64,000 nucleotides of DNA from an uncultured bacterium (lineage in GTDB: Bacteria; Bacillota_I; Bacilli_A; RFN20; CAG-826): positions 1-64,000 of the forward strand of contig CASDRB010000002.1 of the NCBI GenBank assembly GCA_949283025.1, written 5' to 3'. The position numbers were made by a program, and so were the translations under genes. How positions within the stretch are numbered: position 1 is the first letter of the stretch; every line of letters starts with the position of its first letter. The notes beneath the pieces are model-generated. The model had not been told where the DNA came from, did no database searches, and saw only the letters and a program-made list of their open reading frames with translations. Below are positions 1-64,000 of this stretch, in pieces.

Positions 1-240
1 TCTGGGCTAAAGGATTCTTTGTTTCGACAGTCGGACTTGATACTGAAAAAGTTAAGCAATATATCAAGGATCAAGAAAAAGAAGATATGATGCAAGATAA
101 CGTGTCGAACAAAGAATATAAGGACCCTTTCAAAGGGTAGCCTACGGTTGCCGGACCACGAGTAGCCCTTTAGGGCGAGTGGGTAATAGCCCTTATAGGG
201 TTTGGTCAGTACAACGTATTTTATGCGTTGGTACTATTTA
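1..240 (+). mobile_element. Right part of an IS200/IS605-family insertion sequence
   Basis: The window opens inside an insertion sequence. Its transposase tail (3-140) is followed by the non-coding right end. Three short palindromes built on CCCTTT/AGGG follow one another (124-138, 165-176, 190-200). The last structure pairs AGTAC-AACG (208-216) with CGTT-GTACT (226-235), with G230 left unpaired. Subterminal hairpins with an extrahelical base are what TnpA enzymes of this family recognise on single-stranded DNA. The exact cleavage point just after about 235-245 cannot be fixed from one end. The left end lies outside the window, so whether the copy is complete is unknown. Confidence 0.85.
3..140 (+). 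CDS. tnpA: IS200/IS605 transposase TnpA, C-terminal 45 residues
   Basis: This is the end of a Y1 (HUH) transposase whose start lies upstream of the window. The visible residues read WAKGFFVSTVGLD, then the helix KVKQYIKDQE, and end in DPFKG, all hallmarks of the IS200-type TnpA C-terminus. The tyrosine in QYIKDQ (residue 20 of the visible part) matches the catalytic nucleophile that attacks DNA in this family, so the copy is not obviously dead. The family acts as a dimer that cuts and rejoins single-stranded DNA hairpin ends. No tnpB follows; instead the right-end hairpins begin directly after the stop. Confidence 0.9.
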   Translation, partial: WAKGFFVSTVGLDTEKVKQYIKDQEKEDMMQDNVSNKEYKDPFKG

Positions 241-254
241 TAAAAGGATTATTT

Positions 255-752
255 ATGTCAAAATTAATTGTTTTATCCGGAGTTCCCGGATCTGGAAAAT
301 CTTATTTAGCTAATTTATTAAAAAAGATGAAACAATCACACATTTATATTGTTTCAAGCGATGATTTGCGATCGATGATTTTAGGAAATCAGCAGGATTT
401 AAGTCAAGATAAATTGATGTGGCAAATGTTTTATGAAATGCCAAAAGTATATTCATTAGATAAACAAGCCATCGTTTTGTTAGACGCATGCCATGCCACT
501 CCTGAAATTCGCACGCAAAGCATTAAAGATTTAATTCCTTTATTTGATGAAGTCTCATTAGTGATGTTTAAATTAGATAAAGATTTGGTGGCAAATCAAA
601 ATATTCGCCGCGAATTTCCAGTTCCAACTAGTGTTTTAGAGAATTTTTACAATTATTTTAAAGATATATCTGATTTAGATAGAAAAGTATTTAAACATAT
701 TTATGTCATAAAACAAATTAATGATTTAGCAACATTGATTGAACATATTTAA
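255..752 (+). CDS. P-loop ATPase / polynucleotide-kinase-like protein
   Basis: A 165-residue protein opening MSKLIVLSGVPGSGKS, so a Walker A motif sits at the very N-terminus. It continues with a conserved Asp-x-x-Arg region (SSDDLRSM), a Walker B-like strand (VLLDACHAT) and a late NIRREFPVP stretch; this pattern is typical of the small AAA/zeta-like kinases related to the T4 polynucleotide kinase 5'-kinase domain. The substrate cannot be told from sequence. I chose ATG 255, which has AAAAGGA about 6 bases upstream, over an upstream start at 228 that would run into the IS hairpin. It lies just downstream of the IS right end and ends at a strong terminator, so it is probably a single accessory gene. 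Confidence 0.8.
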   Translation: MSKLIVLSGVPGSGKSYLANLLKKMKQSHIYIVSSDDLRSMILGNQQDLSQDKLMWQMFYEMPKVYSLDKQAIVLLDACHATPEIRTQSIKDLIPLFDEVSLVMFKLDKDLVANQNIRREFPVPTSVLENFYNYFKDISDLDRKVFKHIYVIKQINDLATLIEHI

Positions 753-778
753 AAAAACGACCAAATGGTCGTTTTTAT
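753..778. terminator. Bidirectional intrinsic terminator
   Basis: AAAAACGACCA (753-763) and TGGTCGTTTTT (766-776) form an 11-bp hairpin with A-tract and T-tract on either side. It can serve the plus-strand kinase gene and the convergent minus-strand lipoprotein gene, whose stop codon lies within it. Confidence 0.9.
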
Positions 779-2346
779 TTTAATAAATTTTTTAAAGATG
801 TCGGCACAATCAATGGAGCAGAATCTAAATGATTTGTTTCAACATACTCATTCCATCCATTTCCAAGTGTCGTGTTTCCAAATCGAATCGACCATCCGCC
901 ATAATAATTTAAATATTGTTGAAAATCATTGTAATGATTCATCGTAAAAAAGACATTCCTATCGTATGGATTGACAATTGTGTTTTTTTGATAAGAATCG
1001 TGCTCTTCATATGTGTAATACATGGTGTAGCAAAATCTTAATGCGCCGCGAGTTATAAATTGACCATCGTTATATTGTTTAATGTCATAGCCTGCTTGTT
1101 GTTGATATGGTTCATCGTTGGCAACGCTTGCGCCATAATCGGATTCATAATAGACATAATAATAATCTTCATCATTTGGGCTTGCATCAAATAAATAACG
1201 ATGAGTCGGTAATTCCGTTTCATAATAATAAGATTTTTTTGAGTCATTATCATTGCTATAAAAACTATAATTTACACGTCCATATTCTCCCCAATCTTGT
1301 ATGGCTCCATTTGAATTATTTTTGCTATATTGCATATTGATAGGGACATCTCCAAATGCAAGAATATAAGCCGCGATATCTTCAACAAAAGTATAAGCGC
1401 AATTCTTATATATAACTGGTCCTTGTTTAGAGGAATCTAAATAATTAATTCTAAAAGAATTCCCATTATCGCCATAGACCATATCGATGACTCGGTACGC
1501 CATTAAATCGTGATTATAAATTACATCAGGATTGAATTCAATTTGATAGTCAGTTTTTAAATTATATCCAGATATTTCTTTGTTTTGGGCATCCTTTAAT
1601 GCGTCTTGATAATTGGCGGCATATCCTAAAGATTGCCAATAAGTGTCATTACTAAATTGTTCTTGTGTCACACTTATTAATGCCTCGGCTTGAGTCATAT
1701 TGATTTCTTCTACATCCTTAATTTTATAAATGAAATTAGTAGAACTTAAACCGACGCTATACTCAATAAACATTTCAATAAAACCAAAATAAGTATCAGA
1801 AGATTCAATTTTAAAATATTGATACTCGCCGTTAAAATAATAAGTTGAATTAGTGCTGCTAATTAAAGTCCAGTCGTTATTAAAAGAATTAGAACCATAG
1901 ATGTGAACTTGATTAATTGGGTTGTTAAAAGATATGGAATTTAAATTGCCAATTGGATTTAAATTAGAAATAAAACCATAATTTTCTTTTAAAAAGAAGT
2001 GATCAACCGCATAACCTCCGGCATAATCATTAGTAATATAATTGGCAAATAAAGTAATATCTTCTTTTTTAAATTCAACCATAGAAGATGTATACGATGT
2101 AGGAATTATTCCTTCATCAAGGTTATCCACTCTAAAGGAAATAGTTTTTAATTCGCCATAAGAAGTATCTTCACTTGTAGAACTGGTTTGAGAAGAAGTG
2201 GAACTTACATCCTCGCTAGATGTGGTAAAACTTGAAGAATTTTCATCATCTTTTGAAGAAGTCGAAGTGGAATTAGAACTAGTTAGTGCACATCCACTCA
2301 ATGTTGAGATTGTTAGTAATGTTGTAAATATAATTAATTTTTTCAT
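775..2346 (-). CDS. Large secreted lipoprotein, unknown function
   Basis: A 523-residue protein with a lipoprotein signal peptide: MKKL, a hydrophobic stretch, then LSGC at residues 16-19, so Cys19 should be lipidated by Lgt and anchor the protein outside the membrane. Residues 20-65 are a Ser/Thr-rich linker. The remainder is rich in Asn, Tyr and Asp with no motif I recognise; the region around residues 95-200 (discoidin-like wording such as NNDWTLISS and YFKIESSD) could be a carbohydrate-binding beta-sandwich, but this is only a guess. No clear Shine-Dalgarno site precedes the start. The gene stands alone on the minus strand between two terminators, beside the IS element, so it may be accessory. 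Confidence 0.75.
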   Translation of the reverse strand: MKKLIIFTTLLTISTLSGCALTSSNSTSTSSKDDENSSSFTTSSEDVSSTSSQTSSTSEDTSYGELKTISFRVDNLDEGIIPTSYTSSMVEFKKEDITLFANYITNDYAGGYAVDHFFLKENYGFISNLNPIGNLNSISFNNPINQVHIYGSNSFNNDWTLISSTNSTYYFNGEYQYFKIESSDTYFGFIEMFIEYSVGLSSTNFIYKIKDVEEINMTQAEALISVTQEQFSNDTYWQSLGYAANYQDALKDAQNKEISGYNLKTDYQIEFNPDVIYNHDLMAYRVIDMVYGDNGNSFRINYLDSSKQGPVIYKNCAYTFVEDIAAYILAFGDVPINMQYSKNNSNGAIQDWGEYGRVNYSFYSNDNDSKKSYYYETELPTHRYLFDASPNDEDYYYVYYESDYGASVANDEPYQQQAGYDIKQYNDGQFITRGALRFCYTMYYTYEEHDSYQKNTIVNPYDRNVFFTMNHYNDFQQYLNYYGGWSIRFGNTTLGNGWNEYVETNHLDSAPLIVPTSLKNLLK

Positions 2347-2420
2347 AGCGTTTTATTCTATCAAATTATCGTTTATAACAAAATATAAATTTATCATAAG
2401 CAAATATAAAAGCATATGTT

Positions 2421-2449
2421 TTGGCAAAAAAGATAAACTTTGCTAAATT
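2421..2449 (+). promoter_or_regulatory. Probable promoter of the peroxiredoxin gene
   Basis: TTGGCA at 2421-2426 and TAAATT at 2444-2449 are separated by 17 bases, about 65 bases before the start codon. I saw no convincing PerR-type inverted repeat beside it. Confidence 0.45.
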
Positions 2450-2512
2450 ATAGTTAGTTAGAACAAACTACATTGGAACTTCTCATATAAAATATAAAAG
2501 GAGAATAAAATT

Positions 2513-3184
2513 ATGGAAGAAAAATTCAATCGTATGCCTTTAATTGGCGATGATGCTCCTGCATTTGAAGCAGTGACCACTCAAGGACCTATTTCGTTTC
2601 CAAAAGATTATGAAGGGAAATGGGTAATATTATTTTCTCACCCAGCTGATTTTACGCCAGTATGCACAACTGAATTTATGACTTTTGGTTCCATGATTGA
2701 CGAATTTAAAGCAATCAACACTGAATTGATTGGTTTATCAGTCGATAGTTTATATGCCCATATTGCGTGGTTAAGAAAAATTCAAGAATTGGAATGGAAA
2801 GATAAAAAACATATCAACGTTACTTTCCCGCTTATTGAAGATATCAAAATGGAAGTAGCGAATAAATATGGTATGATTCAACCAAATTCTTCTAATACGC
2901 AAGCGGTACGAGCAGTATTTATTATTGATCCCAAAGCAAAAATCAGAACCATTTTATATTATCCTTTATCAACTGGACGTAATTTTGATGAAATAAAAAG
3001 AATTATCTTAGCGTTGCAAAAAGCTGATAAAGATAATGTAGCAACTCCTGCTGACTGGAGACCAGGCGATGATGTTATTATTCCAACTGCTGGATCTTGT
3101 GGAACAGCTAAACAACGTATGGAAGACACGAGTAGCGATCGTTATTGTTTAGATTGGTTTATGTGTTTTAAAAAGGAGAAATAA
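2513..3184 (+). CDS. Prx6-type peroxiredoxin
   Basis: A 223-residue thiol peroxidase that reduces peroxides in the cytoplasm. The active-site signature PADFTPVC places the peroxidatic Cys at residue 51 with Pro44 and Thr48 before it. The length and the long C-terminal arm fit the Prx6 subfamily rather than AhpC (about 190 residues). The arm holds Cys196, Cys212 and Cys218; the Cys212-x5-Cys218 pair within a CLDWFMC segment matches the archaeal-type enzymes that use C-terminal cysteines to resolve the sulfenic acid. A strong AAAGGAG site lies 10 bases before ATG 2513. Monocistronic, between its own promoter and a terminator. TrxB at 7.9 kb could supply electrons via thioredoxin. Confidence 0.93.
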   Translation: MEEKFNRMPLIGDDAPAFEAVTTQGPISFPKDYEGKWVILFSHPADFTPVCTTEFMTFGSMIDEFKAINTELIGLSVDSLYAHIAWLRKIQELEWKDKKHINVTFPLIEDIKMEVANKYGMIQPNSSNTQAVRAVFIIDPKAKIRTILYYPLSTGRNFDEIKRIILALQKADKDNVATPADWRPGDDVIIPTAGSCGTAKQRMEDTSSDRYCLDWFMCFKKEK

Positions 3185-3200
3185 TAATTTAATTAAAAAG

Positions 3201-3234
3201 AAAACCCTCTTAAAAACTAGAGGGTTTTTATTTT
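3201..3234 (+). terminator. Intrinsic terminator after the peroxiredoxin gene
   Basis: AAAACCCTCT (3201-3210) pairs with AGAGGGTTTT (3219-3228), followed by a T-rich run. The flanking A-tract would also let it end the minus-strand tRNA-Pro transcript. Confidence 0.9.
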
Positions 3235-3237
3235 CAA

Positions 3238-3314
<77 letters not shown>

Positions 3315-3325
3315 ATGTCATTAAT

Positions 3326-3354
3326 ATCATAATTAATTATAATAATTGTTGCAA
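3326..3354 (-). promoter_or_regulatory. Promoter of tRNA-Pro(GGG)
   Basis: On the minus strand TTGCAA (3349-3354) and TATGAT (3326-3331) are spaced by 17 bases, ending 11 bases before the tRNA 5' end. It is divergent from the uvrA promoter. Confidence 0.7.
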
Positions 3355-3361
3355 GATACTA

Positions 3362-3388
3362 GTTTACAAATGTAAACTTTGATACAAT
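3362..3388 (+). promoter_or_regulatory. uvrA promoter with an inverted repeat
   Basis: GTTTACA (3362-3368) and TGTAAAC (3371-3377) form a 7-bp inverted repeat with a 2-base centre. It is followed by an extended -10, TGaTACAAT (3380-3388). Transcription should start within a few bases of the uvrA ATG at 3398. The repeat would overlap the polymerase footprint and could be an operator. Confidence 0.55.
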
Positions 3389-3397
3389 AATCAAGAT

Positions 3398-6250
3398 ATG
3401 GAACAAAGAAAGTATATTAAAGTAAAAGGTGCTCGTGAAAATAATTTAAAAAATATCGATGTTGATATTCCAAAAGATTCGTTGGTTGTTTTTTCTGGTT
3501 TGTCTGGTTCTGGCAAAACCACGTTGGCTTTTGACACCATTTTTGCCGAAGGACAAAGACGTTATGTTGAATCATTATCAAGTTATGCCCGCCAGTTTTT
3601 AGGTAATATGGAAAAACCTGATGTTGATTCGATTGATGGTTTATCTCCTGCAATTGCTATCGATCAAAAAGGTTCGTCGCATAATCCTAGATCTACAGTG
3701 GGAACAGTAACTGAAATATATGATTATTTAAGATTGTTATATGCTAGAATTGGCGTTCCATATTGCCCAACTCATAATGAACCCATAATTTCTTTTGCTT
3801 TACCAAAAATGGTCGATATTGTTTTGTCTTATCCACTTGGTAGTAAAATTCAATTACTATCTCCTCTTATTCGTCAAGAAAAAGGAACGCACAAAGAATT
3901 GTTAGAGCGAATCAAAACTAATGGTTTTGCTCGGGTGAGAATAGATGGTAAATTTTTAACATTAGATGAACCAATCGAATTAGAAAAAAATAAAAAACAT
4001 TCGATTGATATTGTTGTTGATCGCTTAATTATCAAGGATGACCCGGATTTAAGAAGCCGTGTTTTTGATTCGTGTGAGACTGCTTTGGATTGGTCACATG
4101 GATATATAACAATTTATACTGACCAAGAAGAAAAATTATTATCTCAACACCATACATGCAAATATTGTGGGTTTTCAATCCCTAAATTAGAACCTAGATT
4201 ATTTTCTTTTAATTCGCCAAGTGGATGCTGTCCTGATTGCAAGGGACTAGGAATCAAAAGAGAAGCTGATGAATCGCTGTTAATTCCAAGACCTGATTTA
4301 ACTATCAACGAAGGATGCATCGATTATTATAAGTGGATTGTGGGAAGCAAAAATTTAGAGTGGCAAGAATTTGAACTATTGTGCAAAATGTATAATATTC
4401 CATTGGATTTGCCTTATTTTGAAATGACTCCTCGCCAAAAACACATCATTTTATATGGCAGCGATGAACCAGTAAAATATACCTTAAAATCATCGAGTGG
4501 AAATACAAACAATCGCTTCCAATATATTGAAGGCGTCAAAGTAAAAGTTGAGCGATTATATAATGAAACAAGTTCTGATATGATGCGTGAATATTATGGC
4601 AAATTCATGCGCGATAGATTATGCACGAGTTGTCATGGCGCCAGACTTAGACCTGAAGCGTTATGCGTTAAAATTGATCAAAAAAACATCTATGATGTCT
4701 GCTGTTTATCTTTAAAAGATTTAAATTCTTGGATTAAATCATTAAAAAACAAATTGAACGATGAAGAAATTGAAATCGCTAAATTAATTATCAAAGAAAT
4801 TGAATCTCGCACTGATTTTTTATGCGAAGTAGGATTGGAATATTTAACATTGGCTCGAATGTCGATGACTTTATCTGGTGGAGAAGCACAACGCATTCGT
4901 TTAGCGACCCAAATTGGTTCTAAATTATCTGGGGTTTTATATGTTTTGGATGAGCCATCAATTGGTTTGCATCAAAAAGATGATTTAAAACTTATTCATG
5001 CTTTGCAAAAAATGAGAGATTTAGGAAACACATTAATTGTAGTTGAACATGATGAAGAAACGATTAGATGTGCTGATTACATTGTGGATGTTGGTCCGGG
5101 GGCAGGAAGTCATGGTGGAGAAATTGTTGCGGTCGGAAATGCAGAAGATATCATGAATAATCCTCGTTCTATAACTGGACAATATTTAAGCGGCAAAAAA
5201 TTTATTCCTATTCCTAAACTTAGAAGAAAAGGGAATGGCAAATATATTTCTATTAAAGGAGCAAAGTGTCACAATTTAAAAAATGTGAATGTTGATATTC
5301 CACTAGGCAAATTTGTTTGCGTGACTGGTGTTTCTGGATCTGGGAAATCGTCGTTAATCAATCAAACTTTATATTTGCATCTAAAAGAAATTTTAAATAA
5401 TAGCAAAGAAATTGATGTTGGTGAAGTTAAATCTATTGATGGATTGCAATACATAGATAAAGTTGTCAATGTTTCACAAGAACCTATTGGCCGTACACCT
5501 AGATCTAATCCTGCAACATATACAAAAGTGTTTGATGATATTCGCGATTTATTTGCTAATACAATTGAAGCTAAATCAAAAGGGTATGATAAAGGTAGAT
5601 TCTCATTTAATGTTCCTGGCGGCAGATGTGAGCATTGTCAAGGAGCTGGAATAACAAGAATTCCTATGAACTTCTTGCCTGATGTTTATGTCAAGTGCAA
5701 TGAATGTGGAGGAAAAAGATATAACGAAGAAACTTTGCAAGTTACTTACAAAGGCAAAAATATTTACGAAGTATTAGAAATGACCGTAGAAGATGCCGTG
5801 GAATTTTTTAGCAACGTTCCTTCTTTGAAACGTCGTTTAAAAACTTTATATGAAGTTGGATTAGGATATATGAAATTAGGCCAACCCGCTACAACGATAT
5901 CCGGCGGTGAAGCTCAACGTGTCAAATTAGCTTTTGAATTGCAAAAAAAGCCGACAGGCAAAACTTTATATATTTTGGATGAACCAACGACTGGATTGCA
6001 TAGCGACGATGTTTCAAGATTAGTTAAAGTTTTAGATAAAATTGTAGATCATGGAGATACTGTTTTAGTTATCGAACATAATTTAGACATCATTAAAGTG
6101 GCAGACTATATTATTGATTTAGGACCTGATGGTGGAGATAATGGTGGACAAATTATCGCTTTAGGCACACCAGAAGAAGTGTCACAAAATCCAAAATCAT
6201 ATACTGGTCAATTTTTAAAAGATATATTGAAAAACGGCCATTATTTATAA
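3398..6250 (+). CDS. uvrA: Excinuclease ABC subunit A (UvrA)
   Basis: A full-length (950-residue) damage-recognition ATPase of nucleotide excision repair; the UvrA dimer loads UvrB at bulky lesions. It shows two ABC ATPase modules: Walker A at 34-42 (GLSGSGKTT) and at 644-652 (GVSGSGKSS), each with its own LSGGEAQR or ISGGEAQR signature and DEP Walker B. Zinc modules start at C254/C257 and C744/C747. No Shine-Dalgarno sequence precedes ATG 3398 and the likely -10 ends only 9 bases upstream, so the mRNA may be leaderless. uvrB and uvrC are not in the window; the gene is followed after 26 bases by lgt, which has its own ribosome site. Confidence 0.98.
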   Translation: MEQRKYIKVKGARENNLKNIDVDIPKDSLVVFSGLSGSGKTTLAFDTIFAEGQRRYVESLSSYARQFLGNMEKPDVDSIDGLSPAIAIDQKGSSHNPRSTVGTVTEIYDYLRLLYARIGVPYCPTHNEPIISFALPKMVDIVLSYPLGSKIQLLSPLIRQEKGTHKELLERIKTNGFARVRIDGKFLTLDEPIELEKNKKHSIDIVVDRLIIKDDPDLRSRVFDSCETALDWSHGYITIYTDQEEKLLSQHHTCKYCGFSIPKLEPRLFSFNSPSGCCPDCKGLGIKREADESLLIPRPDLTINEGCIDYYKWIVGSKNLEWQEFELLCKMYNIPLDLPYFEMTPRQKHIILYGSDEPVKYTLKSSSGNTNNRFQYIEGVKVKVERLYNETSSDMMREYYGKFMRDRLCTSCHGARLRPEALCVKIDQKNIYDVCCLSLKDLNSWIKSLKNKLNDEEIEIAKLIIKEIESRTDFLCEVGLEYLTLARMSMTLSGGEAQRIRLATQIGSKLSGVLYVLDEPSIGLHQKDDLKLIHALQKMRDLGNTLIVVEHDEETIRCADYIVDVGPGAGSHGGEIVAVGNAEDIMNNPRSITGQYLSGKKFIPIPKLRRKGNGKYISIKGAKCHNLKNVNVDIPLGKFVCVTGVSGSGKSSLINQTLYLHLKEILNNSKEIDVGEVKSIDGLQYIDKVVNVSQEPIGRTPRSNPATYTKVFDDIRDLFANTIEAKSKGYDKGRFSFNVPGGRCEHCQGAGITRIPMNFLPDVYVKCNECGGKRYNEETLQVTYKGKNIYEVLEMTVEDAVEFFSNVPSLKRRLKTLYEVGLGYMKLGQPATTISGGEAQRVKLAFELQKKPTGKTLYILDEPTTGLHSDDVSRLVKVLDKIVDHGDTVLVIEHNLDIIKVADYIIDLGPDGGDNGGQIIALGTPEEVSQNPKSYTGQFLKDILKNGHYL

Positions 6251-6276
6251 AAAATATTAATTAACTGGAGAAAAAT

Positions 6277-7854
6277 ATGGAAACATTAGGCTTGATAATG
6301 ATGATAATAGGTGGATTGCTATTTGGTGGGGGTTTTGCATATTTATTTTTTAAAATGCGCAAAATTGTTAAAGCGCAGGCCTTAGAAATTTTTAATTTAA
6401 AAAAAGAATTTTCAATTTTAGCAATTATTGGTATAGGAGTGGCTGTTGGTACTTTGTTATTTTTTAGTGGTATACCTTTATATTGGAAGACGCCAAATCA
6501 ACCTTATGAGTGGGTCTTAATTGTTTTTGGCTCACTTTTAAGTGGTTATTCTATTGCTGGTTTAATTTCGACTTTTTATTTACATTTTTATCAAACTAAA
6601 TTTGCAAAATCATTTCATAATTGGTTGTTTTATGTTTTATTGATGTCTATTCCTATTTTAATATGCGGGATATGGATTTTAAGCGAAGGATTTGCTCAAC
6701 ATATGACTTATCCTTTAATTAATGGCATTTCTTGGAAAAATGGATTGCATTTTACCTCATTAGGTGAATCTCCTAATATTGCTTGGTATGCTATTTGTAT
6801 TTTAGCGGGTGCTATTATTGTTTATTTTGTTTGCGATCATTACATGTATAAAGTTTATGGTAAACATGGTCTATTAGAATCGACTTTTTTAATTGCTTTT
6901 CCATCTGGAATTATTGGAGCAAGAATTGGTTATGTCATTGGTCAGTGGAATGTTGAATTTGGCCCAGTTTTCAACGAAGATCCATTTAAAATGTTTAGAA
7001 TTCATGAAGGAGGATTAACTATTTTAAGTGGTGCTATTGTTGGCATTATTGTCGGCGTTTTATGGTTTAGATTTAGGCACAAAGATATTCCTATTGGCCC
7101 AACAATCAATATCATTGTTCCAACAATATTAATCGCACAGGCTGTCGGTCGATGGGGCAATTTTTTCAACAATGAAGTCCATGGTGAACTAGTCAGCGAT
7201 GCTAGTTGGCGTTGGTTACCGACGATGATTTTAGAAAATATGCGCTTTTCTTCGATAGGACCAAAAGCTGGGGCAGGAATGATATATGCGCCTTTATTTT
7301 TTGTTGAATTTTTGTCTAATTTAGCAGGTTATTTTATTTTAACTTTTGGTTTTGGAAAAGGATTAAAAAAATATGTTAAAGGCTATGATTTAGCTTTTGG
7401 CTATGTGGCTTGGTATGGGATGACACGAGTTATTTTAGAACCGCTTAGATATGGTGCCTTTAATATGGGAGAAAATGGTGCTTGGTCTTGGATTTGGTCT
7501 ATTATTTTTGTCGGTGTAGGTTTATTGGCAATTGTTATTAATCATATTGTTCGTTGGATTATAAATGAAAGAAAAAATCCTCAAGAATTATCCATGGAAA
7601 AAGCTAAAAGATATTTTGATACATCTTTGGCCAGTTTAATTGGCATGGGAACTATCATCATTGGGATATTTATTTTAGGATTGTGTTTATATGTTCAATT
7701 TGATATGCCAACAAATGTATCATCAATTGCTTTGGTTCCACATAATGTGGGATTGATTTTGTGGATAATTAGTTTGTGCTTGATTCCAAGTTTAATAATT
7801 CCTTGTTTATATATGTTTAAAGGCGTAAAAAAATTTAAGATGAAGCGAGATTAA
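6277..7854 (+). CDS. lgt: Prolipoprotein diacylglyceryl transferase with extra N-terminal membrane region
   Basis: Transfers diacylglycerol from phosphatidylglycerol to the lipobox Cys of prolipoproteins at the membrane. The Lgt core lies at roughly residues 165-430: an AWYAI helix, the FPSGIIGARIGYV region, HEGGLTI, the AVGRWGNFFNNEVHG motif with the essential Arg and Asn, and LEPLRYG. The protein is 525 residues, while Lgt is usually 260-300. The first ~150 residues add about four predicted membrane helices, and about 85 further residues with two helices follow the core. A GGAGA site precedes ATG 6277. The order lgt-trxB with a 4-base gap resembles Firmicutes lgt neighbourhoods. It would process the lipoproteins at 775 and 39558. 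Confidence 0.93.
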   Translation: METLGLIMMIIGGLLFGGGFAYLFFKMRKIVKAQALEIFNLKKEFSILAIIGIGVAVGTLLFFSGIPLYWKTPNQPYEWVLIVFGSLLSGYSIAGLISTFYLHFYQTKFAKSFHNWLFYVLLMSIPILICGIWILSEGFAQHMTYPLINGISWKNGLHFTSLGESPNIAWYAICILAGAIIVYFVCDHYMYKVYGKHGLLESTFLIAFPSGIIGARIGYVIGQWNVEFGPVFNEDPFKMFRIHEGGLTILSGAIVGIIVGVLWFRFRHKDIPIGPTINIIVPTILIAQAVGRWGNFFNNEVHGELVSDASWRWLPTMILENMRFSSIGPKAGAGMIYAPLFFVEFLSNLAGYFILTFGFGKGLKKYVKGYDLAFGYVAWYGMTRVILEPLRYGAFNMGENGAWSWIWSIIFVGVGLLAIVINHIVRWIINERKNPQELSMEKAKRYFDTSLASLIGMGTIIIGIFILGLCLYVQFDMPTNVSSIALVPHNVGLILWIISLCLIPSLIIPCLYMFKGVKKFKMKRD

Positions 7855-7858
7855 AATT

Positions 7859-8791
7859 ATGAAAAATATCATCCAAAAACAGGCTGTAATTATCGGAGCT
7901 GGACCAGCTGGTATTTCTTGTGCGTTAGTTTTAAAACAAGCAGGTATAGATTTTGCTATTGTCGATGGGTCGACTCCTGGAGGCAAAATTAATATTGCGC
8001 CTCGCGTAGATAATTATCCTGGATATAAAGAAATTCCTGGTCCTGATTTAGCTTTTGTTTTTTATCAAAGATTGATTGATAATGACATATCTTTGCAAGG
8101 AGAAAATGTTGTTTCATTAAAAAAAGAAAACAATACATTCATTGTCGAATGTGAATTTAATATTTATCATTGTCTTTCGGTATTAGTCGCTAGTGGAACA
8201 ATAGAAAAAAAATTAGGTTTACCACACGAAGATGAATTATTTGGCAAAGGTATTTCTTATTGTGCATTGTGCGATGGACATTTTTTTAAAAATCAAAATG
8301 TTGTCGTCGTTGGTGGTGGTAATTCAGCTTTAAAAGAAGCTATTCATTTAGCGTCAATTGTCAAAAGATTATATGTGGTCCATCGCCGCAACGAATTTCG
8401 TGGAAACGCTAAATTGGTGGAAGAGTTAAAATCTCACCCCAATGTTGAAATTTTAACTCCATATATACCTATTGAAATTATAGGTAGTGATCATTTGCAA
8501 GGTTTGATAATTCAAAACAAGGAAACAAATGAAACAAAAACTTTATCGGTCGATGGCTTTTTTCCTCTTGTTGGTCAAAATCCAAATACTTCGTTTGTTC
8601 ATATCGATGGATTATTAGATGAATATCGCTGTGTTCCAGTCATCGATAGAAGTCTTAAAACAAAAGTTGAAGGTCTATTTGCAGCGGGCGATGTTTTACC
8701 AAGAGACATTAAACAAATTTATTTATCTGAATATGATGGCAAAGTAGCAGGAAAATCAATTATTGCTTATTTAAATGCACACCAGGCCTAA
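7859..8791 (+). CDS. trxB: Thioredoxin-disulfide reductase
   Basis: A 310-residue FAD/NADPH enzyme that reduces thioredoxin in the cytoplasm. The FAD-binding GAGPAG motif is at residues 13-18, the redox-active CALC pair at Cys135 and Cys138, the NADPH fold GGGNSALKEA follows, and the C-terminal FAD motif AAGDV is present. Length is normal. The gene starts 4 bases after lgt, so the two are co-transcribed and probably translationally coupled, with no strong ribosome site of its own. It likely supports the peroxiredoxin encoded at 2513. Confidence 0.95.
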   Translation: MKNIIQKQAVIIGAGPAGISCALVLKQAGIDFAIVDGSTPGGKINIAPRVDNYPGYKEIPGPDLAFVFYQRLIDNDISLQGENVVSLKKENNTFIVECEFNIYHCLSVLVASGTIEKKLGLPHEDELFGKGISYCALCDGHFFKNQNVVVVGGGNSALKEAIHLASIVKRLYVVHRRNEFRGNAKLVEELKSHPNVEILTPYIPIEIIGSDHLQGLIIQNKETNETKTLSVDGFFPLVGQNPNTSFVHIDGLLDEYRCVPVIDRSLKTKVEGLFAAGDVLPRDIKQIYLSEYDGKVAGKSIIAYLNAHQA

Positions 8792-8794
8792 AAT

Positions 8795-8803
8795 TGTTAT
8801 AAT
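8795..8803 (+). promoter_or_regulatory. Extended -10 promoter placing rapZ transcription at its start codon
   Basis: TGtTATAAT is a full extended -10 element. Its end is 6 bases before ATG 8810, so the expected first transcribed base coincides with the start codon. No Shine-Dalgarno sequence is present. Confidence 0.65.
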
Positions 8804-8809
8804 ACAATT

Positions 8810-9673
8810 ATGATTAGATTATTTATTTTAACTGGTCCTTCTGGAGCCGGAAAATCAACCGTCCAATATGTATTTGAAGAATGTGGATATTTTGTTATGG
8901 AAAATATTTTGCCAGTTAGTTTAAAACAAACTTTAAATTACATATACAATAATCGTGGGCAACAAGACAAATATTTGCTTATTTGCATGCCTCAGTTTGC
9001 ATTGAGAATTTATGGAATTGTCAAAGATTTTTGCAGCGATAAAAACGATTTAAAATTATCGCTGATGACATTAAATTGCGAACCGAAAGTTTTAAATCAA
9101 AGATTTAAATTAACCCGTCATGTTCATCCTGCTACCACTTTAAGAAATATCTCATTGAGCGAAGCGATAGCTAGCGATGTTGAAAACATTGATAATTTAA
9201 GTGGTGTCGCTGATTATCGCATTGATACGAGCGATCTTTCTGTCGTGGATTTACGAAAATATGTATTTTCTATTTTAACTAGTAAAAAGCAAGATACCGT
9301 TTCACTTTGCTTTATGTCTTTTGGACACAAATATTCAATTCCTTTAGATGTTGATTTAGTTTTTGATACTAGAGCTTTGCCAAATCCATATTGGGTCGAA
9401 AGTTTAAGAGTTTATTCGGGCTTAAATCAGCCAGTTATCGATTATTTAGAATCTTTTCCTGAAACAGAAGAAACGTTCAACCACATGGTTGATTATTTAG
9501 ATTTTTATTTGCAAAAAGTTCAAGAAGACGGAAGAGGCAATTATACGATTGGAATATGTTGCAGTGGCGGTCATCATCGCAGCGTCTATTTCGCTGATCG
9601 TTTAGCAAAGTATTACGCTAAAAAATATACGGTTTCTACCATCCATCGAGATATTGATAAAGACGAAAAATAA
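8810..9673 (+). CDS. rapZ: RNase adapter / nucleotide-binding protein RapZ (YvcJ family)
   Basis: A 287-residue P-loop protein: Walker A GPSGAGKST at residues 9-17 and the C-terminal signature GICCSGGHHRSV that defines the RapZ/YvcJ family. In enterobacteria RapZ steers RNase E to a small RNA; in Bacillus YvcJ binds and hydrolyses GTP and affects competence, with its target less clear. It is followed one base later by whiA, as in other Firmicutes, but the gluconeogenesis factor yvcK/mgfK that normally lies between them is missing. The promoter evidence suggests a leaderless transcript covering rapZ, whiA and probably the HTH gene. Confidence 0.93.
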   Translation: MIRLFILTGPSGAGKSTVQYVFEECGYFVMENILPVSLKQTLNYIYNNRGQQDKYLLICMPQFALRIYGIVKDFCSDKNDLKLSLMTLNCEPKVLNQRFKLTRHVHPATTLRNISLSEAIASDVENIDNLSGVADYRIDTSDLSVVDLRKYVFSILTSKKQDTVSLCFMSFGHKYSIPLDVDLVFDTRALPNPYWVESLRVYSGLNQPVIDYLESFPETEETFNHMVDYLDFYLQKVQEDGRGNYTIGICCSGGHHRSVYFADRLAKYYAKKYTVSTIHRDIDKDEK

Positions 9674-9674
9674 T

Positions 9675-10634
9675 ATGTCTAAAAAAGAATCATTTTCCCA
9701 AAAAGTTAAAGAAGAGATTTGCCTATTAGAAAATGATAATATTGCTAAAAGCAAAGCTTTGCTTGCGGCTTATATTCGTTTAAATGGTTATTTAAGCATT
9801 GAATCTAATCGTGATTTTTTAATATTGCAAACCGAAAATGCTAAAGTAGCAAAATTTATTTATCAAGCAATTAAAAATATCTATAATCCAATTATTCATT
9901 TTGTGTATGTTAAAAATAAAAAATTGAATAAAACTACATCATACAAAACAATAATTGAAAAAAATATTAATCAAATTTTTGAGGATTTGGAATTATCTTT
10001 TGTGGAAAATAAAATATCAAGAAAAATTGTTTATAATGACGAAACAATCGCAGGATATTTAGCGGGTGCGTTTTTAGCAAGTGGTTCTATAAACGCTCCA
10101 AGCAATAGCAAATATCATTTAGAAATAGCTTGCCATGATGAAGATTACGCGATGCGAATTGCTAAATTGTTTTATAAATATAAAAACACTAATTTTGAGC
10201 CAAAAACAATTAAAAGGCGACAGCAATATGTTGTTTATTTAAAACGTTCAGACAAAATCGGGGAATTTTTAATTATGATTGGGGCAATAAACTCTTGTAT
10301 CGAATTTGAAAATGTTAGAGTTGATCGAGATTTTATGAATAACGCTAATCGATTGACAAATTTGGACACTGCCAATATGGCTAAAACTGTCGAAGTTGCA
10401 AAAAAACAAAGATATTGGATTGAAATAATCGATTCTCATTTAGGCGTAGAAAACATTGCTAATTCTAAACTTAAGTTGTTGTGTCAATTGCGACTTAAAC
10501 ATGAATCGCATTCAATGTCAGATTTAGCAAACATGATGTCTGAAGAATTAAAAGTTGAGGTATCTAAATCAAATGTAGCACATTTGTTTAAAAAAATTGA
10601 AGAGATGGCTTTAAAATATATAGGAGTAGATTAA
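9675..10634 (+). CDS. whiA: DNA-binding protein WhiA
   Basis: A 319-residue WhiA: an N-terminal degenerate LAGLIDADG homing-endonuclease-like domain (two repeats, about residues 20-200, including YLAGAFLASGSI) and a C-terminal helix-turn-helix (about 230-310). In Actinobacteria it controls sporulation genes; in Bacillus it is needed for normal chromosome segregation and cell division. I start it at ATG 9675 (MSKKESF), one base after rapZ stops, rather than at 9654 inside rapZ, because MSK-type starts are usual for the family and the short gap fits coupling. No strong ribosome site is visible. Confidence 0.93.
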   Translation: MSKKESFSQKVKEEICLLENDNIAKSKALLAAYIRLNGYLSIESNRDFLILQTENAKVAKFIYQAIKNIYNPIIHFVYVKNKKLNKTTSYKTIIEKNINQIFEDLELSFVENKISRKIVYNDETIAGYLAGAFLASGSINAPSNSKYHLEIACHDEDYAMRIAKLFYKYKNTNFEPKTIKRRQQYVVYLKRSDKIGEFLIMIGAINSCIEFENVRVDRDFMNNANRLTNLDTANMAKTVEVAKKQRYWIEIIDSHLGVENIANSKLKLLCQLRLKHESHSMSDLANMMSEELKVEVSKSNVAHLFKKIEEMALKYIGVD

Positions 10635-10636
10635 AC

Positions 10637-10846
10637 ATGGATATCAGCACTCAATTTGGAAAAAGAATAAGACAACTACGTCAAAAAAATCATTGGACGA
10701 TTGAAGATTTATCTTTTGAAGCAAATATTAACCGAAATTATATAGGTGATCTTGAAAGAGGAAAACGAAATCCAACATTAAAAATAATAAAAAAAATTGC
10801 AGATGCTTTAAAAATAAGTTTAAAAGATTTATTTGAAGAAATTTAA
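10637..10846 (+). CDS. Small XRE-family HTH regulator
   Basis: A 69-residue protein that is little more than one Cro/C1-type helix-turn-helix: RIRQLRQ, then DLSFEANINRNYIGDLERGKRNPTL. The last segment is the classic recognition-helix pattern of single-domain XRE proteins. A TAGGAG site precedes ATG 10637, two bases after the whiA stop, so it is the last gene of the rapZ-whiA unit. Its target is unknown; the inverted repeat over the gap promoter (10926-10940), 80 bases downstream, is one candidate. Confidence 0.88.
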   Translation: MDISTQFGKRIRQLRQKNHWTIEDLSFEANINRNYIGDLERGKRNPTLKIIKKIADALKISLKDLFEEI

Positions 10847-10852
10847 GATAAG

Positions 10853-10893
10853 TTCGTGACAAAATCGATTTATATCGATATCACGAATTTTTT
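10853..10893 (+). terminator. Intrinsic terminator of the rapZ-whiA-HTH unit
   Basis: TTCGTGA (10853-10859) pairs with TCACGAA (10881-10887), with an inner hairpin ATCGAT-ttat-ATCGAT, followed by six T. Confidence 0.85.
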
Positions 10894-10908
10894 ATAGTTT
10901 GATTAATC

Positions 10909-10940
10909 TTGAAAACCAATTCGTATATAGTTATACTATA
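10909..10940 (+). promoter_or_regulatory. gap promoter with overlapping inverted repeat
   Basis: TTGAAA (10909-10914), 17-base spacer, TATACT (10932-10937) is a near-consensus promoter. TATAGT-tat-ACTATA (10926-10940) is a perfect inverted repeat covering the -10, a good position for a repressor site. Confidence 0.75.
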
Positions 10941-10969
10941 AACGCAGTGAAAAAAAGGAGGACATTTTA

Positions 10970-12004
10970 ATGTCAAAAATTAAACTTGCAATTAATGGTT
11001 TCGGACGTATCGGTCGTTTAGCATTCCGCCGCGCTGAAGAAACTGGCGACTTTGAAGTAGTCGCAATCAACGATTTAGTCGATGCCAAAACTTTGGCTTA
11101 CTTACTCAAATATGATACCGCTCATAAGGGCTGGCACAAAGATGAAATTTCTTATGATGCTGAAAAAAATGCTATCGTTTTTAAAGGACGCGCTATCCCA
11201 GTGTTAGGCCAAAAAGATCCTCACGATTTAAAATGGGGCAAATATGGTGTTGATATTGTTTTAGAATGCACAGGCCGTTTTAAAGGTAAATCTGATGCTT
11301 CTGTCCATTTAGATAATGGTGCAAAAGGTGTTATTATTTCCGCTCCATCCGATAAAGAAACTCCAACCTTTGTCTATGGTGTTAACACTGACAAATTAAC
11401 CAAAGATATGACCGTTATTTCTGGTGCTTCCTGCACAACTAACTGTTTAGCTCCAGTGATGAGAGTCTTAGTTGATAATTTCGGTGTTCGCGGTGGATAT
11501 ATGACCACGGTTCATGCCTATACTAACGACCAAACAACTTTAGACTTAGCTAAAGGTAATTTACGTCGTGGCCGCGCTGCTGCCGCTAACATTGTTCCTA
11601 CAACTACTGGTGCTGCAAAAGCTATCAACCTCGTCATTCCTGAATTAGAGGGTAAAATGAGAGGTGGAGCAGTTCGTGTTCCAGTTGTCGATGGTTCATT
11701 AGTTGATTTATCCCTAGTTTTAGAAAAAAATGTCACTGTCGATGAAATCAATGCCGCTATGAAAAAAGCTAGCGAAACTTCCTTAAAAGGTGTTTTGGAT
11801 TATACTGAAGATGAAATCGTTTCAAGCGATATTATCGGTGCAACTGCTGGCTCTATTTTTGATGCCACTCAAACTACTGTCTTTACTACTCCAGATGGCA
11901 CTCAATTAGTTAAAGTTGTCTCTTGGTATGACAATGAATATTCTTACACTTGCCAATTTGTCCGCTTAGCTGGTGAAATGGGCAAAGTTTTGGGTATTAA
12001 ATAA
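10970..12004 (+). CDS. gap: Glyceraldehyde-3-phosphate dehydrogenase, type I
   Basis: Oxidises and phosphorylates glyceraldehyde-3-phosphate with NAD+ in glycolysis. The N-terminal Rossmann motif INGFGRIGR is followed by the catalytic Cys155 in SGASCTTNC and the C-terminal SWYDNEYSY stretch. At 344 residues it is typical. An AAAGGAGG site precedes ATG 10970, and the gene uses more C/G-ending codons than its neighbours, as expected for high expression. It has its own promoter and is followed by a strong terminator, so the downstream pgk-tpiA genes are read by partial readthrough or a separate start. Confidence 0.98.
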   Translation: MSKIKLAINGFGRIGRLAFRRAEETGDFEVVAINDLVDAKTLAYLLKYDTAHKGWHKDEISYDAEKNAIVFKGRAIPVLGQKDPHDLKWGKYGVDIVLECTGRFKGKSDASVHLDNGAKGVIISAPSDKETPTFVYGVNTDKLTKDMTVISGASCTTNCLAPVMRVLVDNFGVRGGYMTTVHAYTNDQTTLDLAKGNLRRGRAAAANIVPTTTGAAKAINLVIPELEGKMRGGAVRVPVVDGSLVDLSLVLEKNVTVDEINAAMKKASETSLKGVLDYTEDEIVSSDIIGATAGSIFDATQTTVFTTPDGTQLVKVVSWYDNEYSYTCQFVRLAGEMGKVLGIK

Positions 12005-12027
12005 GTTTAAAAAAATACAAAAGCTTT

Positions 12028-12061
12028 AAGTGCCCGAAACAAAATTTTGGGCACTTTTTAT
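12028..12061 (+). terminator. Intrinsic terminator between gap and pgk
   Basis: AAGTGCCC (12028-12035) and GGGCACTT (12049-12056) form an 8-bp stem followed by a T-run. It should reduce pgk-tpiA expression relative to gap. Confidence 0.9.
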
Positions 12062-12079
12062 CTAAATAGGAGAAATTAA

Positions 12080-13294
12080 ATGTTAACAGTTAACGAATTA
12101 AAAAATGTCAAAGGCAAAGTAATTATTGTTCGCGTTGATTTTAATGTCCCACAAAAAGACGGAGTTATTCGTGATAACAATCGTATTGTCGCTGCTTTGC
12201 CAACTATTAAAGATTTAGTTGATAAAGGTGCACGCGTTGTTTTATTATCTCACCTTGGCAAAGTAAAACATAAAGAAACACCAGAAGTGGTCGAAGCTCA
12301 AAAAAAGAAAAATAATCTTTCCATTGCAGCTCCTGCTTTAGCTGAATTATTAGGAAAACCAGTGGCGTTTTGTCCAGAAACTCGCGGCGAAACATTGACT
12401 AATATGGTTCAAAATTTAAAAGATGGAGATGTCTTATTAGTTCAAAATACCCGCTATGAAAAAGGCGAAGAAAAAAATGACCCTGAATTATCTAAAATTT
12501 GGGCTTCTTTAGCTGATGGCTATGTGATGGATGCTTTTGGTAGTGCTCACCGCGCGCATGCCTCAACCCATGGTATTCCATCCATTTTAAAAGCTGAAGG
12601 TAAACCTGTCGCTGTTGGTTATCTTGTTGAAAAAGAGGTAGCTAATTTAACTCGCTGCGTCGATGTTAAAGATGGCGATCGTCCTTATGTTGCAATTTTA
12701 GGTGGTTTTAAGGTTTCCGATAAAATTAAAGTCATCGAATCTTTATTAAAAAAATGCGATAAGATTTTAATTGGTGGTGCAATGGCTTATACTTTTGCCA
12801 AAGCATTAGGACGCACGGTTGGCACTTCACCGGTTGAAGATGATCAATTAGATTATGCTCGCCGTTGTTATAATGAAGCCAACGGCCGCATCGTGTTGCC
12901 AATTGATAGTGTTTGCACTAATGGCTTTGAAAATTGGACAGAAAAGATTACGACAAACGATAGCAATATTCCTGATGGATTTGAAGGAATGGATATCGGT
13001 CCAAAAACCATCGCTTTATTTACTGATGAAATCAAAAAAGCCAAGATGATTTTTTGGAATGGTCCAATGGGTGTTTTTGAACAAAACGATTTTGCTAAAG
13101 GCACGATTGCTGTTTGTGAAGCCATCGCTTCTTTAAATGGCGCTTTTACTGTTTGCGGAGGCGGAGATTCAGCAGCCGCTGTCAAACAATTTGGTTATAA
13201 AGATAAATTCTCCCACGTATCTACAGGTGGTGGTGCTTCATTAGAAATGATCGAAAATGACGGCCATCTTCCTGGCATTGATGTTTTAAAATAG
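12080..13294 (+). CDS. pgk: Phosphoglycerate kinase
   Basis: Makes ATP from 1,3-bisphosphoglycerate and ADP in glycolysis. The N-terminal RVDFNVP substrate-binding motif, the DAFGSAHRAHAS segment, and the C-terminal FWNGPMGVFE and CGGGDSAAA nucleotide-binding motifs are all present. Its 404 residues match the family (390-415). AGGAGA precedes ATG 12080. It lies downstream of gap and 10 bases before tpiA in the usual Firmicutes order; pgm and eno, which often follow, are not here. Confidence 0.98.
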   Translation: MLTVNELKNVKGKVIIVRVDFNVPQKDGVIRDNNRIVAALPTIKDLVDKGARVVLLSHLGKVKHKETPEVVEAQKKKNNLSIAAPALAELLGKPVAFCPETRGETLTNMVQNLKDGDVLLVQNTRYEKGEEKNDPELSKIWASLADGYVMDAFGSAHRAHASTHGIPSILKAEGKPVAVGYLVEKEVANLTRCVDVKDGDRPYVAILGGFKVSDKIKVIESLLKKCDKILIGGAMAYTFAKALGRTVGTSPVEDDQLDYARRCYNEANGRIVLPIDSVCTNGFENWTEKITTNDSNIPDGFEGMDIGPKTIALFTDEIKKAKMIFWNGPMGVFEQNDFAKGTIAVCEAIASLNGAFTVCGGGDSAAAVKQFGYKDKFSHVSTGGGASLEMIENDGHLPGIDVLK

Positions 13295-13304
13295 GAGCGC
13301 AATC

Positions 13305-14060
13305 ATGAGAAGAAAATTATTGCTTGGCAATTGGAAGATGAATAAAACCATTGCTGAAGCCAAAGAATTTGCACTCGCTTCAAAAGAATTAGCCGATATT
13401 GCTAATCAACATCATATCGATTTAGGAGTCGCTCCAACTTATTTAGGTCTTGAAGCAGTTAGAACCAATGCTTCAAAATCAATGATTGTCGCTGCTCAAA
13501 ATGTTCATTATAATCCAAATGGCGCTTTTACTGGTGAAATTTCAATTCCAATGTTAAAAGAAATTGGAATAGATTGGGTTATTATTGGTCATTCCGAACG
13601 CCGAGCCTACGATAATGAAACTAATCAAAAATGCAATCAAAAAATTGTGGCATTAATCAAAGAAGATATGGTTCCTGTCTATTGCGTTGGTGAAACTTTG
13701 CAACAATTTGAAGCTGGCGAAACTAAAAAAGTTGTCGAAGAACAAATTAGAGTAGGATTATCTAATTTAAATGCTGCTGATGTAGAACATCTTGTCGTTG
13801 CTTATGAACCGGTTTGGTCAATTGGTACTGGCAAAAATGCATCTCAAGAAATCGCTCAAGATGTATGTGGCTTTATCCGTGGCGTTTTAAAAGATATGTT
13901 TGGCGATGTTGCTGCTGAAATTCGTATTTTATATGGTGGCAGCGTTAAGCCAGAAAACATTAAATCATACTTGTCTTGCCCTGATGTTGATGGGGCGTTA
14001 GTTGGTGGAGCATCTTTAAAAATAGATTCTTATCGCCAATTATTGAATAATATTTTATAA
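13305..14060 (+). CDS. tpiA: Triose-phosphate isomerase
   Basis: Interconverts dihydroxyacetone phosphate and glyceraldehyde-3-phosphate. A 251-residue TIM barrel with Asn/Lys in GNWKMNK near the start, catalytic His96 in GHSERR, catalytic Glu168 in AYEPVWSIGTG, and the phosphate-binding YGGSV and GGASL loops. A TAGGAG site overlaps the pgk stop codon and puts it in the pgk operon. Confidence 0.98.
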   Translation: MRRKLLLGNWKMNKTIAEAKEFALASKELADIANQHHIDLGVAPTYLGLEAVRTNASKSMIVAAQNVHYNPNGAFTGEISIPMLKEIGIDWVIIGHSERRAYDNETNQKCNQKIVALIKEDMVPVYCVGETLQQFEAGETKKVVEEQIRVGLSNLNAADVEHLVVAYEPVWSIGTGKNASQEIAQDVCGFIRGVLKDMFGDVAAEIRILYGGSVKPENIKSYLSCPDVDGALVGGASLKIDSYRQLLNNIL

Positions 14061-14101
14061 TCTTCATTTTTTAAAAAATAATATGAAAGGAGGCAATTAT
14101 T

Positions 14102-14884
14102 ATGAATCGTCCATCTATTTTTAATAAAAATAAATCAAATCCAGAAGTGGAAGTAGTCAATAATCAACCCACACTATCATCTACCGCGATAAATTTAGGA
14201 AAAATATTTGGCTATATGACATTGGCAATATTATTGACCGGTATTGCATCAATTGGCTTTGCTTTTTTAATAGGATATGTTTTTTCAAGCAATAATGAAA
14301 TTGCTCGCACTACCCTTTTGGTTTTTACTTTTATTGCGTTTATTGTTATGATTGTTTGCTCATTTTTGGCTGGAGCTCTTAGTTTTGCAAAAAGCGCTAA
14401 TCCGAAGTCTAGAGCAGTAGCGATTCCTTTTGCTTTATATGCAATTTGTTTTGGGTATTTATTTGGATTTATCGTATTGGTAGTTCCATGGGAAGTTTTG
14501 GCAATTAGTTTTGGCGTAACTGCTGTTGTATTTGGAACACTTTCTTTAATCGGGCTATTTACTAAAAGCAACCTAAATCCTTTATTATGGGTATCGATGG
14601 GATTATTATTTGGTGCTCTTTTAATGACTGGATTGAATTTTTTAATGATGTTGTTTTTCCCTGAAATATCTATAATGTTTCTTTGGATTATAACATTTGT
14701 GATTTTTGCCGCTATCATGTTATCGACCATATGGGATGTGTGGAATATTAAACAAATCGCATCTGCTTATACTAATACGCCAAATGTTACTTTATATTGT
14801 GCGTTCCGCTTATATTGTGACTTTATTGTTTTATTTATCCGCATCTTATATTTTGTCTTAATTATTTTCTCAAGAAGAAATTAA
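14102..14884 (+). CDS. BI-1/YccA-family integral membrane protein
   Basis: A 260-residue protein with a polar 35-residue N-terminus and about seven membrane helices from residue 36 on. The stretch FGVTAVVFGTLSLIGLFTKSN and the C-terminal region ending in a Leu/Ile-rich helix after a CDFIVLFIRIL segment resemble the Bax-inhibitor-1/YccA family (YetJ-type calcium leak channels in Bacillus). That family usually carries a pair of Asp residues as pH sensor near the end; I see D237-like and W-D-V-W positions but cannot confirm them. GAAAGGAGG precedes ATG 14102. It follows tpiA by 41 bases and ends at a terminator. Confidence 0.72.
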   Translation: MNRPSIFNKNKSNPEVEVVNNQPTLSSTAINLGKIFGYMTLAILLTGIASIGFAFLIGYVFSSNNEIARTTLLVFTFIAFIVMIVCSFLAGALSFAKSANPKSRAVAIPFALYAICFGYLFGFIVLVVPWEVLAISFGVTAVVFGTLSLIGLFTKSNLNPLLWVSMGLLFGALLMTGLNFLMMLFFPEISIMFLWIITFVIFAAIMLSTIWDVWNIKQIASAYTNTPNVTLYCAFRLYCDFIVLFIRILYFVLIIFSRRN

Positions 14885-14906
14885 CAAAAATATCGGTTTA
14901 AAAGCC

Positions 14907-14933
14907 AAGGCATCCGTTAAGGGTGCCTTTTAT
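14907..14933 (+). terminator. Intrinsic terminator after the BI-1-like gene
   Basis: AAGGCATCC (14907-14915), loop GTTAA, GGGTGCCTT (14921-14929) make a 9-bp stem with one G-T pair, followed by TTATATA. Confidence 0.85.
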
Positions 14934-14997
14934 ATATAATATAAGATAATAAATAATGGTATAAATTAAAAAAATAAAAAAATTTTTAAAAAAGTAG

Positions 14998-15027
14998 TTG
15001 ACAGTATAGAAATCGCGGTGCTACTAT
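14998..15027 (+). promoter_or_regulatory. rRNA operon promoter
   Basis: TTGACA (14998-15003) and TACTAT (15022-15027) with an 18-base spacer, preceded by an A/T-rich stretch (14941-14995) that could act as an UP element. Confidence 0.75.
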
Positions 15028-15196
15028 ATACAAGCACGCAGCCAAGAAGGCAGCTTAAAAAAATAGCAAAATTAGCGTGCTAACTGATCTTTGAAAACTA
15101 AACAGATGTACAAACAACAAACGTCAATTCAATAACGAATTAAATATTATTCGTTATCAATAATAACCAGAAAATAATTATGAACTAAGATACAAA
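15028..15196 (+). other. rRNA leader with processing stem and antitermination-like box
   Basis: This 169-base leader holds AGCACGC...GCGTGCT (hairpin ends near 15034 and 15080), a CTTTGAAAAC boxA-like element at about 15089, and ATAACGAAT...ATTCGTTAT further on. AAAACTAAACAGAT (15094-15107) is complementary over 14 bases to 16805-16818 downstream of 16S, forming the expected RNase III stem around the 16S precursor. Together with the promoter, this accounts for the 312 bases between the 14884 stop and 16S. Confidence 0.75.
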
Positions 15197-16718
<1,522 letters not shown>

Positions 16719-16975
16719 TATGGAGAAAGTGCTAGATCACAATGTGTTTCTAGCGTATGTACAAAAAAACCTATATTCTTAGGAATCGACGAGTTGGATG
16801 TATAATCTGTTTAGTTTTGAGAGATTAGTAAACTCTCAAAATTGTTCTTTGAAAACTGGATATTATATAAACATATGTTCTTTCTGTTAAATCGCAATTA
16901 TATTAATGATTTCATTATACGAATTGTGAATTACGAAAAGTTAAGCAAACTAACTGAAAACCTAAATTTTACGAA
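16719..16975 (+). other. 16S-23S spacer without tRNA genes
   Basis: The 257-base spacer carries no tRNA. It contains the 3' strand of the 16S processing stem (16805-16818), a TTTTGAGAG...CTCTCAAAA hairpin (16815-16841) that overlaps that strand, a second CTTTGAAAAC box (about 16847) and TAAATTTTA (about 16962), which can pair with TAAAATTTA downstream of 23S to form the 23S processing stem. Confidence 0.8.
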
Positions 16976-19872
<2,897 letters not shown>

Positions 19873-19976
19873 TCTAAGATTTTTAATCGAAAATAAAATT
19901 TAAGTCGAAAAAGTTTGCAAGAAGGAACGAAATAATATAATATCTAGTTTTGAGAGAACAATTACTCTCTAAAAAA

Positions 19977-20086
19977 GTCTGGTGGCGATGGCGCGGTGGA
20001 CACACCTGTTCCCATCTCGAACACAGAAGTTAAGCACCGTAGTGGCGAAGGTATCCGAAAGGACAGAATAGCGAGCTGCTGGGCTT
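19977..20086 (+). rRNA. rrf: 5S ribosomal RNA
   Basis: About 110 bases. TCTGGTGGCGATGGCG starts the RNA and GAGCTGCTGGGCT ends it; the conserved CCCATCTCGAACACAGAAG segment is present. It is preceded by a TTTTGAGAG...CTCTC hairpin (19948-19974) very like the one in the 16S-23S spacer. Confidence 0.95.
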
Positions 20087-20098
20087 TTTTATTTTATA

Positions 20099-20118
20099 GG
20101 CATCTTTGATGCTTTTTT
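20099..20118 (+). terminator. rRNA operon terminator
   Basis: GGCATC-ttt-GATGCT followed by a run of T, right after the T-run that follows 5S. Confidence 0.8.
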
Positions 20119-20167
20119 ATTTATTAAAATCCCTTTTATAAATATAATATTTATAGAGGTAAAAAGT

Positions 20168-21355
20168 ATGAAAATACCATTAACGAGACTTTCTAATCGT
20201 GGTCAAGACGATCAATTTCTTTTCCAATTAAATGATAAATTAAAAAAATTTGACATTGAATTATGTTTGCAATCTACATACCCGGATATTTTTAATTTTA
20301 TCATCATAGAATCTGGAGGAGTTGAAGGTTTATTTAAACAGCAGATAATTGAGAATGTTAAACCACCTTATCATATTATTTTAACTAATCGAAATAACTC
20401 TTTAGCTGCTGGATTAGAAATTTCGACTTATCTTTTTCAAAATAATATTGAGCATACCATTTTAATTGACGAAGATTTTGATAAATTAGCCACAAAGATA
20501 AAAGATATTATTTTAATAAAAACAGCGGTTAGAAGGCTTAAAAACACTAATTTAGGCGTAATTGGTCAACCATCAGATTGGTTAATTGCATCGCAGGTCT
20601 CATATTTTCAAATTAAACAAAAATTTGGCATCAATATGATTGACATATCATTAGATGAAACAATAAGTATTTATGATAATGATAAAGATATTATTTATCC
20701 TAAATATATGCCTATATATCAAATCAAGAACCCTTTTAAAAAAGAGGTATTAAATGATGCAATAAAAGTTTATTCGGCTTTAAAAAAGATAATTAAAAAG
20801 TATAATTTAAATGGCTTAACTATCCGTTGTTTTGACTTTTTAAATTTAAAAAAAGCCACCGCATGTTTAGCATTAGCTATTTTAAATGAGGAAGGTTATT
20901 GTTGCAGTTGTGAAGGCGATATTCCATCTTTGCTAACCATGGTTTTAATTAAAACTTTATTGAATAAGCCATCATTTCAAGCTAACCCATCTTATTTAGA
21001 TTATAAAAACAATAGACTTGTTTTAGCGCATTGCACAATTGCTTTGAATATGTGTAAAACATATAAATTTGATACTCATTTTGAAAGCGATATGTCAATA
21101 GGGATTAAAGGAGAATTAACTCCTGGATTAATTAATATTTGTAAATTATCCAGTGATTTAAAAGAATTAAATGTTGTCGTTGGATACTTGCATAATAATT
21201 TATCTAAACCTTGTTTTTGTAGAACGCAAATTGAAGTTAGTTTATATGAATGGACATTAGATCAATTTATAAACGCACATATGGCTAACCATGTTTTGAT
21301 TAGCTATGATAATCATCAACATCTTTTAAAAGAATTTTTTAAAGAATTTAAATAA
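20168..21355 (+). CDS. L-fucose/L-arabinose isomerase-fold protein
   Basis: A 395-residue protein resembling the COG2407 fucose-isomerase relatives. Features that suggest this are LGVIGQPSDWLIAS at about 135-150, then a run of Ile/Asp-rich strand segments, the sequence CEGDIPSLLTMVL around 255 that matches the metal-site Glu region, and LVLAHCTIAL near 285, like the AHC motif of FucI. FucI proper is about 590 residues; this is the shorter class of unassigned substrate. TATAAT (20143-20148) and GAGG about 9 bases before ATG 20168 give it its own promoter and ribosome site. No sugar kinase, aldolase or transporter is adjacent, so the substrate is unknown. Confidence 0.65.
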   Translation: MKIPLTRLSNRGQDDQFLFQLNDKLKKFDIELCLQSTYPDIFNFIIIESGGVEGLFKQQIIENVKPPYHIILTNRNNSLAAGLEISTYLFQNNIEHTILIDEDFDKLATKIKDIILIKTAVRRLKNTNLGVIGQPSDWLIASQVSYFQIKQKFGINMIDISLDETISIYDNDKDIIYPKYMPIYQIKNPFKKEVLNDAIKVYSALKKIIKKYNLNGLTIRCFDFLNLKKATACLALAILNEEGYCCSCEGDIPSLLTMVLIKTLLNKPSFQANPSYLDYKNNRLVLAHCTIALNMCKTYKFDTHFESDMSIGIKGELTPGLINICKLSSDLKELNVVVGYLHNNLSKPCFCRTQIEVSLYEWTLDQFINAHMANHVLISYDNHQHLLKEFFKEFK

Positions 21356-21429
21356 AAAAAGTAGTTTGAGCCGACGTTATCTCACTTTTTATTTAAAAAA
21401 TAAAAATGTGTGTTAAAATATATGCGGTT

Positions 21430-21475
21430 CTAAATGATACATTTAGATTGTTTAGTGTGCATTGATAACAAATGC
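21430..21475 (+). promoter_or_regulatory. Two-hairpin leader upstream of asp23/yloU
   Basis: CTAAATG-ata-CATTTAG (21430-21446) and GCATT-gataaca-AATGC (21459-21475) lie between a TGtTAAAAT -10 (about 21411-21419) and the ribosome site AAGGAG. The second hairpin ends just before that site and could affect its access. Confidence 0.5.
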
Positions 21476-21486
21476 AAGGAGTCAAT

Positions 21487-21837
21487 ATGAAGCAAAAAAA
21501 AGCTGATATAAATAAAAGTAAACAAATTGACACTAAAGATTTAATTAAAGCGATTGAAATGATTGCTTTAACTTGCTATGGTGTTGTTTCATTAAAAGAA
21601 CATTCTTTGCTTTTTGTAAATAAAAAAACCACTCAAACTAAAGATGCTATTTTAGTTTCTAAACGCATCGATAATTCTTATAAGATAAAATTGTATGTTT
21701 CATTGATGACTGGAGTTAAAATTACCGAAGTTTTATCTGAAATGCAAAAAAGAATTAAATATGAGGTAGAGAATCGTTTTCATATCAATGTTGACACTGT
21801 TGATGTCTATGTCCAGACGATGGTTCATGAAAAATAA
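21487..21837 (+). CDS. Asp23/Gls24 (YloU) family protein
   Basis: A 116-residue member of the Asp23/YloU family, recognised from the DLIKAIEMIALTCYGVVSLKE start and the later VKLYVSL/IKLYVSLMTGVKI and VYVQTM strands. In Staphylococcus Asp23 is a membrane-associated envelope-stress protein; YloU, encoded before fakA in Bacillus, has no settled role. I choose ATG 21487, which has AAGGAG 7 bases before it, over 21472, which lies inside the leader. It ends 15 bases before fakA, with which it forms an operon as in most Firmicutes. rpmB (L28), normally divergent upstream, is not here. Confidence 0.88.
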   Translation: MKQKKADINKSKQIDTKDLIKAIEMIALTCYGVVSLKEHSLLFVNKKTTQTKDAILVSKRIDNSYKIKLYVSLMTGVKITEVLSEMQKRIKYEVENRFHINVDTVDVYVQTMVHEK

Positions 21838-21852
21838 AGGAATGAAATAATT

Positions 21853-23511
21853 ATGAAAATATTAGATGGCGAAACGCTAAAACAAATGTTAATTTCTGGA
21901 GCAAATAATTTATATAATCATTATCCAGAAGTCGATGCTTTAAATGTTTTCCCTGTTCCAGATGGTGATACGGGAATGAACATGAATTTAACACTTACTT
22001 CAGGAGCAAAAGAAATTCAAAATCGTAACGATAGGCGCGTCGATGAATTGTCAAAAGCATTTTCAAAAGGATTATTAATGGGTGCTAGAGGCAATTCTGG
22101 CGTTATTACTTCTCAAATCTTTAGAGGTTTTGCTCAAGGTTTGGAAGGATTAGAAGAAGTAAACTCTATCGGATTTGCTAAAGCTTTTAATAAAGGTGTT
22201 GAAGTTGCTTACAAAGCGGTTGTCAAACCAGTTGAAGGAACTATATTAACGGTTATTAGAGAAGCTAGTCAGGACTTAAATGAACAAGTTAAAGAAGGAT
22301 ATTCCATAGAAAAATGTATGGAAATTTTAATTAAAGCCGCTGACGAATCATTAAAAAGAACCCCAGAACTACTTCCTATTTTAAAAGAAGTTGGAGTCGT
22401 GGATAGTGGTGGATATGGTTTGACTTTTATTTTAAAAGGAATGGAATCTGCTCTTAATGGCGAAGTCATTGAAAGAAATCAAGCTACTGCTACCGAAGAA
22501 ATGAGTCCTATTTCTAAAGCTGGCGCGACAATTGAAGATGAAGAATTTGGATATTGCACTGAATTTATAATGATTTTGGGACCAGATTCAGTTAAAAAGC
22601 CATTTAATGAGCAACGTTTTACTAGCAATTTACAAAATCGTGGAAATTCTTTAGTGGTTGTTAGAGATGAAGAAATTGTTAAAGTTCACATTCATACTAT
22701 GAATCCTGGACAAATTTTAAATTATGCTCAAAATTTTGGTGAATTTAAAACATTAAAAATTGAAAATATGACCGAGCAACACCACGCATTAGAAACCGGC
22801 GCTACTGTTGCTCCTCATGAAGATTTAGTCAAAGAAGAAAAACCAAAAGATAAATACGCTTTAATTGCTGTTAGTGCAGGCGAAGGCATTTCAAATTTTT
22901 TCAAAGATATCGGCGTCAACGAAATTGTTTTTGGTGGTCAAACCATGAATCCTTCGACTGAAGATTTTATTTCCGCTATTAGAAAATGCAATGCTGAAAA
23001 CATTATTATATTGCCAAATAATTCTAATATCGTCATGGCTGCATCTCAAGCCTGTGATGTTTTATCCGATGAAATAAATTGCATGGTTATTCCATCTAAA
23101 ACTATTCCTCAAGGTATTACTGCTGCCATCATGTTTAATTGCGATGCTGAACCAGAAGAAAACTTGCAAGAAATGAAAGCTGCTTTGAAAAACGTTAAAT
23201 CTGGTTCGGTTACATTTGCTATTCGGGATACTGAAATTGATGGTGTCAAAGTTGTTAAAGATGATTATATTGGCATTTTAGATAAAGAAATTGTCACTTG
23301 TAAGCACGATAAAGTTGATGCGACATTGACTCTATTAGAGAAAATGATCGATGAAAATTCAGCTGTGGTCACTTTGCTAATTGGTGAAGGAACAAAACAA
23401 AAAGAAGTAGATAAAATTGTCAAAACATTGACTGATAAATATCCTGATGTTGATATAGATGTCAGGGATGGTGGACAACCAGTTTATTCATTTTTAATCG
23501 GCGTTGAATAA
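21853..23511 (+). CDS. fakA: Fatty acid kinase subunit FakA (DAK2 domain)
   Basis: A 552-residue protein that phosphorylates FakB-bound fatty acids for phospholipid synthesis. The N-terminal DAK2 kinase domain shows NVFPVPDGDTGMNM (about 34-47, the metal-binding aspartates), ARGNSGVI (about 80) and DSGGYGL (about 177). The middle and C-terminal parts (VHIHTMNPG; NNSNIVMAA; RDGGQPVY) match the FakB-interacting domain. Length is normal. AAAGGAATG precedes ATG 21853. fakB is not in the window; PlsX at 30.5 kb provides the alternative acyl-phosphate route. Confidence 0.95.
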   Translation: MKILDGETLKQMLISGANNLYNHYPEVDALNVFPVPDGDTGMNMNLTLTSGAKEIQNRNDRRVDELSKAFSKGLLMGARGNSGVITSQIFRGFAQGLEGLEEVNSIGFAKAFNKGVEVAYKAVVKPVEGTILTVIREASQDLNEQVKEGYSIEKCMEILIKAADESLKRTPELLPILKEVGVVDSGGYGLTFILKGMESALNGEVIERNQATATEEMSPISKAGATIEDEEFGYCTEFIMILGPDSVKKPFNEQRFTSNLQNRGNSLVVVRDEEIVKVHIHTMNPGQILNYAQNFGEFKTLKIENMTEQHHALETGATVAPHEDLVKEEKPKDKYALIAVSAGEGISNFFKDIGVNEIVFGGQTMNPSTEDFISAIRKCNAENIIILPNNSNIVMAASQACDVLSDEINCMVIPSKTIPQGITAAIMFNCDAEPEENLQEMKAALKNVKSGSVTFAIRDTEIDGVKVVKDDYIGILDKEIVTCKHDKVDATLTLLEKMIDENSAVVTLLIGEGTKQKEVDKIVKTLTDKYPDVDIDVRDGGQPVYSFLIGVE

Positions 23512-23526
23512 AGCGCCGATTTCTTT
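23496..23526 (+). terminator. Terminator overlapping the fakA stop codon
   Basis: AATCGGCG (23496-23503) pairs with CGCCGATT (23514-23521), followed by TCTTTT. The 5' arm encodes the last fakA residues. Confidence 0.85.
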
Positions 23527-23609
23527 TACATTTTTGATTTATTTATGCATTAAAAAATTTACTAAATTATTTTTTATTATAAAATGTATTTAACATATAG
23601 GAGGATATA

Positions 23610-23909
23610 ATGGAATCTAAATTTACTGGCGGTTTGCTAGGTCTTATTGGCATTAGTATTTTGCAAACTTTAATCATCATTTTTACTTTAGCGATTGGCA
23701 CTCCTTGGGCGGTATGTTTAAAATATCGTTGGGTGACCGAACACACGATTATCGATGGCAAAAAATTAACATTTGATGGTACAGGCGGACAATTATTTGG
23801 ATCGTACATTAAATGGTTTTTATTGACAATCATAACTATTGGAATTTATGGTTTATGGGTGCCATTAAAAATTAAAGGCTGGGTCACTAAACACACGCAC
23901 GTTGCTTAA
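23610..23909 (+). CDS. DUF898/YjgN-like small membrane protein
   Basis: A 99-residue protein with two membrane helices (about 8-30 and 68-88). The sequence between, GTPWAVCLKYRWVTEHTIIDGKKL then FDGTGGQLFGSYIKWF, is the conserved core of the DUF898/YjgN family, whose function is unknown. GGAGGATA gives a strong ribosome site before ATG 23610, and TATAAAAT about 28 bases upstream could be its -10. It stands alone between the fakA terminator and recG. Confidence 0.75.
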   Translation: MESKFTGGLLGLIGISILQTLIIIFTLAIGTPWAVCLKYRWVTEHTIIDGKKLTFDGTGGQLFGSYIKWFLLTIITIGIYGLWVPLKIKGWVTKHTHVA

Positions 23910-23984
23910 TAAAAAATAACGGCATCTTTTGATAAATTTAAGCAAAATCTATGTTATTTATTCATTTTATAGTAAAATAATAAA

Positions 23985-25982
23985 ATGAAATTAACTAAGT
24001 CTTCTCGCTTAAATGCCATGCTGTTCGACATGGGAATTCACAATCAATTTGATGTCGTTTTTCATTTGCCAAAAAGATATGAAAACTTAACGCCAACGAC
24101 GCAAGAAAAATATGATGATAAGCAAAGAATTGTGGCGTTTGGCACAATCGTATCTGCTTTAACCTCAATAAATAAACCTCATCTTTTTATTAGCACATTT
24201 GATTTTATGAGCGAGGATCATAAATTTTTCAAAGTAGTGTGCTATAATCGACCTTATTTTAATAGTCAATATTCATTAAATGATCAAGCCACTATTGTTG
24301 GTAGTTACGATTTAAAAAATAAGCGAATAAATTTAATCAACATTTATAAAGGTCGAATACCTAGCGAGCAATATTTTAAACCTATTTATCAACTTCCAAA
24401 TGGTTATCAAAATCATTTATATGCTTCTTTAGTTAAAAGATGCTTAAACGAAATCAAAGATCGCATTTATAATGATGTTCCATCTAATTTAAGAAAAAAG
24501 TATGGTTTAATAGAAAAAAAGCAAGCGATTGAAAATGTTCATTTTCCTAAATGTATAGATGATATCAAAGCGGGACTGAAATATTTAAAATACGAGGAAG
24601 CGTTATTTTTTTCATTAAAAACACAATTAATAAAAAAAGAAAATCAATCATTAGCAAAGATAAAAAAAGAACCAATAGATATTGATATATGCACCCCTTT
24701 TATTGATAATTTGCCATTTAAATTAACAAATGATCAATATGTTGCATCTCAAGAAATTATCGCTGATATGAACAAGTCATCTTTAATGTATCGCTTGTTG
24801 CAAGGAGATGTTGGAAGTGGAAAAACTATCGTTTCTTTTTTAGCTTTATACGCTAATTATTTGCGACACGATCAAGGCGCGCTAATGGCACCTACTGATG
24901 CATTAGCAAGGCAACATTTCCAAAATGCATATCAATTATTTTCTAAATTGGGGGTCAACGTCGCTTTGTTGGTTGGATCTACACCTAGCAGCGAAAAAAA
25001 ACAAATTCTTAATGATTTAAAAGATGGAATTATTGATATTTTAATTGGCACGCATGCCTTGTTTTCAAAAAATGTAATTTATAATTCGCTTGGATTAGCT
25101 GTCATTGATGAACAACATCGATTTGGCGTCAATCAAAGATTGTTATTGGTTTCAAAAGGAGATAATGCAGATTTATTAATGATGTCGGCAACGCCCATCC
25201 CTAGATCTTTAGCATTATCAATTTACGGCGACTTAGATATTTCTACTTTGATTAGTTTTCCTAACCAACAAAAAAAGATTATTACCAAAGTTGTTAAATC
25301 GGACAACCAAAAAATATTTGATGGAATCAACTACATTTTAAATCAAAATCGCCAAGTTTATATTGTGGCACCATTAATTGATTATAGTGAAAATAAACGA
25401 TATTCTATTGACGCTTTGAGTGCTAAATATATTTTAAAATACCCAAATCGAGTTGGAATCTTACACGGCAAAATGAAGCAAGAAGAAAAAGAAGATGTTT
25501 TAAATAGGTTTTATCTTGGTGAAATTTCTATTTTAGTAACTACATTGGTTATCGAAGTTGGAATTGATGTAAAAAAAGCTTCTATGATGGTTATTTATGA
25601 CGCTTCATCTTTTGGATTGGCAAGTTTGCATCAATTGCGAGGAAGAATAGGTAGGGATGGATATCCATCATATTGTTTTTTAACCTACGACGGAGATGAT
25701 GAGGAAGAATTAAAAAAACTAGAAGTTTTGCAAAAGACACAAGATGGTTTTGTAATCGCCGAGGAAGATTTAAAATTAAGAGGTCCAGGAGAACTGAGTG
25801 GAATAAGGCAATCTGGGATGCCGGATTTCAATTTTTTGAATGTATATAACGATATTAAAATTTTTCAGTTAGCCCGCGATGATGCTAAAAATATATTAAA
25901 TGACTCTAATAATCCTTTATATTCATGGGTATTAACCAAAGCCAAAAAAATGATTGATACTGATGATTTTAAAAACGCTTAA
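23985..25982 (+). CDS. recG: ATP-dependent DNA helicase RecG
   Basis: A 665-residue helicase that remodels stalled forks and branched DNA. The N-terminal wedge/OB domain spans about 1-200; the helicase core shows Walker A GDVGSGKT (274-281), the DEQH box (375-378), SATPIPR (motif III) and the C-terminal LVTTLVIEVGIDV, QLRGRIGRDG and TRG-like LKLRGPGELSG motifs. There is no Shine-Dalgarno site; TATAGT/TAAAAT (23968-23978) ends 6 bases before ATG 23985, so a leaderless transcript is likely. It ends at a strong terminator. fapR, which follows recG in Bacillus, is absent. Confidence 0.97.
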   Translation: MKLTKSSRLNAMLFDMGIHNQFDVVFHLPKRYENLTPTTQEKYDDKQRIVAFGTIVSALTSINKPHLFISTFDFMSEDHKFFKVVCYNRPYFNSQYSLNDQATIVGSYDLKNKRINLINIYKGRIPSEQYFKPIYQLPNGYQNHLYASLVKRCLNEIKDRIYNDVPSNLRKKYGLIEKKQAIENVHFPKCIDDIKAGLKYLKYEEALFFSLKTQLIKKENQSLAKIKKEPIDIDICTPFIDNLPFKLTNDQYVASQEIIADMNKSSLMYRLLQGDVGSGKTIVSFLALYANYLRHDQGALMAPTDALARQHFQNAYQLFSKLGVNVALLVGSTPSSEKKQILNDLKDGIIDILIGTHALFSKNVIYNSLGLAVIDEQHRFGVNQRLLLVSKGDNADLLMMSATPIPRSLALSIYGDLDISTLISFPNQQKKIITKVVKSDNQKIFDGINYILNQNRQVYIVAPLIDYSENKRYSIDALSAKYILKYPNRVGILHGKMKQEEKEDVLNRFYLGEISILVTTLVIEVGIDVKKASMMVIYDASSFGLASLHQLRGRIGRDGYPSYCFLTYDGDDEEELKKLEVLQKTQDGFVIAEEDLKLRGPGELSGIRQSGMPDFNFLNVYNDIKIFQLARDDAKNILNDSNNPLYSWVLTKAKKMIDTDDFKNA

Positions 25983-25985
25983 AAC

Positions 25986-26020
25986 AAAAAGAACTGCTAG
26001 GACAACAAGCAGTTCTTTTC
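25986..26020 (+). terminator. Strong terminator after recG
   Basis: AAAAGAACTGCT (25987-25998) and AGCAGTTCTTTT (26008-26019) form a 12-bp stem with A- and T-tracts, so it can act in both directions. The 120 bases after it, up to the permease stop, are A/T-rich with a weak GACAT...ATGTC repeat (26022-26045) and no gene. Confidence 0.92.
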
Positions 26021-26140
26021 GGACATGATATAAATTATCAATGTCTAGCATATAGAAAAACTCCCCAATCTTAAATATCAGTCAAGTTTTGCTATATATT
26101 ATAATTATAAGATATTTTTGAAAATATGAAATAGAATAAT

Positions 26141-28732
26141 TTATTCAACCGATTTGAGCGATTCAGCCATATTGATGTGACGGATTTTTGGATAAAAGCA
26201 TAATGATATAGCTACCACAAACACAATAGATATGGCTATTGTTAATAAATAACTTGACCAGTTAATTGTCGTTGAGAATACTAAACCAATAGAGCCAATA
26301 TTAATCATAATAAACCAATGTAAAAATACACCTATGCCTAAACCAATTAAAATTCCAATTAGACTCATCACAAAAATCTCACGAATAATATACATTAAAA
26401 CTTCTCGTCGTCGATAACCAATTACGCGCAAAGTGGCTATCTCACGAATTCTTTCGTTTATGTTTATATCAGTTAGATTGTAAATAACAATAGCAGCCAA
26501 GCCACCACTTAGTAAGGTAATCAATAAAACAACCATTGACAAGTTGCTGATAATTAAGTCGTATGTTTCTCTTGTTGCCGAAGTAGCAGTGATAGAGGTA
26601 ACGCTTTCTAAACGTGCCAAATTGCTTAAATATGCATCTTGTTCTTGGCTAGCCATTGATGATAATTCGATGATATAAGCATTTATAGTAGTGTTATCAT
26701 AGGTGACATCAAAATATCTTTGATAAGCATTTTTGCCAAAATACACATAATTAGAAACATAATTTTGACAAACACCAGTGATAACGACGTTTTTAGTGCC
26801 ATAGTCGGTATCAAGTTGGAAAATATTATTTGCTTTTACACCTAAAACATCTGCTATTTGTTGGGAAATGATTACAGAATCATCATTAAATGTCATCTCA
26901 TTACCATAAGTATCATAAAATCCAACATAACCAAGCAACTTATTGTCAGAACCAAAAATTTCGACATTGATAGTTTCGTCTTTATACACAGTCCCTCTTT
27001 GATAAATAACACCAGTATAATTAGCGTTACTTTCAAATATTGTAGATGGATCGGTGCCAGCATTGACTGACACTATGGCATCGTATTTTATAATTTGTTC
27101 ATATTGATCATTAGCGATGACATTAAATGAATCCTGAATGCCAAATCCAGTTAAAAGCATGCCTGAACACCCACCGATGCCGATAATCATCATCAATAAA
27201 TTTTTCTTAAATCTAAATATATTTCTAAACATTGATTTATATTTGAATTTAAGATGTTTCCAAATAAATGGTATTTTTTCTAGAAGAATTTTTTTGCCTG
27301 GTTTAGGTACTTTTTCTCCAAGCATCAATTGGGCGGCAGGTTCTTTTAAGTTTGTCATGACAACGCCGATAACTACCAGTAAAACTAACCCAATCATCAA
27401 AGCTGAGAAACCTATAACATAACCATATGTAAACACAAAAGACATGACAGGCAAATAATAGACGCTTCGATAAATGAACATTAAGACACCCGGCAAGGCA
27501 AATAAACCAATTCCAACCCCTAGAATGCATCCAATTAAACTGGAAAATACACCATATAAAATATATTTTGTTAATATTTTTCCTTTTTTAAATCCCAATG
27601 CCTTAAATGTGCCAATGATAGGACGATCTTTAGTTATGATACGACTTATTGATGATAAACTAACTAACATAGCAATCAAAAAGAAAAATGGTGGGAAAAT
27701 TAAAGAAATTGTTTGTACTTTTTGTGCATCAGTTTTAAAAACATATGCGCTTATGATAGAATCGCGATTCAATACATACCAAGCAGGTGACATCGACTGC
27801 ACTAATTCGTCAAACGCCTCATCAGCGTTTTGTTTAACAAGATCTAAAAACCATTCTTGATCAATAATAGATTCGATAATAGAATCAATTAAATAATCAG
27901 GAAGAAATGATAGCGATTCTCGAATGCTTTGCTTGCTAGCTTCTAAAGCTTGCTCATAAATCGTTTCATGCAATTCCTCAACTCTTAAATCTAAAGCTTC
28001 TTTTGATATAGCAGATATCTCTGTAATTTTATTATCAATATAATTTTCATATTCGCTTGAATAACAATCCATTTTTTCAGTCGATAAAAAGGTGACAGAA
28101 GCATTGGTGTATGTTAAATCAGCATGAAAGTTTTTATCAAAATAAGCGATTGCTTCAATGGTGCCGCCAGTTATGTAACTTTGTTCGGCTTGAAAAGCGA
28201 TATAATTTGGATCATATACGGTTCCAACTATGGAAAATGTATGTTTAACATCATTTTCAACATATGATAATTTTGAACCAATTTCATAGCTGGCTAATGA
28301 ATTATTTCCTACAAGCATGACACATTCATTTTCGGTTTTTGGATAACGACCTGAAGATAAAGTTAATAAATCGTTTCCTTCATTTTCAAAACTGCGATAA
28401 ATTAGCCTCGCTAAAACATGAGATGTATCTAAATCCACATATGTTTCTTTTTCTGCAGTTAACGATACATCTTTTACATCGCTTACATTGTCTTTAATAT
28501 ATTGGGCAGTATCATTTGAAAATCCAATTGTAGATCTTATTGTGATGTCGGCAAAATTAGCTTGATCATAATAAGTATCCATCGTTTTATAAAGATCGGG
28601 AGTCGTCGACAAAAGACCTACTAAAAAACCAATTCCTAATGCTACAATAGCCACAATAGCCACAATGCGGCTTATGTCTCCTTTAAAGGAATGGCGTACA
28701 TATCTCCAATAAGTCTTATCATTCCTTTTCAT
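26141..28732 (-). CDS. ABC transporter permease, FtsX/MacB type
   Basis: An 863-residue membrane protein with two FtsX-type domains. A helix at about 19-40 is followed by a large extracytoplasmic domain (about 45-340), then three helices near 345-455, a soluble link, a helix near 505, a second extracytoplasmic domain (about 530-710) and three helices near 730-855. This arrangement is that of ten-helix exporters involved in lipoprotein release, peptide resistance or efflux (type VII ABC systems). It starts 6 bases after its ATPase partner. What it moves is unknown; no two-component system lies alongside, as would be seen for BceAB-type pumps. Confidence 0.9.
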   Translation of the reverse strand: MKRNDKTYWRYVRHSFKGDISRIVAIVAIVALGIGFLVGLLSTTPDLYKTMDTYYDQANFADITIRSTIGFSNDTAQYIKDNVSDVKDVSLTAEKETYVDLDTSHVLARLIYRSFENEGNDLLTLSSGRYPKTENECVMLVGNNSLASYEIGSKLSYVENDVKHTFSIVGTVYDPNYIAFQAEQSYITGGTIEAIAYFDKNFHADLTYTNASVTFLSTEKMDCYSSEYENYIDNKITEISAISKEALDLRVEELHETIYEQALEASKQSIRESLSFLPDYLIDSIIESIIDQEWFLDLVKQNADEAFDELVQSMSPAWYVLNRDSIISAYVFKTDAQKVQTISLIFPPFFFLIAMLVSLSSISRIITKDRPIIGTFKALGFKKGKILTKYILYGVFSSLIGCILGVGIGLFALPGVLMFIYRSVYYLPVMSFVFTYGYVIGFSALMIGLVLLVVIGVVMTNLKEPAAQLMLGEKVPKPGKKILLEKIPFIWKHLKFKYKSMFRNIFRFKKNLLMMIIGIGGCSGMLLTGFGIQDSFNVIANDQYEQIIKYDAIVSVNAGTDPSTIFESNANYTGVIYQRGTVYKDETINVEIFGSDNKLLGYVGFYDTYGNEMTFNDDSVIISQQIADVLGVKANNIFQLDTDYGTKNVVITGVCQNYVSNYVYFGKNAYQRYFDVTYDNTTINAYIIELSSMASQEQDAYLSNLARLESVTSITATSATRETYDLIISNLSMVVLLITLLSGGLAAIVIYNLTDININERIREIATLRVIGYRRREVLMYIIREIFVMSLIGILIGLGIGVFLHWFIMINIGSIGLVFSTTINWSSYLLTIAISIVFVVAISLCFYPKIRHINMAESLKSVE

Positions 28733-28738
28733 ATTCGT

Positions 28739-29446
28739 TTACCAATCAATTTTTTCAATCGGGGTAGGATTATCATTGTATTCTTGCCCGACGACTTCAC
28801 CATTTTTTAAATGAATAACATGATCTGCCATGGCTGTTAGGGCGCTATTATGAGTAATGATAATAACCGTTTTTTGATTTTCACGGCAAATCTTAAATAA
28901 AAGACCTAATATTTTTTTACCAGTTAGATAATCAAGAGCACCTGTTGGTTCATCACATAATAATAATTTAGGATTTTTTGCAATAGCCCGAGCAATTGAA
29001 ACACGTTGTTGCTCGCCACCAGACAATTGAGCAGGAAAATTATGCATTCTTTCTCCTAATCCAACATCTTCTAACACTTTCTTAGAATCTAGTGGATTAG
29101 TGCATATTTCAGATGAAATTTCAACATTATCTAAAGCAGTTAAATTTGGCATTAAATTATAAAATTGAAATACGAATCCAACGCTATCGCGTCTATAATG
29201 GGTTAATTGTAAATCGTTATAAACCGAAATATTTTGACCATCAACTATAATGGTTCCATCGGTGACATTATCCATTCCACCTAACAAATTCAAAATAGTG
29301 GTTTTGCCAGACCCTGAAGGTCCAACAATAATACAAAATTCACCTTGCTTTATTTTAAAAGACAAATTGTGGGAAGCGTTAATTTTAGTTCCGCCCAATT
29401 CATAAATTTTATTAACATCTTTGAATTCAACGATTGTTTTTGCCAT
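28739..29446 (-). CDS. ABC transporter ATP-binding protein, LolD/MacB type
   Basis: A 235-residue ATPase that powers the permease encoded after it. Walker [10 protein letters not shown] (about 42-50), the Q-loop, signature LSGGEQQR, Walker [12 protein letters not shown] and switch His (ITHN) are all intact. The [11 protein letters not shown] segment after Walker A is typical of the LolD/MacB/FtsE group. I start at ATG 29446 (MAKTIVEF), which has AAGGGGGTG just upstream, rather than the in-frame GTG at 29452 inside that site. Confidence 0.93.
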
Positions 29447-29464
29447 AATCACACCCCCTTATAA

Positions 29465-29501
29465 ACGATTATATTTGATGTCAAAACCAATTTATTTGGT
29501 T
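29465..29501 (-). promoter_or_regulatory. ABC exporter promoter with abutting inverted repeat
   Basis: On the minus strand TTGACA (29479-29484) is followed after about 15 bases by TATAAG. Directly upstream AACCAA-tttat-TTGGTT (29485-29501) is a perfect inverted repeat touching the -35, a likely regulator site. Confidence 0.5.
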
Positions 29502-29528
29502 GTATGATGAATATTAATACATAAATAT

Positions 29529-30401
29529 TTAATCTTCAATGTTTTTGTTTTCAACAATAATTTTCCTCATTGCTATATCGATATTATTTTTATTAAACGC
29601 ATCAAACACATCTTCTAAAAAAGTATTGTATACATCCCAATAAACTGCATTTATCGTGTAAAATTTTATAGCGATTTCAATACTATATTCACCTAAATTA
29701 CTAACATGTATAAATGGTACCGGATCTTTTTCAATTCTTTCATCACTGTTTATTAAATCATATAAAACTTTTTTAGCTAATTTTAAATCGGAGTCATATG
29801 TAATATTAACTTTTAAAACACATCTGCGTGATTTTTGTGTGGTGTAATTTGTAATAACCCCCTCCAACAATTTGTTATTTGGGATAATGACTACTTGATT
29901 ATCAAAAGTTTTTAACGATGTGGAAATGATAGATACTTGAGTCACTTCTCCTTCACATGTTCCATCGCTATGGACAACCATGATATAATCACCAGTTTTA
30001 AAATGTTTAACTCTTAATAAAACCACGCCTGATGCAAAGGCTGAAATAAGATTTTGCAATGATAAACCGATGGCTACAGTTGCGGCAGAAAATAGTGTTG
30101 CAATAGAAGTTAAACTTATATTTAACGTGCTTAAAATTAAAACGACTAATAAAATATTTAAAATTACGCTTAATACCGAAATGAAAAACGACTTTGCTGA
30201 AACATCAACTTGGATTTTAGTTTTGATGCCAAATGCTTTTTTTGTTAAAAACAAAATTAATTTAATTAAGTAATGGCCACCAACAGCAAAAATTATAGCA
30301 AGAATAATTCTTGTTAGGTTGTTTATATCTCCGGCTTCTGCATACAAGAAGAAGTTTTTAAATGATTCCCAAAAATTGGTCCAAAATTCTTGCCAACTCA
30401 T
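29529..30401 (-). CDS. Mechanosensitive ion channel, MscS family
   Basis: A 290-residue channel that should open under membrane tension to release solutes. It has three membrane helices at the N-terminal side (about 25-45, 70-90, 95-120); the last, with ALIGL-like small residues (TVAIGLSLQNLISAFASG), is the pore helix. The following beta-domain (HFKTGDYIMV, VVIIPNNKLL) and the C-terminal domain are those of MscS. I choose ATG 30401 (MSWQEFW), because the upstream extension begins with TTG. No ribosome site is visible, and CAATAT ends 4 bases before ATG, so it may be leaderless. Confidence 0.93.
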   Translation of the reverse strand: MSWQEFWTNFWESFKNFFLYAEAGDINNLTRIILAIIFAVGGHYLIKLILFLTKKAFGIKTKIQVDVSAKSFFISVLSVILNILLVVLILSTLNISLTSIATLFSAATVAIGLSLQNLISAFASGVVLLRVKHFKTGDYIMVVHSDGTCEGEVTQVSIISTSLKTFDNQVVIIPNNKLLEGVITNYTTQKSRRCVLKVNITYDSDLKLAKKVLYDLINSDERIEKDPVPFIHVSNLGEYSIEIAIKFYTINAVYWDVYNTFLEDVFDAFNKNNIDIAMRKIIVENKNIED

Positions 30402-30528
30402 ATTAATATTGTCGCACAAAACTAAAAAGAATCAATTAATAAAAAAATAAATAATTGCATTTATCATTTTTAAATGAATAGTCAGTGAGCACAAGTTATG
30501 TTATCATTATAAATTGAGGTGATTAACT

Positions 30529-31515
30529 ATGTTAAAAATGGTTGTAGACACAATGGGTGGCGATAATGGCTCTAAGGTTGTCGTCACTGCTATTAAAAAT
30601 TTTTTAAAGAAAAATAATGATGTAGAAATAATTGCAGTTGGTAAAAAGCAAGAGTTGCAAGAATTGGAAGGGATTTGTGAAATTATTGACGCTCCTGATG
30701 TAGTACCTATGACAGCTGGTGCTTTAGATGTCTTACGAATGAAAAATTCATCGATGATGATTGCTTTAAATTTGATAAAGCAAGGTCGAGGAGATGGAAT
30801 TGTATCTTGCGGATCAACAGGTGGTTTTTTAGCATCATCTACCATCATATTAAAAATGATTCCTGGCGTTAAAAGAGCGGCTATAGTCACTGCGTTTCCG
30901 CTCCAAAAAAGACACAATTATTTGACGCTTTTAGATTGTGGTGCTAATTTAGAAAATTCTTCTGAAGAATTAGTTCAATTTGCTTGGATGGGTAGATTAT
31001 ATTCTCAAATAGTTGTCGGAGTTAGCGAACCAAATGTTTATTTGTTAAGCAATGGTGGAGAAGATGAAAAAGGATTATCAACTATAAAAGTAGCGAATAA
31101 AATGTTAAGAGAAAGTAAATTCCCTAATTTTGTTGGAAATATCGAAGCTAGAGAAGCAATATTAGACCCTAATGTCGATGTTTTGGTTGCCAATGGTTTT
31201 GATGGCAATGTATTTTTAAAAACAATTGAAGGTACTGCCAAATATATGAGTGGTTTAATAAAAAAAGCGTTCAAACACAATCTTTCATCTAAAATTGGAT
31301 ATGTGTTTGCAAAAAAAGGATTTGATGAATTAAAAAATTCTCTTGACTATAAAGCGGTTGGTGGAGCGTTGCTTTTAGGGGTTAATGGTGCGGTTGTTAA
31401 AGCTCATGGGAATTCGGACGAGCGTTCTTTTGAAAGCGCGCTTCGTGTGTTAAAAAAACTAATTGAAACCAATGTTGTAGATAAAATTAAAGAAGGTATT
31501 TCTCATAATGAATAA
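30529..31515 (+). CDS. plsX: Phosphate acyltransferase PlsX
   Basis: Converts acyl-ACP to acyl-phosphate, the donor for PlsY in phospholipid synthesis. The start MVVDTMGGDNG, the CGSTGGFLA segment (about 88-96), DCGAN, and VANGFDGNV motifs identify the family; 328 residues is normal. GAGGTG precedes ATG 30529 and a TATAAA box lies about 20 bases before that site. It overlaps rnc by 8 bases. The fabD, fabG and acpP genes that follow plsX in Bacillus are missing, which agrees with a lineage that imports fatty acids (see fakA), although this cannot be proved here. Confidence 0.97.
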   Translation: MLKMVVDTMGGDNGSKVVVTAIKNFLKKNNDVEIIAVGKKQELQELEGICEIIDAPDVVPMTAGALDVLRMKNSSMMIALNLIKQGRGDGIVSCGSTGGFLASSTIILKMIPGVKRAAIVTAFPLQKRHNYLTLLDCGANLENSSEELVQFAWMGRLYSQIVVGVSEPNVYLLSNGGEDEKGLSTIKVANKMLRESKFPNFVGNIEAREAILDPNVDVLVANGFDGNVFLKTIEGTAKYMSGLIKKAFKHNLSSKIGYVFAKKGFDELKNSLDYKAVGGALLLGVNGAVVKAHGNSDERSFESALRVLKKLIETNVVDKIKEGISHNE

Positions 31516-32194
31516 CGATATAGAAAAACTATTGACATATATTCAAATCAAACCTAAAAATCTTCAATTGTATGAGTTAGCTTTGACTCATTCGTCTTTT
31601 AATGCTGATGCAAAAACCAAACATCACGATTACGAGCGATTGGAATATATTGGAGATGCTGTATTAGGATTTATCGTGGCCGATCTTATTTTTGGCGTTC
31701 ATCCTGAAATGGATCAAGGATTAATGTCTAAATTAAGGAGCCATTTAGTCCAATCTAAAGCGCTTGCAAATTACGCTAGGAAAATAAATTTGCAAAATTA
31801 TATAATTGCTGGTCATTCAATCGATTATGATACTATTTCTAAATCAGACAAAATTTTAGAAGATGTATTTGAAGCTCTAATCGGCGCTATTTATTTAGAC
31901 CAAGGATTTAAAAAAGCATATTCATATATTAAATGGATTTTTTATAATGATATAAAATTTGCTGAGGTTGAAGATTTGACCGATTTTAAAACTCGTTTGC
32001 AAGAAGAAATGCAATCAGAATACCGCGATAGTGTATCTTATCGCTTAATTAAAGAAGAAGGTCCTGCTCATGACAAAATATTTGTCTCGGAAGTTTGCTT
32101 TAATGGTGAAGTTTTAGCAAAGGGAATGGGGAAAACCAAAAAAGCAAGCGAACAAGATGCAGCAAAAAATGCTTTAAAAAAGAAAGCGATGTAA
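31508..32194 (+). CDS. rnc: Ribonuclease III
   Basis: A 228-residue double-strand RNase that processes rRNA precursors, including the stems around this window's rRNA operon. The catalytic signature ERLEYIGDAVLG lies at 43-54 with Glu46 and Asp50; a second metal site EDVFEALIGAIY follows at about 118. The C-terminal double-stranded-RNA-binding domain (about 157-228) ends with the typical AKGMGKTKKASEQDAAKNAL. Its start overlaps plsX, so translation is coupled. smc, usually between rnc and ftsY, is absent. Confidence 0.97.
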   Translation: MNNDIEKLLTYIQIKPKNLQLYELALTHSSFNADAKTKHHDYERLEYIGDAVLGFIVADLIFGVHPEMDQGLMSKLRSHLVQSKALANYARKINLQNYIIAGHSIDYDTISKSDKILEDVFEALIGAIYLDQGFKKAYSYIKWIFYNDIKFAEVEDLTDFKTRLQEEMQSEYRDSVSYRLIKEEGPAHDKIFVSEVCFNGEVLAKGMGKTKKASEQDAAKNALKKKAM

Positions 32195-32197
32195 TTT

Positions 32198-33184
32198 ATG
32201 GGATTATTTAAATTTTTAAAAGAAAAATTTTCTAAAAAAAGCGATGATAAAAAAGCCAAATATACTGCTGGCATGGAAAAATCTCGCAAAAATTTTGCAG
32301 GTAAACTATCAAAATTATCATCGAAATATGCACAAGTTAATTCGCAATATTTTGAAGAATTAGAAGAAATTTTAATTGAAGCCGATGTTGGTGTTAATTT
32401 CGCTCTGCAAATTATCGATGAGGTTTTGCAGCAGTCTAAAAAAGAAAAAATAACTGATCCTAGTTTAATCAATGAACTTTTAGTAGACAAAATGTTTGTA
32501 AATTATGCGAGTAAAGGCGATGTAAAATCAGACTTGAATTTTATTGATAATCAAGTTTGTGTTTTGCTCGTTGTGGGAGTCAATGGTGTAGGAAAAACAA
32601 CCACGATTGCTAAATTGGCAAATCGCTACTTGAAAATGAACAAAAAAGTTATGTTATGCGCTGCTGATACTTTTAGAGCTGGCGCTGTCGAACAATTAAA
32701 ACAATGGTCTTCAAGACTTGAGATACCTATTGTTTGTGGCAAAGAAAATCAAGATCCTGCATCTGTTGCATATGATGGTGTTGTTCAAGCAAAAAAATTG
32801 CATATGGATTTATTAATTGTCGATACAGCAGGCAGGCTTCAGACTAAAACTAACTTAATGGCCGAATTAGCAAAAATTAAACGTGTTATGGCAAAAGAAA
32901 TTCCTGATGCTCCTCATGAAACTTTTTTAATTATCGATGCTACTACAGGACAAAACGGGGTCATGCAAGCTAAAGCATTTGCTGATGTGACAAATATCAC
33001 CGGCATTGTAGTAACAAAAATGGATGGTACCTCCAAAGGAGGCATTATTCTTGCTATTAGAAATGAATTAGGAATACCTGTTAGATTTATCGGATTAGGT
33101 GAAAAAATGGACGATTTGCAGGAATTTGATTTAGATTCATATCTTTATGGTCTTTGTGTTGCAGGTGAAGAAAATGAACAATAA
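32198..33184 (+). CDS. ftsY: Signal recognition particle receptor FtsY
   Basis: Receptor GTPase that docks SRP-ribosome complexes at the membrane. A short Lys-rich amphipathic N-terminus (LFKFLKEKFSKKSDDKK) replaces the long acidic A domain of E. coli and should bind lipids. The NG domain has G1 GVNGVGKTTT (about 125), ADTFRAGAVEQL, DTAGR, and TKMDGTSKGG. 328 residues is typical of Firmicutes. Three bases after rnc; overlaps ylxM by 11 bases. Confidence 0.97.
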   Translation: MGLFKFLKEKFSKKSDDKKAKYTAGMEKSRKNFAGKLSKLSSKYAQVNSQYFEELEEILIEADVGVNFALQIIDEVLQQSKKEKITDPSLINELLVDKMFVNYASKGDVKSDLNFIDNQVCVLLVVGVNGVGKTTTIAKLANRYLKMNKKVMLCAADTFRAGAVEQLKQWSSRLEIPIVCGKENQDPASVAYDGVVQAKKLHMDLLIVDTAGRLQTKTNLMAELAKIKRVMAKEIPDAPHETFLIIDATTGQNGVMQAKAFADVTNITGIVVTKMDGTSKGGIILAIRNELGIPVRFIGLGEKMDDLQEFDLDSYLYGLCVAGEENEQ

Positions 33185-33509
33185 AAATATTCAACAAATT
33201 GTTTATATAAATCTTTTAATAGATTATTATGGCCAACTTTTAACTGATGCACAGTTTCATATTATTGAGCAATATTATCGATATAATTTGTCTATGAATG
33301 AAATTGCTGAAGAAAGACAAATATCACGTTCAGCAGTAAATTTTTCTTTAAAAAAAAGCATTGCTACTCTCAACGGATATGAAAATACTCTTAACTTAAT
33401 AAAAAAACAAAAGCACTTAGATAAATTATTAGATAAATTAGTTAAAGAAAATGATGAAAACAAAAGACGCAATATTGTAGAAATATATAAGAAAGGAAAA
33501 TTACTATAA
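33174..33509 (+). CDS. ylxM: YlxM-family SRP-associated HTH protein
   Basis: A 111-residue member of the UPF0122/YlxM family: YYGQLLTDAQFHIIEQYYR then NLSMNEIAEERQISRSAVNFSLKKS, a sigma-70 region-4-like helix-turn-helix. In streptococci YlxM stimulates SRP GTPase activity. I start at ATG 33174, inside the ftsY end with a GGTG site before it; an upstream start at 33147 would overlap ftsY further. Its stop codon overlaps the ffh start (TAATG), the usual ylxM-ffh coupling. Confidence 0.93.
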   Translation: MNNKNIQQIVYINLLIDYYGQLLTDAQFHIIEQYYRYNLSMNEIAEERQISRSAVNFSLKKSIATLNGYENTLNLIKKQKHLDKLLDKLVKENDENKRRNIVEIYKKGKLL

Positions 33510-34873
33510 TGGCTTTTGAAAATTTATCAGAAAAGCTTTCATCCATATTTAAAAAGATGCGAGGTCAGTCGCGTCTTAATGAACAAAATATGGATGAGAT
33601 TTTAAAAGAAATTAGAGTTGCTTTATTAGAAGCAGATGTCAATTTTAAAGTTGTTAAACAATTTATTTCTCATATAAAAGAAAAAGCTGTTGGTCAAGAA
33701 GTATTAACAAAATTAAATCCTTCACAAACAGTGGTAAAAATAGTTCATCAAGAATTGGTTGAATTATTGGGCAGTGATGATAGCGAATTGCATTTTTCTA
33801 ACAATCAAGTAACGACTATTATGTTGGTTGGTTTGCAAGGAAGTGGCAAGACGACTACAGCTGGTAAATTAGCATATTTAATGAAAAATAAACTTAAAAA
33901 GAAAGTTTTATTAGCGGCTTGCGATGTTTACCGGCCTGCAGCTATTGAACAATTGCAAACATTAGCTAATCAAGTGGGTGTTGATATTGTTAATTTAGGC
34001 GTTAAAGAAAGTCCAGTAAAAATTGCCAAAATTGCTTATGAAAAAGCAAGGCAAGAGATGTATGATGTGTTGATTATTGATACAGCAGGACGATTGCAAA
34101 TTGATCAGCCATTAATGAAAGAGTTAAATGACATTTCTTCTTGTATTAATCCTGACGAGACATTGCTTTTGGTTGATGCAATGGCTGGCCAAGATGCAGT
34201 TAATGTCGCAAATAGTTTTAACGAGCAAATTAAACTGACAGGTATTGTCATGTCTAAATTAGATGGCGATGCACGTGGTGGCGCTGCTTTATCAATTAGA
34301 CATTTAACCGGAGTACCCATTAAATTTGCGGGTGTAGGTGAAAAAATATCTGATTTAGATATCTTTCATCCAGATCGCATGGCAGACCGCATTTTAGGGA
34401 TGGGAGACGTTTTAACACTTGTTGAAAAAGCTCAAGAACAATTAGACGAAAAAGAAATGAAGCATTCCGTCAATAAGATGATGGATGGGCAATTCGATTT
34501 AAATGATATGCTTAAACAATTAAAACAAGTGAGTAAACTTGGTTCGCTTGGTGGAATTTTAAAATTGATTCCCGGCATGCCAAAAATTTCTTCTGAACAA
34601 CAAACTTTAGCAGAAAAAGAAATGAAAAATTTTGAAGTGGTAATTAATTCGATGACTCCTTATGAAAGAAAACACCCTGAAATTTTGAAATTCTCCCATA
34701 AAAATCGTATTGCAAAAGGTAGTGGAAAATCTTTAGCCGATATAAATCGCGTTTTAAAAAAATACGACCAAAGCAAAGAGATTATGAAACAGATGAAAAA
34801 TTTTAAAAAGAATGGTTTTCCTAAAGGAATGGGTGGGAACTTCCCAGGTGGATTTCCAGGCGGTTTTAATTGA
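33509..34873 (+). CDS. ffh: Signal recognition particle protein Ffh
   Basis: The SRP54 GTPase that binds signal peptides and 4.5S/6S-type SRP RNA. The NG domain contains G1 GLQGSGKTTT (about 108), DVYRPAAIEQL, DTAGRLQ, and SKLDGDARGG. The C-terminal M domain is rich in Met (about 300-430), and the protein ends in a Gly/Phe-rich tail with PGGFPGGFN. 454 residues is standard. The SRP RNA gene is not in the window. Confidence 0.98.
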   Translation: MAFENLSEKLSSIFKKMRGQSRLNEQNMDEILKEIRVALLEADVNFKVVKQFISHIKEKAVGQEVLTKLNPSQTVVKIVHQELVELLGSDDSELHFSNNQVTTIMLVGLQGSGKTTTAGKLAYLMKNKLKKKVLLAACDVYRPAAIEQLQTLANQVGVDIVNLGVKESPVKIAKIAYEKARQEMYDVLIIDTAGRLQIDQPLMKELNDISSCINPDETLLLVDAMAGQDAVNVANSFNEQIKLTGIVMSKLDGDARGGAALSIRHLTGVPIKFAGVGEKISDLDIFHPDRMADRILGMGDVLTLVEKAQEQLDEKEMKHSVNKMMDGQFDLNDMLKQLKQVSKLGSLGGILKLIPGMPKISSEQQTLAEKEMKNFEVVINSMTPYERKHPEILKFSHKNRIAKGSGKSLADINRVLKKYDQSKEIMKQMKNFKKNGFPKGMGGNFPGGFPGGFN

Positions 34874-36093
34874 TGAAATCATTAAAAAATTTATATTGTT
34901 ATGGTCCTGGACCGTCTTCGAGCCACACTATCGGGCCAATGCGCGCTGCATTGCATTTTAAAAAACAGTTAGTCGGTTTGGAATTTGATTGCATTGAGGT
35001 TTGCCTTTTTGGATCTCTTGCTTTAACTGGTAAAGGCCATCATACTCCGGACATTATACTTGATGTTTTAAAAGATTATTTTGTTAATTTAAATTTTGAC
35101 TATAAATCAAAGTTAGAGCATCCTAATACTTTAATCTTTAAAGCCATAAATAAAGATGAGGTTATTTTAAAAAGAACATATTATTCTATTGGTGGCGGTA
35201 CAATTTTATGTTTGGAAGATAATTCATTAAAAGATGATGATATTTATCCTTTCGCTGATTTCAACGATATAAAAAACTACATGGATAAACATCAATATAC
35301 AAATTTGCATCAATTAGTTTTTGATTTTGAAGATAAAGATATAGAATCATATTTTGAGTTTATTTTCGACAAAATGATTGAAAGTGTAAATAACGGATTA
35401 AATAGTCATGGTCAAATCCAAGCAGGAAAAACTCTTTTTATTGATCGAAATGCCCCTGATATTTATAAATGTGCTAGTTCATTGACAAACGAAATGGAAA
35501 AAAGAGTGTCTTTTATGAGTGCATATGCATATGCTGTTGGGGAGGAAAATGCAAGCGGGCACATGGTAGTTACTGCTCCTACATGTGGAAGTTCAGGTGT
35601 TATCCCATCTATTTTATATTATCTTTATCATCATCTACATTTTTCAAAGCAAAAATTAATTAAAGGATTGATGAGTGCTGGCATTGTTGGCAATGTGTTT
35701 AAACAAAACGCTACAATATCTGGCGCAGTCGGAGGATGTCAAGCAGAAATTGGCGTGGCTGTTTGCATGGCAACCGCATTACTTTGCGACGTCAATAATT
35801 TAAATATTTACCAAATTGAATATGGTTGTGAATTGGCTATGGAACATCAATTGGGTTTAACATGTGATCCGATTGATGGTTTTGTTGTCATACCTTGCAT
35901 TGAAAGAAACGCGGTTGGAGCAGTTCGCTCATATGAAGCTTTTTTGTTTGCTAAGGTAATTTCTAAAGCAAGAAAAAATTTTGTTAGTCTTGATGAAATT
36001 GTAAAAACAATGAATATAACTGGGCAAGCATTACCTCGCGAATATAAAGAAACAAGCGAAGGTGGAATTGCAAAAATTCGCAAAAATAATTAA
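34873..36093 (+). CDS. L-serine ammonia-lyase, iron-sulfur, single-chain
   Basis: Deaminates L-serine to pyruvate using an oxygen-sensitive [4Fe-4S] cluster. This 406-residue chain fuses the beta domain (start YGPGPSSSHTIGPMRAA) and the alpha domain (TAPTCGSSGVIP, VGGCQAEIGVA, TCDPIDG), whose cysteines bind the cluster; Bacillus has two chains, SdaAB and SdaAA. Length is slightly shorter than the E. coli enzyme (about 454). ATG 34873 overlaps the ffh stop as TGATG, so it is read in the ffh operon. In Bacillus the sda genes lie between fakA and recG, so this copy has moved. Its 3' end overlaps the convergent trmD by 4 bases with no terminator between. Confidence 0.93.
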   Translation: MKSLKNLYCYGPGPSSSHTIGPMRAALHFKKQLVGLEFDCIEVCLFGSLALTGKGHHTPDIILDVLKDYFVNLNFDYKSKLEHPNTLIFKAINKDEVILKRTYYSIGGGTILCLEDNSLKDDDIYPFADFNDIKNYMDKHQYTNLHQLVFDFEDKDIESYFEFIFDKMIESVNNGLNSHGQIQAGKTLFIDRNAPDIYKCASSLTNEMEKRVSFMSAYAYAVGEENASGHMVVTAPTCGSSGVIPSILYYLYHHLHFSKQKLIKGLMSAGIVGNVFKQNATISGAVGGCQAEIGVAVCMATALLCDVNNLNIYQIEYGCELAMEHQLGLTCDPIDGFVVIPCIERNAVGAVRSYEAFLFAKVISKARKNFVSLDEIVKTMNITGQALPREYKETSEGGIAKIRKNN

Positions 36094-36875
36094 TTTTTGA
36101 TGAATTTATGACCTTTTTGTAAAGCTTTTTGCATCCATTCAGGATTATCTTCGCCCTTATCTAATTCTTCTAAAAGTTTTATATCCTGTTTATTTAAAAC
36201 AAGTTTTTCAAATAAATCAGGTCGATATTTTCTTGTTAGATATAAAGATTGTTTACGGCGAAATTTAGCGATTGCTTGATGATTGCCACTGTAAAGAATA
36301 TCTGGCACTTTATCCCCTTTATAATCATAAGGTTCTGTATATTGGGGATATTCTAATACAGAATCATTAAAACTCTCTTCTTTAATTGATTCGCTAGCGA
36401 TAGCACCATCTATTAAGCGTATGATAGAATCGCTAATTGCCATAGCGCCTATTTCTCCGCCAGTTAAAATATAATCACCAATCGATATCAATTCGTCGAC
36501 ATATTTATTTACTCTTTCATCTATTCCTTCATAATGACCACAAATAATGATCAAATCCTTATTTAAACGAGCCAAATTTTGAGCGTTTTGCTGCTTGAAA
36601 GTCATACCTCTTGGAGATAATAAAATTGTGTGGCAATCACTCTTATTTGGAATAGAAAACAATGCATCTATAATGGGCTGACATTTCATAATTAAGCCCG
36701 CACCTCCACCAATAGGTGGAGTATCAACTCGATGATATTTATCTAATGTGTAATCTCTTATATTAATTATCTTTATGTTTATTATTTTTTTTGCAATCGC
36801 TCTTTGGACGATTGAATTAGACAAAAAGCCATCAAACATATTAGGGAACAAAGTAAGTATGTATATGGTTTTCAT
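36090..36875 (-). CDS. trmD: tRNA (guanine-37-N1)-methyltransferase TrmD
   Basis: Methylates G37 of tRNAs, notably tRNA-Pro, to prevent frameshifting; both tRNA-Pro genes in this window carry G at position 37. The SPOUT knot motifs are clear: LFPNMFDGFL at the start, PPIGGGAGLIMKCQPI, LLSPRGMTF, CGHYEGIDERV, and the catalytic ISIGDYILTGGE. 261 residues, with the usual C-terminal extension. It overlaps rimM by 4 bases and is the last gene of the rpsP operon. Confidence 0.97.
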   Translation of the reverse strand: MKTIYILTLFPNMFDGFLSNSIVQRAIAKKIINIKIINIRDYTLDKYHRVDTPPIGGGAGLIMKCQPIIDALFSIPNKSDCHTILLSPRGMTFKQQNAQNLARLNKDLIIICGHYEGIDERVNKYVDELISIGDYILTGGEIGAMAISDSIIRLIDGAIASESIKEESFNDSVLEYPQYTEPYDYKGDKVPDILYSGNHQAIAKFRRKQSLYLTRKYRPDLFEKLVLNKQDIKLLEELDKGEDNPEWMQKALQKGHKFIKN

Positions 36876-37387
36876 CCTAATAATCCATCCATGTAATTTA
36901 TTGTTATTGTTTTATTTTTTATATCGACAGTATTAATAAAAACTTCGCCAATAAATGGAACAAAAAAACGTTTTCCATTATCTTGTTTTACCCGCAATGT
37001 TATTTGAGCAGGAAATTCTTCTACCTTGATTACTGTTCCTAAATATTTGTTATCAGTTGTAACAATTTTGCATCCAATTAAATCATCAAAGCGATAATAA
37101 TTTTCTGGAATTGGCGCATTGTTTTTATCAATCTCAACTAAATATCCTTTATATTTATTAGCCTCATCTGGATTGTTTATTTCTAAAAATTTAACATAAT
37201 CGCTTTGCTTATAGTGTCTAAATTTTTCAACTGTAACCTCAATCATCTCTTTATTATGTGGATTTATTAAATAAATATGTGTGCCTTTTTGATATCTTAA
37301 TTCACTAAAAAAAGTATTAGATGAAATTATTAATGTTCCATCTAAACCATGTGTATTATAAACGTATCCTAAATTAATTAAAGCCAT
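36872..37387 (-). CDS. rimM: Ribosome maturation factor RimM
   Basis: Assists assembly of the 30S head, acting near S19 and S16. A 171-residue protein with an N-terminal beta-barrel (NLGYVYNTHGLDG) and a C-terminal PRC-barrel (YYRFDDLIGCKI to PFIGEVFINTVD). There is no Shine-Dalgarno site before ATG 37387; a perfect palindrome covering the khpA stop codon lies 6 bases upstream, so expression may depend on coupling and readthrough. Confidence 0.93.
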   Translation of the reverse strand: MALINLGYVYNTHGLDGTLIISSNTFFSELRYQKGTHIYLINPHNKEMIEVTVEKFRHYKQSDYVKFLEINNPDEANKYKGYLVEIDKNNAPIPENYYRFDDLIGCKIVTTDNKYLGTVIKVEEFPAQITLRVKQDNGKRFFVPFIGEVFINTVDIKNKTITINYMDGLLG

Positions 37388-37392
37388 ATAGC

Positions 37393-37416
37393 AAAAAGAG
37401 GATTAATCCTCTTTTT
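37393..37416 (-). terminator. 24-base perfect palindrome at the khpA stop, possible attenuator
   Basis: AAAAAGAGGATTAATCCTCTTTTT reads the same on both strands up to its ends. As RNA it forms a 10-bp stem with a TTAA loop whose 3' arm ends in five U, like an intrinsic terminator placed inside the operon between khpA and rimM. Confidence 0.6.
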
Positions 37417-37669
37417 CTTCCTCTCCAAATGATTCAAAACGAATATGAATATGTTTGCTTTCTTTTTTAGCTGCAACCGATATTAATTCACGAATTGAAT
37501 TAGCGATGATTCCTTTTCTACCGATTAGTTTGGAAATATCTTGTTTATCGGTAGCAATTAAAATGGTGGTCGATTTATTATCGTCGCCATTTATTTCGCG
37601 AATCAAAACCGCTTCTTTATTTTCAATTAATGGGTCTATGATTGCGTGAATTATATTTTCATATTCCAT
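37403..37669 (-). CDS. khpA: KH-domain RNA-binding protein KhpA
   Basis: An 88-residue single KH domain. The GxxG-type loop is IGRKGIIANSIREL at about residues 50-63. In streptococci and other Firmicutes KhpA pairs with KhpB/EloR and binds many RNAs, affecting cell elongation. It starts 2 bases after the rpsP stop, as in most Firmicutes. The C-terminus is acidic (GEEEKED). Confidence 0.94.
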   Translation of the reverse strand: MEYENIIHAIIDPLIENKEAVLIREINGDDNKSTTILIATDKQDISKLIGRKGIIANSIRELISVAAKKESKHIHIRFESFGEEEKED

Positions 37670-37671
37670 CG

Positions 37672-37953
37672 TTATTTGCTCTTTTCTTTTCTTTTTGAAT
37701 CAGCGTGTTTGGCAATAATGCCTTTACGACTTAAAATGGAACGGACAGTATCAGAAGGCATGGCGCCTTTTGCTAACCAAGCAAGAGCTTTTTCTTCATC
37801 TACGACAGCGTTTTCAACGCCTTTATTTGGGTCAAAATAACCGATTTGTTCAATGCAGCGACCATCTCTTGCGAAACGAGAATCAGCCGCAACAATACGA
37901 TAAAAAGGATCATCGTGTCTACCGATTCTTGTCAATCTTAATTTAACTGCCAT
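37672..37953 (-). CDS. rpsP: 30S ribosomal protein S16
   Basis: A 93-residue 30S assembly protein: AVKLRLTRIGRHDDPFYRIVAADSR start, IEQIGYFDP, and the basic C-terminus. AAAGGAGATT precedes ATG 37953. It leads the minus-strand rpsP-khpA-rimM-trmD operon, which in Bacillus also contains rplS. Confidence 0.97.
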   Translation of the reverse strand: MAVKLRLTRIGRHDDPFYRIVAADSRFARDGRCIEQIGYFDPNKGVENAVVDEEKALAWLAKGAMPSDTVRSILSRKGIIAKHADSKRKEKSK

Positions 37954-37981
37954 ATTTGTAATCTCCTTTACTTACAAAAAT

Positions 37982-38010
37982 ATATTATTCAAACAAATGT
38001 TATGTGTCAA
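37982..38010 (-). promoter_or_regulatory. rpsP operon promoter
   Basis: On the minus strand TTGACA (38005-38010), a 17-base spacer and TAATAT (37982-37987): near-consensus, 28 bases before the start codon. Confidence 0.85.
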
Positions 38011-38086
38011 GTAATTTTACTTTACTTCATGTTTGTTTTATGACAAATTCTAGCGAATAATTTAACCTTTGTGGTAAAATTACTTG
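38008..38086. repeat. 13-base inverted repeat in the rpsP / permease divergent region
   Basis: CAAGTAATTTTAC (38008-38020) and GTAAAATTACTTG (38074-38086) are exact reverse complements. One copy overlaps the rpsP -35; the other lies between the permease -10 (TGgTAAAAT, 38071-38080) and its ribosome site, overlapping both edges. Confidence 0.85.
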
Positions 38087-38099
38087 GAGGTAATTTGTT

Positions 38100-39545
38100 A
38101 TGAGTCAAGTTTTTGAACGTTTGTTTAAAATTAAAGAACGCGGTTCTAACTTGCGAAATGAAATTATCGGTGGTTTGGTTATTTTTGTGGCAATGTGTTA
38201 TATTTTGCCAGTTAATTCTCAAATTCTTTCCGATATGGGCATGGATAAATCTGGCGTTTTTGCTATGACTGCGTTAGTAGGGGCAGTTGTGACATTGATT
38301 ATGGGTCTAGTTGCCAATTACCCAGTTGTTTTATCAGCTGGAATGGGATTAAATGCTTTTATTGCTTATTCTATTTCTAGCGATTATAACTGGCAGCAGC
38401 GAATGTTGCTTTTGACAATTGCCGGGATTTTATTTTTCTTATTTTCATTAACGCCGGTAAGAAAAATAATAATTGAGGCCATTCCCAAAGGACTTAAAGA
38501 CGCCATTAGTGCTGGGCTAGGAGCATTTATTTGTTTTGTTGGATTGAAAAATTCGGGAATCATCTCTGCTAATGCATCAACATACGTGGGATTAGGAAAT
38601 TTAGCAGATCCGGGTGTGCTTATCGCTATATTGTGCGTTTTTTTATGTTTTGGATTAATGTTTGTAAAAAACAAAATGATTGCATCTTTAGCTATTCCTA
38701 TTTCTATTGGCGTTTGTGCAATTGTTGGATTAATAACTTTCCTATCTTTATATCATAGCGGGAATTTAGTTGCTGAAAATGGTGCATTCAATACTTCGTT
38801 GCCCATCGCACCATGGTTAGATAACAATGCATCTTTTGGGATGGATGGAATTAAGAATGTTGTCTTTTTTGGTGTATTTGGTAATGAAGGATATTCCATC
38901 AACCGCTTTGGCGACGATTTAGCTTTTATTTTTAGCCAGCCAGAATCTTATGTGGCCATTTTTTCTTTGATGTTTGTTAATTTATTTGATACTACAGCGA
39001 CATTATTAGCGGTTGGCAATGCGACAAATATTATCGATGAAAATGGTAAAATGCGCGATCCACAAAAAGTTATTTTAGCGGATGCGACAGGTGCTTTGAT
39101 ATGTGCGCCTTTAGGAACCTCCACAGTAACTTCATTTGCTGAAAGCAATGTTGGTGCTGAACTAGGTGCTAAAACAGGATTAGCAGCTGTTGTTGCGGCG
39201 TTGCTGTTTGTTTTATCGTCTTTTATTTATCCGGTGTTTTCAATATTTACAGCAGGCTCGGTTACAGCACCTGCATTAATATGCGTAGGAGCATTGATAT
39301 TTGTTAACAACTTCAAACAAATCGGATTTGATGACCGCATTATGGCTTTCACTGGATTTATTGTAGTTGTATTTTCTTTGTTAACTTATTCTGTTGCTAA
39401 TGGTATTGGAATCGGATTAATTGCCTATATCATTATGATGTTAATTGGCAGAAGACATCGCGAAATTCATTTGTCGATTTATATTATAGGCTGCTTATTT
39501 GTTGTTTCGTTTGCTTTGACGGCATTAATGCCGTATTTAAGATAA
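38100..39545 (+). CDS. NCS2-family purine permease (AzgA/PbuG-like)
   Basis: A 481-residue membrane transporter with about 12-14 helices. The AzgA-group signatures are present: the N-terminal region with the GGLVIFVAMCYILPVN segment, SAGMGLNAFIAY (about 80-91), the LFVNLFDTTATL stretch (about 295) and GTSTVTSFAESNVG (about 340). These transporters import hypoxanthine, guanine or adenine by proton symport. TTGGAGGTAA precedes ATG 38100. No purine riboswitch fits in the 20-base leader. It is followed after 12 bases by a lipoprotein gene. Confidence 0.93.
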   Translation: MSQVFERLFKIKERGSNLRNEIIGGLVIFVAMCYILPVNSQILSDMGMDKSGVFAMTALVGAVVTLIMGLVANYPVVLSAGMGLNAFIAYSISSDYNWQQRMLLLTIAGILFFLFSLTPVRKIIIEAIPKGLKDAISAGLGAFICFVGLKNSGIISANASTYVGLGNLADPGVLIAILCVFLCFGLMFVKNKMIASLAIPISIGVCAIVGLITFLSLYHSGNLVAENGAFNTSLPIAPWLDNNASFGMDGIKNVVFFGVFGNEGYSINRFGDDLAFIFSQPESYVAIFSLMFVNLFDTTATLLAVGNATNIIDENGKMRDPQKVILADATGALICAPLGTSTVTSFAESNVGAELGAKTGLAAVVAALLFVLSSFIYPVFSIFTAGSVTAPALICVGALIFVNNFKQIGFDDRIMAFTGFIVVVFSLLTYSVANGIGIGLIAYIIMMLIGRRHREIHLSIYIIGCLFVVSFALTALMPYLR

Positions 39546-39557
39546 AGGAGAATAATT

Positions 39558-40673
39558 ATGAAAACTTCTTTGGTAAAATTTTTATTCTTAACACCATTAA
39601 TTTTACTTTCTAGTTGCAACACTAATACCACTTCAAATGATGATAAGTTTACAAGCGATATCAATTTTGATAATTTCGTGCATAATGTTGAAGTGAGTGA
39701 GATTAAACAACGTTTAAACAATATGTATTCGACATTTTTAAATTTAGATCAATTGCAAATATATGGCCAAGTCGATGATTTTAAATTTAAAACTCAAATT
39801 TTCTCTTCAATTGGTACAAGCATCGGCCAAGAAGAAGGGATGTTTGGTTCATTCGAATTCGTCAATAAAACTGTTGGCTTACAACAAAGCAATCCTAATT
39901 TAATAAAACAAACCACTAATATCGATAAAATGAATATTACCATTGATGGTGATGGAATTAATGATAATGGCACGGATCGAGTGGCGGTTAGGAATGCTTT
40001 GTGCAACATTTATATTGATAACAATCGTTCATACTATGATGTTTCTGATCCTGGTATAAGGGAATTATTCCCGCCTATAATTTTAATTTATGGTGAGGCA
40101 GAAAACTTAGATGACGCTAAAAAAACCACTGAAGAAATTCCTGATAAATTTTACGATGAAGATCCGGAATTTAAGGAAGAAAATTTGCCTATCATCAATT
40201 ATTCTAAACTTCCAAGTGAAGAAGAATTTAACTCGAAATTAGAAGATTTGTTAACCGATTACAATCAAGACGAATCGTCTTTTAAATTTAAAAGTGATGG
40301 AAAAAATTTATTAATAGACATTATATTAACTTCTGATGAAATTTCAGATTTTGTTTATCCATTATTTCAAACTAATTATCCAACTCTAGATAAAAATACT
40401 TTTACTCTTTTGTTTAACACTTTATTTTCTATTAATAGATGTGCTTTTAAAATTGTGCTAAATGAAAATGATGATTTGATATATGCTAATGCTAATGTTG
40501 ATGTATCAATTAGAATTCCAAACAGCGAAACAAACGAAACTAAAAAAATTACTTTTGTTGTTAATGGCAATTTTTATTTTAAGGTCGATGATATTAGATT
40601 AAATTTCCCTGACGATTTAAATACATATGTACCTTATTTAATTGAAAAAAAGGATATGCCGATATCTTTTTAA
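39558..40673 (+). CDS. Lipoprotein of unknown function
   Basis: A 371-residue lipoprotein: Lys at positions 2 and 7, a hydrophobic stretch, and lipobox LLSSC with Cys at about residue 20, then an Asn/Thr/Asp-rich linker. The mature part is acidic, rich in Asn, Asp and Ile, with alternating beta segments, and shows no motif I know; the size and layout recall the LolA/LppX-like proteins that bind lipids, but this is not established. AAAGGAGAATAATT before ATG 39558 and the 12-base gap place it in one operon with the permease. Confidence 0.75.
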   Translation: MKTSLVKFLFLTPLILLSSCNTNTTSNDDKFTSDINFDNFVHNVEVSEIKQRLNNMYSTFLNLDQLQIYGQVDDFKFKTQIFSSIGTSIGQEEGMFGSFEFVNKTVGLQQSNPNLIKQTTNIDKMNITIDGDGINDNGTDRVAVRNALCNIYIDNNRSYYDVSDPGIRELFPPIILIYGEAENLDDAKKTTEEIPDKFYDEDPEFKEENLPIINYSKLPSEEEFNSKLEDLLTDYNQDESSFKFKSDGKNLLIDIILTSDEISDFVYPLFQTNYPTLDKNTFTLLFNTLFSINRCAFKIVLNENDDLIYANANVDVSIRIPNSETNETKKITFVVNGNFYFKVDDIRLNFPDDLNTYVPYLIEKKDMPISF

Positions 40674-40696
40674 TCCAAAAAATATTTACTTATTGT

Positions 40697-40800
40697 TTAC
40701 CTTATGGTAATGTTTATAAGCACGTTATGAGCGTGATACGGGTGGTCCGCTAGATTGAAACTATGAACACCAAGAGATAATTTGTGTTATGGAGGTAAGT
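40697..40800 (+). promoter_or_regulatory. Structured leader of rplS, candidate L19 leader
   Basis: Roughly 100 bases with TTACC-ttat-GGTAA, CACG...CGTG, a GTGGTCCGC segment, and AACAC...GTGTT just before the GGAGG ribosome site. Position and the last hairpin resemble the L19 leader motif described upstream of rplS in Firmicutes, thought to mediate autoregulation by L19. Confidence 0.6.
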
Positions 40801-41151
40801 ATGAACAACAATTTAGTTAAAGAAATTACCCTCAGCCAATTAAGAACTGATATTCCTGAATTTTCAACTGGTGATGAAGTTAAAGTATTCATTAGAATTA
40901 TTGAAAATAAAAAGGAACGTATTCAAGTTTTCCAAGGTGTTGTCATTCAACGCCGTGGTGGTGGCATTGCTGAAACATTCACTGTTAGAAAAATTTCTAG
41001 CGGTGTAGGGGTAGAAAAAACTTTCCCAATTCATTGCCCATCTATCAACCGAATTGAAGTGGTTAGAAGAGGTAAAGTACGTCGCAATAAAATTTTCTAT
41101 TTGCGTCAACGTTCTGGTAAATCTGCTCGTATTAAAGAAGTTCTTAAATAA
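40801..41151 (+). CDS. rplS: 50S ribosomal protein L19
   Basis: A 116-residue protein at the 30S-50S interface. The motifs [54 protein letters not shown] and the basic end KLFYLRQR-type are complete. I start at ATG 40801, which is preceded by GGAGGTAAGT; the in-frame ATG at 40789 lies inside the ribosome site. It is separated from its usual partner trmD, which lies on the other strand 4 kb away. Confidence 0.97.
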
Positions 41152-41163
41152 ACATTGCAGATT

Positions 41164-41198
41164 AAGAGTTTAACACATTTACGTTAAACTCTTTTTAT
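41164..41198 (+). terminator. rplS terminator
   Basis: AAGAGTTTAAC (41164-41174) pairs perfectly with GTTAAACTCTT (41183-41193), followed by TTTATTTAT. Confidence 0.92.
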
Positions 41199-41215
41199 TT
41201 ATAAAAAAATCACTA

Positions 41216-41221
41216 TATAAT
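41216..41221 (+). promoter_or_regulatory. -10 box placing lepB transcription near its start codon
   Basis: TATAAT ends 9 bases before ATG 41231, with no Shine-Dalgarno site between. The transcript would have a leader of at most 2-4 bases. Confidence 0.6.
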
Positions 41222-41230
41222 AAATACACG

Positions 41231-42337
41231 ATGAAAAAGAAAGAAACTAGCATATCATCTAAAATTATCTGGGCGTTTGTCTATCTAGGTATAGCTATTG
41301 CTGTCTGCATTGCTGGCGCATTGGCTTTTCATAAGTTTTATTATACTTTTTTTTACGTCAGTGGTCCGTCTATGGAACCTACTTTAAATAATCGGCCAGG
41401 ATATTATGATTTTGGCATTGTGGATTCGCATAAATCAGTGTTTAATTATTTGAAACGAAACGATATTGTTATTACATATTATCCAAGTGATTATAATATG
41501 AATACATATCGCATTGATGAGTTAGAAAATGGCACTTATTTATTGGGATATCAAAACGAAGATGATGTTTATTATTTTGGTAAAACCATTTCTAATGGCA
41601 AGGCTACATCAACTCAAAATATTGATGAAGCATTGAAAATGCATTTAGTTCAACATGGTGATGATTGGTCAATTTTAACTGATTATGGTTATTTATCATT
41701 TAAAGAAAACAAATCAGGAAACTATGATTTAGTTTTTTCACAAGTTGAATCGTCATTTAGTTATGATAAGAAAACTAATTTATTATATGCACCAATTTTA
41801 GTATCGGGAATGGTAAAAAATTATTATATTGGTTTTGATGCAAATTTAAATTTCATCGCCACGAATAAAATTGATAATATGATATATCACCCAACTTACA
41901 TATTTGATTTTGATTATAAATTAAAAAGTGGTGTAGATTCAAAAATTAAACGAGTAATTGGTTTACCAAACGAGACCATTCAAATTTCTCATAGAGAAAT
42001 CAGTTCTATTATTGATGGACAAGAAATTATAATTTTGAAAAATTATATTACAATCACCGATATTGATAATAATATGTTTGAATATATTACCCCATTTGAG
42101 CCAATTGACCCTTATGGTCTTAGCAAATATGAAGGTATTTGGACTTTAGGACCCGACGAATATTTTGTTATGGGTGATAATTGGGGCCATTCTACTGACT
42201 CAACTAGTCCTAGTGTTGGACCTATAGATTTAAAAATGATGACTGGCATTTTAATTGCGGTCGAAGGATATTGCCAAATTGTTAATAATCAGCCTACTAA
42301 CCTAACATATACACAGCCGAGGTTTTTTAAACAATGA
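41231..42337 (+). CDS. lepB: Signal peptidase I with a large insertion
   Basis: Membrane serine protease that removes signal peptides. One membrane helix (about 12-32) is followed by SGPSMEPTL with catalytic Ser47, the RNDIV box near residue 76, KRVIGLPNE with catalytic Lys240, and GDNWGHSTDS near residue 318. In Bacillus SipS the Ser and Lys are 40 residues apart; here they are 193 apart, so about 150 residues (roughly 85-235) are inserted. The insert is rich in Tyr, Asn and Asp and resembles no domain I know. The total of 368 residues compares with about 185 in SipS. It overlaps rbgA by 4 bases. Confidence 0.94.
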   Translation: MKKKETSISSKIIWAFVYLGIAIAVCIAGALAFHKFYYTFFYVSGPSMEPTLNNRPGYYDFGIVDSHKSVFNYLKRNDIVITYYPSDYNMNTYRIDELENGTYLLGYQNEDDVYYFGKTISNGKATSTQNIDEALKMHLVQHGDDWSILTDYGYLSFKENKSGNYDLVFSQVESSFSYDKKTNLLYAPILVSGMVKNYYIGFDANLNFIATNKIDNMIYHPTYIFDFDYKLKSGVDSKIKRVIGLPNETIQISHREISSIIDGQEIIILKNYITITDIDNNMFEYITPFEPIDPYGLSKYEGIWTLGPDEYFVMGDNWGHSTDSTSPSVGPIDLKMMTGILIAVEGYCQIVNNQPTNLTYTQPRFFKQ

Positions 42338-43191
42338 GCCAAACAAGCATGAATAATATTCATTGGTTTCCTGGCCATATGAAAAAGGCATTAAATCAAA
42401 TTAAAGAAAAAATTAAACTTGTCGATATAATTATTGAAATTATTGATGCAAGAATCCCTTTTTCATCTTTAAATCCAGATCTTGAAAAATTAATAAATGA
42501 TAAACCGCGTCTTTTAATATTATCAAAAAGCGATATGGCCGATGAAAAAATTACACAGCAGTGGGCAAACTATTTTTCTACGCTGAATTATCGCGTTTGT
42601 ACTTTAGATTTAAAAGGTAAGACAACTAGGAAAATTATATCGCAGGAAATTGGCTATTTATACAAAACTAAAAAAGATATATTTATTAAAAAAGGCATGA
42701 AACCTCAACCCCCGAAGGCTATGATTATCGGCATTCCTAATGTAGGTAAATCTACACTTATAAATCTTTTAGCAAAACGTTCGGCAGCGGGTGTAGAAAA
42801 TAGACCAGGTTTTACTCGGGCTCAGCAATGGATTAAGGTTGATGATAGTTTTTATTTATTAGATACTCCGGGCGTTTTACCAATGAACTATGATGATAAA
42901 CAAAAAGCTGCAAATCTGGCTTTAACTGGTGCAATTCGTGAAGATATTTTACCAAATCATATCTTGTGCGATATCTTGTTAAATCATTTAAAAACTCATT
43001 ATCCAAATAGTCTTTTTAAACGTTTTAAAATAAACGATATAAATATTGATAATCAAAATATTTTGTTTGAAATTGCTAGGTCGCGCGGCTTAAAAAAAGG
43101 CGCTGATTTTGATTTAGATAAGGCTATGATTGTGCTGTTAAAAGAGTTTAAATCTGGTGAGATAGGTCGCATTAGTTTGGATTGGTTATGA
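42334..43191 (+). CDS. rbgA: Ribosome biogenesis GTPase RbgA (YlqF)
   Basis: A 285-residue circularly permuted GTPase needed for late 50S assembly. Motifs appear in the order G4 (LSKSDMAD), G1 (GIPNVGKST, about 130), G2 and G3 (LDTPGVL), then a C-terminal RNA-binding domain (about 185-285). The start IHWFPGHMKKAL is diagnostic. It is preceded by lepB (4-base overlap) and overlaps rnhB by 4 bases (ATGA). Confidence 0.97.
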   Translation: MSQTSMNNIHWFPGHMKKALNQIKEKIKLVDIIIEIIDARIPFSSLNPDLEKLINDKPRLLILSKSDMADEKITQQWANYFSTLNYRVCTLDLKGKTTRKIISQEIGYLYKTKKDIFIKKGMKPQPPKAMIIGIPNVGKSTLINLLAKRSAAGVENRPGFTRAQQWIKVDDSFYLLDTPGVLPMNYDDKQKAANLALTGAIREDILPNHILCDILLNHLKTHYPNSLFKRFKINDINIDNQNILFEIARSRGLKKGADFDLDKAMIVLLKEFKSGEIGRISLDWL

Positions 43192-43811
43192 GCTTAGATT
43201 TTGAAAAGCAATTTTATGATGACAAAATTAGATTTATAGCTGGTTGTGATGAGGCTGGCCGAGGACCTTTATTAGGACCTGTTGTGGCTGCGTGTTGTAT
43301 ATTGCCACCTAATTTTGAGTGCGATTTAATAAATGACTCAAAAAAATTAAGTAAAAAGCAAAGAGAGAATGCTTACCAAATAATAAAAAATAATGCCTTA
43401 GGAATAGGAATTGGCATTGTTGATCCCGACGAAATTGATGCAATAAATATTTATGAAGCATCAAAAAAGGCGATGTTAATTGCTTTGTCGAATGTTGGTC
43501 ACGAATTTCAGTTGGTTTTAACGGATTATATGCCGCTAATTGGAAGCGGATATCAATACATTGATATAGTAAAAGGCGATGCTAAAGCCTTATGCATTGC
43601 TGCTGCATCGATTGTGGCAAAAGTTTATCGCGATCAAATGATGGAACAATTAGACAAGAAATATCCTCAATATCAAATAAAAAAACATAAAGGTTATGGT
43701 ACTAAATTGCACATTGAATTATTAAAAAAATATGGTCCTATACCACATGTTCATCGCTATTCTTTTAAACCTGTTAAAAAATTGATTGAAGAGCAAATAA
43801 AATTATTTTAG
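43188..43811 (+). CDS. rnhB: Ribonuclease HII
   Basis: Cuts RNA in RNA-DNA hybrids and at single ribonucleotides in DNA. The DEDD-type active site is seen in GCDEAGRGPLLGPV (Asp19, Glu20), a later Asp in LTDYMPL (about 110), and KGDAKALCIAAASIVAKVYRD. 207 residues is normal. Start ATG 43188 overlaps the rbgA stop; a TTG at 43182 is less likely. Confidence 0.96.
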   Translation: MSLDFEKQFYDDKIRFIAGCDEAGRGPLLGPVVAACCILPPNFECDLINDSKKLSKKQRENAYQIIKNNALGIGIGIVDPDEIDAINIYEASKKAMLIALSNVGHEFQLVLTDYMPLIGSGYQYIDIVKGDAKALCIAAASIVAKVYRDQMMEQLDKKYPQYQIKKHKGYGTKLHIELLKKYGPIPHVHRYSFKPVKKLIEEQIKLF

Positions 43812-43857
43812 TTTTTATTAAATTATTCCCCCTATTTGTTATAGTGAGGGATTAATG

Positions 43858-44628
43858 ATGTTAAAAGGAAGAGATATTTTAGCGTATTTATCAATTAAAT
43901 ATAATGGCGACTGGGATCAAATATATGCAGCGATAAAAAATAAAGAAAAAATTGATGAAAAGCAATTGCATGAGCTTTTGAGTAATAATCAGAGTCAGTT
44001 TTATACATTAATTGATGATCAATATCCTGCTTCTTTAAAAAATATTTATAAACCACCATTTGTATTATTCTATAAAGGAGATTGGAATCTTATTCTTGAT
44101 AGCAAGAAAATATTAGCTATAGTTGGTTCTAGAGAATGCTATGACCAAAATGCAAAAATCACTCAACAAATTATTATGCAGCTAGATAATAAGTTTTATA
44201 TAGTCTCTGGAATAGCAAAAGGCATCGACACAATTGCTCACCAAAGCATTATTAAAAACAATGGCAAAACAATTGCAGTATTAGGGTGTGGATTAAATTG
44301 TTCATATCCAAAATCTAATGCAATTTTGCTTGATGAAATTAAGACAGCCCACCTTGCTATAAGCGAATATCCCGATAATGTTAAGCCAAATCCTCATCAT
44401 TTTCCTTTTCGAAATCGTATTATCAGCGGACTCGCATGGGGCGTTATGATTCCTGAAGTAAAAGCTCAATCGGGAACAATGGTAACAATTGCACACGCCA
44501 TCAATCAAGGAAAGGAAGTTATGGTTGTGCCACAAAGTGTCAATAATGGCACATACAATAATCGGTTAATTTATGATGGTGCGACATTAATTGAAAATGG
44601 CAAAGACGTTATCGACGAGAAAAATTAA
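43858..44628 (+). CDS. dprA: DNA-processing protein DprA
   Basis: Binds incoming single-stranded DNA and loads RecA during natural transformation. The 256-residue protein has a short N-terminal SAM-like region followed by a Rossmann fold: FYKGDWNL, VGSRECYD, SGIAKGIDTIAHQS, AVLGCGLNCSYP, and SEYPDNVKP...FPFRNRIISGLAWGVMIPEV. The usual C-terminal winged-helix is missing, giving a length below the 360-residue forms. GAGGG lies 7 bases before ATG 43858; the adjacent ATG 43855 is also possible. Its presence alone does not prove competence. Confidence 0.95.
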   Translation: MLKGRDILAYLSIKYNGDWDQIYAAIKNKEKIDEKQLHELLSNNQSQFYTLIDDQYPASLKNIYKPPFVLFYKGDWNLILDSKKILAIVGSRECYDQNAKITQQIIMQLDNKFYIVSGIAKGIDTIAHQSIIKNNGKTIAVLGCGLNCSYPKSNAILLDEIKTAHLAISEYPDNVKPNPHHFPFRNRIISGLAWGVMIPEVKAQSGTMVTIAHAINQGKEVMVVPQSVNNGTYNNRLIYDGATLIENGKDVIDEKN

Positions 44629-44653
44629 TATCCTTTAAATATATTAAGGATAT
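44628..44653. repeat. Inverted repeat upstream of the topA promoter
   Basis: ATATCCTT (44628-44635) and AAGGATAT (44646-44653) are exact inverted copies with a 10-base A/T centre. No T-run follows, so it is not an ordinary terminator; it ends 13 bases before the topA -35. Confidence 0.7.
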
Positions 44654-44666
44654 AGGAAAAGTAGTA

Positions 44667-44696
44667 TTGACAAAGACTATTTCCTTGCCATAAAGT
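44667..44696 (+). promoter_or_regulatory. topA promoter
   Basis: TTGACA (44667-44672) and TAAAGT (44691-44696), 18-base spacer; an AAAGGAGG ribosome site follows at about 44706. Confidence 0.65.
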
Positions 44697-44719
44697 ATTG
44701 TGGATAAAGGAGGTTCCCT

Positions 44720-46810
44720 ATGAAACTTATTATTGTTGAATCACCAGCCAAATGCGACACGATCAAACGATATTTAGGTGAAGATTATACTATAATGGCT
44801 TCATTGGGACATATTCGCGATTTAGCGACATCAGGTAAAGGTGGTTTGGGCGTAGATGTTGAAAACGATTTTAAACCTACATATTCTATCTCTTCAAGCA
44901 AAATAAAAGTTGTCAAATCTTTGCAGCAAGCAGCAAAAAAAGCAAAAGAAGTTATTTTAGCTACAGACCCTGACCGTGAGGGAGAGGCAATTGCGTGGCA
45001 TTTAGCTCAAGTTTTGGGGCTTGATGTCAATACTACTAAAAGATTAGAGTTTCATGAAATTACCAGAGATTCAATTACTAACGCAATTGAAAGACCAAGA
45101 ACAATTAATTTAAACCTTGTTTCATCTCAAGAAACAAGAAGAATTATCGATCGGATTATTGGTTTTAAATTATCTTCTCTTTTAAATAAAAAAATTCATT
45201 CAAGAAGCGCAGGCAGAGTTCAATCGGCCACATTAAAAATTATCGCTGATCATGAGAAAGAAATTTTATCTTTTGTTCCACAAGAATATTATAAATTTAA
45301 CATCAAATCATCATTTAATAACATCGAATATTCATTGAATTTAAAATTAGATGAAACTATTTCTAATGGTCATAGCGCACAACAAATAATTGACTCAATT
45401 CCTGAAAAATTAGAAGTAATTGATGTAAAAAAAGAAATAAAAATTAAAGAATCTAAAGAGCCATTTACTACATCGACTTTACAACAAGCCGCCTTTAATA
45501 AATTTAAGTATAAAACTAAAAAAACACAGTTTATTGCACAGACCCTTTATGAAGGATTAAGTATAGGTGACGAACATGTAGGTTTAATTACTTATATGAG
45601 AACTGATTCAACTCGCCTTTCATCTACATATGTTAAAAGAGCGGCTAATTTTATTATTGAAACCTTCGGTAAAGAATATATTGGTAATATAAAAAAAGGA
45701 CGCGGTGTCCAAGATGCCCATGAAGCTATTAGACCAACCGGCAATCATCGCACCCCCGAATATTTAAAACCTTATTTAACAAAAGACCAATATAACCTTT
45801 ATAAATTGATTTATGATCGTGCCCTTGCTTCTTTAATGGCTAATAAAAAAGAGGAAGTTACAACAATAACTTTAAAAGGTGGAGATTACATCTTTACTCT
45901 TGAAGGCACTCGAGTTGTTTTTAATGGTTTTGAAATACTTTATAAAGACGATAATGAAAAAACAAACATATTGCCTTTGATAAATATTGGTGATAATTTT
46001 GATGTTACTTTTAAAGAGGCTGAGCAAAAATTTACTATGCCACCAGCTAGATATTCTGAAGCAAAAATAGTAAAAATTATGGAAGAAGTTGGAATCGGTA
46101 GACCATCGACATATGCTTCGACAATTTCAATTTTGCAAACTAGAAAATATATCACCGATGTAGGTGGAGTATTGCAAATAACTGATCAAGGGCAAAAAAC
46201 CGCGCATGTTTTAGAAAAATATTTCCCTGATATTGTCAATACTGAATATACTGCACAAATGGAATTAAAATTAGATAACGTTCAAGCCGGAGAGCAATCC
46301 TACAAAAAGATTTTAAATGATTTTTATTATCCATTTATAAAAGAAGTGGATGATGCTAATGTTAGAATGTATAAAGATGAAGCTGAACCTACTGGCGAAC
46401 TATGTCCTAAATGTGGTTCCCCTTTAGTATATAAGCAAGGAAAAAATGGCAAGTTTATTGGTTGTAGCAATTATCCAAGCTGCCGTTATGTTAAAAAAGA
46501 GCCCAAAAAAGACCTTGTTTATACAGGTGAAGTTTGCCCGGTTTGTGGAAAGCCATTAGTAGAAAGAAAAGACAAAAAAAATCGAACATTTATTGCCTGC
46601 TCTGGTTTTCCAACTTGCCATTATATAAAGACTACTAAGCAAGATGTTATTCAAAACAATGAATCACAGGTTGAAATAAAGGATCGAGTTTGTCCTAAAT
46701 GCGGGGGAAAATTAATTATAAAAAAAGGTAAGTATAGCAATTTTATTGGTTGTAGCAATTTCCCAAAATGTCGTTATATGGAAAAAATTGAAAATAAAAA
46801 TAAGGGGTAA
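44720..46810 (+). CDS. topA: DNA topoisomerase I
   Basis: Type IA enzyme that relaxes negative supercoils. The Toprim domain starts at residue 1 (IVESPAKCDTIKRYLG; DPDREGEAIAWHL at about 75), the catalytic Tyr is residue 292 in YMRTDSTRLS, and GRPSTYASTI lies near 460. Three C-terminal zinc fingers follow (starting CPKCGSPL about 563, CPVCGKPL about 613, CPKCGGKL about 662), each with four cysteines. 696 residues is typical. It follows dprA as in Bacillus, but with its own promoter. Confidence 0.98.
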   Translation: MKLIIVESPAKCDTIKRYLGEDYTIMASLGHIRDLATSGKGGLGVDVENDFKPTYSISSSKIKVVKSLQQAAKKAKEVILATDPDREGEAIAWHLAQVLGLDVNTTKRLEFHEITRDSITNAIERPRTINLNLVSSQETRRIIDRIIGFKLSSLLNKKIHSRSAGRVQSATLKIIADHEKEILSFVPQEYYKFNIKSSFNNIEYSLNLKLDETISNGHSAQQIIDSIPEKLEVIDVKKEIKIKESKEPFTTSTLQQAAFNKFKYKTKKTQFIAQTLYEGLSIGDEHVGLITYMRTDSTRLSSTYVKRAANFIIETFGKEYIGNIKKGRGVQDAHEAIRPTGNHRTPEYLKPYLTKDQYNLYKLIYDRALASLMANKKEEVTTITLKGGDYIFTLEGTRVVFNGFEILYKDDNEKTNILPLINIGDNFDVTFKEAEQKFTMPPARYSEAKIVKIMEEVGIGRPSTYASTISILQTRKYITDVGGVLQITDQGQKTAHVLEKYFPDIVNTEYTAQMELKLDNVQAGEQSYKKILNDFYYPFIKEVDDANVRMYKDEAEPTGELCPKCGSPLVYKQGKNGKFIGCSNYPSCRYVKKEPKKDLVYTGEVCPVCGKPLVERKDKKNRTFIACSGFPTCHYIKTTKQDVIQNNESQVEIKDRVCPKCGGKLIIKKGKYSNFIGCSNFPKCRYMEKIENKNKG

Positions 46811-46842
46811 CACCCTTTTTATTTTTTAGTTAAGATATAGAT

Positions 46843-47754
46843 ATGAATCGACCTTTAAATGAATTTATTGAATTTTTAAAATACGAATTAAATTACTCGC
46901 CAATGACGATTGATTCGTATCGAAGAGATATTGAAAAATTTGATCTTTTTTTGTTATCAGAAAAAGTTTTGTTCGACATGGTTAATAAAGATGTTATCAG
47001 AGATTTTTTGTCACAGGAATTAAACAACCACATTTCTAAGCGCACTTGCAAACGCCGACTCTCATCATTAAATAAATACTATGATTTTTTATTAAAGAAA
47101 AAATATGTAAAGACTAATCCATTCGTCATTGTCGACCATTTAAAAACATCAAAAAAATTACCTAAAATTTTATTTAATGAACAAATTAGCGATTTGTTAA
47201 GCACAAACAGGCAAAGAAGCGATGAAATGAAACTAAGAGATCAATGTTTGCTTGAAATGTTGATATATACAGGAATACGAGTTTCAGAATTAACTAGTTT
47301 AAAACTAAGTGATATCAATATTAAAAGGCGTATTATTCGCGTTTTTGGAAAAGGTAGCAAAGAACGTCTTGTTCCTTTTGTTGAGCAATGTCAACAATCT
47401 TGCCAAGAATATTTAAATATACTGCGTCCAAAATTGCAAAATAAAAACTCCGAATATAATGATTGGTTTTTCTTAAATAGCAACGGACAAAAACTGACAC
47501 CGAGAGGGGTGGAATATATTTTAAAAGATATTGAAAATAAAACAGGAATATTTTTAGGATTGCACCCTCATTTGCTGCGACATAGTTTTGCTAGCTCGTT
47601 ATTAAATAATGGTGCGGATTTAAGATTGATACAAGAACTATTAGGTCATGAATCTATTAACACTACACAGATTTATACTCACGTTTCAAAAGAAGCTATG
47701 GTTGCTGCTTATAATTATTTACATCCGCGGGCAAAAAAAGAAAAAAAAGAATAA
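46843..47754 (+). CDS. xerC: Tyrosine recombinase XerC (XerC/XerD family)
   Basis: A 303-residue recombinase that resolves chromosome dimers at dif. The N-terminal SAM-like DNA-binding domain (1-90) is followed by the catalytic domain with Arg in YTGIRVSEL (about 145), Lys in FGKGSKER, HPHLLRHSFA (His-x-x-Arg, about 247), the LLGHESI His, and the nucleophile Tyr in TQIYTHVS (about 278). I use xerC because of its place after topA, where Bacillus codV lies; sequence alone does not separate XerC from XerD. trmFO, normally between topA and xerC, is missing. No ribosome site; TAAGAT ends 6 bases before ATG, so it may be leaderless. Confidence 0.92.
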   Translation: MNRPLNEFIEFLKYELNYSPMTIDSYRRDIEKFDLFLLSEKVLFDMVNKDVIRDFLSQELNNHISKRTCKRRLSSLNKYYDFLLKKKYVKTNPFVIVDHLKTSKKLPKILFNEQISDLLSTNRQRSDEMKLRDQCLLEMLIYTGIRVSELTSLKLSDINIKRRIIRVFGKGSKERLVPFVEQCQQSCQEYLNILRPKLQNKNSEYNDWFFLNSNGQKLTPRGVEYILKDIENKTGIFLGLHPHLLRHSFASSLLNNGADLRLIQELLGHESINTTQIYTHVSKEAMVAAYNYLHPRAKKEKKE

Positions 47755-47838
47755 AAAAGCCATTTTTGCATTGTTTTTATCATTACAAATAAAATATGAT
47801 GAAACGCAATGATGTATTAGCTATAATAAAAAAAGTTT

Positions 47839-48786
47839 ATGGAAACATTTGTTAATTATTTAAAAATTATCATTATTGGTATTGTTGAGGGCATCAGCGA
47901 ATGGTTGCCAATTTCTTCTACTGGTCACATGATTATATTTGGTGATTTTTTAAACATTGAGTCAACTCTATCGACTGAAGTCTGGAATTTGTTATTAGTA
48001 GTAATTCAACTTGGCGCCATCTTGGCGGTGTTAGTAAGTTTTATTAAAAAGATATGGCCATTTGGTAAATCAAAAACAAAACAAGAGAAAAAGCAAATAT
48101 GGCTTTTGCTATTAAATATTTTAATTGCTTGTCTACCTGCCGCGGTCATTGGATTAATTTTTGAAGATTTAATAGACCAATATTTGATGAGTACAATTGT
48201 GGTTGCGATCACGTTGATTTTATATGGAATATTTTTTATTGTCATTGAGTATTGTTTTAAACGCGGTAAGACAAACTTTAAAATTGATGATGTTTACAAT
48301 TTGACATGGAAAAATGTTTTAATAATTGGATTTGCTCAAGTTTTAGCAATGATTCCTGGAACTTCCAGGAGTGGAATAACTATTTTGTCAGCGATGCTGA
48401 TAGGATGCAATCGTCATGTTGCCGCCGAATTTTCTTTTTTAGTTGCCATTCCAATTATGTTTGGAGCATCTGGGTTGAAAACTGTTAAATTTTTTATGGA
48501 TGGCAATAAATTATCTGCTCTTGAAATTTCATACATTTTAGTTGGATGTGTGGTAGCTTTTGTAGTCTCAATGTTAACCATTAAATTCTTTTTAAAATTT
48601 TTAAATAGAAGTTCTTTTACTATATTTGGTTGGTATCGCGTTTTCTTAGGAATTATTTTAATTGAATATTATTTGATTAATAATTTGACCAACAATCCAA
48701 ACTATGCATACGAGGTCAGTAAATATACATATATTGTTAGCAAAAACATTAAGCCAAGCAATCTAGTTTTGCAAATCCTAAAGTGA
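47839..48786 (+). CDS. uppP: Undecaprenyl-diphosphatase UppP (BacA)
   Basis: Recycles undecaprenyl diphosphate to the monophosphate lipid carrier for peptidoglycan synthesis, working with UppS encoded at 52.3 kb. A 315-residue membrane protein with about eight helices and both family motifs: GIVEGISEWLPISSTGHM (about 16-33) and PGTSRSGITI (about 172-181), which hold the catalytic Glu, Ser and Arg. TATAAT (47822-47827) ends 11 bases before ATG 47839 and there is no SD site. A weak GCAA-tac-TTGC hairpin with T-run follows the stop. Confidence 0.96.
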   Translation: METFVNYLKIIIIGIVEGISEWLPISSTGHMIIFGDFLNIESTLSTEVWNLLLVVIQLGAILAVLVSFIKKIWPFGKSKTKQEKKQIWLLLLNILIACLPAAVIGLIFEDLIDQYLMSTIVVAITLILYGIFFIVIEYCFKRGKTNFKIDDVYNLTWKNVLIIGFAQVLAMIPGTSRSGITILSAMLIGCNRHVAAEFSFLVAIPIMFGASGLKTVKFFMDGNKLSALEISYILVGCVVAFVVSMLTIKFFLKFLNRSSFTIFGWYRVFLGIILIEYYLINNLTNNPNYAYEVSKYTYIVSKNIKPSNLVLQILK

Positions 48787-48865
48787 GTGCAATACTTGCT
48801 TTTTTTATAATAAATTAATCAAGAAAAATTTTTTACTTTTTATTGCATTATAATAATGCTATAAT

Positions 48866-48992
48866 AACTCGGCTCGATTAGAGACTACACACATCATGGA
48901 TTCAAGGTCCGTGTCCCATCGTGCAAGGGCACATTATATGGGGGATGCTTGTTAGAAATGATGGAGGCTAAACAAATAAGGAGGTCACATAG
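48866..48992 (+). promoter_or_regulatory. rpsB promoter and long structured leader
   Basis: An extended -10, TGcTATAAT (48857-48865), drives a leader of about 120 bases. It contains GTCCGTGTCCCATC...GATGGAGG-type complementary segments and GTGCAAGGGCAC, and ends with AAGGAGGTCACATAG before ATG 48993. The length and structure suggest autoregulation by S2, as known for rpsB in other bacteria, but I do not recognise a catalogued motif. Confidence 0.55.
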
Positions 48993-50012
48993 ATGAGTGA
49001 CGAAGTAAAAGAAGTTGTTGCAACCGAAGAAGAAGTTGTTGCAACCGAAGAAGTTTCCGCGATGGAGGCTGTGGTGCATGATCCTAACGCTCCAATCATC
49101 ACCATGAAAAAATTATTAGAGGCAGGAGCACATTTTGGTCATCCAACCAAACGTTGGAATCCAAAGATGAAAAAATATATTTTTGGTGCTAGAAATGGTG
49201 TTTATATCATTGATTTGCAAAAGACCGCTGAATGTATTACCACTGCGTATCTTGCTTTAAAAGATATTGTGGATAAAGGTGGAAAAGTTTTATTTGTCGG
49301 CACTAAAAAACAATGCAAGGAAGCTGTTGAAGCTGAAGCTTTGCGTTCTGGTTCATTTTTTATTACTAACCGTTGGTTAGGTGGAACATTGACTAACTTT
49401 AAAACTATCCAATCTCGCATTCGTTATTTAAAAGAATTGGAAAGACGTGATGAAGATGGTGAATTAGATTTATTAAGCAAAAAAGAAGCTGCTGCATTAC
49501 GTAAAGAAAAAGAAAAATTAGACAAAAACTTAAAAGGTATCAAAGAAATGAGAAAGGCACCAAATGCTTTATTTGTTGTTGATCCATATTCTGAACATAT
49601 CGCTATTTTAGAAGCGCACAAATTAAATATTCCTGTGTTTGGTATTGTCGATACAAATTCTAACCCAGATGAAATTGATTATCCGATTCCAGCTAATGAC
49701 GATGCGATTCGTTCTGTTGCATTAATTTTAGCTGTCATGGCCGATGCTGTTGTTGAATCAAAAGGTGGTTTACCAGTAGTGGCGTATACAAAAGACGAAG
49801 GCGAAGAAGTAACTATGAAAGATGCTATTCGTCAAGCCGATAAAGAAAACGCTGAAAAATTAGCTAGAATTCGCGCTGAAAGAAAAGCAAGACAAGAACG
49901 TTTTGAAAAAGAGCAAGCTGATCGTGCCAAAGCACGTGCTGCTCGCGAAGCTGCTGAAGAAAAAAATACTGCAGAAGAAGAAACTGCCAGCGAAGAAGAA
50001 AAAGGAGAATAA
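48993..50012 (+). CDS. rpsB: 30S ribosomal protein S2 with N- and C-terminal extensions
   Basis: The S2 core starts at about residue 37 ([24 protein letters not shown]) and runs to about 270, with [30 protein letters not shown] and [27 protein letters not shown]. The total of 339 residues exceeds the usual 230-260. The extra N-terminus (36 residues) is acidic and holds a repeated VVATEE; the C-terminus (about 275-339) is a Lys/Glu/Ala-rich coiled-coil-like tail. The AAGGAGG site supports ATG 48993; the next in-frame ATG (about 49062) lacks one. First gene of the rpsB-to-polC unit, 3 bases before tsf. Confidence 0.96.
49011..49052 (+). repeat. 21-base perfect tandem duplication inside rpsB
   Basis: Two identical 21-base units (49011-49031 and 49032-49052) encode EVVATEE twice. 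The absence of any mismatch points to recent duplication or replication slippage. Confidence 0.95.
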
Positions 50013-50015
50013 TTT

Positions 50016-50894
50016 ATGGCAAGTGGTAATTTGATTGAATTGATTAAAATCTTGCGTGAACGTACTGGCGCAGGCATGATGGATTGTAAAAAAGCTTTAG
50101 AAGAAAATGATTTAGATTTAGATCGTGCTGGTGATTATTTACGTGAAAAAGGCATCGCTAAAGCTGCGAAAAAAGCCGATAGAATTGCCGCTGAAGGTTT
50201 AGCAGATGTTCATTATTGCCAAAAATGTGGCGTTTGCTCTGTCGTTGAAGTGAATTGCGAAACCGATTTCGTTGCACGCGGTGATGATTTCCATAATCTA
50301 GTTTCTGAAACTGGTAAGATTGTTCGTTTAAACCGTCCGTCTACGCTTGAACAAGCAAAAGAATTGACAAAAGAATTATATACAGACGCTACTGTTAAAA
50401 TAGGTGAAAAATTAGATTTTAGAAGATTTGATATTTTAACTCGTGAAGCAAATCAAACTATTGGTACATACATTCATATGGGTGGAAAAATTGCTGTCGC
50501 AGTAGTTATTGATAAGGAAGACCAAGAATTAGCTGATCAATTAGCAATGCATATTGCTGCTAATGCTCCAAAATATGTTACACCCGATCAAATTCCTAGC
50601 GACGCAGTGGAAAAAGAAACCCATATTCAACTCGAATTGATGAAAGACGATCCAAAATTAGCCGGAAAGCCTGAAGCAATGTTAAAAAATATCGTTAAAG
50701 GCAAGGTCAATAAAGTATTATTTGAATCAGTCTTAAGCGAACAAACTTACTTATTAGATGATTCTAAAAAAGTTTCACAAGTGCTTGCTGAAAATGGCAC
50801 AAAAGTTATTAAATTTGTTCGTTATTTAGTTGGCGAAGGCTTAGAAAAAAGACATGATGATTTCGCCGCTGAAGTCATGAGTCAAACAAAATAA
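50016..50894 (+). CDS. tsf: Elongation factor Ts
   Basis: Exchanges GDP for GTP on EF-Tu. A 292-residue protein with the UBA-like N-terminus (LIEIIKILRERTGAGMMDCKKAL) and the TDFVAR motif (about 84) that disrupts the EF-Tu nucleotide site, followed by the dimerisation/core domains (MHIAANAPKYV). GGAGAA overlaps the rpsB stop. A CQKCGVC segment at about 67-73 is an unusual Cys cluster in this position; four-Cys spacing is not complete, so metal binding is unproved. Confidence 0.97.
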   Translation: MASGNLIELIKILRERTGAGMMDCKKALEENDLDLDRAGDYLREKGIAKAAKKADRIAAEGLADVHYCQKCGVCSVVEVNCETDFVARGDDFHNLVSETGKIVRLNRPSTLEQAKELTKELYTDATVKIGEKLDFRRFDILTREANQTIGTYIHMGGKIAVAVVIDKEDQELADQLAMHIAANAPKYVTPDQIPSDAVEKETHIQLELMKDDPKLAGKPEAMLKNIVKGKVNKVLFESVLSEQTYLLDDSKKVSQVLAENGTKVIKFVRYLVGEGLEKRHDDFAAEVMSQTK

Positions 50895-50904
50895 ATATTT
50901 ATTA

Positions 50905-50932
50905 AAAGGAAACACTTTCGTGTTTCTTTTTT
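50905..50932 (+). terminator. Hairpin with T-run between tsf and pyrH
   Basis: AAAGGAAACAC (50905-50915) and GTGTTTCTTTT (50920-50930) form an 11-bp stem with a TTTC loop, followed by T. It should reduce transcription of pyrH and later genes relative to rpsB-tsf. Confidence 0.85.
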
Positions 50933-50951
50933 AATTTTAAAGGAGAACACT

Positions 50952-51668
50952 ATGTATAAGCGCATCTTATTAAAAATAAGTGGCGAATCTATCGCTGACA
51001 AAGATAAAAATCAAACTTTAAATTGTGAAAAGTTAAATGCCATTGCCAAAGAAATTAAAAATTTATCTGATAAAGGGCTGCAAGTGGGCATTGTTATCGG
51101 CGCCGGAAACATTTGGCGAGGAAAATTTGCCAAAAAAATTAATATAGATCCAGCAGAAGCAGATTATATGGGAATGCTAGGAACTATTATTAACGCTACT
51201 GCATTAGCTTCGGCTTTAAAAAATATCGATGTGAAAGCAGCAGTAATGAGCGCTATACATATTGATCCAATAACTTTACCTTTTGAAGAAAATAATGCTA
51301 AACGATTGCTTGAAGAAGGGAATGTGGTCGTATTTGGAGGTGGAACTGGCAAACCATTTTATACTACTGATACAGCCGCTACTTTACGAGCAATACAAAT
51401 TGATGCTGATTTAATTTGTATGGCCAAATATGGAATTGATGGTGTTTATGATGATGATCCCAATATCAATCCAAATGCTAAATTTATTAAGAATTTAACA
51501 TATGATCAAATTTTAAGTTCAAAACTTCAAGTTATGGATTTATCGGCAGTTGAATTAATCAAAGATAAAGATATTGAGATTAGAGTTTTTAATATGAATA
51601 ACCCCCGCAACATTGAAAAAGTGGTAAATGGCGAAAATATTGGTACAATAATAAAAAGAGGATTTTAA
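50952..51668 (+). CDS. pyrH: Uridylate kinase
   Basis: Phosphorylates UMP to UDP. A 238-residue hexameric amino-acid-kinase-fold enzyme: RILLKISGESI (5-15), IVIGAGNIWRG (about 49), DYMGMLGTIINATAL (about 72), VFGGGTGKPFYTTDTAA (about 131) and KYGIDGVYDDDP (about 160). AAAGGAG precedes ATG 50952. Four bases before frr. Confidence 0.97.
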   Translation: MYKRILLKISGESIADKDKNQTLNCEKLNAIAKEIKNLSDKGLQVGIVIGAGNIWRGKFAKKINIDPAEADYMGMLGTIINATALASALKNIDVKAAVMSAIHIDPITLPFEENNAKRLLEEGNVVVFGGGTGKPFYTTDTAATLRAIQIDADLICMAKYGIDGVYDDDPNINPNAKFIKNLTYDQILSSKLQVMDLSAVELIKDKDIEIRVFNMNNPRNIEKVVNGENIGTIIKRGF

Positions 51669-51671
51669 TTT

Positions 51672-52217
51672 ATGGATGAAATTACATTAGATATGAAATC
51701 AAAGATGGCTGGTACCATCGAAAACTACAAAACCAATTTAAAAACTTTAAGAACAGGAAGAGCAAACCCTGCTATTTTAGAAGGTATTATGGTTGATTAT
51801 TATGGTGATAAAATTGCTTTGATGCAAATTTCAGCAGTTTCGGTTCCTGAACCACGCCAATTATTGATTAAACCATATGATAAAAATGATTTAAAAGCTA
51901 TTGCGACCGCTATCAATGCTTCTAATATTGGTTTGGTTCCAAATAATGATGGCACTGCCATTCGTTTAGTTATTCCACCTTTAACCGAAGAAAGAAGACG
52001 TGAAATTGTCAAACAAGGTAAAAAATATGCTGAAGAGTGCAAGGTGGTTATTAGAAGCATTCGACGTGATTACATCGATTTAGTCAGAGCCGACGAAGAA
52101 GTTAGTGAAGATGTCATTAAACGAATTGAAAAAGAGATTCAAGAAGCGACTGATGAACAAGTTAAATTGGTCGATGCAATCATGGCAGAAAAAGAAAAAG
52201 AAATAATGGCTATTTAG
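51672..52217 (+). CDS. frr: Ribosome recycling factor
   Basis: With EF-G, splits post-termination ribosomes. A 181-residue tRNA-shaped protein with LRTGRANPAILEGIMVDYYG (about 27-46), QISAVSVPEPRQLLIKPYD, and RLVIPPLTEERRREIVKQGKKYAEE. It follows pyrH with a short gap and ends at a terminator. Confidence 0.97.
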   Translation: MDEITLDMKSKMAGTIENYKTNLKTLRTGRANPAILEGIMVDYYGDKIALMQISAVSVPEPRQLLIKPYDKNDLKAIATAINASNIGLVPNNDGTAIRLVIPPLTEERRREIVKQGKKYAEECKVVIRSIRRDYIDLVRADEEVSEDVIKRIEKEIQEATDEQVKLVDAIMAEKEKEIMAI

Positions 52218-52237
52218 TCGAAAAATACAATTAATAT

Positions 52238-52267
52238 AAACTGTTCTTAATTAGAGCAGTTTTTATT
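52238..52267 (+). terminator. frr terminator
   Basis: AAACTGTTCT (52238-52247) pairs with AGAGCAGTTT (52253-52262), one G-T pair, followed by TTATTTTT. Confidence 0.88.
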
Positions 52268-52328
52268 TTTATAAAAAAAGAAATAATTTTTATATAATTT
52301 TACATGTAATTGTGGCATACTATAAACT

Positions 52329-53075
52329 ATGAAAATAGAAGAAAACAAAATTAATTCATTAACGCATATTGCTTTTATTATGGATGGTAATGGGAGATGG
52401 GCAAAAGCAAGAAATTTGCCTAGAACTGCCGGACATAAAGTTGGTTGTGAAAGAGTTTCTGATATATATCAAGAATGTATTGCCCAAGGAATTAAAGTCA
52501 TTTCTTTATATGCTTTTTCTACAGAAAATTGGAATAGGCCTAAAACTGAAATCTCTTTACTTTTTAAGTATTTGGAACATTTTTTTAAACGTGAAATCAA
52601 TAATATGATTAATGATGGAACAAAAATTGTTGTCTCTGGCGATATTACGCGTTTACCAGAAAAAACTCAAACAATTGTCAATAATTCCATCGAAGCAACT
52701 AATCATTGCCAAAATCATATTTTTAATATTTGCCTCAATTATGGTGGAAAAGCCGAAATTATTAGAGCTTGCAAACAAATTTATGAAGATATTAAACTTG
52801 AAAAAATCGACATTGACCAAATAGATGAAACTAAATTTAATCAATATTTGTACACAAAGGATTTGCCACCGGTTGATTTATTAATTAGAACAAGTGGCGA
52901 AATGCGAATCTCAAATTTCATGCTTTGGCAATTAGCGTATGCAGAGATGATTTTTGATCCTACTCCATGGCCTGATTTTGATAAAAAGCATCTGCGACAA
53001 TGTTTGGATATTTATAAAAATCGTGATCGACGTTTTGGAAGAGTAAAAGATGATGAAGAAAAAAGTGACCAATGA
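52329..53075 (+). CDS. uppS: Isoprenyl transferase / undecaprenyl diphosphate synthase
   Basis: Makes the C55 carrier lipid by cis-prenyl elongation. A 248-residue protein with HIAFIMDGNGRWAK (about 12-25, catalytic Asp), LYAFSTENWNRP (about 65), and near the end DLLIRTSGEMRISNFMLWQLAYAE. No Shine-Dalgarno site; TTTACA (52299) and TATAAA (52321-52326) reach to 2 bases before ATG 52329, so either the mRNA is leaderless or the -10 used is the slightly earlier TACTAT. Overlaps cdsA by 26 bases. Confidence 0.96.
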   Translation: MKIEENKINSLTHIAFIMDGNGRWAKARNLPRTAGHKVGCERVSDIYQECIAQGIKVISLYAFSTENWNRPKTEISLLFKYLEHFFKREINNMINDGTKIVVSGDITRLPEKTQTIVNNSIEATNHCQNHIFNICLNYGGKAEIIRACKQIYEDIKLEKIDIDQIDETKFNQYLYTKDLPPVDLLIRTSGEMRISNFMLWQLAYAEMIFDPTPWPDFDKKHLRQCLDIYKNRDRRFGRVKDDEEKSDQ

Positions 53076-54072
53076 TGTATCGCCAGAAATAAAAAAATCA
53101 CTTAGAACTCGCATTATAACATCTATTGTTGGTGTAGCGATTGTTTTGCCCTGCATTTTTTTTGGCGATTATGCTTTTTTAATTTTGGTTTTAGCGGCTG
53201 TTGGCGTTGGTGGATATGAGTTAGTGAGATGCGCTAAGAAAAAGTACAATCCTGCTTTATATATTTTGTCAATTATTTTATTGTTGGCTTTTGCCACATT
53301 CCCTATATTAAAAAATCTTTTAACAAATGGAGCAAATGGATTTCATCTTTATGATGATTTTGACATTGTTTATGTGTCTGCTGCTTTAATTTTATTTGGA
53401 GCAATTTTATCATTCTCATTAGTTTTAATTGACAAAAACTTTGAAGTTAGAGACGCTTGTTATATTTTTGCTTTTGGAATAATTATTGGGTTAGGATCTC
53501 AATGCTTACTATTTTTAAGATATTTCCCAATGTATGAGGCATACGATGCGTTAATGATTAATAATGGCGATAATAAGTATTATTTTGATTGGGTTGAGTC
53601 TGCCATGTTGCTTGTTTTGGTTGTTGGTGGTTCATTGATGAGTGACACTGGAGCCTATTTTACTGGAATATTATTTGGAAAAAATAAAATTAATGAAAGA
53701 ATATCTCCTAAAAAAACATGGGAAGGATTTGTTGGCGGAATTGTTTTTTCTATGATATTTACTTTGGCTATCGGTTATGGCATGGCGGCTTGTGGAAGGC
53801 CAATTATTTCTATTTTTGGAATCGAATCTAATAATTGGTTTTATTTATTAATTGTATCAATTATTATCCCCTTTGTTTCTCCGCTTGGCGACTTTATATT
53901 TTCATCGATTAAACGTTATTATAACATTAAAGATTTTGGTTCAATTTTGCCTGGCCATGGTGGAGTTTTAGATCGCATTGATTCGGTTTTGTTTTCAGCC
54001 ATATCGGTTTCAATCTTAATAATTGTATTTAATTGCATTTATTATGGAACATGGGAGAATTTATTTATTTAA
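53050..54072 (+). CDS. cdsA: Phosphatidate cytidylyltransferase
   Basis: Makes CDP-diacylglycerol from phosphatidate and CTP. A 340-residue membrane protein, longer than the typical 260-290, with about eight helices; the diagnostic end is SPLGDFIFSSIKRYYNIKDFG...PGHGGVLDRIDS (about 280-315), and SDTGAYFTGILFGKNK lies near 198. The start is ATG 53050 or 53053, both inside uppS. The first 20 residues are basic and cytoplasmic. Confidence 0.95.
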   Translation: MMKKKVTNDVSPEIKKSLRTRIITSIVGVAIVLPCIFFGDYAFLILVLAAVGVGGYELVRCAKKKYNPALYILSIILLLAFATFPILKNLLTNGANGFHLYDDFDIVYVSAALILFGAILSFSLVLIDKNFEVRDACYIFAFGIIIGLGSQCLLFLRYFPMYEAYDALMINNGDNKYYFDWVESAMLLVLVVGGSLMSDTGAYFTGILFGKNKINERISPKKTWEGFVGGIVFSMIFTLAIGYGMAACGRPIISIFGIESNNWFYLLIVSIIIPFVSPLGDFIFSSIKRYYNIKDFGSILPGHGGVLDRIDSVLFSAISVSILIIVFNCIYYGTWENLFI

Positions 54073-54074
54073 AT

Positions 54075-55226
54075 ATGAAACGGATTATTCTTCTTGGCGC
54101 AAGTGGCAGTATTGGTAGTCAAACAATAGACATTATTAGAGATGATGATTCTTTTTCATTAATAGCGATTTCATGTGGCAAAAATATCGAACAATGTCAG
54201 AAAATTTTAAATGAATTTCCTTCAATCAAGTTTTGCTATTTGATAAAAAAAGCAGATGTTGAATATTTAAAAAATAAGTTTCCTAATGTCACTTTTTATT
54301 GTGAAGAAGACGGAATTGATAAAATGGTTGAAAATGTCGACGCTGATATGTGCGTTAATGCGTTGGTTGGCTTTGTTGGATTAAAACCAACACTGGTTGC
54401 ACTTAAAAAGAATATGGAAGTTGCTCTGGCGAATAAAGAAGCTCTTGTTGTGGGTGGGGAATTGGTTAACGATTTACTTAGCAAGGGTTATGGCAAAATC
54501 TATCCCATCGATTCCGAGCATGCCGCGATTCATCAATGCTTAAGCATTGATTCAAAAAATGTGAAAAACTTAATTATAACCGCCTCTGGTGGAGCTTTTC
54601 GAAACTTAAGTAGACCACAAACCAAAAACTTAAAAAAAGAAGACGCTTTAAAACACCCAACATGGAACATGGGCGCAAAAATAACGATTGATTGTGCAAC
54701 AATGATGAATAAATGCTTTGAAATAATAGAAGCTCACTATTTGTTTAATTATCCATATCGAAAAATAAAAGTTTTACTCCACGATGAATCTATGATTCAT
54801 TCGATGGTCAAATATAATGACGGAACTTATCGTGGAGAAGTTTCTAAGCCAGATATGCATAACCCAATCAATTATGCTTTGCATAGTGGACAATATCCAT
54901 TTACAACATACTCGAGCGATGATTATCATAAATTTGGTGATTTTCATTTTCATCGTTTTAATATAAAAAGATACCCTTTGGTTAAATATGCTAGTATTGT
55001 TATTTCCAAAAAAGGTTTATCTGGGACCGTTTTAAATGCTAGCAATGAAGTGGCTGTTAATGCTTTTTTGCAAGATAAGATAGGTTTTTTAGATATTGAA
55101 TATATCGTAGATCAATTAATGAATAGTTTTGTTAATATTGAACATCCTAGTTATGAGCAAATTTACGAAACCGATCAAAAAACGCGGCAAATTGCCAATG
55201 AATTAATTAGAAAGTTGAGGAATTAA
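54075..55226 (+). CDS. dxr: 1-deoxy-D-xylulose-5-phosphate reductoisomerase
   Basis: Second step of the MEP isoprenoid pathway, feeding UppS. A 383-residue NADPH enzyme: GASGSIGSQT (8-17), ALANKEALVVGG (about 122), DSEHAAIHQCL (about 150, metal site), TASGGAFRN (about 175), HPTWNMGAKITIDCATMMNK (about 200) and the late ASNEVAV. ATG 54075 is 2 bases after the cdsA stop; the upstream in-frame start at 54033 would put it well inside cdsA and lacks the MKxIxLLGASGSIG beginning. Confidence 0.97.
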   Translation: MKRIILLGASGSIGSQTIDIIRDDDSFSLIAISCGKNIEQCQKILNEFPSIKFCYLIKKADVEYLKNKFPNVTFYCEEDGIDKMVENVDADMCVNALVGFVGLKPTLVALKKNMEVALANKEALVVGGELVNDLLSKGYGKIYPIDSEHAAIHQCLSIDSKNVKNLIITASGGAFRNLSRPQTKNLKKEDALKHPTWNMGAKITIDCATMMNKCFEIIEAHYLFNYPYRKIKVLLHDESMIHSMVKYNDGTYRGEVSKPDMHNPINYALHSGQYPFTTYSSDDYHKFGDFHFHRFNIKRYPLVKYASIVISKKGLSGTVLNASNEVAVNAFLQDKIGFLDIEYIVDQLMNSFVNIEHPSYEQIYETDQKTRQIANELIRKLRN

Positions 55227-55227
55227 T

Positions 55228-56682
55228 ATGCCAGATTGGCTTTATAGTATATTGCAAATTATTTTATTTATCGTATGTTTGTCCACTTTAGTTTTGATTC
55301 ATGAAGCTGGGCATTTAGCTGCCGCAAAAATATTTAAAGTTTATTGTGCAGATTTTTCAATAGGATTTGGAAAGGCATTTTTGCATAAAAAACGCAAAAA
55401 AGGCGAAACTTATTTTTCTTTAAGAATTATTCCTTTTGGCGGATACGTTGCAATGGCTGGCGAAGAAGGAGAATTAGAAGGGATTGATGTTCCAAAAGAA
55501 AGAACTATTAATGGGATAAAAAAATGGAAAGCAGCCATCATCATGTCGGCAGGTATATTGATGAATTTAGTTGCGTCAATATTGTTGCTTTATATTTCTA
55601 ATCAATGCTTCATTACTCCCATTTTATCTATAGACGCTTTTGATGTTGAGAAAGATTCAATTGCTGAAAAAGCAGGGATAACTAGTTTCAACTATGATAC
55701 TATGAGCGGCAACATTTTTTCGGTATATAGTTCATCTAAAAATGGTGTTGCTTATTATATTTATTCATTTGATAGTTTTGTGACTTTTGAAGATGAAACA
55801 ACTTTAAATGTGGTCGGAGTTGTAAACGATTCTGATGTGAGTTTGGTGGATTTAACATTCGATCAATCTATAAAATACTATACTTATAATTTGACTGATA
55901 AAGTTGATAGTAATGATTTGATTGAAGTTGATATAAATTTTGATAATATGGTTAGCGCTTCTAGCATTAATTCTAATCAGTCTCCTGTTAAAAATTTAAC
56001 TTTGAATTTGCATTCAATCGCTGCTGGAAATGATAATGATTTTTATTGTCTTGGTTGCGGCGAAAATTTAACAAGCGATGAGATTGTTTTTAACGACGCT
56101 GGACATATGTATCATTCACACTGCCCACACCCTTTATTGTGCGATGGAACATCATTAGTTAGAAAAAATGTTAAAAACAATGGCAAATATAGTTTAATTT
56201 TAAATGTTGAAAAAGATGAAAACGGCAATAAAACATTCCAAAATAGTGGTTTAAAATTTGATTTGCATGAATACTGGCAATCCTTTACTCAAGCTTGGAC
56301 AAACACATTTAAACAATTCGCTAATGGATCAGGTTTAATTTTTAAGACATTAGGAGGATTATTTATTGGCCAAGGTTGGAACAATGTTGGGTCAGTTGTT
56401 TCTATTTATACAAGTTCAAAAAATGTGATTTCAATAACTGGTAAATATGCTCCAACATATTTGACATATTATTGGGGAATTATTTCTGTCAATTTAGCTA
56501 TTTTTAATCTTTTACCATTTCCTGGTTTAGATGGGTGGCAGTTATTAGTTTTAGCAATTGAAGGAATTACTCGTAAAAAAATACCAGATAAAGTTAAAGT
56601 GATAGTATCATATATTGGATTAGCTTTATTGTTTGGTTTGATGATTGTGTTGTTAATAAAAGATGTAATAGGATTATTTTAA
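55228..56682 (+). CDS. rseP: Site-2 metalloprotease RseP with an atypical outside domain
   Basis: Intramembrane zinc protease that clips membrane-bound regulators and signal-peptide remnants. His25-Glu-x-x-His29 (HEAGH) in the first helix binds zinc; the partner NLLPFPGLDGW motif is near residue 430. Helices lie at about 7-28, 108-128, 425-445 and 465-482. RseP relatives have one or two PDZ domains between helices 2 and 3; here about 230 residues (130-355) replace them, without a clear PDZ carboxylate loop, and they contain Cys274, Cys277, His293, His296, His298, Cys299, His301 and Cys305. The total of 484 residues exceeds the usual 420-450. It follows dxr by one base; the proS gene that usually comes next is missing. 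Confidence 0.93.
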   Translation: MPDWLYSILQIILFIVCLSTLVLIHEAGHLAAAKIFKVYCADFSIGFGKAFLHKKRKKGETYFSLRIIPFGGYVAMAGEEGELEGIDVPKERTINGIKKWKAAIIMSAGILMNLVASILLLYISNQCFITPILSIDAFDVEKDSIAEKAGITSFNYDTMSGNIFSVYSSSKNGVAYYIYSFDSFVTFEDETTLNVVGVVNDSDVSLVDLTFDQSIKYYTYNLTDKVDSNDLIEVDINFDNMVSASSINSNQSPVKNLTLNLHSIAAGNDNDFYCLGCGENLTSDEIVFNDAGHMYHSHCPHPLLCDGTSLVRKNVKNNGKYSLILNVEKDENGNKTFQNSGLKFDLHEYWQSFTQAWTNTFKQFANGSGLIFKTLGGLFIGQGWNNVGSVVSIYTSSKNVISITGKYAPTYLTYYWGIISVNLAIFNLLPFPGLDGWQLLVLAIEGITRKKIPDKVKVIVSYIGLALLFGLMIVLLIKDVIGLF

Positions 56683-59600
56683 TGGGCGATTCAAGATTAG
56701 ATAAAATGGTAAGATTTTTAAAATCAATTGGCATAGAAAATGTCGATGATTTTGATTTATCTTTTGATTTGTGCGCAAGAAATCCATTTTCAAAAGATCA
56801 AATTGATATGGTAATCGTTAAAAAAACACCATGGAAATATCATCTTTTAAGGAAATTTCAAGATGGCTTGAACACCATTGCATATAAATACACATTAGCG
56901 TTTTCTTATATAGAAAGACCTACATATTTAGATGTATTGAGTTTGTTTGATGATTGGTTTCAAACTTTATATCGATATCCTTCTCCTTTGTATATAAGCG
57001 GCATTGATAATAAGTTGACCGTCCAATATGAAAACGACGAGCAATGCGAACAATTTGGTCCTGTTATCAATGATTTTAAAGATTTTTTAAATTTTTTATA
57101 TTATGATTTTCAAATAATTGAAATCACAAAACAAGGTATTTTAGAACCTGAAATTAGTTTTACTAAAGAAGAAAAACAAGAAATTGAAAAAAAAGCAGAA
57201 CTGCAAGCCGATGAGGATATTGAAATGCATACAAGTTCAACATCTTCAATCGACATTCATCTAGACCAATTAGATGAGGAAGAAGTTATTGATACGCATC
57301 AAGAAGAGGCACAACAAGTTGAAGATGCTTTATTAAAACAAATGAAAGCAAATGCAGCGCGTTTAAAAAAAGATCGAGAATTAGCTAGAAGAAATAAAAG
57401 AGGCAATTATTCAATTATAGACTCTATTGACGCCATTGATGAAAATGTGGGCAATGTTGATTTTGTCGGTTATATTTTTTCAAAAGAAGAAAAAAGCTAC
57501 GATCAAAAAATATCAAAAGTTATATATGGTATAAATGATGATTTTGCTGGTGCAATATTTGTTAATATGAGTGTCGGTTCTTCTTTTGATGTGAGTAGAA
57601 TCAAAGAATTAGCCATCGGATCAAAAGTAAGAGTTAGAGGGTGCCCATATTATGATGAATTTCAAAAAGCTCTGATGATTAAAGGCCATTATATAGATAT
57701 TTTACCGCCAGACGAAATTCAAATAGATAAAGCAAAAGAAAAACGTGTTGAATTGCATATTCATTCAAAAATGTCGGCTATGGATGCTACTGGTTCTATG
57801 ATGGAATATGCAAAATATGCTAAAGCCTTAGGCATGAAAGCTTTAGCTATTACAGATCATGGTGTTGTTTCAGGGTTTCCTGATGCTCAAAAAGCAGCTA
57901 AAAAAACAGGGTTAAAAATGCTTTATGGCTGCGAATTTTACATGGTTGATGACAAATTAGAATATATAAAAAATCCATCGGATTTACAGCTAAATCATGC
58001 AAATTACGTCGTTTTTGACTTAGAAACTACTGGTTTGAGTTGCCGCTATAATAGAATTATTGAATTCGGTGCAGTCCGCATTGAAAAAGGGGTTGAAGTT
58101 GCTAGATTAGATTTGCTAATTAATCCCGAGGTTCCAATTCCATCTAAAATTGTAAAGATTACTAAAATAACTGATAAAATGGTTCAGGATAAACCAACCT
58201 TTCTTCAAGTTAAAGATAAAATTTTAGATTTTCTAAAAGACGCTATATTAGTTTCTCATAATGCCGATTTTGACGTTCCATTTTTAAATGAATCTTTAAT
58301 TAGAATCAACGAGCCTATTTTAACTAATCCTGTCATCGATACTTTAGCTTTATCTCGATATTTATTTCCGAATGCTAGAAATCATCGTTTAGGGACATTG
58401 TGTCGCAATTTTGAAGTTCATTACGATGAAGATGTAGCCCATAGAGCCGATTATGACGCATCAGTTTTAAATGATGTCTGGCAAGTAATTTTGGCTAAAA
58501 TGACTAAAGATAATCGTCGCTTAAGACATTGTGATTTGCAGGATTTAAAAACAAATAGCGATATGTTAAAACATATTCATCCTTACCACATGATTGCTTT
58601 AGCCAAAAATTATGATGGTCTTCATGACTTATATCGTTTAGTCTCTATGTCTCATATTGATTATTTAGCGGACATACCTAAAATACCAAGAAGTGAAATA
58701 CAAGCTTTAAGAACAAATTTGATCTTAGGGTCAGGCTGCTTTAATTCGGATATTTTTGAAATAGCTGCTCATAAAAACATCGACTCTTTAAAAAAGGCGA
58801 TTAAATTTTACGATTATATTGAAATTCAACCATTGGATAATTATTGTTATCAAGTCAATCGCGGTAATTTTGAAACTATTGATGATGTAAAAAATATATT
58901 GAGCGATATTGTAAAAATTTCTGATGAATTAGGTGTGATGGTGTGCGCTACCGGGGATGTTCATTATTGTTTGCCAAAACATAAAATATTTAGAGATGTC
59001 TATATAAGCGCTAAAGGTTTAGGGGGTGTTTATCATCCTTTGAATCTTAACCCCTATGGTAAGGCCGATATTCCAAATTATGAAAACCCTAATCAACATT
59101 TTTTAACTACTGATGAAATGTTGGAAGCCATGTCTTTTTTAGGAAAAGAAAAAGCATATGAGATAAGTGTTACTAATACTAATAAAATCGCAGATATGAT
59201 TGAAGAAATAGTGCCGCTACCAAACGATCATCTTTATACGCCAAAAATCGATAATTGTGAGGAAATGTTAAGGAAAATGTGCTTTGATAATGCACATAAA
59301 TTATATGGTGATCCATTACCTGAATTTATTGAAAAGCGCCTAGATGTGGAATTAAATGGTATTATCTCTAATGGATATAGTGTTATTTATTATATCGCCC
59401 ACAAAATTGTTAAAAAAGCAAATGAAGATGGTTATTTAGTTGGGTCTAGAGGATCGGTTGGTTCTTCTTTTGTGGCCACTATGGCTGACATTACTGAAGT
59501 TAATCCATTGCCACCTCATTATCGCTGTCCAAAATGTAAACATTTAGAATGGACCTTGCAGACTTACCCTGATATAAAAACAGGTTTTGATTTACCTATA

Positions 59601-61145
59601 AAACGATGTCCTGTTTGCGGCGAGATAATGATTGGCGATGGCCAAAATATTCCTTTTGAAACCTTCTTGGGATTTAAGGCAGAAAAAACCCCTGATATCG
59701 ATTTAAATTTCCCGGGTGATTATCAAGCAAGGGCCCATGATTATACTAAAGTTTTATTGGGCGAAGAAAATGTTTTTAGAGCAGGAACTATAGAAACAGT
59801 TGCTGAAAAAACGGCATTTGGTTATGCTCGTGGTTATTTTGAAAGATTAGGGATTAATCCAGATACTATTTCAAGAGCTAAAATTTCGTATTTAGCTTCT
59901 GGATGTGTAGATGTTAGAAGAACTACTGGTCAACATCCAGGAGGAATAGTAGTTATTCCAAAAGACCACGAGGTTTATGATTTTACTCCTGTTCAATATC
60001 CTGCTAATAAGCCAGATGCTTCATGGAAAACAACTCATTTTGATTTTCGTTCTATGCACGATACCATTTTAAAATTAGATTTATTAGGGCATGTTGATCC
60101 TGTCGCTTTAAAAATGATGGCGGATTTAACTGGCATCGATGTAAAAACTATTCCGATGAACGATGCTAAAGTTTTGTCTTTGTTTTCTAGTGTTGATGCT
60201 TTAGAAATGAAGGGAAATTATTTAAATCAAAAAACAGGTGCTTTAGCTATTCCAGAGTTCGGCACTGATTTTGTGAGAGGAATGCTAGAATCGACTAACC
60301 CTAAGACTTTTGCAGATTTAGTTATTATTTCTGGTTTATCTCATGGAACTGATGTTTGGAATGGCAATGCTGAAAAATTAATTGAATCCAAGATTGCTAC
60401 TTTAAAAGATGTCATTGGATGCCGCGACGATATTATGACTTATTTGATATCAAAAGGCCTTCCAAGCGATATTTCTTTTGCAATTATGGAAGACGTAAGA
60501 CATGGATATGGTTTAAAAGAAGAATATGTCCAAATTATGCTCGCTAATCACGTGCCTCAATATTATATTGACTCGTGTAATAAAATTAAATATATGTTCC
60601 CTAAAGGACACGCTACTGCTTATGTTATGATGGCGGTTCGCGTCGGCTATTTTAAAGTTTATTATCCATTGGAATTTTATGCGACATTTTTTTCCGTTAG
60701 AAGTGATCAATGGGACATTCAAACGATGATTAAAGGTCAAAATGCTATCATGTCAAAACTAGATGAACTTAAAATGAAAAACCGTACTCATGGAGTCAAA
60801 TTAACTCCTAAAGAAGACGCTATTTTAAAGACTTTGCAAGTTGCAATTGAAATGGTTCAACGAGGTTATAAATTTGAAAATCTTGATCTTTACAAATCAG
60901 AAGCTAAAAACTTTGTTGTCAATCATGAAAACAAAAGTTTGATTCCTCCTTTTGTTGTTATAGATGGTTTAGGTGAAAACGCTGCTGAAAGTGTCATTGA
61001 AGCAAGAAAAGAAGGGGAATTTACTTCTAAAGAAGACTTATTAAGAAGAACAAAATTAAATGGAACCAATGTTAAAGATTTAGAATCTTTAGGAGTTTTA
61101 GATAATCTTAATGAATCTGACCAATTGACATTATTTGATTTTTAG
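56682..61145 (+). CDS. polC: DNA polymerase III PolC
   Basis: The Gram-positive replicative polymerase with built-in proofreading. Order of domains in the 1487 residues: N-terminal domain (1-250), OB fold (about 255-345), PHP domain (VELHIHSKMSAMDATG at about 357), split by the 3'-5' exonuclease (VVFDLETTGLS at about 442; SHNADFDVPFL at about 526; HRADYDASVL at about 588), then the polymerase core (GSRGSVGSSFVA about 923; TPDIDLNFPGDYQ about 1003, catalytic aspartates) and a zinc module (CPKCKHLE and CPVCGEIM, about 947-985). The start overlaps the rseP stop (TAATG). rimP-nusA, which normally follow, are displaced by tRNA-Pro and the element. Confidence 0.98.
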   Translation: MGDSRLDKMVRFLKSIGIENVDDFDLSFDLCARNPFSKDQIDMVIVKKTPWKYHLLRKFQDGLNTIAYKYTLAFSYIERPTYLDVLSLFDDWFQTLYRYPSPLYISGIDNKLTVQYENDEQCEQFGPVINDFKDFLNFLYYDFQIIEITKQGILEPEISFTKEEKQEIEKKAELQADEDIEMHTSSTSSIDIHLDQLDEEEVIDTHQEEAQQVEDALLKQMKANAARLKKDRELARRNKRGNYSIIDSIDAIDENVGNVDFVGYIFSKEEKSYDQKISKVIYGINDDFAGAIFVNMSVGSSFDVSRIKELAIGSKVRVRGCPYYDEFQKALMIKGHYIDILPPDEIQIDKAKEKRVELHIHSKMSAMDATGSMMEYAKYAKALGMKALAITDHGVVSGFPDAQKAAKKTGLKMLYGCEFYMVDDKLEYIKNPSDLQLNHANYVVFDLETTGLSCRYNRIIEFGAVRIEKGVEVARLDLLINPEVPIPSKIVKITKITDKMVQDKPTFLQVKDKILDFLKDAILVSHNADFDVPFLNESLIRINEPILTNPVIDTLALSRYLFPNARNHRLGTLCRNFEVHYDEDVAHRADYDASVLNDVWQVILAKMTKDNRRLRHCDLQDLKTNSDMLKHIHPYHMIALAKNYDGLHDLYRLVSMSHIDYLADIPKIPRSEIQALRTNLILGSGCFNSDIFEIAAHKNIDSLKKAIKFYDYIEIQPLDNYCYQVNRGNFETIDDVKNILSDIVKISDELGVMVCATGDVHYCLPKHKIFRDVYISAKGLGGVYHPLNLNPYGKADIPNYENPNQHFLTTDEMLEAMSFLGKEKAYEISVTNTNKIADMIEEIVPLPNDHLYTPKIDNCEEMLRKMCFDNAHKLYGDPLPEFIEKRLDVELNGIISNGYSVIYYIAHKIVKKANEDGYLVGSRGSVGSSFVATMADITEVNPLPPHYRCPKCKHLEWTLQTYPDIKTGFDLPIKRCPVCGEIMIGDGQNIPFETFLGFKAEKTPDIDLNFPGDYQARAHDYTKVLLGEENVFRAGTIETVAEKTAFGYARGYFERLGINPDTISRAKISYLASGCVDVRRTTGQHPGGIVVIPKDHEVYDFTPVQYPANKPDASWKTTHFDFRSMHDTILKLDLLGHVDPVALKMMADLTGIDVKTIPMNDAKVLSLFSSVDALEMKGNYLNQKTGALAIPEFGTDFVRGMLESTNPKTFADLVIISGLSHGTDVWNGNAEKLIESKIATLKDVIGCRDDIMTYLISKGLPSDISFAIMEDVRHGYGLKEEYVQIMLANHVPQYYIDSCNKIKYMFPKGHATAYVMMAVRVGYFKVYYPLEFYATFFSVRSDQWDIQTMIKGQNAIMSKLDELKMKNRTHGVKLTPKEDAILKTLQVAIEMVQRGYKFENLDLYKSEAKNFVVNHENKSLIPPFVVIDGLGENAAESVIEARKEGEFTSKEDLLRRTKLNGTNVKDLESLGVLDNLNESDQLTLFDF

Positions 61146-61152
61146 TCATAAT
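61125..61152 (+). promoter_or_regulatory. Promoter of tRNA-Pro(CGG) inside the polC end
   Basis: TTGACA (61125-61130), inside the last polC codons, and CATAAT (61147-61152), 16-base spacer, 14 bases before the tRNA. Confidence 0.6.
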
Positions 61153-61166
61153 ATTAATTCGTCAAT

Positions 61167-61243
61167 CGAGATGTAGCACAGCTTGGTAGTGCGCTTGGTT
61201 CGGGACCAAGAGGTCATGGGTTCGAATCCCACCATCTCGACCA
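61167..61243 (+). tRNA. tRNA-Pro (anticodon CGG), CCA encoded
   Basis: Acceptor CGAGATG/CATCTCG, D-arm GCAC/GTGC, anticodon stem CTTGG/CCAAG enclosing TTCGGGA (anticodon CGG), T-arm ATGGG-TTCGAAT-CCCAC with an A-C mismatch at the first pair, and encoded CCA. It lies at the junction between conserved genes and the mobile-type region, so its 3' end is the obvious candidate attachment site. Confidence 0.94.
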
Positions 61244-61255
61244 TTAGAGTTAAGT

Positions 61256-61288
61256 ATAGTCGATACGAAAGTATTGGCTATTTTTTTC
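61256..61288 (+). terminator. Terminator after tRNA-Pro
   Basis: ATAGTCGATAC (61256-61266), GAAA tetraloop, GTATTGGCTAT (61271-61281) and a T-run; 11-bp stem with two G-T pairs. Confidence 0.88.
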
Positions 61289-61290
61289 TT

Positions 61291-61346
61291 TTCTAGGCAT
61301 AAATACTGCAAATATTAATGATTTTATTGGTATTTTGGCCCTAGAA
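61291..61346. repeat. Nested inverted repeat in the non-coding zone
   Basis: TTCTAGG-cat-AAATAC (61291-61306) and GTATTT-tggc-CCTAGAA (61330-61346) mirror one another as two stems with a small internal loop. It opens the roughly 390-base non-coding stretch between the tRNA terminator and the first element gene, in which I see no coding sequence. Confidence 0.75.
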
Positions 61347-61353
61347 ATAGAAA

Positions 61354-61434
61354 AAGTAGTAGATATATCTATAACAACAATAATATATATAAAATCAAAT
61401 CGTTATATTATTATTAATCGTTAAACTACTACTT
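61354..61434. repeat. Inverted repeat AAGTAGTAG/CTACTACTT
   Basis: Nine-base perfect arms (61354-61362, 61426-61434) enclose 63 bases of almost pure A/T that also contain ATCGTTA twice in direct orientation. An easily melted, flanked A/T tract of this kind is typical of recombination or replication sites. Confidence 0.7.
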
Positions 61435-61483
61435 ACTATATATAGGCATATATAAGAATATATATTTTTTCAAGTATACCCCC

Positions 61484-61508
61484 ACGTGACACGTGACAAA
61501 CGTGACAC
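61484..61508 (+). repeat. Triple ACGTGACA direct repeat
   Basis: ACGTGAC occurs three times in 25 bases (61484, 61491, 61500), directly after a CCCC run. Closely spaced direct repeats in this position could bind an excisionase, integrase or relaxase accessory factor. Confidence 0.8.
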
Positions 61509-61592
61509 TTTTTTATGACCATTTCTTTTTTATAAAATAAAGGATTAAAATATATTTAATTCAACCTATAGGTTATTTTTTTATCAAACATG

Positions 61593-61664
61593 TTGACAAT
61601 TTAACGAATGGGGTGTATACTGTGCTTGTAATCTAAGAAATGACGTCAAAAATAATGATTACAA
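61593..61664 (+). promoter_or_regulatory. Promoter and operator-like repeats of the XRE/ImmA operon
   Basis: TTGACA (61593-61598), 17-base spacer, TATACT (61616-61621). Downstream, TTGTAATC (61626-61633) and GATTACAA (61657-61664) are perfect inverted copies around the 8-base palindrome TGACGTCA (61641-61648), just before the AAAGGAG ribosome site. These are good candidates for binding of the XRE protein encoded next. Confidence 0.75.
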
Positions 61665-61677
61665 AAGGAGCGAAAAT

Positions 61678-62037
61678 ATGGGATACACAAAATTCGGAAA
61701 AATAGTTAGAAAAGAAATGATTGACCATGATGAAAACTTATTATCAATTGCTCAATTATTAGGCGTTACTACGTCTTTTGTTTCTGCTGTTTTAACAGGT
61801 GGTAAAAGTGTACCAGATAATTGGGTAGATGAATTATCTAAACATTATGGTCTAAAAGGCTCTAAATATGATGAGCTTTACGATGCATATTGTGAAGATA
61901 AGAAGAATGTTAGAATTGATGTTGAAAATGTTCCGTTAACTCAAAAGAAGTTGGCATTACAATTTCAAAGAAAGCTTCCTGAATTAGATGAAGATGAGAT
62001 TCAATCTATCTTCGATATTTTAAAGGAGGATAAGTAA
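61678..62037 (+). CDS. XRE-type HTH regulator of the element
   Basis: A 119-residue protein with a helix-turn-helix at about 20-60 (LLSIAQLLGVTTSFVSAVLTGGKSVP) and an acidic C-terminal tail. Small HTH proteins paired with an ImmA-type protease are the repressor/anti-repressor switch of ICEBs1-type elements and many prophages: the repressor keeps transfer genes off and is cleaved on DNA damage or quorum signal. AAAGGAGCG precedes ATG 61678; the stop overlaps the next start (TAATG). Repression of its own promoter is inferred from the palindromes, not shown. Confidence 0.85.
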   Translation: MGYTKFGKIVRKEMIDHDENLLSIAQLLGVTTSFVSAVLTGGKSVPDNWVDELSKHYGLKGSKYDELYDAYCEDKKNVRIDVENVPLTQKKLALQFQRKLPELDEDEIQSIFDILKEDK

Positions 62038-62606
62038 TGGATTATGAATCAAGATTATCTTTGAGCAGAATACAGGTAAGAGAAATATCTAAATTTGCTA
62101 GAAGGATGTTAAAAATTAAAACTGTTAAACTTCCAGTTTTAAAGGCGCATGAAAAGTTAATAGATAAATTCCCTAATAATCTTTATTATCGTATTTTGCC
62201 CGATGATGAATTTGAGACAAATGTAATGGCAGAATTAGTTCCAGAAGGCAACGATGTTTACTGCATTAAAATACGTGAAACAGTATATGAAAAAGCAGTA
62301 AATGGTGATAGAGCTAGTCTGGGATTTATTTGCCATGAAATGTGTCATTTTATCTTGATTCATATATTTGATGCTGGCCCAGTAATGTATGTGAATGAAA
62401 GCGGGTTAGCTTATGCAAGAAGTTTTAAAGATAAAGAATTGCCACGATATAAAAGTATGGAATGGCAAGCTATGGCACTTTGTGGGGAGATAATGATCCC
62501 TTACGAAAAATGCAAAGATTATTCATTTAAACAAATTGTCAGTAGAACTTATAGTTCTGATGAACAAACTAAATATTTCTTAAGATGGGTAGTTAAACCA
62601 GAATAG
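62037..62606 (+). CDS. ImmA/IrrE-family metallopeptidase
   Basis: A 189-residue protein with the zinc-protease signature His100-Glu-Met-Cys-His104 (HEMCH) followed by a later Glu-rich helix (MEWQAMALCGEIMIPYEKC) that supplies the third ligand, as in ImmA of ICEBs1. In that system ImmA cuts the repressor ImmR. Overlap with the upstream HTH gene by one base supports a functional pair. Codon use is close to that of the chromosome, so transfer was not from a distant host. Confidence 0.88.
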   Translation: MDYESRLSLSRIQVREISKFARRMLKIKTVKLPVLKAHEKLIDKFPNNLYYRILPDDEFETNVMAELVPEGNDVYCIKIRETVYEKAVNGDRASLGFICHEMCHFILIHIFDAGPVMYVNESGLAYARSFKDKELPRYKSMEWQAMALCGEIMIPYEKCKDYSFKQIVSRTYSSDEQTKYFLRWVVKPE

Positions 62607-62638
62607 TAATTATAGTAATTAAATATCTTAATTGAAAT

Positions 62639-62706
62639 AAAAAAAGACCCAAATCATTGCAGTGATTTGAGCCGTTTAGACAGCATGCTATGATGCCACC
62701 TTCAGC
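62639..62706 (-). ncRNA. Candidate minus-strand small RNA with own promoter and terminator
   Basis: On the minus strand TTGATA (62737-62742), an 18-base spacer and the extended -10 TGcTATAAT (62713-62721) form a strong promoter. A transcript starting near 62706 would run about 67 bases, fold GCAT-catagc-ATGC near its 5' end, and stop at GGCTCAAATCA...TGATTTGGGTC (62646-62673, 11-bp stem) followed by seven T. No open reading frame of useful length is present on either strand here. The layout resembles antisense RNAs of plasmid and type I toxin-antitoxin loci, but no partner was found. Confidence 0.7.
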
Positions 62707-62744
62707 AAGTACATTATAGCACAACTGTCTTAAAAATATCAAGT

Positions 62745-62772
62745 CCTTTGCGAGATTTCCTCGTCAGAAAGG
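62745..62772 (+). promoter_or_regulatory. Leader hairpin before the DUF4417 gene
   Basis: CCTTT-g-CGAG-atttc-CTCG-tcag-AAAGG folds into a two-part stem 34 bases before ATG 62807; the ribosome site CAGGAGGG follows after it. Confidence 0.55.
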
Positions 62773-62806
62773 CAAGAAAAATTTTTAAATACAGGAGGGT
62801 ACTATT

Positions 62807-63493
62807 ATGTACAAAGATGAAAATGATGTAGTTGAAGATTCGTTCCAAGCGTTCTTGGTGGAAGGAGCGTACTTCACTGAAATTGAGGAATATCCGATAA
62901 TTGAAGATTGGATGATTCCAGAAGTTCCGCCAAAAAAGATTATGCCTTTTGATAAAGCATTAAATTATCAAGGCGATTTAAGTGATGTATATGTCTGCAC
63001 ATATGCTAGGGATTGTACTTTTGAAAGAGTAAGAAGATACCCAAAGAAATATTTGAACTTTTTCAAAAGATGTGCTGGGCTAATAGGATTTGATTATAGC
63101 ATACATTCGGATATGCTGATAGTCAAACAAAAGGCCCAAATGAACGATAATTTATCATTATCATTTTATTATGGAAAACAAGGTAATAATCTTATTCCAA
63201 ATATAAGATATGGTATTGATGAATTAGCTGATGAATTCTTAAGTGCTATTCTTAAGCATACATTGATTGCAGTAGGCACACACGGATTCATTAAAGAGAC
63301 ATACAAAAAAGCTGAATGGTATTGTTTCTTAGAAAAAATTATAAGTGCATTAGAACCATCAGGTATCATTGTTTATGGTAAACTTAGTGGGAATATCTTT
63401 AAAGATTTTGAAGAAAAGTGTAAGTTTTATTATTATGAACCATGGATCTACTCTAATCGTAAGAAAAAAGGAGGAGATTCAGATGGCAACTAA
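62807..63493 (+). CDS. DUF4417 domain protein
   Basis: A 228-residue protein matching the DUF4417 pattern: a central region of IPEVPPKKIMPFDKAL, FERVRRYPKKYLNFFKRCAGLIGFDYSIHSDM, NLIPNIRYG, LIAVGTHGFIK, and SGIIVYGKL near the end. The family is common on Firmicutes phages and integrative elements and has no proven activity. The C-terminus is basic and ends in GGDSDGN, overlapping the next gene by 11 bases, so the two are in one operon. Strong GGAGGG site. Confidence 0.78.
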   Translation: MYKDENDVVEDSFQAFLVEGAYFTEIEEYPIIEDWMIPEVPPKKIMPFDKALNYQGDLSDVYVCTYARDCTFERVRRYPKKYLNFFKRCAGLIGFDYSIHSDMLIVKQKAQMNDNLSLSFYYGKQGNNLIPNIRYGIDELADEFLSAILKHTLIAVGTHGFIKETYKKAEWYCFLEKIISALEPSGIIVYGKLSGNIFKDFEEKCKFYYYEPWIYSNRKKKGGDSDGN

Positions 63494-63863
63494 AGGTGCA
63501 AGTTATAGATATGGAAACACTAAGGGTTCAAATCATCAAGGAAAAGCAACTGAACATATTAACTATGCTTGGGCTAAAGCTTTTAATAGAGGCGGATTAG
63601 ATAGACATTTTAGAGATCATGGCAAAGAATTTGATTGTAAGACTAAAGAAGAATATGAAGCTAAAGCTTTGAAATTTGCTAATACAGTTGATCGAGAAAA
63701 TTGTAAAAGTGTTATTGATAAAAATGGCACAACATATAAATATAATCCTAAGACCAATGTGTTGGTAGAAGTTACAAAAGATGGCTATATAGTGTCATAT
63801 AGGCATTATGGTAAGAGCACGTGGTATATTTCTAAGAAAGGAGAAAAGAAATGGATAAAATAA
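63483..63863 (+). CDS. Toxin-like protein, possible BECR-fold RNase
   Basis: A 126-residue protein. After a polar, Gly/Asn-rich N-terminus, RHFRDHGKEF (His42, His46), then an EEYEAKALKFAN helix, YKYNPKTNVLVEV (residues 85-97) and GYIVSYRHYG (101-110) with Trp114 follow one another. This order (HFxxH, helix, YNxxTN, GxIxTxY) matches the stand-alone nuclease toxins of the barnase-EndoU-colicin-RelE (BECR) group found at the ends of polymorphic toxins, recognised here by pattern only. An AAAGGAGGAG site precedes ATG 63483. The next gene overlaps it by 13 bases, in the usual toxin-immunity order. Confidence 0.6.
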   Translation: MATKGASYRYGNTKGSNHQGKATEHINYAWAKAFNRGGLDRHFRDHGKEFDCKTKEEYEAKALKFANTVDRENCKSVIDKNGTTYKYNPKTNVLVEVTKDGYIVSYRHYGKSTWYISKKGEKKWIK

Positions 63864-64000
63864 ATAAAAAATTTAAACCAATGATGTGTCCTGTCTGCGA
63901 TGGCATGTATTTTTCAGGGCCAAATAAAAATTCATTCGATGAAGATTTAGAAGAATATTTAAATGGTGAAGTACAATGTAGGCATTGCGGATGGATTTAT
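63851..64000 (+). CDS. Zinc-ribbon protein, truncated at the window end
   Basis: The first 50 residues of a protein that continues beyond the window. It shows two Cys pairs, CPVC (13-16) and CRHC (43-46) followed by GW, in the manner of CPCC-type proteins often placed after toxin genes. AAAGGAG lies about 8 bases before ATG 63851, inside the upstream gene. A role as immunity protein is inferred only from position. Confidence 0.7.
   Translation, partial: MDKINKKFKPMMCPVCDGMYFSGPNKNSFDEDLEEYLNGEVQCRHCGWIY

What the first reader, a model, noticed from the sequence alone, without database searches (positions are those of the whole stretch)
62639..62742. Compact minus-strand small RNA gene between the ImmA protease and DUF4417 genes
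A strong promoter (TTGATA, extended -10 TGcTATAAT) and an 11-bp terminator with seven T lie about 67 bases apart on the minus strand, with no coding sequence. Its 5' hairpin exposes a CATAGC loop, and further inverted arms (AGACAG/CTGTCT, GCTAT/ATAGC) bracket the promoter region. It lies antisense to the leader of the DUF4417-toxin operon, so it could control that operon or be the antitoxin half of a type I system whose toxin I cannot see.
Basis: partly seen in the sequence, partly recalled or inferred. Interest (0 to 1): 0.68.

Follow-up and report, generated by a model that had tools for sequence, protein, structure and literature searches.

The report
Antisense RNA switch guarding toxin operons
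A tiny RNA gene read backwards in front of a putative toxin operon is conserved across many uncultured Bacilli, and the matching stretch of the toxin messenger can fold in two ways, so the small RNA probably switches toxin production off by making the messenger hide its own start site.

Summary
A minus-strand small-RNA gene lies at 62742-62639 (TTGATA-18-TGcTATAAT; about 68 nt; two hairpins; seven U). A covariance model finds 31 relatives at E<1e-7 in 224 genomes of the same family, nearly all opposite the leader of a DUF4417-plus-toxin operon. All 30 aligned copies keep the extended -10 box and a T run, and the hairpins covary strongly.

The leader itself is the new part. The DNA behind the RNA's -10 box, read on the plus strand (R1'), is complementary to the hairpin arm R3' and also to the ribosome-binding site and start codon of the DUF4417 gene. 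Across 28 non-redundant loci the R1':start-site match is far above chance (mean z -3; 0 of 20,000 permutations) and peaks only at R1'. It recurs in DUF4417 loci whose RNA element has unrelated sequence, and in one locus not used for the test.

Best explanation: a switch like plasmid pSK41 RNAI. The RNA binds R3', frees R1' to cover the start site, and shuts off translation. The direct type I antitoxin idea is only partly right. Nothing has been tested at the bench, and the plus-strand promoter is unknown.

The parts
62713..62742 (-). sigma-70 type promoter of the small RNA, TTGATA-18-TGcTATAAT
   Evidence: extended -10 kept in 30 of 30 relatives
62639..62706 (-). predicted antisense small RNA, about 68 nt; 5' end inferred from the -10 box
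   Evidence: covariation
62678..62701 (-). 5' hairpin of the small RNA (R2:R3)
   Evidence: 4 of 8 pairs with double changes in relatives; G-U pairs on the RNA strand 32 against 7 A-C
62639..62673 (-). intrinsic terminator of the small RNA (11-bp stem, 7 U)
   Evidence: 11 of 11 pairs with double changes
62678..62695 (+). R3', pre-emptor arm of the plus-strand leader; pairs with R1' in the ON form
   Evidence: -17.4 kcal/mol; R1:R3 96% paired, 27 double-change cells
62707..62730 (+). R1', the switching arm: complement of the antisense -10 region; pairs with R3' (ON) or with the start site (OFF)
62745..62772 (+). start-site-proximal leader hairpin lying between R1' and the Shine-Dalgarno
   Evidence: -8.3 kcal/mol; a different-sequence hairpin sits at the same place in many relatives
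62793..62812 (+). translation initiation region of DUF4417: AGGAGG at 62793-62798, ATG at 62807-62809; CTAT-T-ATGTAC pairs with R1' GTACAT-T-ATAG at 62709-62719
62807..63493 (+). DUF4417 gene (PF14386, E 2e-22), presumed direct target
63483..63863 (+). putative toxin, 126 aa; overlaps the end of DUF4417 by 11 bases; possible colicin D/CdiA-like RNase fold
   Evidence: weak model, pLDDT 50
63851..64000 (+). Cys-rich CPCC protein (PF14206), continues to G000:C2:64354; third gene, possible immunity protein
61678..62037 (+). small HTH (XRE-like) gene upstream, co-directional
   Evidence: PF13560, sub-threshold; same place in relatives
62037..62606 (+). ImmA/IrrE-like metallopeptidase gene upstream
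   Evidence: sub-threshold; the equivalent gene of G128 passes PF06114

Best explanation
The element is a two-part RNA switch. Part one is an antisense RNA of about 68 nt (minus strand, 62706-62639) from its own promoter. Part two is the plus-strand leader of the DUF4417-toxin operon, which can fold in two exclusive ways. In new transcripts R3' (62678-62695) pairs with R1' (62707-62730), leaving the start site free: ON. When the antisense RNA binds its complement (terminator side, R3' and R2'), R3' is occupied, so R1' instead pairs with the Shine-Dalgarno/start codon region (62793-62812) and translation of DUF4417 stops; the overlapping toxin gene would fall with it by coupling: OFF. Shown by sequence: the RNA gene, its conservation and covariation, and the two complementarities of R1'. 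Inferred: that both RNAs are made, the ON/OFF polarity, coupling to the toxin, and the purpose (keeping a cargo toxin operon of a mobile island nearly silent).
For: R1' against the start site in 28 non-redundant loci: mean z -3.0 against dinucleotide shuffles; own pairs average -16.9 kcal/mol against -12.1 for swapped pairs; 0 of 20,000 permutations as good. A sliding scan shows the signal only at R1' (mean z -3.05 and -2.15 in the two bins; about 0 farther upstream). Blocking the antisense-covered stretch lowers start-site accessibility in 27 of 28 leaders (mean 0.39 to 0.26, p 8e-7); in the window the AUG goes from 0.62 to 0.06 unpaired. Sequence-unrelated elements at other DUF4417 genes show the same pairing: L080 z -5.2, L089 -4.1, L100 -4.0, L091 -3.3, L098 -3.1, L096 -2.7, L117 -2.3. 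A locus found later, not used in the test, has 11 perfect pairs over GTGTTATTATG, z -5.3. R1:R3 covaries. The small RNA is conserved in structure and promoter. Antisense terminators lie upstream of 38 of 71 DUF4417 genes against 27 of 331 control genes.
Against: No RNA data. No conserved plus-strand promoter was found just upstream of the element, so the leader is assumed to come by read-through from the HTH-ImmA genes or from unidentified promoters. By energy alone the OFF form is often the more stable even without the antisense RNA (window -27.7 against -17.4), so ON depends on co-transcriptional folding. In the full window fold the Shine-Dalgarno itself is not better hidden when the antisense stretch is blocked; only the AUG is. 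In a few loci (L036, L046, L054, L104) the R1':start-site match is weak. Loci are related, so the permutation value is not a phylogenetic probability.
Confidence: 0.76

Rival explanations
1. Plain antisense repression without refolding: the small RNA pairs with the leader and triggers RNase III cleavage or transcription interference, and the alternative hairpins do not matter.
For: Full complementarity by position; the RNA gene alone explains; many cis-antisense RNAs work this way.
Against: Does not explain why R1', which lies outside the RNA, is complementary to the start site in locus after locus nor the R1:R3 covariation.
Confidence: 0.13
2. The palindrome R1-R3 is a DNA operator for the upstream HTH repressor, which controls the antisense promoter.
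For: R1:R3 is almost perfectly Watson-Crick (341 of 370), spans the -10 box, and an HTH gene lies upstream in most loci.
Against: Arms are 16-40 bases apart, unlike usual XRE operators; R1' also tracks the start site, which an operator would not need to; L057, L079 and L133 have no HTH gene right upstream.
Confidence: 0.05
3. Classical type I toxin-antitoxin: the small RNA is the sole antitoxin and blocks the toxin start site directly.
For: Antisense RNA opposite a putative toxin operon; the small RNA carries a copy of part of R1' in its R3 arm.
Against: The RNA does not overlap the start site, and its pairing to it is no better than shuffles (mean z -0.41); the putative toxin is the second gene, a 126-aa polar protein, and a third small gene follows.
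Confidence: 0.06

Closest known systems
pSK41 RNAI / rep leader (staphylococcal RepA_N plasmids), PMC5703833
   Same: Antisense RNA of about 70-85 nt with two stem-loops, complementary to a leader about 100 nt upstream of the start codon; binding is proposed to induce a stem-loop that hides the ribosome-binding site.
   Different: Target here is a DUF4417-toxin operon on the chromosome, not a replication gene; the switching arm overlaps the antisense -10 box; no sequence relation was looked for or is claimed.
pT181 RNAI / repC pre-emptor attenuator, PMC5703833
   Same: Pre-emptor arm and alternative stem over the ribosome-binding site.
   Different: pT181 ends transcription at that stem; here no U run follows, so control would be of translation.
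Type I toxin-antitoxin, for example AapA/IsoA, PMC6733600
   Same: Antisense RNA and start-site-hiding folds in a toxin mRNA.
   Different: Here the putative toxin is not a small hydrophobic peptide, is the second gene of the operon, and may have a protein immunity partner.

Membership tests
pSK41-type antisense translational attenuator | short antisense RNA with two stem-loops and its own promoter and terminator | tested here: met
   (sequence prediction)
pSK41-type antisense translational attenuator | complementary to the leader well upstream of the start codon | tested here: met
   RNA 62639-62706, start codon 62807
pSK41-type antisense translational attenuator | alternative leader stem that hides the start site when the antisense RNA is bound | tested here: met
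   computed only:
pSK41-type antisense translational attenuator | controls a replication initiator | tested here: not met
   target is DUF4417 plus putative toxin
pSK41-type antisense translational attenuator | repression shown experimentally | not testable with these tools
   no RNA or reporter data
pT181/pIP501 transcription attenuator | induced stem is an intrinsic terminator (U run) | tested here: not met
   no T run after the R1':start-site stem; sense terminators upstream of only 3 of 71 DUF4417 genes
type I toxin-antitoxin | antisense RNA encoded opposite the toxin transcript | tested here: met
   position only
type I toxin-antitoxin | RNA alone neutralises the toxin | not testable with these tools
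   needs expression tests
type I toxin-antitoxin | toxin usually a small hydrophobic peptide | tested here: not met
   126-aa polar protein, possible colicin D-like fold
any Rfam family | score at or above the family's gathering cut-off | tested here: not met

The most novel reading that the evidence does not exclude
A widespread, fast-diverging class of antisense-RNA switches belongs to DUF4417-toxin modules across Bacilli and related Firmicutes: same layout (antisense -10 box inside the switching arm that also hides the start site), largely unrelated sequences, so that one short stretch is a promoter for one RNA and the off-switch of the opposite one.
Probability: 0.6. Interest if true: 0.8.

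Novelty: new variant of a known kind. Interest (0 to 1): 0.72.

Why it matters
The mechanism was known to me, and in the papers read, only from plasmid copy control; here it appears to keep chromosomal putative-toxin operons quiet. It gives a DUF4417 module, about which almost nothing is published (3 papers held; in the two I searched for the name, nothing on regulation), a regulatory logic that can be tested with a leader-reporter fusion. It also offers a search rule (antisense terminator plus start-site complementarity) that finds such switches when sequence is not conserved.

Tried and rejected
Rfam for the window and 12 relatives: nothing relevant. DUF4417 relatives in viral contigs by peptide patterns: none confirmed. 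In the two phage DUF4417 loci read (L131, L132) the model R1 found no element. Plus-strand promoter inside the element (TTGAGC-16-TATGAT, 62667-62694): seen only in the window and L036 among the loci scanned, so set aside. Direct pairing of the small RNA to the start site: not above shuffles. Weak CM hits L060-L062 and most other-family hits near E 0.001-0.01 were treated as chance without further reading. L115 is different: it was found by searching DUF4417 loci, lies at the right place and passes the start-site test. L027 and L028 carry long leader palindromes without a recognisable antisense promoter or terminator; left open. Start-site pairing was not computed for L081, L123 and L130. PADLOC and NCBIfam gave no family for the window's HTH, ImmA-like, DUF4417 or toxin proteins.

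Full report
What was checked. The predicted RNA is 62706-62639 on the minus strand, with a 5' hairpin (62701-62678) and a terminator hairpin (62673-62646) followed by seven U. Promoter-like matches in this AT-rich stretch are about as common as in shuffles, so the scan alone proves nothing.

Conservation. DNA search found one near-identical copy (G014, 99%) and an 80% copy in G128, where the DUF4417 protein is only distantly related. Upstream of other DUF4417 genes I read diverged versions, aligned six, and built a covariance model. It finds 31 matches at E<1e-7 in 224 genomes of the same family, including a second copy in the window's own genome (G000:C12:23849-23933), and matches in another family of the order (G574, G708). 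In nearly all, the next gene on the opposite strand is DUF4417; the exceptions I saw are contig ends and L042. All 30 aligned copies keep TG[C/T]TAnn[A/T]T and a T run. On 28 sequences the RNA structure has 95.3% standard pairs and 15 of 19 pairs with compensatory changes, above all 500 shuffles and all slid versions. In the 5' hairpin G-U pairs on the RNA strand outnumber A-C by 32 to 7, which points to the minus strand as the folded RNA.

Neighbourhood. The operon is DUF4417, then an overlapping small gene, then a third small gene. The second gene's products share short Gly-rich N-termini with variable C-termini. The window's version gave a weak AlphaFold model (pLDDT 50), but the top PDB matches are colicin D and CdiA toxins (Foldseek E 0.036 at best; VIA Z 6.1, 82 residues, rmsd 3.1). 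A Z of that size on a weak model is only suggestive. I call it a putative RNase toxin, no more. Upstream are usually an HTH gene and an ImmA/IrrE-like or PIN-like gene (the PIN label is by eye, not tested), but not in L057, L079 or L133.

The switch. Reading the plus-strand leader, the complement of the antisense -10 region (R1') matches the ribosome-binding site and start codon of the next gene: in the window GTACAT-T-ATAG against CTAT-T-ATGTAC, in L042 12 perfect pairs, in L056 11 or more. Tested on 28 non-redundant loci, mean z is -3.0 against dinucleotide shuffles, and own pairs beat swapped pairs in all 20,000 permutations. A sliding window shows the signal only at R1'. The same R1' also pairs with R3' (96% of cells, 27 double changes). 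Folding with the antisense-covered stretch blocked reduces start-site accessibility in 27 of 28.

Independent support. DUF4417 genes without a model match often carry, at the same place and on the opposite strand, an element of unrelated sequence but the same plan: promoter-like sites, R1/R3 repeat around them, hairpin, terminator (minus-strand sequences; read by eye). For seven of these I computed the R1':start-site pairing, after picking the arm and start by eye, and all seven are better than shuffles (z -2.3 to -5.2); three others (L081, L123, L130) were not computed. Antisense terminators occur upstream of 38 of 71 DUF4417 genes against 27 of 331 control genes. L133, found last and not used in tuning, has an 11-bp perfect match over GTGTTATTATG (z -5.3, 0 of 1000 shuffles).

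Mechanism. The plan is that of pSK41 RNAI and the pT181 pre-emptor, as reviewed in PMC5703833: the antisense RNA takes the pre-emptor arm (R3'), and the freed arm (R1') closes the start site. No U run follows the induced stem, so I expect translation control. In several loci R1' closes a short leader ORF rather than DUF4417 itself (L036, L080, L096, L117); coupling to DUF4417 would follow but is inferred. The RNA itself does not pair with the start site better than shuffles.

Limits. No transcript has been seen; the plus-strand promoter is unknown; the ON state must be kinetic, because the OFF stem is more stable in the window (-27.7 against -17.4 kcal/mol); in the window the AUG, not the Shine-Dalgarno, is what the OFF fold hides; loci are not independent.

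Noticed in passing
62807-63493 (DUF4417): The AlphaFold model of DUF4417 (pLDDT 85) best matches the DNA preQ0 insertase DpdA (Z 10.2) and then tRNA-guanine transglycosylases (Z 8.8-9.5), so DUF4417 may be a TGT-like barrel; DUF4417 is reported fused to ParB in phages (PMC12704722)..
   Followed up: partly
L043, L044, L047, L055 toxin N-termini: Several of the putative toxins carry a stretch like 'KLNLQLFAKMP' near the N-terminus, resembling the L27/phage capsid motif cut by the protease Prp (from memory); it may mean the toxins are processed or packaged..
   Followed up: no
G000:C2:64447-66015 (L031 2447-4015, minus), just right of the window: A large serine recombinase related to cassette chromosome recombinases (CcrB E 1.5e-35, far below the family cut-off) lies next to the operon, suggesting a mobile island; a tRNA-Pro gene is at 61167-61243..
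   Followed up: no
L036, L042, L080, L096, L117: Short leader ORFs with good ribosome-binding sites lie between the RNA element and DUF4417; in L036 the ORF overlaps the DUF4417 start, so translational coupling is possible..
   Followed up: partly
L027 upstream of 3001; L028 upstream of 3001: Two DUF4417 relatives have 10-bp palindromes in the leader (GAAAGATACG/CGTATCTTTC; GGGACACAAG/CTTGTGTCCC) without a clear antisense promoter or terminator: possibly a cis-only version..
   Followed up: no
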